The translations under genes and the position numbers were made by a program. DNA of 39,073 nt from a bacterium (GTDB lineage Bacteria > Patescibacteriota > Gracilibacteria > BD1-5 > UBA6164), in contig JAGXIV010000030.1 of NCBI GenBank assembly GCA_024635485.1, positions 1-39,073 of the forward strand, in the 5' to 3' direction. The notes beneath the pieces are model-generated. The model saw nothing but the letters and a program-made list of their open reading frames with translations, did not search any database and was not told the origin of the DNA. Positions 1 to 39,073 of this stretch are shown piece by piece. Within the stretch, counting starts at the first letter, position 1; the number at the start of each line of letters is the position of its first letter.

Positions 1-686
1 TATTTATTGTTCCTCGTATTACTGCGGCCTTTGCAAAAGCTGGTGCAGAGCTTCCTGGACTGACGCAATTTATTGTTGCAGTTTCAAACTTCTTTATTTC
101 GAGTTGGTACAAGCTTATTATTGGGATCGTATTCTTTGTAATACTTATGAAGCTTTTTAAAATGACTTATACAGGACAACTCTTTTTTGCAAAATTATCA
201 TTCCATGCTCCTATATTTGGACTCGTAGTTCGACAATCAAATATTATCTACTTTATTAAATCTTTTACTATACTCCTTGATGCCTGAGTTCTTCTTCTTG
301 AATCTATTAAGACCTCAAGTAAGGTAGTACCAAATATGCTCTATAAAAGAGAAATAATACGAATTAAAAATGAAGTTGAGGTTGGACTGACTATGTCTAA
401 ATCTCTCGGACTCAATCTAGACTATGATACAAATGTTTACCTCAATAAGCTCTTTTCAGAAGAATTTGCTTATGTTGTAAGTACGGGGGAAGAAACCGGA
501 ACACTTTCAGGTTCACTTAAAAAGATTGGTATAAACTACAATAATGAGCTAAAAAGATATATTGGAAATATGTCCTCTATGATGGAGCCTATTGTTATTG
601 TTATTGTTGGTGCACTCGTTGGTACTATTATTATCGGTATTATGATGCCATTTTTCTCTATGGGTGAAGTTGCAAAAAATCTATAA
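1..686 (+). CDS. pilC: Type IV pilus inner-membrane platform protein PilC (type II secretion F family), 5' truncated
   Basis: The gene enters from the left edge; codons are read from base 3 to a TAA at 684-686, giving about 227 residues. This is the C-terminal half of a PilC/GspF protein, the inner-membrane platform on which the PilB/PilT motors act. The window shows the end of one cytoplasmic F domain (GAELPGLTQ), a membrane segment near residues 37-53, the second F domain beginning with LDAGVLLLES, and the C-terminal membrane segment EPIVIVIVGALVGTIIIGIM typical of the family. The glycine of LDAG is the TGA at 285-287, so under the standard code the gene would seem broken. It is followed by a strong terminator, then the pilin and the convergent pilT, so this is a pilus locus. 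Family assignment is firm; the N-terminal half is outside the window. Confidence 0.93.
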
Positions 687-723
687 TACTTTGGATATCT
701 CGTTTTTATATAATCCAATTGAA

Positions 724-757
724 TAAAAAACATCTCTATAATAGAGATGTTTTTTTC
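724..757 (+). terminator. Intrinsic terminator after pilC
   Basis: An A-run, a CATCTCT / AGAGATG stem and a run of seven T follow the pilC stop by about 40 bases. The hairpin separates pilC from the pilin transcription unit. Confidence 0.85.
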
Positions 758-827
758 TTACAGTTCTATTACACAACATTTTTAAAAACATTTATTATCA
801 AATGCAAGGTGAAAGAGACGTTAAAAA

Positions 828-855
828 TTGATTTTAGTCAAGCTCGTGATACTAT
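828..855 (+). promoter_or_regulatory. Candidate sigma-70-type promoter for the pilin gene
   Basis: TTGATT (828-833) and TACTAT (850-855) are separated by 16 bp, with a TG one base upstream of the -10 (extended -10). It lies in the 249-bp gap between the pilC terminator and the pilin start, predicting a leader of about 75 nt. Both boxes match only 4 of 6 consensus positions, so this is a candidate. Confidence 0.4.
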
Positions 856-862
856 CTGTTAC

Positions 863-886
863 AGCTAAATGCGAAAGTGCTTAGCT
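863..886 (+). other. Hairpin in the pilin mRNA leader
   Basis: AGCTAA (863-868) pairs perfectly with TTAGCT (881-886), and the stem closes on a GAAA tetraloop through C-G and two G-U pairs, with one A-C mismatch. It would sit at the very 5' end of a transcript from the candidate promoter, a position where hairpins often protect mRNA. There is no T-run, so it is not a terminator. Confidence 0.4.
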
Positions 887-935
887 TTAAGTTCTGAAAC
901 TTAATTTTATTTTATTTGTGTAACTTTCTTTCTTT

Positions 936-1589
936 ATGAAAAAAGTACAAAAAGGGTTTACCCTTGTTGAGCTTATCGTTGTAATTACGATTCTTGCTAT
1001 TCTTGGTACAATTGCATTTATATCTCTTCAAGGATATTCTCAAGATGCTAAGAACTCAAAGGTTACTTCTGACCTAAGAACTCTTACTTCAGCAGTTGAA
1101 ACTGGGATCAGTGATGGTACAGTTACTCTTAGTAATATCGTTACTGATACTACAGCTACTGTTGGAACAGCTAATCAAGTTGGTTCTGGAAGTATATTCT
1201 ACTCAGGAGCTTTAGTTCAAACTACTGTCGGTGGAACTAATACTTCAACAGGTGTAACCTATAGTGTAGGTACTGTAAATTTTGCAGCACTTCAACAAAA
1301 TGGTGATAACTTTAAATATGCAGTTGGAAATGTAACTCAACCATATGTTATCGCTATTCTTGCTGACGGTGATGTTGATGACAACACTGCTACGAATGAT
1401 AATTACGCTGTATATCAAATTGCAGGACAACTTCCTACTTCTCTTGATGCAGAAAAACAAATGGCTATTACTGGTAACTTCTATCCACTTGATGGAAGTG
1501 CAATTACTGGTCTTATAGCTCCAAATGGTGCTGCTCCTACTGGTGCAACAAATAATCAAATAGTTACTGGTGGAGGTCTTGCTTACTAA
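936..1589 (+). CDS. Type IV pilin (prepilin with class-III-type signal)
   Basis: A 217-residue prepilin. The short basic leader MKKVQKG ends in the Gly that a PilD-type prepilin peptidase cleaves before, followed by FTLVELIVVITILAILGT, the conserved pilin helix with Phe+1 and Glu+5. The remaining 190 residues are rich in Gly, Thr, Asn and Ser and would form the exposed globular domain. The 25 glycine codons are all GGN, with no TGA, unlike most genes here, which would fit a highly expressed major pilin. No Shine-Dalgarno motif precedes the ATG at 936. It lies between pilC and convergent pilT, with its own terminator. Whether it is the major pilin or a minor one cannot be told from sequence alone. 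Confidence 0.93.
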   Translation: MKKVQKGFTLVELIVVITILAILGTIAFISLQGYSQDAKNSKVTSDLRTLTSAVETGISDGTVTLSNIVTDTTATVGTANQVGSGSIFYSGALVQTTVGGTNTSTGVTYSVGTVNFAALQQNGDNFKYAVGNVTQPYVIAILADGDVDDNTATNDNYAVYQIAGQLPTSLDAEKQMAITGNFYPLDGSAITGLIAPNGAAPTGATNNQIVTGGGLAY

Positions 1590-1620
1590 TTGAGTATTTT
1601 AGACTTTTAGTCTAAATAAT

Positions 1621-1652
1621 AAAAAGACTCTCGAATTTTCGAGGGTCTTTTT
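1621..1652. terminator. Bidirectional terminator between the pilin gene and pilT
   Basis: AAAAAGACTCTCGA pairs with TCGAGGGTCTTTTT around a short AT loop (one G-T pair). A-run and T-run flank the stem, so it can terminate the plus-strand pilin transcript and the minus-strand pilT transcript, whose stop codon is at 1667. Confidence 0.88.
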
Positions 1653-1666
1653 ATTGTCCTTTTATT

Positions 1667-2749
1667 TTACATTCTTTGCTCTAAAATTATTCTAGGATTA
1701 TTGGCAAACTTGACCCCTTCTTCCTCCGTAATTTCTCATGTTTGTATAAGCTTGAGAATATCATCTTCCAGAAGTTGCATTCCATCTCGCTTCCCCATTT
1801 GCATAGCAGTTGGGATTTGATGAATATCATTTTCTCGAATGAGGTTTGAAACAGCACTATTATTAAAGAGTACTTCTTTCACCATATGTACTCCTGTTCC
1901 ATCTATTTTGGTTAAAAGTCTTTGTGAGAAAACAGCGACTAAAGCATCTGAAAGCTGCATTCTCACCTGATCTTTTTCTCCTTCCGAAAATATATCTATA
2001 ATTCTTGAAATTGTTTGAGCTGCACTTCTCGTATGCAGAGTAGAAAATACTAAATGACCAGTTTCAGCTAGGGTTAATGCCATTTCTACTTCTTGCTTAC
2101 TTCTCATTTCCCCAAATAATATTACTTGAGGAGCTTGTCGCATTGCACCTATAAGTGCTGTTTCATAATTCGGAACATCTTTCCCTACTTCTTTTTGTTC
2201 TACAATCGATTTTTTATGTTTATGAACATATTCTATCGGATCTTCTATAGTAATTATATGTTTTTTATAGTTGGTATTTATAAAGTTAATCATGGCTGCT
2301 AAAGTTGTAGTTTTTCAAGAACCAGTAGGTCCAGTAATAAGAATAAGTCATTGACCTAACTTTGTAACATCTTTATAAATATCAGTCAGTCAGAGACTCT
2401 CTATATCAGGAATTTGAGAATTGAGAAGTCGTACCACAATCATATAGTTCCCCATTTGAAACGAAAGATTTCATCTAAATCTCGCTCCTGCAAATCAAAA
2501 TGCGAAATCCAAATTTTGTTCTCTCTCAAGTTTTTCCATTTGTCACTCATCAATAAGTGATTGAGCAAACTCAAAAGTATCTTTCCAACTAAATTCTTCC
2601 ATATCTTCATCAATACTCGTAATTTCACCAGAAATTTTAATTGCAGGGAAAGTCCCAACCGTGATATACATATCACTTCACTTATTGTCTATCATCACTT
2701 GCAAAAGTTGGTCACGAATAGGATGATCAGATTTAATAACATTATCCAT
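1667..2749 (-). CDS. pilT: Pilus retraction ATPase PilT
   Basis: A 360-residue hexameric ATPase that powers pilus retraction and twitching by depolymerising pilin through PilC. The frame is open from ATG 2749 to TAA 1667 only if TGA is sense. The Walker A motif reads GPTGSGKTT near residues 140-149, with its SGK glycine encoded by TGA; the Asp box is ITIEDPIEYVH, the Walker B region has GEMRS, and the His box is HLVFSTLHT. The N-terminal PAS-like domain (ITVGTFPAIKI) is present. Length is normal for PilT (about 340-370). PilT rather than PilB is supported by the short N-terminus and the lack of a zinc motif. A terminator hairpin sits only 13 bases upstream of the start codon, leaving little room for a promoter. 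Confidence 0.95.
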
Positions 2750-2762
2750 AAAAATTTTATTT

Positions 2763-2800
2763 AAAAAAAAGAAGTGTTCTATAGTATTAGAACACTTCTC
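2763..2800 (-). terminator. Intrinsic terminator after the anchored surface-protein gene
   Basis: On the minus strand AGAAGTGTTCT pairs with AGAACACTTCT around an 8-base loop, then a run of eight T. It follows the stop of the gene at 2819-3802 and ends 13 bases before the pilT start. Confidence 0.85.
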
Positions 2801-2818
2801 TTGAGTTAATACAAGTAT

Positions 2819-3802
2819 TTAAGCAACTTGCATTTTTTTTCTTCGTGCAATATAGTAAAAACTATTTATAAATAATGTTGCAAGGATAAGTACCCAAGTT
2901 GCAGCACCTGTATCTGGTGTACCAGTAGCTGCAAGAGCTACTTCTTCTATATTAGACTCATCTTGTGCATTTTCAAGAGATACTTCTTCCCCCGCAGCGT
3001 TCAGTTCTACATCTCATACTGTTTCAGTATCAATTTGCATAACATCAAGACTTCCCTCTGCTTCAACATTTGTATCTATTACTTGAGCTCAAGAAGCAGA
3101 AAGTTGATCATTATCAGTAGAAGTTTGAGTATCTGCACTAGATTCTATAACTGGAGTTGTAAAATCATAGATACCTGTATCAAATTCTAAGTAATTTCCA
3201 TCTACATCTTTCATATCGATTATCATCAGAATATAATCTTGTTCTGATATCAGTGTAGGTTCAAGTGTAATGAGGATTTCAGCATCATCATAGTTTACTT
3301 TTTGAATATTTGTAACCGTACTTTCAGCAAGTAATTTAAATTCGTAGATTCCTTCAGAAAGTTCTTGATTATAGCTTACTGAAATAGTTCTATCATCAAC
3401 AATTTCAATCATACTAATATCTTCATCTTGGATACTAGATATATTTTCTTGAATAAATCATTCTACTCCAGCTGGAGTTTCAAAATCTATACTACCTTGA
3501 GTCCCAGCAAGAGTCAAAAGACTATATTTTGTGTTTGGTTGAAGTGGATTTTCAAGAAGAATATCAATCTTTTTAGTATCTGAATCTGAAAGTAAAGAAC
3601 CTCTCAATTTCATATCATTTAAAATTGTAATTTCAGCATCAACATCTCCAACTTTTACATTTGGATTATCTGACAGAGTTAATGACAGTGTATTTTCATC
3701 TAGAACATCAATTTTTTCTACTCCAAGTGGTCCAGAGTAAGTAATTTGTATTAATGCAAAAAGTGTTGCAAGAGATACAAGTATTTTTCATAGGTGTTTC
3801 AT
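2819..3802 (-). CDS. Secreted, cell-surface-anchored protein with sortase-like C-terminal tail
   Basis: A 327-residue protein of unknown function. It starts with a signal-peptide-like N-terminus (MKHLGKILVSLATLFALIQI), continues with about 230 residues of beta-rich sequence holding repeated Ig-like phrases (VEKIDVLDENTLSLTLS; IEIVDDRTISVSYNQELSEG), then an acidic Glu/Asp/Ser linker. It ends with TPDTGA, a 16-residue hydrophobic segment and IARRKKMQVA. That order (TG motif, membrane span, basic tail) is the layout of LPXTG-type cell-wall sorting signals, although the motif is not canonical LPXTG. A strong promoter lies 32 nt upstream and a terminator follows. I infer an exported adhesin or envelope protein. 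No sortase gene is visible in the window. Confidence 0.8.
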
Positions 3803-3840
3803 ATTTTGTAAATTAGTTTTTAATATATGACTACACAAAT

Positions 3841-3869
3841 ATTAAAACACATATTTTACAAAGTGTCAA
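3841..3869 (-). promoter_or_regulatory. Promoter of the anchored surface-protein gene
   Basis: On the minus strand a perfect TTGACA (3864-3869) and TTTAAT (3841-3846) are spaced 17 bp. This is one of the best consensus matches in the window and predicts a leader of about 32 nt. Confidence 0.65.
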
Positions 3870-3901
3870 AAAAATGAATAAGATATTTTAATAATATACT
3901 A

Positions 3902-4897
3902 TTATAAAACTTGTGAAAATAGCAAGTATCCCATATAAGCGAGATAGAGAGCTACAAATATAGCTCATTCTATTCTGGTAATGAGTCACTTCTTTCATAT
4001 GAATAGAAGCATGATAATAAGAAGAGAGATAGAGCTTATTTCTACTAATATATCAATAATAAGATTATCAGATACAGGAAGGTTCGCTACACTTCAAGTA
4101 ACTCACAGAACAAGTAATATATTAAATATATTACTTCCTACCACATTTCCAATAGCAATATCTGATTGTTTTTTGAGTGATGCAACAATAGAGGTTACAA
4201 GTTCTGGAGCTGATGTACCAAGGGCAACTACAGTAAGACCAATGACTGTCTCTGAAATATTAAACGAAAGAGCGATATTTCTCGCAGAATTCACGAGTAA
4301 ATCAGCACCAATGCTTAGTCCAACAAGTCAGAGTAAGACGAATCAAATTGATTTTCATATTGATTGACTCTCATCTACAGAGACTTCTGATGTAATTTCT
4401 TTTGTATTTCGAGCTAAACCAAAAGTATAAGAAAAGAATATTATAAAAAATAAAAGAAAAATAAGACTCTCTCCTCGTGTTAAGATATTGATAGCTTCTC
4501 CTGAAAAAAATACATCAAAGGCTAAAAAAAGGAGTGCCAATGAAGCTATAAGTGAAAAAGGTACTTCTTTATATATAGTAGAGTTTTTTGCCTGTAGAGG
4601 ATACACCATTGCAGCCACTCATAGTACCAGCAAGGTATTAGCTATATTTGATCCTATAACATTTCAGAGCGCTAACTCTGTTTGTCATCGAAAGGCTGAG
4701 AGTATATTTACAAAGAGTTCTGGAGCTGATGTCCCAAATGCTACGATAGTGAGACCAATAACTAATGGAGAGATTCAAAGTTTAGAAGCAATATTTGAAG
4801 CTCCAGAAACCAAAACATTTGCTCATTTTATGAGGACGATAAATCAAAAAATGAGATAGAGATAATCACTTCAAAAAAAAGTAGGAAGATAATTCAT
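3902..4897 (-). CDS. Na+/Ca2+ exchanger family (CaCA) membrane antiporter, YrbG-like
   Basis: A 331-residue integral membrane protein with the internal duplication of the CaCA superfamily. The first alpha repeat reads PLVIGLTIVAFGTSAPELFV, then NVIGSNIANTLLVLG; the second reads VIGLTVVALGTSAPELVTS, then NVVGSNIFNILLVLG. These hold the GTSAPE and GSN ion-binding signatures of prokaryotic K+-independent exchangers such as YrbG (about 325 aa). Each half has about five membrane segments joined by a hydrophilic loop around residues 160-180. Several helix glycines are TGA. It starts 4 nt after the ruvX stop and is the last gene of the nusA-rplI-ruvX operon. Role: extrusion of Ca2+ (or another cation) in exchange for Na+ or H+; the ion is not decided by sequence. 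Confidence 0.92.
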
Positions 4898-4901
4898 AAT
4901 T

Positions 4902-5279
4902 TTATTTTAATAAATTTGTATCAATATATGATTGTAATATACACTGAGCAGCAATATCATCTCTATGATCTGAAAATCATTCATCAGCAACAAAGCTAGA
5001 AAATCTTTCATCATGTCAGATACACTGTTTACTTGGAAAAGCAGCTTGAAGTTTTTGAATAAATTTCAATGTCTTATCAAGTTGCTTCGTATCTTTTCCA
5101 TAAAGATCATATGGAAGTCCAATGATGATTTTTTGAACGGCTGGACTAGACTTAAAGAATTTTTGTAAATACGAAATAATCTCAACTCGTGGAACGACTG
5201 TTTGAGCAAAAGCTATATTTTGTTCTGAAATTGCAATTCAAACACGTTTATCGCCTACATCTAAAGCAATAATTTTCAT
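4902..5279 (-). CDS. ruvX: YqgF/RuvX-family RNase H-fold nuclease
   Basis: A 125-residue protein with the YqgF signature set: IALDVGDKRVGIAIS at the N-terminus (first catalytic Asp), IIIGLPYDLYG in the middle, HDERFSS, and the C-terminal DDIAAQCILQSYID. Family members are 130-150 aa and are proposed Holliday-junction resolvases; E. coli YqgF acts in 16S rRNA 5' end maturation. The glycines of KRVG, CIG and DEG are TGA. It lies 7 nt behind rplI and 4 nt ahead of the exchanger, in an operon with nusA and rplI, so an rRNA-processing role fits the neighbours. Identification is firm; the biochemical role is inferred from the family. Confidence 0.93.
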
Positions 5280-5286
5280 ACTTTAT

Positions 5287-5739
5287 TTATTTAGCAATTA
5301 TTCGTACGATTGCCTTCGTTGCAAAGTTAGATCCCATATCAATATAAATATCATGGTCTCCTAAAGTTTTAAGGGAAGAATGGACACCTCAAAAATCTAC
5401 ATGTTTTTTTCAAATGGGAAACCTAAATTTTTGTGTTATAAATTCAGCAACATCTTTTGGGTGGATACTTCCATGAACTTTTTCACCAGAACATGGAAGA
5501 CTAAATTCAAATACCTTTCATGTGAGAGCATCTATAATTTCTTGTTTTCCTCAGAGAAGAGTTCGTCTATCAGATTCTTTTTTTTGTTTTTCTCATTTCA
5601 ATTTCAAAGCAACTTCATCAGTATATGGTTCAGCAAGTTTTTTTGGAAACAAGAAATTAGAGGCATATCCAGATGATACTTCTTTTATTTCTCCTTGTTT
5701 TGCGACGTGTAATACATGTTTCAAAAATAGGACTTTCAT
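5287..5739 (-). CDS. rplI: Ribosomal protein bL9
   Basis: A 150-residue bL9 (usual length about 148). The N-terminal rRNA-binding domain reads [20 protein letters not shown], then [15 protein letters not shown], the conserved bL9 signature. The charged connecting helix follows ([14 protein letters not shown]), and the C-terminal domain has [12 protein letters not shown]. Five of 13 glycines are TGA. Its presence is worth recording because several CPR lineages lack bL9. The gene begins 11 nt after the nusA stop and is followed by ruvX 7 nt later. Confidence 0.95.
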
Positions 5740-5750
5740 AATTGTTTATG

Positions 5751-6863
5751 TTAAGAATTTTCGTTGCTTGCTTCTGTATTTTCTAAATCTTTTTGTTCTT
5801 GAGTTTGTTCGAGTTCTTCTATAGATATTTTTACCCCAGTTAATTCAGAAGCAAGATGTACATTAATACCTCCTCTTCCAACAGCTTTTGCTCTTTCTCC
5901 ATATGGGATATATGCTATAAATGAATCTTCATCATCACCTTCTTCTACTCTCACAACAGTAGCAGGAGTGAGTGATCTACTTATAATATCTCGAATATCA
6001 TCAGAATTAGGGATGATATCTATTTTTTCACCACTGAGTTCCTCCATTACTGCTTTTACTCTCATACCTTTTTGTCAGATAAGTGTTCCAGCTGGGTCTA
6101 TTTCTTCATATGTTGAGCTAACAAGAAGTTTAGTTTTTACTCCTGGATGACGAACAACTGCATCAATTGTTACCACTCATTCAGCAATTTCAGGAACATA
6201 TTCAGCAAATATAGCAGGAACAAGCTCTGCTCTTTTTCTCGAAAGCACTACTTTTGGAAGCATATTTTCTTCTTTACTTACTTCAGCTATATACAAATAA
6301 AGTCTATTATCCGCAACATAACTGTCTCGACTAACTTGTTCTGATTTTGGAAGCGTTACTTGATTTCCGTTATAATCAAATACTACTTTTCATCCTTCTA
6401 CCATATCTACTCTCATATTTACAACTTCCCCTTCTTTTCCAACAAATAAATCATAAATTTTTTCTTTTTCACTATCAGCTACTTTTTGAATAATGACTTG
6501 TCTCGCAGCTTGAGAAGCAATTCTCCCAAAGACATCTCCGTCTTGTGCGAGAACTTCATCTGTAACATCGATTTCTATGATATCACCTTCTTCATATTCA
6601 TCTGCATCATCTCAAAGATCTTCAAATCATATTTCTGTACTTGGATCTTCGACAACTTTTACTACTGTTTTTTCAACAGATATTTCAAGTTCCCCTGATT
6701 CAAGGTCAAAATGTACATTTACATTTTCATCTTTATTTCAAAAATCTTTTTTATATGCAGTTTTGAGTGCTGCTTCTATAATTTCAACAAGCTTTTGTTT
6801 TGGAAGCTTTTTTTCAGCAGCAATCATATTAATAGCAGCCTGTATTTTTTGTATGTCTAGCAT
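5751..6863 (-). CDS. nusA: Transcription termination/antitermination factor NusA
   Basis: A 370-residue NusA that binds RNA polymerase and nascent RNA to control pausing, termination and antitermination. The RNAP-binding N-terminal domain (ALKTAYKKDFGNKDENVNV) covers residues 1 to about 125, followed by an S1 region and two KH domains. Diagnostic phrases are VLSRKRAELVPAIFAEYVPE, RHPGVKTKLLV, DPAGTLIGQKGMRVKAVMEE and GEKIDIIPNSDD. The GXXG loops of the KH domains (LIGQKG, AVGRGG) are intact, the first Gly of one being TGA. The acidic repeats of proteobacterial NusA are absent, as usual elsewhere. First gene of nusA-rplI-ruvX-exchanger. The start is ATG 6863; another in-frame Met lies 12 codons in. 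Confidence 0.96.
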
Positions 6864-6878
6864 AGTAAGTAAAAATTA

Positions 6879-6884
6879 ATTATA
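6879..6884 (-). promoter_or_regulatory. Possible -10 box for the nusA operon
   Basis: A perfect TATAAT on the minus strand ends 16 nt before the nusA ATG. No good -35 is visible: the matching position falls in the stem of the ftsZ terminator. If used, the leader would be only about 10 nt. Weak evidence. Confidence 0.3.
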
Positions 6885-6889
6885 ATATT

Positions 6890-6930
6890 TTTAAAAGAAA
6901 ACGAAGACTTGTTTCCAAATCTTCGTTCTT
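6890..6930 (-). terminator. Terminator after ftsZ
   Basis: On the minus strand AACGAAGA pairs with TCTTCGTT across a 12-base loop, followed by a T-rich TTTCTTTTAAAAA tract. It separates ftsZ from nusA. Confidence 0.7.
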
Positions 6931-7004
6931 TTCTCTCTTAAAACTTAAGGGTATTATAAGGTTTTTTTTTAAAATCAAAAATAAAATTTTCATTTTATAT
7001 ATGA

Positions 7005-8228
7005 TTACTTTTTCTTTCGTAGGAAACTTGGAATATCCAAATCTTCACCATCTCTCATATTTCCTGCTTCAGGTTTTGCTTGAGTCGGTTGAGCTGGAAG
7101 AACTCTAGAATCTGAAATACTTCTTTTCCCAAATCATCCACCTTGTCCTCCTCCTCTCATTTGTTCTGATTTTTGATCAATATATTTTTTGTTACTGTTT
7201 TCATCAAAACCAGTAGCCACAACTGTGATTTTTATTTCTCCTTCATAATCCTCACGAATAGTAGCACCAAATATAATATTTGCGTCACTATCTACTGAGT
7301 CAGTAATAACTTTTGCAGCTTCATCAACTTCAAACATTGATAAGTCAGTTCCACCTGTTATATTGAAGAGAAGCCCTTTTGCTCCTGCAATAGATAAATC
7401 TAAAAGTGGACTATCTATGGCACTTCGAGCAGCTTCAATAGCTCTATTTTCACCAGAACCATACCCAATACCCATGAGAGCTGAACCTGCTGAATGCATT
7501 ACAGCTCGTACATCAGCAAAGTCGACATTAATAAGACCCGGTTGAGTAATAAGGTCAGATATACCTTGAACCCCTTGATTGAGAACTTCGTCAACTATAG
7601 AAAAAGCATCAAGAAGTGGTGTTTTTTTATCAATAATAGAAAGAATTCTATCATTAGGAATAGTGATCAGTGTATCTACTTTTTCTTTGAGGTTATCAAA
7701 TCCGTCCATTGCCTTGCTTGATCTATTATGACCTTCAAAACTAAATGGTCGAGTTACCACTCAAATAGTAAGTGCTCAAAGTTCTTTTGCAACTTCAGCA
7801 ACTACAGGAGCTGCACCAGTACCAGTTCAACCTCCAAGTCCACATGTTATAAATACCATGTCAGCTCATTCTAGAAGAGCTTTTATTTCTTCCCTTGATT
7901 CTTCTGCTGCTTTTTTCCCAACATCTGGACTGCTTCAAGCTCCAAGTCCTCCCGTAATCATTTTACCGAGGTTGAGTTTATTATCAGCGAGTGAACTGTA
8001 GAGTGCTTGAACATCAGTGTTCATTGCGATGAAGTCAACTCCTTCAAGTCATGCTTCAATCATTCTGTTCACTGCATTATTTCAACCACCACCAACTCCA
8101 ACTACTTTTATTTTAGCTACTGGAGAAATAGAACCTGAAATTTGAACCTCTTCAGGTCCAGTATTTGTAGATTTTTGTGGTTTACTTGATAATAAATTTT
8201 TTAATTTATCGTCTCTTTTAACTGCCAT
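7005..8228 (-). CDS. ftsZ: Cell division GTPase FtsZ
   Basis: A 407-residue tubulin homologue that polymerises into the division ring. After a variable N-terminal arm (residues 1-45) it shows [20 protein letters not shown], then the nucleotide loop [16 protein letters not shown] near residue 131, where one loop glycine is TGA. Further landmarks are VTRPFSFEG, the T7-loop region [11 protein letters not shown] and the C-terminal GTPase-activation domain, then a Gly/Gln-rich linker (MRGGGQGG). The protein ends [10 protein letters not shown], matching the conserved C-terminal peptide (D-IP-FLR) that binds FtsA. That peptide and the upstream ftsA make a functional FtsA-FtsZ ring. ftsA lies 55 nt upstream on the same strand; a terminator follows. 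Confidence 0.97.
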
Positions 8229-8283
8229 GGGTTTTGTATAAAAAAATGTAAAATATTGGTATTATAAATGTGTAACGTAAGAG

Positions 8284-9516
8284 TTATGGAAGCATCTTCT
8301 TGAAAACTTTTACTATAGAAGAGAAAAATCAGCTTATATTTATATTAAGAGGTGATCTTCTATATGAATATCTATTTCAAAGTATCAGACTCCCTACAAC
8401 TCAAGAGAACACTGGATCACTAATCGAAGTTTCTGTTAATGATTCTTTTTCTACAGGAAGACCTATAAATACTGGAAGTCGTAAACTTTTTTTTGCGATA
8501 TCAATGATTCATTGTTGTTTCACAGAACCTCCTACTAAGATAGCTCATTCTGGAAGCATTCCATCTCTTCAAACTTTTTTAAGCTCTTGAGAGATAAAAT
8601 AGAATATTTCTTCATATCTCGCTGTAACAATTTGAGAGAGATATATGTTAGTAATTGCTCCCTCTTCATTTGGAGCTATATCACTCATGAAGTACTCTTT
8701 TTCTTTTGCCACTCATTCTTCAAGTCAGATTTCAGAATATTGAGTTTTGAGCTTTTCAGCAACGTCGATAGAGGTTCGAGCTCACAGAGCAATATCATTT
8801 GTAACACTATCCCCTCAAATGGGAATAACGACTGAATATTTAAGTGCCCCTTCTTCATAGACTGTTATTCCAGTAGTAGAAGCTCACATATCTATACATA
8901 CGACTCACAGTTCTTTTTGTCTTTTTGTAAGAACCCCTTCAGGAGCAGAAAGAAGATTTGGATATATATCATAGATTTCTATTCCCACATCAGCTACTGC
9001 TTTTTTTATATTTCCTAGAATATTTTTATTCATAGAAAATATATGTGCAATAACTTCAAGCTTTCGAGCAGACATCCCAATTGGATTTTTTACCCCTTCT
9101 TCCAAATCTACAATAAAGTACTCTGGAACTACTTTGAGTATTTCCCTATTTGGAAGATCTACTCAATTTCGTGCCATATCTAGAACCCTGTCAATATCTT
9201 CTTGAGAAATTTCATCTCATGATACAGCGATGATTCATTTACTGGTTATCACATCAAATGAAGAAGAATTGAAAGATAAATTTACTCAGGTTACTTGTTC
9301 ACCTGACATTTTTTCAGCTTCTTCAAGAGAATTATCTAAATTAGATTTAAATTCCTCCATATCAAGGATGTTTCATTTTCTAATTGCATGAGAATTTGAT
9401 ACTCATACACCCAGTACATGGAAATCTCGAGATTTTTCTTCAGCGAAGCTTCAAACGATTGTTCTGATTTTTGAACTTCCAATATCAATGGAAGTAATTA
9501 TGTTTTCCGATGCCAT
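8284..9516 (-). CDS. ftsA: Cell division protein FtsA
   Basis: A 410-residue actin-fold ATPase that tethers FtsZ to the membrane. Phosphate 1 is ITSIDIGSSKIRTIVG at residues 7-22, phosphate 2 is VVCIDMGASTTGITVYEEG, and the adenosine motif is GAILVGGSVKQQGI. The FtsA-specific SHS2/1C domain lies between (SGEQVTGVNLSFNSSSFDV). The C-terminus ends SSIVKVFKKMLP, a short amphipathic helix like the membrane-targeting sequence of the family. Many glycines of these motifs are TGA. First gene of ftsA-ftsZ, behind a good promoter. No mur or ddl genes are beside it, unlike the classical dcw cluster. Confidence 0.95.
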
Positions 9517-9627
9517 AAAAAAATAAATGTTAAGTTGCCTGATTAAATTACTGTTCTCTTTTTGTATACGCTTTACGTGTCTTTAATTCTAAGATATCTA
9601 ACATTTCACTCACTCTTGAACACTTAA

Positions 9628-9655
9628 ATTATATTTCGTTTTATATGGGAATCAA
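9628..9655 (-). promoter_or_regulatory. Promoter of ftsA-ftsZ
   Basis: On the minus strand TTGATT (9650-9655) and a perfect TATAAT (9628-9633) are separated by 16 bp. The predicted leader is about 105 nt. The 242-bp gap 9517-9758 separates ftsA from the divergent phosphatase gene; I saw no equally good promoter for the plus strand. Confidence 0.6.
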
Positions 9656-9758
9656 AGGGAGTTACTAAAGTCTTGTTGAAAACAAAAAAGTAAGCCTGTT
9701 TTTTGCAATAATAAACAAGAAATGATAGACTTAGAGTATATTAGTTCTAATTTTGTTT

Positions 9759-10961
9759 ATGAAATTACTTCGTTATCTTATAAGTGTACTATTATTTTTT
9801 CTATTAGGACTATGATGTGTCTCAATTTATTTGCTCGCCATCACGCTACAACAACTTAATTTTGTAAGTATTTCTTGGCTTGTACTCATTGTTTTATCAG
9901 AATATCTCCTCATTAGATGAACTTTTTATATATTTTATGACAAGCCTATTCAGGTTCTTGAACTCACTATTAAGAAATTTCTTGTTGGCTCACTGAAAAA
10001 TGAAGAGATTTTATTTAAAAAAACGATAAATCCTCATTTAAATTATGTATTATTCTTTTTTAGAAAGACACTCAGTACCCTTAAAAATATTAAATCAGAA
10101 TTTATTCATGGAAAAGAAATTAAATCAGAAGTAGATTTTGCAGCTGAAATACAAGATAAACTCTTTCACAAGAATATTCCTCCTGTTCCTCATTTAGAAA
10201 TTATTGCCAAATCTCTTCCTGCAGCTGAGATATGAGGAGATAGTTTTGATATTATTCCTCAAGGAGAAAATTATTATATATATGTATGAGATGCAACTGG
10301 TCATGGAGTTGGAGCTTGATTTATTATGATGATGGTAAATGCTCTAGTAAGTGGTTTTTCAAAAGTGAGTCATAAATGAAATCAAATACTATCACTCACC
10401 AACGATATAATTAAACCTCGAGTAAAAGCCAATCTCCTTATGAGTATGCTTTTACTACGATGGAATGCTACTGAAAAGCGTATTTATATGACTTGAGCAG
10501 GACACGAATATCTTATGGTATATAAACATGCTCAAAATAAGTGTTTTAAAATTAAGTCATGATGAGTCGCCCTTGGAATGACAAAAAATATACACAAACT
10601 TCTCCAAGAACGTGAAATATCCTTTGAAGAAAATGATATATTAGTTCTTTATAGTGATGGAATTACGGAAGCAATTAACCAAAATAAACGAGATGGGAAT
10701 GAAATTATGTTCGGAGAAGACAGGCTCGTTCAAGCAATAGAAAAATCACCAAATATTGGAGAAATGAATATCAAAACAGCACGGTGAGTTTTTAAAAATA
10801 TTTCTATAGAACTCTCACACTTTATGTGATACAAATATCTTCAACTAGATGATATCACACTTGTTACGATTCAATATATCTCTCCACAATATAAAAAAGA
10901 AGATGATTGTAGTGAAATTATGTCAGATGAACTCGTTACAGATTGGAATTGGCATAAATAA
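9759..10961 (+). CDS. Membrane-anchored SpoIIE/RsbU-type PP2C serine phosphatase
   Basis: A 400-residue protein. Two membrane helices span about residues 5-27 and 35-57, then a linker helix leads to a SpoIIE-type PP2C domain from about residue 130. Domain signatures: AAEIQDKLF, LPAAEIGGDSFDI (metal-binding Asp), YVGDATGHGVGAGF, MTGAGHEYLM, KSGGVALGM and LVLYSDGITEAIN (second metal Asp). Many of the glycines in these motifs are TGA. The family dephosphorylates phosphoserine on anti-sigma-factor antagonists or acts on other regulators. No STAS or RsbW-type partner lies next to it, so its substrate is unknown. It is followed by a hairpin and then the VirB4-like gene on the same strand. Confidence 0.9.
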
Positions 10962-11016
10962 ATTACAATTTTCTCATTATTAAATTTATTTGTAAAGCAT
11001 ATATACATTGCGCTTC

Positions 11017-11044
11017 TTTACAAATAGCTGGGCGTTCGTACTAT
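11017..11044 (+). promoter_or_regulatory. Candidate promoter for the VirB4-like gene
   Basis: TTTACA (11017-11022) and TACTAT (11039-11044) are 16 bp apart, in the 117-bp gap behind the phosphatase gene. Transcription would begin inside the following hairpin. Weak. Confidence 0.28.
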
Positions 11045-11077
11045 AAGGGCTAATATTCAATCCCTTATTTTTATTTT
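11043..11077 (+). terminator. Terminator-like hairpin touching the VirB4-like start codon
   Basis: ATAAGGG (11043-11049) pairs with CCCTTAT (11062-11068), followed by TTTTATTTT. It probably ends the phosphatase transcript. The T-tract runs to within two bases of the GTG start at 11079, so it may also act as a leader element of the next gene. Confidence 0.6.
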
Positions 11078-11078
11078 A

Positions 11079-12947
11079 GTGAACCGACAAGAAAAACTCA
11101 TCGAGCTCGTAGGAAAAAGATATACCTGAGATGTTTCAGGATTTTTACCAGCCAAAAAGGATGATTCAAAAAGTAAAAAAACAAGTGAATCAAAATCTTC
11201 CACATCTGAAGAAAATAAACAAATACTTGCTGCAGAAAAAGACTATAAAGAAGCCCTTGCATATGTAAAAGATGCTATTTCTCCTGCATTCCTCAAAGTA
11301 TATCAAGATAAAATCAGAATAAATAACACCTTTGCAAAGACGTTTTTTGTGTATTCTTATCCAAACTTTTTAGAAGGTAACTGGCTCTCTCCAGTTATAA
11401 ATTGGGATGTTAAATTTGATATGAGTTTATATGTCTATCCAATTGAATCAGCCTTTGTACAAAAATATTTACGAAAAAGACTGACTCAGCTTCATTCAGA
11501 ACGAAGTATCAATGCAGAAAAATGACTCATAAATGATCCTGGACTTGAGGCACAAATACAGGATGTTGAAGAGTTACGGGCAAAACTTACTCGTGGAATG
11601 GAGAAATATTTTCATATGGGACTCTATATTACTGTCTATTCAGATACCGAAGAATCTCTTAATAGAATAGGAAAAGATATAGAAACTATTTTAGCTTGAA
11701 GAAATGTCCTACAAAAACAAAGTTTCCTTCGAGCAGAGCAATGATTTATTTCAACAGGACCATTTGCGAAAGATGATCTTTGAGTGTATAGAAATATCTC
11801 TACCTGAGGTCTTTCTACAACTTTTCCATTTTCAAGCTCTACCCTATCTCATGATGATGGAATATTATATGGAGTAAATACCCACAATAATTCTCTTATT
11901 TTATACGATAGATTCAAATCTGAGAACGCAAATATGGTCGTTTTTGCAAAATCTGGGTCTGGGAAATCCTTTACAGTAAAACTTGAGATTCTCAGAATGC
12001 TGATGATGGGAATTGATGTAATTGTTATAGATCCTGAAAATGAGTATAAACCACTGGTAGATACCGTATGAGGAAGTTATCTCGATGTGAGTCTCAATTC
12101 AAACGAACGTATCAATCCATTTGATTTACCCCTTGGAATGAAAGATCATGAAGAAAAACCTTGAGATCTTCTGAGATCATCAGTTATTAATCTCTTGGGA
12201 CTTATGAATCTCTTGCTTGGAAAAATGACTTCTGACGAAGAATCACTTATGGAAAAAGCACTCATTACAACTTATTCACTCAAAGGTATCACGATTGAAG
12301 ATGATAATATTGAATGAAAAGAAATTCCTATAATGCAGGATCTCAAAGATGTCTTAGAAACTATGGATGGAGCGAATTCACTCGTTACCAGAATGGAAAA
12401 ATATACTACAGGTATTTTTGCATGAATATTTTCAAAACGTACAAATATTGATCTCAAAGAATGACTTCAAGTTTTCTCTGTTCGAGACCTAGATGATATT
12501 CTCAGACCAACAACCATGTATGTTATTTTGAATCATATTTGGAATAAAGTACGAAGTTCAAATAAAAAACGAATCATGGTTATAGATGAAGCTTGGAATA
12601 TAATGCAGCACGATGACTCTGCAAAATTTCTCTTTGGACTCGTGAAACGTGCTCGTAAATATAATCTTGGAATCACTACTATCACTCAAGATGTAGAAGA
12701 CTTTGCGCAAAGTAATTACGGTAAACCTATTATTTCAAACTCTTCTATTCAGCTTCTCTTAAAACAATCCAGCGCCTCAATAGATGCACTTCAAAATATT
12801 TTTAAACTGACAGAACAAGAAAAATATATCTTGCTCAATTCAGCAGTAGGACAATGACTTTTCTTTGCCTGAGCAGAACATGTAGGGATACAAGTTCTTG
12901 CCTCATTTTATGAAGAGCAAATTGTATCAACAAATCCAAACAGATAA
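11079..12947 (+). CDS. VirB4/TraC-like AAA ATPase
   Basis: A 622-residue ATPase of the VirB4/TraC type, the motor that energises type IV secretion or conjugation machines. The N-terminal 270 residues match the VirB4 N-domain in style (YIYPIESAFV-like segment, then a long charged helix). Walker A is FAKSGSGKSFT near residue 290, followed by VIVIDPENEYKPLV (the VirB4 IDPxxEY motif) near 320. Walker B is RIMVIDEAWNIM near residue 498, then ITTITQDVEDF. The start is GTG 11079; a TAG lies 54 bases upstream in frame and no ATG fits. No VirB6, VirB8 or relaxase gene is beside it. A role in a DNA-uptake or secretion complex is possible; VirB4 homologues are common in CPR genomes. Confidence 0.88.
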
Positions 12948-13015
12948 GTTATAAAATTACTGGATTCATACACAAAAATCATAAAATAAAGAGTATTATT
13001 ACTTCACTATGTTCT

Positions 13016-13756
13016 ATGAATAATCCAAAATATATATTACTCATTTCTTGACTGATTTCAGTCCTTTTATCTACTATCATAAGTGTTGTGCCTATTTGAA
13101 GCTATGATCAAGCTCAAGTTTCAAATATGTTTCACACGCTTATCACTCCAGCGAGTTATGCATTTTCTATTTGGGGGCTGATGTATCTTTCATGGATTAT
13201 TCTGTGAGTCTATCAAGCTTTTTTTGCAAAGGATGTGATTCAAACTAAAAATGCCTCACTTCTTGCAGCAGCTCAAATCATATCTTCTCTCTGGCTTCTC
13301 CCCTCTCAATTTCTCTATATATGAACCAGTCTCATAGTGATGTATATTGTTTTATATATTCTCAGTCTCAATTTTCTCCTTTCACGAAAAGAACACAAAT
13401 ATTTTAAATATACTGTGGATTTATTTTTAGGGTGGATTATCGTAGCATCTCTTGCTAACACACATCTCACACTTGTAGCCTATAATGTATACTTCTACCC
13501 AGTATTTCTTAGTGTTGCTTCACTCTTAGCAGGTACATTTATTGTTCTCTATTTGTATAAAAAGTATGCAAGTATGATTCCATCTTTCGTATTTTTATGG
13601 GCAAGTATAGCAATTATAGCATCAAATAAACCAGCAATAATTGACCAAGTATCTGCATTATGTATTCTCACAATTTTATGAGTACTTATTGTTTCAAATG
13701 AAGAAGTTTTAAATAAAATTATAAAAAAATCATATATGAAAAATACAAAGAAATAA
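13016..13756 (+). CDS. TspO/MBR-like (tryptophan-rich sensory protein) membrane protein
   Basis: A 246-residue integral membrane protein with seven or eight hydrophobic segments. The N-terminal region has a helix (residues 5-25), then ITPASYAFSIWGLMYLSWII, the phrase found at the equivalent place in bacterial proteins annotated as tryptophan-rich sensory or TspO-related. The later part (SLWLLPSQF, LANTHLTLVAYNVY) also follows that group. These proteins are longer than canonical TspO (about 160 aa). Ligand and function are unknown; TspO proteins bind porphyrins and lipids. It starts 68 nt after the VirB4-like gene with no terminator between, so co-transcription is possible. Family assignment is moderate. 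Confidence 0.7.
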
Positions 13757-13757
13757 T

Positions 13758-13785
13758 TTGCAATTTTTAGTATTATTTATACAAT
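13758..13785 (+). promoter_or_regulatory. Promoter of rplK
   Basis: TTGCAA (13758-13763) and TACAAT (13780-13785) are separated by 16 bp, immediately after the stop of the membrane-protein gene. It predicts a long leader of about 157 nt. Confidence 0.5.
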
Positions 13786-13791
13786 CACCCT

Positions 13792-13948
13792 GCTTCTAAA
13801 ATCCTATGCCCTCTCAGGAAATAGGTAAAAATATATGTATTTGGGGGAAATGAAATTAACCCGTCAATCCGTCACTTAAAAATATATATATATTTCATTC
13901 ATCATAGAGCACTTGTGGCTCTCTTATTTAGAATAATTTTGAACAATT
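13792..13948 (+). promoter_or_regulatory. Long structured leader of the uL11 mRNA
   Basis: This gene-free stretch can form at least two hairpins: CCTAT...ATAGG around 13812-13834 and AGAGC...GCTCT at about 13904-13920. Leaders of rplK operons are commonly bound by ribosomal proteins for feedback control; I infer only that possibility. No known riboswitch class was recognised. Confidence 0.3.
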
Positions 13949-14419
13949 ATGGCAAAAAAAGAAGTAAAAGGATATATAAAATTACAAATCAAGTGAGGAC
14001 AAGCTAATCCAGCTCCTCCAGTAGGTCCTGCTCTTGGTCAATACGGAGTACCTATTCAAGAATTTACATCTCAATTCAACGAACGAACAAAAGATAAAAT
14101 GGGAGTGAAACTTCCTGTTGTAATTACTGTTTTCGAAGATAGAACATTTACTTTCGTAGTAAAACAACCACCTGCAAGTACACTTATTAAAGGAAAATTG
14201 AATCTAAAATCAGGTTCTAAAATACCTCAAAAAGAAAAAGTAGGTCACTTAAAATTTGATGATCTTAAAGCTCTCGCTGAAGAGAAACTTCCAGATCTCA
14301 ATGCATATGATATCGCTGGAGCTATGAAAACTCTTATGGGTACAGCTCGAGCAACAGGAGTTACTACTGACATAGATGATATGACTTTAGAACAACTCAG
14401 AGCTAAATTAGCTGCGTAG
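13949..14419 (+). CDS. rplK: Ribosomal protein uL11
   Basis: A 156-residue uL11, part of the GTPase-associated centre of the 50S subunit. It begins MAKKEVKGYIKLQIKGGQAN and continues PAPPVGPALGQYGV, the strictly conserved N-terminal signature. The first glycine of the GGQ is TGA at 13994-13996, a position where other bacteria have Ala or Gly. The rRNA-binding C-terminal domain shows FTFVVKQPPASTLIK, LPDLNAYDIAGAMK and GTARATGVT. A 15-residue C-terminal extension (DIDDMTLEQLRAKLAA) makes it longer than the usual 141. uL11 is normally followed by rplA (uL1); here a terminator follows instead. The stop is TAG. Confidence 0.97.
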
Positions 14420-14426
14420 GCTCTAT

Positions 14427-14460
14427 AAAAAAATCAAGAGCTTCGTCTCTTGATTTTTTT
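14427..14460 (+). terminator. Intrinsic terminator after rplK
   Basis: AATCAAGAG pairs with CTCTTGATT around CTTCGT, flanked by A7 and T7. It makes rplK monocistronic. Confidence 0.9.
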
Positions 14461-14489
14461 ATTGTATTATATTCTAATACTCTCTTCTC

Positions 14490-14741
14490 ATGGAAAAAAA
14501 TATAAATATGACTTGGGTTATAAGTGTTGTACTCTGGTTTTTCTTCGGTATGTTTGGAGTACATAGATACTTTAATGGTAAGATAGTATCAGGAATATTA
14601 ATGTTAATTACCTTTGGCTGATTATGAATATGGTGGCTCATTGATGGAATAGTTCTCGTACTTGGAAAATTTACAGATGGAGAAAATAAATATATACCTA
14701 TTTATAAAAACACTCCTATTACTTCTCAAATAAACTCATAA
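14490..14741 (+). CDS. TM2-domain small membrane protein
   Basis: An 83-residue protein with two membrane helices. After a short N-terminus, WVISVVLWFFFGMFGVHRYF forms the first helix and GVHRYF is the TM2-domain signature; a second helix follows (SGILMLITFGGLGIWWLIDG), with the IWWLIDG phrase of the family. TM2 proteins are found in many bacteria as single-domain proteins of unknown function. Its neighbours (rplK terminator upstream, tRNA-Glu downstream) give no functional hint. The tRNA starts 22 nt after the stop, so the two may share a transcript. Confidence 0.9.
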
Positions 14742-14763
14742 AAGAAGCTATCTTCTTTTATAT

Positions 14764-14838
14764 GTTCTCATCGTCTAATGGTTAGGATGCGGCCTTCTCA
14801 AGGCTGAGATCGGAGTTCAATTCTCCGTGGGAATACCA
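14764..14838 (+). tRNA. tRNA-Glu (anticodon CTC)
   Basis: A complete cloverleaf with an encoded CCA. The acceptor GTTCTCA pairs with TGGGAAT (G-T at the end), the D-arm contains GTCTAATGGTTAGGAT, and the anticodon stem CGGCC/GGCTG frames the loop TTCTCAA, so the anticodon is CTC, reading GAG. The T-arm is CGGAG-TTCAATT-CTCCG. The D-arm and overall layout are typical of bacterial tRNA-Glu. A terminator hairpin follows. Confidence 0.93.
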
Positions 14839-14850
14839 AAAACATAGTAA

Positions 14851-14880
14851 AAAAATAAAGCCCTGATTAGGGCTTTATTT
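14851..14880. terminator. Bidirectional terminator between tRNA-Glu and hsdM
   Basis: AAATAAAGCCCT pairs with AGGGCTTTATTT around GATT. It serves the tRNA transcript on the plus strand and the end of the hsd operon on the minus strand (hsdM stop at 14899). Confidence 0.88.
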
Positions 14881-14898
14881 AATACAAAAAATTCTAAT

Positions 14899-16326
14899 CT
14901 ATTTCCTTAAAATTCCTTCCAGTTCGTTAAGAGCATTTTCTATCAACTTTTCATTATCTTTGAGTTCCTGCATAATCTCAGTTGGTTTTCTAATTTCTGC
15001 TTCTGCTTTCTTATTTGGATTCTTTGCTGAAATATCAAAGTCTTTTATATCTTCGATATTCACTATCCATGAATTATCTCAGAGCTCTCGTTTTTTGAGA
15101 AGTGCTGGAATATGTTCTAATTCACTGTATTGCAGAGGTTTATTTTTCGTCAGTTTTCTATCGAGATTGATTTCATAAAACCATATATCTTTGGTGCTTC
15201 CTTCTCGGTCAAAGAATATAACATTGGTTTTTACTCCAGAATATGGAAGAAATACTCCTGCAGGAAGTGAAACAATACTATGCAGGTTAAAATCCTCAAG
15301 CATTATTTTCTTAATTTCTTGAAATGCATTTCCCGTATTGAAGAGCACTCCTTCAGGAATAACAATTGCTGCCTTACCTGAGAGCTTCATATACTTCATA
15401 ATATGCTGCAAAAAGAGCATTTCTGTAGCGTTTGATTTTATCGGAAAGTTTTGTTGAATCGTGTCTTTTTCTTTTCCTCCAAACGGTGGATTAGCAAGGA
15501 CAATATCAAACCTATCTTTTTCTTGAATCTGTCTTACATCTGTAGTCAGAGTATTTTTCTTGATAATATTTGGATTTGAGATTCCATGAAGAATCAAGTT
15601 CATCACTCCCATAATATACGCAAGTCCTGTTTTTTCATTCCCAAAAAAGCTTTCTCTTTTCAGGAATTCAAGCTGCTTTTCATTCATATCTTGCTCCACC
15701 ATATAATCATATGCTTGAATCAAGAATCCTCCACTTCCCACAGCAGGGTCATAGACTGTTTGCCCCACACGTGGATCTACTGCATGGACCATCATCTTAA
15801 TAATACTTCTCGGAGTATAAAACTCACCACTATTTCCTCCATCACTTCCCATACCATGAAGGAGGTCTTCATAGACTTGTGAGAGTTCAAAGAGGTCTTC
15901 TGATTTCTGAAAACTCAGGTCATCAATAATATCGAGTATTTCTCTCAAAGTATGTCCTGAATCAATACGATTATCTACAAAAGAAAATATCTCTCCTATC
16001 TTGTATCTGAGTGTATGATAATCTTCGTTAATTCCTCTGAAAGATTTGAAGTATGGAAAGAGTTCATTATTCACAAAGTCTTTGAGATCGTCACCTGAAG
16101 TCTGTTTATTCACTCCATGAGCCCAGCTCTTCCATCTGTATTTTTCCTCTATCGTATAGTTATAGCTTCGTCCATCAAGCAGCGCATTATCTGCCTCACG
16201 AGTCTCGAAATCATCAAGAAACTTCAAAAAGAGTATCCAGCTAATTTGCTCGGTATAGTGCATCGCTCCCGAGATTCCATCATCTCTCCTGAGTATATCT
16301 GTGATTCTTGCGATTTGTTGTCTCAT
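14899..16326 (-). CDS. hsdM: Type I restriction-modification system methyltransferase subunit HsdM
   Basis: A 475-residue N6-adenine methyltransferase that, with HsdS, protects host sites. The N-terminal HsdM domain reads ITDILRRDDGISGAMHYTEQ. The SAM-binding region has GEFYTPRSIIKMMV and DPAVGSGGFLIQAYDY; the catalytic NPPF motif is DIVLANPPFGGK, then IVIPEGVLFN. It is read to TAG 14899 through a single TGA (15079). That is 1 TGA among 31 glycine codons, against 22 of 28 in hsdS next door, so codon use suggests a different history. It follows hsdS by 17 nt and is the last gene of the operon; the usual order is R-M-S or M-S-R. Start ATG 16326; the nearest upstream in-frame stop is at 16345. 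Confidence 0.97.
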
Positions 16327-16344
16327 AGTTTCGTAGATTAGATA

Positions 16345-17553
16345 TTATTCACTTACCAGCCTCCCCTCAAATGCATCTCTCAGCAAACTCTGTTTCATCT
16401 CCCTCAGACTTGCTATCTTTTCCTCATAGTTTTCTTTCAGTCTCTTGTTTCCCTCAAACACCTTATCCAAATGTTCCACAATTTCTTTTTGCTTTTCGAG
16501 AGGTGGAAGTGGGATTTTTATTTGTTTTAGAATTTTAACTGAAGCTACATTTTTTATTGCTGCTCATTTTGAATATTTAGTAATTTCATCTTGAAAAACT
16601 ATACTCTCCATAAAAAGTTTTAAATACCTATTTGTAAGCTCTTTTTTTGACTTTAAAGCTAATAATGCTTGGTTTATAATTCATTTCTTGATTCATTGTG
16701 GAACAATCGAGACTTTTCACATCGTTCAAGAACAACTCATTATTAAGTTTCAAGGTTTTAATTCAAATCTCTTCATTTCATTAAACTTTTCTTCATCAAT
16801 AAAATATCTAATTTCACTATATTGATTTCATATAGCATGCATTTGCTCATAAATAGCATATCAAGATTTCTTAAATATTTCCTTTTTTAAACTTCCTCAG
16901 AATGGTCATCTAACAAAATCACAAACCTCTCAAAAAATAGCTTCTTTAAATTTATTATCTCAAAAAAATTCCTCAAGCACACTCATCCCAAGCTCCTCAA
17001 CATTCTCAAGATTCTTCTGTGCAAGCTCTATATTTGCATCTATCTTTTCAAAGGCTGTATCGAGTTTTTGCACGATTGCTTTTTGGGTTGAGAAAGGTGG
17101 GAGAGGGATTTCCATATTCTCTAAATCTGTATTTTTTAAATTTAGAATATTTACTCACTGAGAAAAATTATAAATATAGTTCTTGTAATAATCAGAAACT
17201 AAAAAGTATCAAATATAATTTATATTGTTTTCAGAATTCAATCTGAACATACTACAAAAAGCTCAAAAAGAATAGTTATCAAGTTTCGGAATAATAGTAT
17301 TTTTTCAAACTAGATGTTTACTTCAGCTAGACATACAAAAAATTATATCATTTTCTTCTAGAACTTTTTCCTCCTTTATAAAACCTTTTGGAAGGTATTG
17401 TAAGTCATTTAAGAGAAGTCCTTCATTTATATTATTTGCTCTAAGCAAAGAAACACATCATTTTTGATATTCAGGTAATAAATCTCATTTACTATAAGTA
17501 ATTCATCTTAAAAAGATTCATATTTCTCAGAGTTTTTTTAGTGGGTATGACAT
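16345..17553 (-). CDS. hsdS: Type I restriction-modification specificity subunit HsdS
   Basis: A 402-residue DNA-recognition subunit with two target-recognition domains. TRD1 covers residues 1 to about 150; the first central conserved helix begins at MEIPLPPFSTQKAIVQKLD. TRD2 opens FGEVCDFVRGPFGGSLKKEI and includes LIMSCSGTMGKVSIV, then IKIPLPPLEKQKEIVEHLDK starts the second conserved helix and the protein ends LRDAFEGRLVSE. Length and duplicated layout are those of a full HsdS. Of 28 glycine codons, 22 are TGA. It lies between the small membrane protein (73 nt upstream, with a hairpin in the gap) and hsdM (17 nt downstream). The target sequence cannot be predicted from the TRDs by eye. Confidence 0.95.
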
Positions 17554-17594
17554 AGATTTTTTATGTTTTTATTGTTACTCTTATTATATGTTTT

Positions 17595-17651
17595 TTGGCT
17601 TAAAGTAAAAGAGAGATACTGTATTTTTATTTATTTTTACTTTTTAGCCAA
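17595..17651. repeat. Long imperfect inverted repeat between the RexB-like gene and hsdS
   Basis: TTGGCTTAAAGTAAAA (17595-17610) is nearly the reverse complement of TTTTACTTTTTAGCCAA (17635-17651), with a 24-base loop. It includes the last codons and stop of the RexB-like gene. No T-run follows on either strand, so it is not an ordinary terminator. It could retard transcription or processing between the upstream genes and hsdS-hsdM, or mark the junction of the inserted genes. Confidence 0.55.
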
Positions 17652-18046
17652 AGTAAAAATACTCCAAGTGAATATATACATATTCTTAAAAATGAGACTG
17701 TTATTATTCATATAAATATATTAAAATAAATATATTCAAATATGTTCGAAAAATTTTTTAAAATAAATGTGAAACTTCAGAATATTACTAAATAAAGAAC
17801 ATAAGAAATAGAAATTTTTACGAATTGAGAACTTCTTTTAAACCTATTTATTTTCTCTGAATTTGAAAAAATAAATATAGATGGTAATCAAGCAATTACA
17901 GTTATAAATTCAGGTATTTCAATATAATTATAAGGAATATTTATATATAAAAGAAAGAAAAAAACTACAAGAAAAAAATCAACAATAATAATATGAGAAA
18001 AATATTTGTCTGTAGTATAGTATAGTATCTTTAAAAGACTATTCAT
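17627..18046 (-). CDS. RexB-like four-helix membrane protein (candidate abortive-infection channel)
   Basis: A 139-residue protein with four predicted membrane helices (about residues 18-36, 46-61, 77-96, 110-133), a basic cytoplasmic loop (EKINRFKRSSQ, 64-74) and a charged tail. Lambda RexB is about 144 residues with four helices and is the ion channel that depolarises the membrane in phage exclusion. From memory, the alignment runs along the length: the basic loop after helix 2, and SFLRICI (118-124) here against SFIHICI in RexB. The gene overlaps the end of its 306-residue partner by 8 nt (ATGAATAG), as expected for a translationally coupled pair. Three of four glycines are TGA. The name rests on topology, pairing and short similarities, so it needs a profile search. 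Alternative: another small membrane effector. Confidence 0.6.
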
Positions 18047-18959
18047 ATTGTGTTAATTTATGAAGTTCATCTTTATTGGTATTGAATGAATCCTTCATTT
18101 TATTGAAAATATCATCTTCGTCTATTTCTCTACTCTTTCATAACTTTACTACAGTTATTTCAGTCTTAAATTTATCTTGTAAAAAATCATAAACTTTTAC
18201 TTTATTTTCACTCTTACTTAATGCTCTTACCTTAAATTCATTAAAGTTTTTTCAAATTTCATATCATATTTTTTCAAGTTCATTTTTTAATTCGTCTGCA
18301 TTTTGTAATATAGGTTTTCTAGATCTTTTTTCTGCTTTCAGAGTTACAGTAATTTCTCATGTATCTCAAAATTGATAGCTGTTAAAAAAAGCACTAAATA
18401 TTGAATTATCTTCTTTTGGAAAGTTACCAATATGTGTTTTTGGTATTGAAAATGTAAAAGATTTGATTTCCTTTAAGTCATCAATTTTTTCTAGAATTTC
18501 ATAATTTAAAATAGGCTGTAATTCAACTTCATCTATTCACCATTCAGCATTATTATTAGCTCTATCATTCAAATGCCACTCTAAAGTTCAAAATCTTGGT
18601 CAGTAATGATTATATTCTATGAGAAGTATTTCTCTACTAGGGGAATATAAAAAATGAGTAGTCTCAGTAATTCATTCATCAAATTTTAATCATATATCTG
18701 TAAGGTTTTTATCTCACATTTTCCCTTTTTTTGGAATACCATTCATTCTCATTCATGACATAACTCAAAACACAAAGCCATCTTTTTCTTTTAAATCTCT
18801 TAAAAAAACTCTTTCATCATCAAAACTTTTACTAGTATACATATCGTCTCATACAAGAGAATTTATATATAGTAATATGTCTCTTAGTGAACCTGTATTT
18901 TTTGTCTTGATTTTAAAGAAAGAAATATTTCTCTTGGCTGTAAGTACTTTTTGAACCAT
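18039..18959 (-). CDS. RexA-like cytosolic protein (candidate abortive-infection sensor)
   Basis: A 306-residue soluble protein without signal or membrane segments, placed directly before the RexB-like gene and overlapping it by 8 nt. Lambda RexA (about 279 aa) is a DNA-binding sensor that triggers RexB. From memory, matching features in the same order are: an N-terminal strand followed by YINSLVGDD (31-39; RexA has FLNSLLADN), an EGITETTHFLYSP segment, YGPRFGTLEWHL (119-130; RexA FGPTTSDLTDFL), VELQPI (145-150; RexA VQIEPL), then a beta-rich half with ITVTLKAEKRSRKPI and FKVRALSKSENK. Identity is low. About 14 of 19 glycines are TGA, so the gene is adapted to this code. It starts 6 nt after the 99-aa gene. 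Confidence 0.58.
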
Positions 18960-18965
18960 ATAATT

Positions 18966-19265
18966 TTATTTAAATTTTAAACTTATTTTTATACTTTGAA
19001 TATTTTCACTACTTGTATCTCCTTGTAATCGCTTACTAGTACTTGTATCTGTATCAGATGTATTTTTAAGAAAGCCCCTATTCTCTGTTCGTATTTTATC
19101 TGCTTTTGTTTTTAATCCGCTACTTGTGAGTCAGAAACGACTCTCGAGTTTACTTCAATCACTTTTAATTACAGAGGCAGTACAATATATTGCTTCTTCA
19201 ATCTGTTTTGGAGAATACTTTGCTAGAGATTCTTCGATAAGTTGTTTTTTAGTAATTTTTGGCAT
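18966..19265 (-). CDS. Small hydrophilic protein of unknown function in the defence operon
   Basis: A 99-residue protein I do not recognise. The first 35 residues look helical (PKITKKQLIEESLAKYSPKQ, then IEEAIYCTASVIK). The middle is basic and Ser/Thr-rich (KSDGSKLESRFGLTSSGLK), and the C-terminal third is low-complexity Thr/Ser/Asp with a final strand-like SIKISLKFK. It contains two TGA glycines (VIKSDG, ESRFG). The gene lies 38 nt after the 349-aa gene and 6 nt before the RexA-like gene, so it is in the same operon. It could be an adaptor or a regulator of its neighbours; nothing in the sequence decides. Confidence 0.65.
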
Positions 19266-19303
19266 ATTTATAAAAATTTTAAGTAATAATTTTTCAAGAT
19301 AAT

Positions 19304-20353
19304 CTAATCAGTAGAACTAAATAAAGGCTTATTAACTAAATCGACATTTAACAATTTTAATTTAGGTTTTTTATATTCATTTTCTCTTAATATTTCAGCC
19401 TCTAACTTCAATATTTTACTTTCTCAATAGTAACTTATATAGTTTTCTGTTGTCTCTCAATATGGAAGATTCACAACGAATAGAAAATCCTCTCAATGCT
19501 TATTTTTAGTTTGTACCATTTTTCAATCAATTTTTACAAGTTGAGTTTTAAACTTCATAGTTTCTCATTTATTACTTTGCATAGCTGTAAAACTTCCTAA
19601 AAACTCATATTTTTGCCCATTAACTAAGAATGGTAAAATTTCACTTCATTCTCCTAAAAATAAATTTATATTTGAAGAGTTAATTATACTTTCCTCATTA
19701 CCAATTTTGATACTTTCAATATCATCGTTAATAATTGGTTCTAATAATTCTTTAGCTTTTCATTTATTTATAACTGTATTTTTTAACTTTTTTAAGTACT
19801 TTCATTTAACATGAATTCAATCTAAAACAATTTCCTGCCCATCATTTGAATTATCAATAGAAACATTATTTTTCAATTTCTTATTTACTATAAAATAGTA
19901 AATTTTTTCTAATAATTTATCTAAGATTTTCAAACTATAATGAGTTCAAAATCAAACTCAAATTCAAGAACTTACAGGATTCTGCCTTCAATAAGCCTCT
20001 ATTGATTCCCAAATAGTTTTTACATTAACCTCAGCGTTTAATCAAAAAGTATTAACAATATTTTCTTGAACATAATTAAAAATTTCTAAGTCAACTACTT
20101 TTAAAATATCTAAAAATGTATTTGGAGTTAAAAATAACTCTAATAATTCATATTGAAAAATAATATCTATTATGATACTTCATTTTCGTATATCATATAT
20201 TTTTAACTCTACATTTTCTACATTAACATCAAAAGATTTAAAACTTGATTTGATAAATTTTTCGTATCAAGCAAGGGCATTTGATAAGTCTTGAATTTTA
20301 ATTCAGTCGTCTACATCTCATTCAAATTTTAAAAATGTTGATTCAGTATTCAT
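19304..20353 (-). CDS. Uncharacterised 349-residue protein between hsdR and the Rex-like genes
   Basis: Not recognised. A soluble alpha/beta protein starting MNTESTFLKFEGDVDDG, then LSNALAGYEKFIKSSFK, a phrase of the kind seen in some defence-linked proteins with an N-terminal beta-strand followed by a helix for scanning or oligomerisation. The middle has IIIDIIFQYELLELFL and a Gly stretch (SSGIGVGFGTHYSLKILDKL), almost all with TGA glycines. The C-terminal third is beta-rich (FLVNGQKYEFLGSFTAMQ) and ends LLNVDLVNKPLFSSTD. About four in five glycines are TGA. The gene begins 5 nt after the hsdR stop, so it is co-transcribed with it. A role in the restriction complex or in the Rex-like module is inferred from position only. 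Confidence 0.7.
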
Positions 20354-20358
20354 TTATA

Positions 20359-22689
20359 CTATTTACTATATAAACTTCTCTGAACCTCATAATATGCTTC
20401 CACCAGCTTCTCCATTCCTCAAAATTCCTGAGCTATTTCTCGGGCTTGTCATTTTCAATAGAGTTCTATTTTTCTTGAAAGTCTATCTTTTCGGAAATCT
20501 AAAATCCCTTGTTTTACGTAGAGAGCAAGGAGAAAATCAAGAAATTCTTGAGCTTTGAGGCTCTCATAATGCTCTATAATTCCCTTTGCATATTCACTTC
20601 TCTCTTGTCGATACTTAATATCTGAATCAAATGAGAGATGAGCGAGAATATCAAAAATATCTGAGTTTTCAGCATGAAACATTCGCTTTAAATCATCGAG
20701 TTGGTCTTTTTCTATTCCAAGTTTTGCGAGGTTTTCTAAAAGCTCTTGTCTCGTATCAGGATTAGCCCACAACATACGAAGTTGGTGTTCGTCAGTATAG
20801 AGTTTTGGAAGCTCTCACACTATTCTTTCTAAAAATGCCTCACTTGATAAGTGTTTTCCCGTTACTGGGTCGAGATAGCGAGTTTCTATATCTATAACTT
20901 TCACTTCTCTACTTGGTCAAAGTTTTACTATAAGTTTTTCTTGTTTTTCTCATGGTCCATCTCATGGAATAATCTCTTCATCTCACTCAGGTTTTTCTTT
21001 TGGAGTTTTTGGTGGTATATTATCAGGTTCTATTATTTCAATATCTTCCGGAGCACCATCCCATATTTCATCACTAAAATCATTGGTAGCACCCATGAAA
21101 TCATATATCGTGAAAAAGTCTTTTCCCTCAAAGACTCTAGTTCCTCTCCCAACTATCTGTTTATATTCTACGATACTTCATATATTTCGAACAAGGATAA
21201 TATTTCGCACATTGAGAGCGTCTACTCAGGTTGTAAGCATCTGAGAACTCGTCAAAATAACAGGAATATCTTTATCATTATCCTGAAAACGTTCTAAATA
21301 TCTTCGTCCTATTTCTCATTCATTACTCGTCACTCTCACGCAGTAATCAGGATCTTTTACAGATTTGTATTTATTGATACTATCTCGAATACGCAGTGCA
21401 TGTCATTGGTCCACACAGAAAATAATAGATTTTTCCATTTTTCCTATTTGCTGCAAGATTGTACTTGCAATAATATCGCTCCTCTCTTCTATGATTATAT
21501 TTCTCTCCATATCAGGAGCATAATACACATCTTTTTTACTACTTCCTGAAACGATTTCATCTCATGAATTAAGAACAAGTTCATCAATATTGAGTTTGAT
21601 TCGTTTAATCTTAAACGGAGTCAAAAAACCATCATCAATTCAGGCTTTGAGTGAATATTCATAAATAGGAGCACCAAAATATTTATAGGTATCCACATTA
21701 TCATCTCGTTTTGGAGTCGCTGTCAGACCTATTTGTACGGCACTTTCAAAATACCTGAGAATTTCAGACCAGTTTCCTTGCTCTTTTGCTCCTCATCTAT
21801 GACACTCATCTATAATAATGAGGTCAAAAAAGTCTTTTTCATATCTATTATAGTACGCTTCTTCAACTATTTCTCCCTCTCAATCATCTCACTGAGCTCA
21901 TCCAACAAGTGCTTGATATATAGCAAAAAATATATTTGAATTCTTAGGGACTTTTCCTCCTCGTTTTTTGATTTCTACTCCATTGATTTTGAGAATATCT
22001 TTTTCCATAGGATTAAAAGTGTTCATTGCTTGATCTACAAGTACATTTCTATCTGCAAGAAAGAGGATTCTCGGTCTTCTAACTCCTATTCCATCAAGGC
22101 TCCAACGAGCCTGAAACAGCTTATAAGCCATTTGAAAAGCTATCACTGTTTTTCCTGTTCCCGTTGCAAGCGTCAGAAGAATTCTTTTTTTATCCTCAGC
22201 AAGAGCTTCCATAGATTTTTGAATCGCTATTTCTTGATAGTATCTTGGTTTCTTTTCTGAAAGAAGAAAAGGTTCTGAGAGAAGTGCTTGTTTTGTTGTA
22301 TCTATTTCTCAAAATATCTTTGTATATAGTTCTTCAGGGCTTGGAAAACTTTCAAGTATTTCTCATTTTCACTCCTGTAGGTCAAACTCATATATTCATT
22401 TTCCATTTGATGAATACACAAATCGAAGATTTAGGCATTTTCCATATTCTTTTACTTGTTCAAGTCCCTCTGTTATTTCGAGTTCGTATTTTTTTGCCTC
22501 TATTATAGCAAGCTTGATTCACTTATGCGTCAGTATATAATCAGCAAATTTTCTTGTTCCTCGTTTTCCTCCAAGTCCTTTTCTTCCATCTGTAAAATAG
22601 TGCTCTCTCACGATGTGAGATTCACTCCAATTACTAGATATGAGCTTCGGGTCTATAAACTTACTACGAGTGTCACTTTCTGAATACAT
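20359..22689 (-). CDS. hsdR: Type I restriction endonuclease subunit HsdR (EcoEI-like)
   Basis: A 776-residue restriction and translocation subunit. The N-terminal nuclease has FADYILTHKG and LAIIEAKK near residues 48-65 (the D-ExK catalytic pattern). The SF2 motor has Walker A LATGTGKTVIAFQ near residue 175, ILFLADRNVLVDQA, the DECH box IIIDECHRGG near residue 296, and later helicase motifs. The C-terminal domain (MLWANPDTRQELLENL onward) matches EcoEI-type HsdR. Length is normal for that subgroup. It is the first gene of the operon, behind a promoter at 22719-22746. TGA-glycines are present but fewer than in the four genes after it. The chain ends LVEAYYEVQRSLYSK then TAG. Confidence 0.96.
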
Positions 22690-22718
22690 ACTGTAAGTAT
22701 TAAAACATATATGTATAT

Positions 22719-22746
22719 ACTATATGAATAAATGCTTAAAGCTCAA
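22719..22746 (-). promoter_or_regulatory. Promoter of the hsdR defence operon
   Basis: On the minus strand TTGAGC (22741-22746) and TATAGT (22719-22724) are 16 bp apart, predicting a leader of about 23 nt before the hsdR ATG. A perfect 10-bp palindrome (ACATATATGT, 22705-22714) lies at or just after the start point. Confidence 0.5.
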
Positions 22747-22755
22747 ATTAGAGCT
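22740..22755. promoter_or_regulatory. Inverted repeat over the hsdR -35 box (possible operator)
   Basis: AGCTC-AAATTA-GAGCT is a perfect 5-bp dyad that covers the -35 hexamer TTGAGC. That position is typical for a repressor site; no regulator gene in the window is an obvious candidate. Confidence 0.35.
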
Positions 22756-22873
22756 GTATTTTGTATTTAGTGAAATCAGAGTTATAATTATATTATTACT
22801 TTTCAAAATCCACCATCATTTATTTCTCAGGAATACTAAACTAGAAAATCACCAGTGAATAATTCAGCAAATT

Positions 22874-22901
22874 TTGATTTCCTATGAAATAATGATATTA
22901 T
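22874..22901 (+). promoter_or_regulatory. Promoter of the response-receiver gene
   Basis: TTGATT (22874-22879) and TATTAT (22896-22901) are separated by 16 bp, 37 bases before the ATG. The 248-bp gap 22690-22937 thus carries two divergent promoters. Confidence 0.5.
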
Positions 22902-22937
22902 TAAGTGGTACTATGTGTTATATTATAACTCCAAGAT

Positions 22938-23312
22938 ATGAGTAAGAAAATAGTTCTAATAATAGAAGATAACGAGGATATTCAAGAAATCTATAAGATA
23001 CAGTTTGAATCACAATGATTTACGGTTATAACATCATTAACAGGTCTAGATGGAATTGCAAAAACTGTTGAACACTCGCCTGACATTATTTTACTCGATA
23101 TTATGATGCCTCAAATGGATGGCTTTGAAGTATTAGAAACTATTAAAAACCAATCATCTATTACCACTCCAATTATTGTGTGTAGTAACCTTTCACAAGA
23201 ATCTGATATAATAAAGACTCATGAACTTGGTGCGAGTCTATACTTAGTAAAATCAGATTATACTTGATCCCAAGTAGTAGAAAAAGTTATTTGATTTTTA
23301 AATAAAGCATAA
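22938..23312 (+). CDS. Single-domain response regulator (CheY-like receiver)
   Basis: A 124-residue receiver domain with no output domain. The acidic pair is IEDNED near residue 10, the phospho-acceptor Asp is in IILLDIMMPQMDGFEVL (about residue 55), the conserved Ser/Thr position lies in IIVCSNLS, and the Lys is in LYLVKSDYT. Two or three glycines are TGA (SQGF, YTGS, VIGF). It is convergent with the histidine kinase at 23326-24774, their 3' ends separated by 13 nt, so the two probably form a phosphorelay. Output would be by protein-protein contact. Confidence 0.94.
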
Positions 23313-23334
23313 GAGTCTCAGACTCTTATTTTTT
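23309..23334 (+). terminator. Terminator of the receiver gene, overlapping its stop codon
   Basis: ATAAGAGTC (23309-23317) and GACTCTTAT (23321-23329) form a perfect 9-bp stem with a 3-base loop, followed by six T. The stem starts inside the TAA and overlaps the end of the convergent kinase gene. Confidence 0.85.
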
Positions 23335-24774
23335 ATAAGGAATATCAAAATAAAAAATACTTCCCTGAGTGTCTGGACAAGACTTCATATCTATCTTTCC
23401 ATTCATTCATTCAATAATAGTTTTACATATAGAGAGTCCTAATCCGGTTCCTTTTTGTGTTTTTTGTAGATAATTATCAACTTGTGAAAACTTCTTAAAG
23501 AGCTTGATTTTATTTTCTTCTGCGATACCAACTCAACTGTCTGTAATACTCACTCGTAGGAGAGTATCTCACTCAAGTATTTCAGTAGAAATACTTATAC
23601 TTCCCTTTTCAGTAAATTTATACGCATTTGATATAAGATTATTGAGTACTTGTTTTATTTTTTCTCTATCAAGATAGACCTCTATATCATCGCTTGAATA
23701 GGAAATACTTAGACCTTTTGATTCACATATTCTTCTAAAGAATGAATAGACTTCATCAAGTAAATCATGAATATTAAAAGACTCATATTGAAACTTTATT
23801 TTTCCAGATTCTAATTTTCCTATATCAAGCATATCATTTACAATATTAATAAGATTATTAATATTAGATTCTATACGCTGAAGATATTTTTTTTGCTGTT
23901 CAGTGATACTTCCAAATGTACCCGAAAGAAGGAGTTCATTGTAGCCGTTTATGACAGTCATAGGGGTACGAAGCTCATGTGATGCTATTGAGAGGAATTC
24001 ATCTTTCATAGCATCTACTTCTTTTTCTTTTGTAATATCACGTTCTATAATCAAGAAAAAAACTATAATATTTTTTGAATTAAATATAGGAGTAAATGAA
24101 ACATCCGAAATAAATTGAGAACCATTTTTTCTATTTGTTACAAGCTCTTCTTGTATTCACTCTCATTCTCGCTCCAAAAAGGAATAAATATTCTGTATTT
24201 TTTGAATATCTTCATGCCGACGAATTGTAGTATATAATGGCTTATTTATGACTTCTTTACGTGTAAATCCTGTAGCTTCTAGAAGTGAACTATTCATAAA
24301 TACGACTTTTTTTTCAAGATCTACAATTGAAATATAATCTGAGGCATTTTCAACAGCAAGTTGAAATTTTTGGAGTTCAATATTAAGTTTCTTTGTATCC
24401 TTTTCTTGTTGTATAATCTTTTCTATATTTTTCTTATCTCTTCGAATAAGTTTCACAAGGTAGGAAGTAAGTTCTGAAATATCTATATGTTTTTTCTTCT
24501 TAAAAGAAGATCAGGTATCGAGTTTTGATATAGACTCAAGTAAATCATGGATAATGTTTTCATTTTCTTGAGCATTTTTTTGAAGAATTTCATTTTTTTC
24601 AAGCATCTCAGATGAACTAATATCCAAAGATCGTTCCATGAGAATCCTGTCATCTTCAAATGAACGGTATGCGTCAGAAACCGCTACAAAAAAACTATCC
24701 ATTTTACTGAGTTCTGTTGGACTAAAATCGGATAAATACTTTCATATTTGTCTCTCGAGTAAGCTTTTTAACAT
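23326..24774 (-). CDS. Cytosolic PAS-domain sensor histidine kinase
   Basis: A 482-residue kinase without membrane segments. The first 130 residues are charged and helical (coiled-coil-like), followed by a PAS domain (FQLAVENASDYISIVDLEKK, ATGFTRKEVINKPLY, residues about 150-255). The HisKA domain has the phospho-acceptor in LSIASHELRTPMTVINGYNE near residue 266. The HATPase domain shows N box LNNLISNAYKFTEKG, G1 ITDSGVGIAEEN, F box KLFKKFSQVDN and G2 GTGLGLSICKTIIEG. It begins 6 nt after the FIST gene stop, so input probably comes from the FIST protein. Output is likely the convergent receiver. Confidence 0.94.
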
Positions 24775-24780
24775 ACAATA

Positions 24781-25920
24781 TTATATTTCTCAAAATAAAG
24801 TAACCGTCATAGTTTGATTATGCAATTGGCAATCGAGAATATCATGCTCAGAAGGTCAAACCTCTCAGTAGGAATAAAATCCACCTATAGCTACTGATTT
24901 TCCGATGATTCCACGAATAACCTCTACCTCTTCTTCACTTCTTTGTCACAGTACCAGTTTTCTACCTACACAACTTACAAGCAGCGCAAAAGACGGATTT
25001 TTCATTCATGAAATCCCAATATCTGCTGCCTGAGCGGCACCACCTATTATTCTATTAAAGTTCCCCTTCATAAGCTGCGCAATATATCCTTGTGGTACAT
25101 TTCCTGCAAAGGTAACACTTTTATCATTTTCATTAATTGATAAGAGTGTTCGTACGACACTGGTATCAGAACCTGGTTCATAAATATTGAGAGGAAAAAG
25201 TAAACCAGAGCTAGGAAGATCTCTCGCTTGATCTCATAAATAGGTTTTATAAAGATCTAAAATTGGTTTTCCATCCAATTCATAGACTACATTATCCTGA
25301 GATTTAGTGACTTTTCGTTTTTGTCCAAAACTATCCCATCATCCAACTGATCATTTCCCAATCTGAAAAGATTCCCCATAAAATCCAACTACGACTATAA
25401 CTTTTCTTGAGTCTGGTACTCGATTATGTGCCACAAAGGTTTGTTTAAAATCTGCAGAATCTCCAGCAAGTCATCCTGTAAATCCGATTGATGTTCATAA
25501 TAATTCTTTCATTCCTTGTATAAGAGAAGATCCGTTTACCTGCAATCCATCAGAAAATACAAGTACATGTTGCAGTTCATTTCATAGGAGAGAATTTGCA
25601 AGCTCTTTTCATTTATTATGACTCTCAGACATTTCATCGATTTCCGTTTCATGTACGATGATTTGAGTTTTTTCAAAATACAGTGCATTGACTGAGACAC
25701 TCTCATCTCGTACATATTCCTTATATATTTCACCTGCAGTTGAGACTGTAATAATATGAGCTTCTGGATATCTCTCTCTCACAAAATTATAAATCTCAGA
25801 ACTACACACAAGAGATGGAGCACTAAATACTAAAACTAATTGGCATTTATCCTGAGGAAAATCATCGTGAGGACTAATATCCCAAGCCCCACCCTGAAAT
25901 GAAATTTGATCTACGAGCAT
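24781..25920 (-). CDS. FIST-domain sensory protein
   Basis: A 379-residue protein with FIST_N followed by FIST_C, a ligand-sensing module usually found with signal-transduction proteins and proposed to bind small molecules such as amino acids. FIST_N features: CQLVLVFSAPSLVCSSEIYN, then IITVSTAGEIY and LLGTSIGFTGGLAGDSADF. FIST_C covers about residues 215-375 and ends SVAIGGFYSYGEVGP, with the C-terminal phrase MTVTLFGEI. Gly-rich turns are often TGA. It is the first gene of a two-gene operon with the PAS histidine kinase, as in many bacteria. The ligand is unknown. Confidence 0.92.
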
Positions 25921-25988
25921 TTTAATCTGTGAAAAAATAAAAAATTATCTCAATATACATTTTAAGTACACTGTATGTGTCTCTCTTA

Positions 25989-26018
25989 ATAATAGCATAA
26001 TTAAAACAAAACATGCAA
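25989..26018 (-). promoter_or_regulatory. Promoter of the FIST-kinase operon
   Basis: On the minus strand TTGCAT (26013-26018) and TATTAT (25989-25994) are separated by 18 bp. The predicted leader is about 62 nt. It lies in the 239-bp gap shared with the divergent ECF sigma gene. Confidence 0.5.
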
Positions 26019-26097
26019 AAAAATGTATTTATTATTAGCATATTTATGTTTATCTATATATTAATTCATAGAAACACTCGATAAATATAAATCATTT

Positions 26098-26141
26098 TTT
26101 GTAATAATATATTGGGTATCTCGTCCTATTTGTAATAATAT
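26098..26141 (+). repeat. 13-bp direct repeat upstream of the ECF sigma gene
   Basis: TTTGTAATAATAT occurs at 26098-26110 and again at 26129-26141, 31 bp apart (about three helical turns), just before the sigma-factor start at 26160. A possible operator or autoregulated promoter element; function inferred from position only. Confidence 0.45.
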
Positions 26142-26159
26142 CCCCTTTCATACGTCCTA

Positions 26160-26687
26160 ATGAATACAAATCATAATGAAATAATAAAAGAGCTCTACGA
26201 TAGTACGGTAGATGGTCTCTATAGATTTGCTTATTTTAAGTTACAATCTCAAGAAGAAGAAATATGAGATCTCATACAAGAATCTTTTTATAAACTCTCA
26301 CTTGAATTAAAATCTTGAAAAAAAATAGATAATCTGAATGCTTATATCTATAGAATACTCTGAAATAAAATTATCGATTTCTATAGGAAACAAAAATCTC
26401 TTTCTCTCGATGAACACATTGAAGTTCACGGTGATAATTTTATTGATAATAGCAGTATCGAAAATATAACACATGCAAAACTGGAGGTTGAAAAGATATA
26501 TCGAATCCTTGCATGACTTGATGATTTTGAAAAGGATATTTTTTTACTCAGATATGTAGAAGAACTTGGCCCAAAAGAAATAGCAAATATATATACTATT
26601 CCTGTAAATACCATCACCGTCAGACTCCACAGAATAAAAGAAAAAATCAGCTCTCAACTCATTGATCCTAACGAAACCTATGAATAA
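26160..26687 (+). CDS. ECF-type RNA polymerase sigma factor
   Basis: A 175-residue sigma-70 family protein with only regions 2 and 4. Region 2 covers residues 10-85: YDSTVDGLYRFAYFKLQ, then DLIQESFYKLSLEL (core-binding) and AYIYRILGNKIIDFYRKQKS. Region 4 runs from about residue 115: LAGLDDFEKDIFLLRYVEEL, then PKEIANIYTIPVNTITVRLH, a helix-turn-helix for -35 recognition. The DLIQ glycine and others are TGA. The last 8 bases (ATGAATAA) overlap the start of the next gene, a membrane protein that is a likely anti-sigma partner. A repeated element lies just upstream. Confidence 0.93.
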
Positions 26688-27654
26688 AAATTTTCCAAAC
26701 ATAAAAAAAGTTGTGCATCTTTCTCCTGAAAAAAAGGCTCTATTATGGGAAAAAATCTCAGAAAAGATACAAAACTCCGAAAAAAATGTAATATTTTCTC
26801 CTCTGGATCGTCATACATATTGAGAACGAAATACAGCTTCTCAATTTATATATGCTAACCAGAAGACTATGATAGTTACAATTATGACATGAATATCACT
26901 TATTTTTGCCTGAGGTGCATCGTTTGCTGCAGAAAATTCTCTTCCGTGAGATATACTCTATCCTATAAAAATACATATCAATGAAAATATTGAAAGTGCT
27001 TTTACTCTTGGAGCAGAAAATGAAGCGGAATTACAAGTAGAAAGAATTGAGGAACGAATTGCTGAAGCAAATAAGCTCTCTGCAAAATGAAAACTCAATG
27101 CATCTACGGTAGCAGAAATTAAAAGTGATATTTCTCTCTATAAAATGAGATATGAAAAAGAAAAATCTCGTATGACAACTGGAACCAGAAACAAGGTAGA
27201 TTCAACATTAGAAATTCGACTCAATAACATCTTAGAAAATTTGAATATTGATTCTCAAAACCAAGTTGAAAGCAAAGAGAAATCTTCAACGAAAGATTCA
27301 GAAAATGGGAGTTCAATAATCAACTGAAGCAATGAATCAACTTCTGATACTACTCAAACACAGATGAACGGAAGAGTTGATACTTGAGTACAACTCAAAT
27401 GAGATATAGATTCAAATATTGAAAGCTCAGTAAATCTCAATTGAACTATAGAATCAGAAATTGATTCTCTCCTCGAAACAGATCTAAGTGAAGAGAATAG
27501 ATGAGAAGAAGATGATTCAATACAATGAGATGAAAGTCTAGAAATTGAAAATGAAAACTCTCTTGAAAATAATATAAATTTTGAATCAGAACAAAGTTCA
27601 AGTATTAATGTAAATACTCGCAGCAAACTTCAAAACTGATTATCTATACAGTAA
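26680..27654 (+). CDS. Membrane protein with DUF5667-like domain, probable anti-sigma partner
   Basis: A 324-residue protein whose gene overlaps the ECF sigma gene by 8 nt. The N-terminal 60 residues are cytosolic and basic (VVHLSPEKKALLWEKI), then one membrane helix (MIVTIMTGISLIFAGGASFA, about residues 64-83), then AAENSLPGDILYPIKIHIN, the phrase typical of the DUF5667 extracytoplasmic domain found in proteins next to ECF sigma factors. A coiled region (ERIEERIAEANKL) and a long acidic, Asn/Ser-rich tail complete it. Topology and coupling suggest it holds the sigma factor at the membrane until an envelope signal. No zinc anti-sigma motif was seen, so the mechanism is open. Confidence 0.78.
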
Positions 27655-27661
27655 GAAATAC

Positions 27662-27693
27662 AAAAAAGCTCATCAAATTGATGAGCTTTTTTT
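27662..27693. terminator. Bidirectional terminator between the anti-sigma and helicase genes
   Basis: AAAAAAGCTCATCAA pairs with TTGATGAGCTTTTTT with almost no loop spacer. It terminates the plus-strand sigma operon and the minus-strand helicase gene (stop at 27704). Confidence 0.9.
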
Positions 27694-27703
27694 ATATGAA
27701 TTA

Positions 27704-28954
27704 TTATCTTCTTCCTCTTCCAAAACTTCTTGGATTTTCTTTTCGAAATGCTTTTTTCTTTGCTTCCTTCTCAGCATTTATTTTTTTCTTCTCGGCATTT
27801 GAAATAGGAGCAGAAATGCTTACATGAAAAGGATGTTTTTCCATTCTTCGTATTTTTTGTCCAGTGAGTTTCTCAATATCAAGCAAAAACTCATATTCTT
27901 CTCGGTCACAAAATGAAAGTGCCACTCAATCTTTCCCTGCTCTTCCTGTTCTCCCTATTCGGTGAATATAGGTCTCTGGTTCATTAGGAAGGTCGTAGTT
28001 CACGACAAACATAAGTTCATCAATATCTATTCCACGTGCTGCTATATCTGTTGCCACAAGGACTCTTATTTTTCCTGATTTAAAATTTTCTAGAGCTCGT
28101 TGTCTATTATTTTGAGATTTGTTTCAGTGAATTGCTGCAGCAGTGATTCCTACTGCATCAAGATCTTTTACAATTCTATCTGCTCCATGCTTCGTTCTAC
28201 TAAACACAAGGACCGATGTCATTTTTTCATTTTTGAGTATTTCTTGAAGCAGCAATTTTTTATCAGATTTTTTCAAGAAAAATACTGCTTGTGAAACTTT
28301 TTCTGCGGTAGAAGTTACAGGAGTGACTTCTACTTTTACAGGATTATTCAAAATAGAGTCTGCTAAATGCAATATTTCGTTTGGCATCGTTGCTGAAAAC
28401 ATAAGTGTTTGTCTCTTTACTGGGAGCTTTGCGAGTACTTTTCTTACATCATTAATAAATCACATATTCAACATTCTATCTGCTTCATCAAGTGTGAATA
28501 TTTCTATATGCCTGAGATCTATATATCATTGCTGCATGAGATCAAGCAAACGACCTGGAGTTGCTACTAAGATATCTATCCCTGATTTTAGTTTCGCAAC
28601 TTGAGAACCTTGAGTGACTCCCCCAAAAATAACGGCATGCCTCAATCATAGATTTTTTCCATATTGTACAATATTTTCCTCTATCTGAATAGCGAGTTCT
28701 CTGGTTGGAGTAAGTATGAGTGATTTAATCGTTCGGCCACGATTTTCTAGTCTGCCTTCTCGAGCAAGTAATTGTAAAGTTGGAATAGCAAAAGCTGCAG
28801 TTTTTCCAGTTCCAGTTTGTGCTGCTCCCATAACATCTCTCCCTTCAAGAATAGATGGAATCGCTTGTTGCTGGATAGGAGTGGGATTTTTATAGCCTTG
28901 AGCTTCCAGTGCTTTCAGTATAAGTGGGTGAATTTTTAGGTCAGAAAAAAGCAT
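27704..28954 (-). CDS. DEAD-box RNA helicase (RhlE-like)
   Basis: A 416-residue ATP-dependent RNA helicase. Motifs in order: Q motif [20 protein letters not shown] with [14 protein letters not shown], motif [13 protein letters not shown], Ia [11 protein letters not shown], motif [11 protein letters not shown], motif III MFSATMP, motif [17 protein letters not shown]. The conserved Arg of HRIGR is CGA, showing CGA is still Arg here, and the last Gly of that phrase is TGA. A basic tail ([18 protein letters not shown]) adds RNA affinity. The start is ATG 28954 ([10 protein letters not shown]); the frame stays open 42 codons further upstream, but that part matches nothing in the family and overlaps the promoter. 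Likely role: rRNA or mRNA remodelling. Confidence 0.95.
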
Positions 28955-28982
28955 GTCTTGATAACTATGTAATAATTGCTGT

Positions 28983-29011
28983 ATTATAGAGAATTTTATA
29001 GAGATTACGAA
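28983..29011 (-). promoter_or_regulatory. Promoter of the DEAD-box helicase gene
   Basis: On the minus strand a perfect TATAAT (28983-28988) stands 17 bp from TTCGTA (29006-29011), a poor -35. The leader would be about 22 nt. The position supports the internal start at 28954. Confidence 0.45.
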
Positions 29012-29113
29012 CATAAATATTTTTCCATAGTTTATTTTTTCAGAAAAGCAGCTGAAATTTGCATTTTTGTCAAACAACAAGTAAAATAGTTAGAATATTC
29101 TTGAAAAATACTC

Positions 29114-30568
29114 TTGAAAAAACTATCTATATCGGCCTTTACCCTTACTGAACTTATTGTCGTTATCACAATTTTAGCTATTTTATGAACTCTTTGATTT
29201 ATAAGTTATGGAGGATTTGTTCAGTCTGCAAGAAATTCTCAAAGAGTTTCAGATTTAAAAATTATAGAAAGGTCTCTTTCTCTCTTTATTACAACAAATA
29301 ATGTTTTTCCTCTCCCAGATGAACCAATACCCATAAGTTACTCTGGAAGTCTCGCTTGGACACAAGGAGTTTTTTGAGAATGAGTTCGATCACAAATTCA
29401 AAGAATTTCAAATACTCCCACAGATCCCAGTTATAATTCAAAATATACCTACTCTGTTCTGAATAATAGACAAAAATACACAATTGGGACGCTCAGAGAG
29501 CAGGGACTCTTTTCAAAAAATGGCTGAATCGTGAGCCAAAGTTATGCATTTTCTTCTGATGGTCTCATTACATTTCTTCTTTGAAATCATCTTGCGTATG
29601 ATGTTGCACTCATTTCAGCTAATAACTGTTCCATCATCACTTCTCCGAGTATCATACTTAGTGATATTCCAGCAGGGTGAGAACTTATAGATGGAGATTT
29701 TTATAATTATAGTTATTTTGACTGACCGAATCTTCCCAATTCTTATAGTGGAGCAATTAATCTGAGCTACGCTTCTACAGACTCTTTTCAAGTATTTGAA
29801 ATTCTTAATAGCTGTACTATTTCTAGCGTTGCTGAACTCAAACTGTATATAGCAAAACTTGCCACAGCATATCAACCTATGGCATCTTCTAAAAAATATG
29901 AAGCTCTCGTTTTTCTCTCTAATACTAAACAATTTCAAATTACTGCAGTAGATATACTGACTGAACATGGAATAAGCGTTGCCCCTGAAGTTCTAAACGA
30001 GCTGAATTCACCTAATTTCTCTGAAACGTTTATTGATACTTTTACTGATACTGCGTGAACAGAACTTGTAGGAGGTCATAGTCCTGATAACACTATTTGA
30101 AGTTGGACCTATGAATCTGGATCTGCCTGAGATTATACTATTGAAAACAATCGTGTTCAAAAAAATAATGCTTCTGCTTCATTTATATATCCTACAACCA
30201 TTCCTAGTATTGCTTCTGCAAATTATACGATGACTCTCGATGTAGAAAACTTTTGAACAAGTGAAATATCTCTCTATCTACGATACACAGATAGTGATAA
30301 TTACTATAGAATAAATATCTCTCCATTATGATACGTCTTAGTCCGAAGACAAGCAGGAGTAGATTCTATCTTTCAAAATATTAATGATCCTATAGCAAAT
30401 GGTAGTACGATAACATTTTGAGTCCAAGATGACTCTGTTAATTTTGCTGTAAATGGAATTGAAAAAGAGAATATTCTTGCAGGATGAATCACTGATATTT
30501 GAAAACCACTTATTTTTATACAAAGTAGCGGTGCACAAATCGATAATTTTACCCTAAACTATAAATAA
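29114..30568 (+). CDS. Large type IV prepilin-like protein with C-terminal jelly-roll-like domain
   Basis: A 484-residue protein with a prepilin N-terminus, KKLSISAFTLTELIVVITIL, then AILGTLGF. The residue before Phe+1 is Ala where Gly is usual; prepilin peptidases can accept Ala less efficiently. No ATG is available: a TAG lies upstream at 29087 and TTG 29114 gives the expected short basic leader, so TTG is chosen. The pilin head has a Pro/Gly-rich region with paired Cys (NNCSIIT, NSCTIS). From about residue 320 follows a beta-rich domain (GHSPDNTIGSWTYESGSAG, then NNRVQKNNASASF) resembling LamG/jelly-roll carbohydrate-binding folds. One base separates its stop from the next gene, so both are one operon: probably a pilus-tip or surface adhesin with its partner. 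Confidence 0.82.
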
Positions 30569-30569
30569 T

Positions 30570-32402
30570 ATGCAGAGTTTTTTTGATATTATCATAAATT
30601 TTTGGTATGATTTCAGTGATTTTATGAGAGATACTTGGTATTCGATTCTCGATAATAAACTCATATCTGGAGGTATTTTTATAGCCCTTATGTGAGTTTG
30701 ATACGCATCTTATACCTACGTACTCCCTACTTTTTCAAAAAGTGCTTCTTGAATTTTAGCACAATCTGGAAGTGATATACCAACAGATCCTCAAAATACA
30801 GATAACTCTGTAACATCTGAAGAAAATATTTCTGAAACTGCAGAAAATGAAACTATTGGAGACGAGCTTTGAGATATTCAAAATACAGAAAATACTGACA
30901 CAAATAATAGCTGAGAAACATCTGAATGATGAGAAAACAAGACCCCCGGAAGCACAGTAGCTTGAAATACTACTACTCCCACTCCACCCTGAACTAATCC
31001 TAATACTCCACCTGAGCAGACAACTCAGCAAGCAGTTAATTCACAAAATCCTGATATTCTTCTGGATCCACTTTCTCCAACAAATAATCCAGAAAGTACT
31101 ATTCCTGATCAGATTGTTGAACATGTAGAAGTAATTCCTGAAAAAAGTTTTATTCGAACTCTTATAGAGAGGTTTATTCCACCAGCAGAAAATACTGAAA
31201 ATATCCCAGAAAATGAAGCAACGCTGAATCAAGATAATACACAACAAACTACTACTTCAGTGGGTAGTCCTGTAAATTCAAATACTTCATGAACGACAGA
31301 AACAACAGGGACTGTTTCAGGAACAACTGGGACTGTTTCAGGAACAAGTGGAACATCTACTACTACAAATTCAGGAACAAGCTCTACTAATAATACCTGA
31401 ACTGCTTCGACTGGGACTTCGGGAACGACCTCTACTTCGGGAACAAGTGGAACTACTACTACGAGTTCTGGAACAATAACTACCAATAATACCTGAACTG
31501 CTTCTACTGGGACTTCTGGAACTACCTCTACTTCGGGAACAAGTGGAACATCTACTACTACAAGTTCTGGAACTACATCTACCAATAATACCTGAACTGC
31601 TTCTACTGGGACTTCTGGAACTACTTCTACTTCTGGAACCACCTCTACCTCGGGAACAAGTGGAACATCTACTACTACAAGTTCTGGAACTACATCTACC
31701 AATAATACCTGAACTGCTTCTACTGGGACTTCTGGAACTACCTCTACTTCGGGAACTACTTCTACCTCGGGAACAAGTGGAACATCTACTACTACAAGTT
31801 CTGGAACTACCTCTACTTCTGGAACAAGTTCTGGGACGACATCTACGAGTTCTGGAACGACCTCTACTTCTGGAACAACTGAAACATCTACTACTACGAG
31901 TTCTGGGACGACAACTACGACTTCTGGAACAACTGAAACATCTACTACTACGAGTTCTGGGACGACTTCCACTGCTTCAAATGGGGGGCAAGACGGAACT
32001 ACTGCCTGAAACGTATGACCTGACGGAAATGTAGTTGAAACAGAAGTAGATACATATCAAAATAATCCAGCGAGCTTTAATACCTGAAACGGAAGTGTTC
32101 CAATAAAAGTAGTAGCTGTACATTCAAGAGTTCCCATTAAGCCAAAAGCATGAGCTTGTCCAAGTGGATATTCTCTCTTTGGTATTAATTCTAATATCTA
32201 TGAAAACACGACCCTTCTACTTCCCTATACGACAAATGGAAATAACATGACACTTACAAATCAATTTATTCGTAAAAATGGAAGTGATTACTATTTCAAA
32301 ATTTTTAATGTAAATGGGACTAAGATTGGATGAGTTATATATAAAGTATGAAATCCTGATGTTGACTATCATTGGGCCTTCAGTATTTGTTTACAACAAT
32401 AG
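30570..32402 (+). CDS. Membrane-anchored Thr/Ser/Gly-repeat surface protein
   Basis: A 610-residue protein. The N-terminus is cytoplasmic (residues 1-33), one helix follows (LISGGIFIALMGVGYASYTY), then an acidic Asn/Glu/Ser/Pro-rich stalk (residues 60-225). About 240 residues of degenerate TSGTTSTSGT-type repeats (229-468) follow, resembling heavily glycosylated stalks, and a C-terminal domain of about 140 residues with single Cys positions (AGACPSGYSLFG). No classical cleavable signal peptide is visible; the helix likely acts as a signal anchor. The gene starts 1 nt after the large prepilin and stops with TAG three bases from the end of convergent umuC. Its partner and shape suggest a cell-surface or pilus-associated adhesin. 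Many TGA glycines lie in the phrase NNTGTAST. Confidence 0.85.
31257..31975 (+). repeat. Thr/Ser/Gly-coding repeat array
   Basis: About 720 bp of imperfect tandem repeats built from ACT/TCT/GGA codons. Longer blocks recur, with the phrase AATAATACCTGAACTGCTTC appearing four times. Open frames on the other strand across this region are by-products of the repeats. Confidence 0.85.
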
Positions 32403-32404
32403 TG

Positions 32405-33571
32405 TTATATTCCAACTTTCAATTTTTCATTTCAATATTTTTTATGTATCTCTCCAAGAACCTTCTCGAGAGATACATTTTTTTGAAATCGTTCATTCGT
32501 CTGAGAAAAAATACTCAGTTGCTTCGGACTATATTTTTGTATATCTGTGGTAATAACTCAGGTCGATCTATACTGATCTCATGGTATTTGAAGTGCTGTG
32601 AGCATATGAGATAAAGCCTCAAGAATCTGTTTCCTATCACAATGGTAGTCTTCAAACTCAAAACTGAGACGAGATGTTTGAAATGCTTTATTACGAAGCA
32701 TCAGCGTAATATTACGAACTTGAAACTCAGAAATAGTTAGCTCCTCAAAAAGTCTATCAACATTCATGACGAGCTTCTTCCAAAGAATCTCTCGCTTTGT
32801 GGTTATCTCATGATTGAAACTTCTGGTTTTTGAAATACTTTTTTGCACTCCAGAATGTGCGAAACTCATAGAATTGACTCCATTAATTTCAAACCAAAGA
32901 TACGTTGCATTTTTACCTATAATTCTCTTATAGTAAAACATACTCTCACGACTAAAATCATAAATAGTTTCTATATGATGCCCCAGTCTTTTTTGATAGC
33001 CACTTCCTATAAACGGAATCTTACTCACAGGAAGTTCCTGAAAAATATCATACACAACATCATTGCTCAGACCTATAAAGTACCCATATGGCTTATTTAT
33101 TTTTGAAAATATTTTTGCTCGAAGCTTGGTATTACTCACTCAAAAAGAAACAGGCACTCCGACATCTTGGAGTATTTTTTTTTGGAGAAATACAATATAC
33201 TCCTCTAAACTCAGTCACATACTCTCTGGAATTCAAGTAAGTTCTACAAAGGCCTCATCAATACTAAAAACCTCAACATTTTGTGTATATTCTCGCAAAA
33301 AAATCATAAGTTTTTTAGATATTTTTCCATACAGTGCCATATCTGGCTGGAGTCCAACAAAATCACGACCTAAAATACGTTTCGCTTCCCAAAATGGAAC
33401 TCAGACTTTGATACCTTTTCTTTTGGCACTATAACTCGCAGCAATAGTAATATCTCCTCCAACACACACATGCTTTGAAGCAAGAGCGGGATTTCGAAAT
33501 ACCTCACAGGCCACAAAAAAACTATCACAATCAATATGAGCAAATATTTTTTTAGATATTTTAAATTTCAT
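32405..33571 (-). CDS. umuC: Y-family translesion DNA polymerase (UmuC-like)
   Basis: A 388-residue error-prone polymerase. The catalytic palm has FAHIDCDSFFVACE at residues 10-23 and VFSIDEAFVELTG at 101-113, holding the acidic metal ligands. The finger region has ITIAASYSAKRKGIKVGVPF. The thumb helix-hairpin-helix reads LPVSKIPFIGSGYQKRLG, and the little finger ends with TGVITTDIQKYSPKQLSIFS, a UmuC-like C-terminus with a beta-clamp-type LSIF motif. It follows umuD by 9 nt, which favours UmuC over DinB. It stops 2 bases from the convergent repeat-protein gene; a terminator for that gene lies inside its 3' coding end. Confidence 0.92.
32444..32484 (+). terminator. Terminator for the repeat-protein gene, nested in the umuC 3' end
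   Basis: ATGTATCTCTC pairs with GAGAGATACAT around a 13-base loop, followed by seven T on the plus strand. The stem-loop is also minus-strand coding sequence for the UmuC C-terminus. Confidence 0.8.
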
Positions 33572-33580
33572 AAAAAACTT

Positions 33581-33961
33581 CTAGAATTTACGAATCAAAC
33601 TGACAACTACTCCAAAAATCTCAAGCTCTTGACTTGGAAACATCTGGGTTCTTAGAGTATCTCAAGCCTCCAAATATATTTGGCCCGAGTTATTTTTATA
33701 AAAATATTTTATCGTATAACTTCCATCAATCTGAGCCACCACGATATCACCATGTTTCACGCTTTGAGATTTATCAACAATCACCACATCACCTGGATAA
33801 ATCCCTGCTCCTAGCATAGATTCTCCCTGAACCCGCAGCAATACACTTGTATTTGGATGTTCGATGATATAGGTATTTAACTCAACACTATAGCGAGATT
33901 GTTCTTCAGCTGGAGCCTGAAATCAGGCTGCAATACTCTCGTAAATATAATACTCTGACAT
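33581..33961 (-). CDS. umuD: UmuD-like self-cleaving serine peptidase (S24 family)
   Basis: A 126-residue LexA/UmuD-fold protein. The predicted self-cleavage site is Ala12-Gly13 in AAGFQAPAEE, close to AAGFPSPA of E. coli UmuD. Catalytic Ser48 is in VQGESMLGAGIYPGDVVIVD and Lys85 is in GSYTIKYFYK. The spacings (cleavage Gly to Ser 35, Ser to Lys 37) are those of E. coli UmuD (G25, S60, K97). There is no DNA-binding domain, so it is UmuD rather than LexA. The cleavage glycine is a TGA. It starts the umuD-umuC operon behind a promoter with a repeated operator-like element. Role: after RecA-stimulated cleavage it activates the polymerase for mutagenic bypass. Confidence 0.93.
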
Positions 33962-33980
33962 ACTTATTATTGTTATTAAT

Positions 33981-34009
33981 ATATACTTTTTATATACTAA
34001 TAATATACT
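33981..34009 (-). repeat. Three 11-bp-spaced ATATACT repeats at the umuDC promoter (candidate SOS-type operator)
   Basis: ATATACT (plus-strand reading) occurs at 33981, 33992 and 34003, exactly one helical turn apart, covering the -10 box and the start point. A further TATACT lies near 34073 toward the divergent gene. This arrangement fits a repressor array; it is not a canonical LexA box. Confidence 0.5.
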
Positions 34010-34030
34010 CTAAATAGGGAGTATTTGCAA
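34002..34030 (-). promoter_or_regulatory. Promoter of umuDC
   Basis: On the minus strand TTGCAA (34025-34030) and TATATT (34002-34007) are 17 bp apart. The leader would be about 34 nt and includes the ATATACT repeats. Confidence 0.55.
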
Positions 34031-34127
34031 AAAATAATTTTATTTTTCTTTCTCTTTTTTGTCACTTTGTTTGTATACTCACGTTGTAAATAGTGCGAAT
34101 GTATTTTAATTTTATAAATATAATAGT

Positions 34128-35027
34128 ATGAAAAAATTACTCTTTCTTTGATTATTTCTCTTTGGTACCCTATTTGCAAGTCTATGAAATACCTATGCTT
34201 GTTCATGTGTTATGCCTGCTGATCCTCTCACAAGTCTCGAATCATCTGACGCAGTATTTAGCTGAAAAGTTACTCGAGTTTCAGAAGGTGAACAACAAAA
34301 TACAATCCTTTTTGATATAAGTAAGTCATGGAAAGGAACAGACGCAGACACACTTCAAATACAGACAAATAATAACTCAGCAGCTTGCGGTTACAATTTT
34401 GAAAAAGATGCAGAATATATAGTCTATGCCTATAAGAACCAAGATGATACACTCAATGTTTCATTATGTTCTCGGACAGCTGAGCTTGCCAGAGCAGAGG
34501 AAGATGTATTTGCACTTAATAGAGAAGAAAGTGCAGCATCTGCAGGTGAATTCTGTGGAGGGATTGCCAACCTACAATGTAGCACTGGTCTGGTATGTGA
34601 TATAAAAGAAACGTATCCAGATGCAGGTGGAAAATGTATAGTAGAAGAACCTACAATGTGTACGATGCAATATGACCCAGTATGTGGAGTAGATGGGAAA
34701 ACCTATGGAAATGCTTGTACAGCAGGAAAAAACCCAGTAGCCTACAAAGGTGAATGTAGTAGCCCTACAAAAATAGCTGAACTTGAATCTCAAATAAATG
34801 CAAAAACGCTCAATCTTTTAGACAAGAGTCTTGCCACTTACAAACTAAAACTGCTAGATAAAACAGCATCAGAAAAAAACTTACTCAATACACTTGTTCT
34901 CCAAAGAGTAGAAACAGCAAAAGAAGATATAGCCGAAAAATATAGTGCTCCATCTGAGAGAAATGTTCTTGAGAGAATTCTCAATGTTCTCGAACTTCTC
35001 AAATTCAAAGTAGCTGGAATGCTCTAA
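34128..35027 (+). CDS. Secreted multidomain protein: TIMP/NTR-like, Cys-rich and Kazal-type protease-inhibitor domains
   Basis: A 299-residue exported protein. The signal peptide ([20 protein letters not shown], then NTYA) would leave a mature N-terminus beginning CSC at residues 25-27, as in TIMP/netrin-like (NTR) proteins, with VFSGKVTRV and C-terminal Cys of that domain (AACGY, LCSRT). Residues 142-173 ([19 protein letters not shown]...KC) look like an IGFBP/WAP-type Cys module. Residues 178-209 are a Kazal domain: [20 protein letters not shown] ending YKGEC. The last 85 residues form charged helices ([17 protein letters not shown]). Domain calls rest on Cys patterns; Kazal is firm, NTR-like good, the middle one moderate. 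Only three TGA glycines, all in the first 47 residues. Role inferred: protecting the cell or inhibiting proteases outside it. Confidence 0.83.
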
Positions 35028-35040
35028 TGGTATAGAAACA

Positions 35041-35072
35041 AAAAAATAATCCCTCGTAAGGGATTATTTTTT
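35041..35072. terminator. Terminator between the inhibitor-like gene and the transglutaminase-like gene
   Basis: AAAAAATAATCCC pairs with GGGATTATTTTTT around TCGTAA. It ends the plus-strand gene and can also act on the minus strand, where the next stop is at 35102. Confidence 0.88.
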
Positions 35073-35101
35073 AGAATATGTCTACCAATAAAAGAAGCTT
35101 T

Positions 35102-36868
35102 TTAATCTCAGAGGATATACACAGCATATCTTTGAAATATTCCCTTTTCATACATTTCAAATACTCGTACATTACTCAGATTATAGTCACTCTCTTTCAA
35201 AATATATGATATATCATCTTGGGAAGAATCAATTGGATAATAGTTAAAGACTCCTCCTATTCATTCAATTTTTTGAGTTATTTTATTATCAACAAGAGAG
35301 AGTTTTTCTACTTTTATACGGTCTAGTATATCTCCAAGGACTATATCTTTTTCAAAATTGAGATTATTTTCTTTTTTTAAATATAACTCGTCAAGGAGTC
35401 TATAGTTTCGGGTTTTAGAATATTTATCCAAAAGATTGACTCTGCTCATGATAATTTCTTTGTTTAAGGCCTCTTTTGAGAGAGTGCTGTATCACTCTGG
35501 CATATCTAGTAAATTGAAGCGATTGGAATATGTGAGATCAAACGGAAGTTTATAATACAAATAATCACTCACATCTTCTTGGTATTGTGGTTCAAAAAAT
35601 GGGTCATAAAAATCATTTCACACCTTGAGCCACGAATGTCATACATTTGGAAAATCTAGCGAGTCAAGCACATATCATTGCATCAATCTCACGTTTTTGA
35701 TTCCTGCAAATTTTAGCATATAGGACATGATACGAGCCTCACCTTCACAAAATCATACTCCTCTCTCAAAAGTATCAAGGCCAGAAAAATTTCTCAAATC
35801 ACTTCTATCGGGATTACTTGGTCGTCAAATATTCTGTTTTACCCAATCATATATTGCGTGAATTTTTTCATCATCACTTTTTAATCCATACGTAAGCTCA
35901 TTCGTTTTTTGAATAATTTTTTGGATCTGTGGATTATAATCCTTATCAATTCTCAAAACATCAATCGTTAAATCATTGATTAAGCTTTGTTCTACTTCTT
36001 CATAATTTTTAAAATCGGATTTTGCAAGTATTTTGATGGGTCGTGGCGAAAAGGTAATAGTATTTTTACCATCTTGCAGTCTCAGCATCACTCCATCATT
36101 TATATCAAATCAAATTTTTTCCCAATCTGATGCATATAAACCATATTCTTGGTAGGTATCATAATACTCATCATATCCATAGGTATAAAATACTCCATCC
36201 TCCTCATAATAATTATCCATATAGAGTAAGAATTTCTTTGGTCCTTGTGCAAGTATCTCTGTAAAAGGTATTTTTCTTTCGATTTTAGGATCGAGAGCTA
36301 CGAAATATCCCATACTTTCGTCATAATATACCGTTTGAAATTGATACTGACTTAAAGATAGTTTTTGAAAATCAGGAAGTAGTTTTACTTCATCAAAAGA
36401 AAGTCTATACACATCATTATTATGCGAATATTCATACTGAGGCGTTACAATTTGAACTCCACTGAGGATATTTTGTTGCCTACGTATTTTATTTTCATAG
36501 GCTTGAATTGCCTGGATTCATTCACGTTTCCAATTCGTAAATCGCAGTATAGTCCCTTCTCTAGAGGCTACATACTGAGATAATTGATACATATTTGAAC
36601 TATTATAATGTAGGAGATTCTTGAGCATAATCTTAGCCTTAGGATTAGAATCAGGAGTCGCCATGACCATAGCACCTACACGTTTGCGTATAGCAACATA
36701 GGTGGGATAATAGTCCTCAATGTCATAATGTGTGACAACATAATTTTTAATAATATTTGAAACTCGCTCAGCCTTCGAAATCTCAGCAAAACTTTGAGGA
36801 ATACTCTGAAGTAACAAAAAATATCATACAGAGCAAATTATAAAAATGTGTCTCAAAAATTTAAACAT
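35102..36868 (-). CDS. Exported transglutaminase-like (papain-fold) protein
   Basis: A 588-residue protein. The N-terminus is basic then hydrophobic (FLRHIFIICSVGYFLLLQSI, ending SFAEI), a signal peptide or anchor. The first 300 residues are Tyr-rich and unassigned (YYEEDGVFYTYGYDEYYDTY). The transglutaminase-like core lies at about residues 330-425: HAIYDWVKQNIG, the catalytic Cys in GVGFCEGEARIMSYMLKFAG (about 374), His in NVGHSWLKVG (about 409) and Asp in FYDPFF. The C-terminal part is helical and unassigned. Such domains act as transglutaminases or cysteine proteases; the reaction here is unknown. It starts 9 nt after the 640-aa gene stop, so the two form an operon. Confidence 0.85.
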
Positions 36869-36877
36869 AAAGTATAT

Positions 36878-38800
36878 TTAAGAACTAAGTCCAAGATTTT
36901 TTCGTGCTTGGATTTCAAATGTCGTACTTCCCACCATTCCTTGGAGCATACTCAGATATCATGCTCGGTACATTTGAGCAGGATCCTGCTCTGACTGTTC
37001 TTGTGTCATAACGGTCACTATTTTGTACTGAATATTTTTATCATCCATATACTCTACCGGAGTGGTAGGATCTCACGTCAACATCGTATTCATCAGAGCC
37101 ACAAAACTTCGTCTATCAGCCATATCTACTCATCCCCCTTCTCAGACATTGTTATCAAAACCAAGTTGTCCTTCAGAGAGATTTATAGGCTCATTCATTC
37201 CAAGTTTTGCTCGCACACTTGAGCTCGAGTTTATCATTGCGATGAGATTATCCGTCATCGATTGAGGAATCATGGTAAATCCGATACTTTGCAGAAATAA
37301 AAGAGTTTTCTTTGTTTTTTCGTCTTTTTCTTTCAGTTTATTTTGGTAATCATCTCGGAGTTGTAAGAGAGCTGATTTGTAGACTTTTCGCGCTTCTTGA
37401 ATCGGTTCGTTATGTTCCTTAAATGCTGCTCAAAGAGTAGTTTGTATATCACTTGCATTGGTCAGAGTATCAAGTCCAAGTTCTCTATAATACGAATACC
37501 CAAGTCCTCCTTCTCACTTCAAAATATCTTTAATAGTTGAAACATCGGAGTCACTCACGGCAGCTTCAGCAATCAGTTTCCCTGCTGCTACAATCTTGCT
37601 GAGTTTTCCTAAATGTTCTTGTTCAACTTTGTAATATTCTAGTTTTGGAGTTTGGTAATCTCACGCATCTTCGACACTACTTGGAAGTGAATAGTTATCT
37701 ATGCTCAGACTTCTTTCATTCGTCACCACATCATAATTAATCTCCGTTCCATCACTATTCTCAAGGGTAAATATATTCCCACTTTGCTCTGAACCATCCT
37801 TCACTTCATCGATTCGAGTTCAGAGAGCACTACTCACCCGAGCCATTTGTTCTGGTGGTAGTTTTTCATAATCTGGAGTCATTTCCCAGGCATCTATTCT
37901 TGCTTTGAAACCAGAATCGAGAGATACCAAACTCTCACTAACTCTTTTAAAAACCTCTGGACCTTGAGCGTATGCTTGAGGAAGAATAGATTTTTCAATT
38001 TGTTTATTATGATCTAATTCATAAATAATATTGTCTTGGATTTTTTCAGCTCTTGATCTTTCAGCATCGTTCCAATTTTGGTTTTCTAGTAATTTTTTAT
38101 ATTCAGCAAAATCTCAAGATAATCAATCTAATGATACATCAGCATCTAAAGCTAGTATTTTTTTTCAATTGTCTCTCAATAATGTTTCTTTGTCATTATT
38201 AACTTCAACTTTTTTAGTTGTATCTTCCTTCACTTCTACAACATCTTCTACCTTTGCTGAAGTACTTTCCTTCACTTCTACAACATCTTCTACCTTTGCT
38301 GAAGTACTTTCCTTAATTTCTACAAAATCTTCTACCTTTGCTGAAGTACTTTCCTTAACTTTTTCTGTATTATCAGAAAGTGTTCACTCTACAATTAATT
38401 GATTTAATTCAAATTCATTTACAGGAAATCTTCAAGTTTTTTTAACCGTATTAAATATTTTAGTTATGTTAACTTTATCTATAAATGCTAATTGAATTTG
38501 CTTGTTATCTTCAGTTATAAAATGTTCGAATATCTCATATCATTGTAATCCTAAAGAATCAGATAATTTTTTAAATTGAGATAGAACTTTTAACACCTCT
38601 TGAGTTGTTTCAAAATCTTCTCCAACTCAAGTTATTCACTCTTTCGTTTCAGCAGATACTACTGTTCGCTCTGCTTGCTCTTGAAATCTTGTATCAAGTG
38701 CGCTTAATTCTTCTTGTCGTTGAATCTGACGTTCATTTTGTTGAACCTCTGGAAGTGGTGCATCGTCATACGAGCTAAATCATTCTGGACCTCAAGCCAT
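36878..38800 (-). CDS. Uncharacterised 640-residue protein with three 14-residue repeats
   Basis: Not recognised. It begins MAGGPEGFSSYDDAPLPEVQ with no signal peptide or membrane helix. The first 60 residues are Gln/Glu-rich coiled-coil-like (NERQIQRQEELSALDTRF). After about 90 residues of alpha/beta sequence come three near-identical 14-residue repeats (KESTSAKVEDVVEV) at about 149-190. The long C-terminal region is mostly helical, with a charged coiled segment (LRDDYQNKLKEKDEKTKKTL) and a final helix-rich part ending FEIQARKNLGLSS. It is 9 nt upstream of the transglutaminase-like gene in the same operon, so it may be its substrate or partner. A terminator hairpin sits 6 bases before its start codon. 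Confidence 0.8.
38228..38353 (-). repeat. Three tandem 42-bp coding repeats
   Basis: Units at 38228-38269, 38270-38311 and 38312-38353. The first two are almost identical; the third differs at a few bases. Each encodes 14 residues (two heptads). Confidence 0.9.
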
Positions 38801-38806
38801 AAAAAA

Positions 38807-38832
38807 AGTATAGAATTTATATCTATACTTAG
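38807..38832 (-). terminator. Terminator-like hairpin directly before the 640-residue gene
   Basis: On the minus strand AAGTATAG pairs with CTATACTT around ATATAAATT, followed by seven T that run into the ATG at 38800. It follows the partial gene whose stop is at 38864. Confidence 0.75.
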
Positions 38833-38863
38833 AATAACATATATTTTATGTGTGAGCAAAAAA

Positions 38864-39073
38864 CTACTTATTTCCTAAAATTTTATCTTGTTGCTCTAAT
38901 AATCTATCTAAATCTCTTCATCTTTCATGCTCTTTTTCGTTCTCTGATTGAGCTGCTTCTAATTCTGCTTGAACTTCTGCATTCTCTGATTGAGCTGCTT
39001 CTAATTCTGCTTGAACTTCTGCATTCTCATTAATAGCGTATATAGAAGCAACGACTAAATATATTTTTTGTCA
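38864..39073 (-). CDS. Coiled-coil protein with 14-residue repeats, 5' part beyond the window
   Basis: The C-terminal 69 residues of a gene that enters from the right edge (minus strand), ending in TAG at 38864. The visible part is a short hydrophobic stretch (IYLVVASIYAI), then two exact 14-residue repeats (NAEVQAELEAAQSE) and a charged helical end (EHERGRDLDRLLEQQDKILG). Repeat length and heptad pattern indicate a coiled coil. The frame contains two TGA glycines, one at the window edge. Same strand as the 640-aa gene but separated from it by a hairpin. Confidence 0.8.
38942..39025 (-). repeat. Two exact tandem 42-bp coding repeats
   Basis: Units 38942-38983 and 38984-39025 appear identical, each encoding 14 residues of a coiled coil. 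The exact identity suggests recent duplication. Confidence 0.92.

Follow-up and report, generated by a model that had tools for sequence, protein, structure and literature searches.

TIMPs are best known from animals, where they regulate matrix metalloproteases, and the locus described here raises the question of what a TIMP-like domain, joined to a Kazal domain on a single chain, is doing in a tiny, probably host-dependent bacterium of the Gracilibacteria. The gene lies in the window (the whole stretch of 39,073 nucleotides analysed here, which lies on contig 5; the genome measures 1.14 Mb and is 93% complete), and its features are collected in Table 1. Its product consists of four parts: a TIMP-type NTR domain with an invariant CSC, a module rich in cysteines, a Kazal domain whose reactive-site loop is intact, and a C-terminal domain of helices. 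In our view this combination is best explained by a secreted protein with two heads that would inhibit extracellular proteases; the activity is predicted, and we would put the chances that this explanation is correct at about even.

Table 1. Features of the inhibitor-like gene and its surroundings, in positions of the window.
Feature	Position	Strand	Details
NTR / Cys-rich / Kazal / helical secreted-protein gene	34128..35027	+	299 aa, code 25 (TGA = Gly)
Signal peptide (predicted)	34128..34199	+	residues 1-24, N-T-Y-A just before Cys25; from sequence
TIMP-type NTR domain	34200..34520	+	residues 25-131; Cys25, 27, 87, 114 (mature 1, 3, 63, 90)
Four-cysteine module GEFCGG..C..GLVC..DAGGKC	34545..34643	+	residues 140-172; Cys143, 151, 157, 170
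Kazal domain	34650..34760	+	residues 175-211; Cys178, 186, 197, 210; predicted P1 = Met180 at 34665-34667
C-terminal helical domain	34761..35024	+	residues 212-299; model pLDDT ~80-89 for most
Inverted repeat, probable terminator	35045..35068	.	10-bp perfect stem then T run, between convergent genes; read from sequence

The gene is real and purifying selection acts on it. Its frame (34128..35027, plus strand) runs without interruption when read with NCBI code 25, which turns its three TGA codons into glycines (G8, G20 and G46), and it is flanked by a divergent umuD/umuC-like pair on one side and by a convergent transglutaminase-domain gene on the other. In a sister species (G091), the protein is 73% identical, has the full architecture, keeps 12/12 cysteines and sits among conserved neighbours. 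The dN/dS ratios against this species (approximately 0.15 for the whole gene, 0.18 for the NTR domain and 0.07 for the Kazal domain) are therefore those of a gene under purifying selection, with the Kazal domain, at 92% identity, as the most constrained module. A search of the protein against NCBIfam gave no meaningful match. Between this gene and the divergent umuD-like gene there is a palindrome (ATACTC-n8-GAGTAT), which is not conserved in the sister species and was dropped from consideration.

Some other genes of the window deserve mention in their own right. The convergent neighbour (35102-36868, minus strand) encodes a secreted-looking protein with a transglutaminase core; it is conserved as a neighbour, and its identity to the counterpart in the sister species is only 47%, below that of the genes around it. 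In the protein encoded at 30570-32402, long Ser/Gly/Thr repeats separate the membrane-anchor-like N-terminus from a C-terminal domain that is kept in the sister species; this protein gave no Pfam match. Finally, a type I restriction-like gene set at 14899-22689, with two small genes between, uses TGA unevenly (1/31 glycines in 14899-16326, compared with 74-79% in the inserted genes and in 16345-17553), a hint that these genes are not all of one age in this genome.

The start of the mature protein is central to the argument. Cleavage is predicted between TYA and CSC, giving a mature N-terminus of CSC, and in 33/34 bacterial NTR proteins this triplet is immediately preceded by an A-x-A type motif, whereas only 2/34 fit a lipobox, which favours a free N-terminal cysteine and argues against lipidation of Cys1. 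The -2 position is mostly Tyr, Phe or His, and [TA]-[YFH]-A is conserved in these proteins. This motif evidence is strong that the mature chain would have its Cys1 exposed by signal peptidase. In TIMPs, it is the N-terminal Cys1 that chelates the catalytic zinc.

The resemblance to TIMPs extends beyond the first residues. The CSC triplet and the four cysteines are invariant in an alignment of 13 diverse bacterial NTR domains, and a profile built from 13 bacterial sequences returned, when run against the PDB, 15 sequences at E<=10, all of them TIMPs (best match TIMP-2, 9.8e-9), with profile position 1 on TIMP residue 1. Similarly, phmmer with the whole protein placed query residue 25 on residue 1 of TIMP-1 (E 0.074). 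The excised NTR domain scored 30.7 bits against the Pfam TIMP model (PF00965, cut-off 23.1); no match to this model was reported for the whole precursor, nor in a six-frame scan of its own genome. A template-free AlphaFold model of the domain, made from two sequences only (mean pLDDT 68), has five long strands and two helices, with residues 1-7 at low confidence. Its top 20 Foldseek matches were all NTR-type domains (TIMP-1 at E 4.1e-5, TM 0.74), and VIA-align gave Z scores of 11.8 for agrin NtA, 11.6 for meteorin, 11.4 for TIMP-1 and 11.1 for N-TIMP-3; on these structural matches, the predicted fold of residues 25-131 is NTR. What singles out TIMP among NTR-fold domains is the sequence, together with the CSC at the N-terminus. 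The TIMP-like start and domain proposed by the sequence-only reading are thus upheld, with the CSC, the Pfam TIMP model, the PDB profile and the predicted fold in agreement, and since an NTR fold was found in the structure prediction, the outcome in which only a Kazal domain would be left did not arise.

The window domain is nevertheless not simply a TIMP. Like the N-domain of TIMPs, it is predicted to be secreted, to begin with CSC (as TIMP-2 does) and to adopt an OB/NTR fold in the same register, and of the disulfide pairs of N-TIMP, two out of three (C1-C70 and C3-C99) have conserved equivalents in the bacterial NTR domains. However, it is only ~20% identical to TIMPs, its loops are shorter, it has no equivalent of the third pair (C13-C124), and it lacks the six-cysteine C-terminal subdomain of TIMPs, being fused to other modules in its place.

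The four-cysteine module that follows is harder to classify. It had been described as IGFBP/WAP-like. The WAP half of this description fails, as the module has four cysteines against the eight needed for a four-disulfide core, and no Pfam WAP match was found. Sequence searches with the module gave no match to IGFBP either, and the GCGCCxxC motif of the IGFBP N-terminal subdomain is absent from the protein sequence. The IGFBP half retains some weak structural support: the model of the module resembles IGFBP C-subdomains (SIBD-1, Z 4.9; IGFBP-5, Z 4.3, with 34% identity over 38 residues), knottins scoring alike, and its top Foldseek match is a weak one to IGFBP7 (E 0.016). An assignment to the IGFBP C-half or to a knottin-like fold is therefore best called unproven. 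The module recurs across the class, alone or ahead of Kazal-like domains, and where it stands alone it is often near the C-terminus of lipoprotein-like precursors.

The Kazal domain, which the sequence-only reading had also recognized, is confirmed by Pfam Kazal_1 (PF00050; 35.4 bits, cut-off 21) and by a match to the sea-anemone elastase inhibitor (1y1b/1y1c; 5.4e-8). The middle-module motif CGG..C..GLVC..GGKC and a stretch of 20 residues in the Kazal region are both present as first noted. Ten residues of the reactive loop match the sea-anemone elastase inhibitors exactly, and Met180 is therefore the predicted P1; the apparent conservation of P1 among relatives is biased, as these were retrieved with this Kazal loop. 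The sea-anemone protein also shares the P15' Asn and a TYGNAC motif with the window domain, which differs from it in having four cysteines and a shorter C-terminal half. Both conserved contact positions, as defined in PMC1236909, are present (P3 Cys178 and P15' Asn195). Only Cys II, III, IV and VI are found, so that the six-cysteine 1-5/2-4/3-6 pattern is incomplete without I and V, and this part of the protein is modelled poorly and at low confidence. Most bacterial Kazal copies examined likewise have four cysteines, and some, at two loci, keep I and V. A reduced Kazal domain can be functional: EPI1a of Phytophthora has two disulfides and inhibits subtilisin stably, although the four-cysteine domains differ in what they have lost, EPI1a being without III and VI and the window domain without I and V (PMC1236909).

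The C-terminal domain, with four predicted helices in the model, gave no convincing match to a fold family in structure comparison, only generic helical bundles with Z under 8. Homologous C-termini close several other proteins of the order that are predicted to be secreted; some of these have Kazal domains, some do not, and some have a 'TDGCN' domain. This part is therefore probably a general positioning or interaction domain and not an inhibitor. A 'FLKAEG..C..ATDGCNT' module is repeated in secreted proteins of the order (nine loci), often beside Kazal domains or the helical C-terminal domain.

How might such a protein work? Signal peptidase I would cut before Cys25 and leave the alpha-amino group and carbonyl of this residue free, and these could chelate the catalytic zinc of a secreted metalloprotease, blocking it in the manner of TIMP Cys1. 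The Kazal loop, with Met180 at P1, would use the standard mechanism to block a serine protease of the elastase, chymotrypsin or subtilisin type, and the helical domain, common to other secreted proteins of the order, may keep the protein on the cell surface or close to it. Extracellular proteases of neighbouring or host cells would be the most probable targets, because neither M10 (PF00413) nor S8 (PF00082) proteases were detected in the organism's own genome, as far as its 93% completeness allows. An exogenous target is thus more likely than a self target, and action on proteases of a host or prey, as the sequence-only reading suggested, is possible. A comparable defence has been suggested for a predatory CPR relative, in which alpha-2-macroglobulin-domain proteins were proposed as protection from host proteases (PMC8080830).

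The distribution of these modules bears on both function and origin. As the Pfam TIMP model found nothing above its cut-off in 287 genomes of the phylum, even in the genome studied here, it was too insensitive for a census, and a home-made profile (A1) was used instead. With this profile, NTR domains were found in 23/341 genomes of the class, patchily in Gracilibacteria, and in 125/197 genomes of one Paenibacillus family; Kazal and Cys-rich modules are common in the class. The single modules are therefore not unusual in bacteria, contrary to what had been supposed at the outset. The NTR proteins of the Paenibacillus family (14 loci, with one further locus alike) start with CSC, mostly end in a C-terminal transmembrane helix and occur in up to eight copies per genome, and the one full-length protein tested fell below the Pfam TIMP cut-off. 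The exact order of NTR, Cys-rich, Kazal and helical domains was found in the window genome and G091 only. NTR domains are joined to one or more Kazal domains and a helical C-terminus elsewhere too. In G057 the protein (L056:6582-8693) is a 703-residue frame with an N-terminal NTR domain, five Kazal domains, several 'TDGCN' modules and the helical domain at its end, and in G020, G022 and G035 the NTR domain is divergent and lacks the CSC. In other Gracilibacteria, the NTR domain is followed by a transmembrane helix or by S-layer homology domains; at eight loci NTR domains precede S-layer homology repeats, as surface-displayed TIMP-like domains. Each part is known from other bacteria, and the exact combination was found in two sister species only. 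No relative was found among the viral contigs and phages searched, a plasmid search gave two weak actinobacterial matches, and literature searches brought up no publication on NTR or Kazal proteins from this group.

Could the gene instead be a mosaic, made by recent horizontal acquisition of TIMP, IGFBP and Kazal domains from animals? The domain set is familiar from animals, and the TGA glycine codons of the window copy (3/19) do all fall within the first 47 residues (P ~0.004, post hoc), so that this part of the earlier observation stands for this gene. However, every module is present in other bacteria, and the window NTR domain is mostly 35-44% identical to other bacterial NTR domains, compared with ~20% to TIMPs. 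In a tree of 37 NTR domains, the TIMPs stand far apart as a clade whose branch is 2.45 changes per site long, which speaks against recent transfer from animals; the window sequence groups with its sister (97/99), and the deeper branches are weak. The mosaic interpretation of the TGA codons was rejected because the orthologue has TGA at residues 8, 20, 140, 168 and 209, that is, in the signal peptide and in the Cys-rich and Kazal modules. We regard an animal origin of this kind as very improbable.

Other functions have to be weighed more seriously. NTR domains also occur in non-inhibitors, such as agrin NtA, meteorin, PCOLCE and complement. The main rival is that the protein serves in binding or attachment at the surface or outside the cell, its modules being stable disulfide scaffolds that inhibit no protease. 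NTR relatives in the class are displayed on the surface by S-layer homology fusions or transmembrane helices, ligand binding is known for NTR folds such as agrin NtA, which structurally scores as high as TIMP, and the C-terminal domain is common to secreted proteins without inhibitor domains. Against inhibition there are also the missing C13-C124 pair, the low confidence of NTR residues 1-7, the poorly modelled Kazal domain without Cys I and V, the lack of a protease gene beside this one, and those NTR and Kazal relatives that lack the N-terminal CSC. A pure binding role nevertheless leaves unexplained both an invariant CSC that would be exposed by signal cleavage and the strong conservation of the Kazal reactive loop, and we consider it rather unlikely. 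The protein might instead regulate the cell's own extracytoplasmic proteases, for example with the Kazal head restraining HtrA-like enzymes. Two Trypsin_2 (PF13365), HtrA-like protease loci in its own genome are a possible self target, which counts against outside proteases as the targets, and bacterial protease/partner pairs exist, such as the Listeria metzincin and its TIMP-like partner (PMC8235301). However, no protease gene adjoins the window gene, no metzincin motif (HExxHxxGxxH) was found in the scanned flanks of NTR genes, PF00413 and PF00082 are missing from the genome, and the full protein is confined to two species while Trypsin_2 proteases are general in control genomes; this role seems improbable. 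NTR and Kazal domains recur on one chain in G091, in G057 and, where the NTR is divergent, in G020, G022 and G035, and this argues for the two-headed inhibitor.

Combinations of this type have parallels in better known systems. IGFBP7 and HTRA1 carry IGFBP and Kazal modules on one chain. The WFIKKN/GASP proteins unite WAP, follistatin/Kazal, Ig, two Kunitz and NTR modules (PMC3427181). Thus, several inhibitor-type modules, including NTR with Kazal, or IGFBP-like then Kazal, are joined in these proteins as in ours, but they are animal proteins with another order and content, and there is no evidence for common descent of the combination. The closest bacterial comparison is Tim of Listeria (PMC8235301), a lipoprotein that has a metzincin as its partner and is likewise a secreted protein with a predicted TIMP-like fold. 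However, Tim was recognized by structure only and adjoins its protease, whereas the window protein has A-x-A before CSC, matches TIMPs at the level of sequence and has no protease neighbour. That study, from 2021, found no previous description of TIMP-like proteins in bacteria (PMC8235301).

In summary, the bacterial TIMP-like NTR domains form a widespread family that is hardly described and is mostly missed by the Pfam model. It is possible, though we hold this broader picture only tentatively, that an old bacterial lineage of N-TIMP-type inhibitors with an exposed N-terminal cysteine exists, to which Gracilibacteria fused a Kazal domain to give a dual inhibitor acting at the contact with host or prey. 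If bacterial NTR domains do inhibit metalloproteases, the TIMP mechanism would be much wider than animals. Furthermore, host-dependent CPR cells would then hold a double-headed shield, or weapon, against the proteases of their neighbours.
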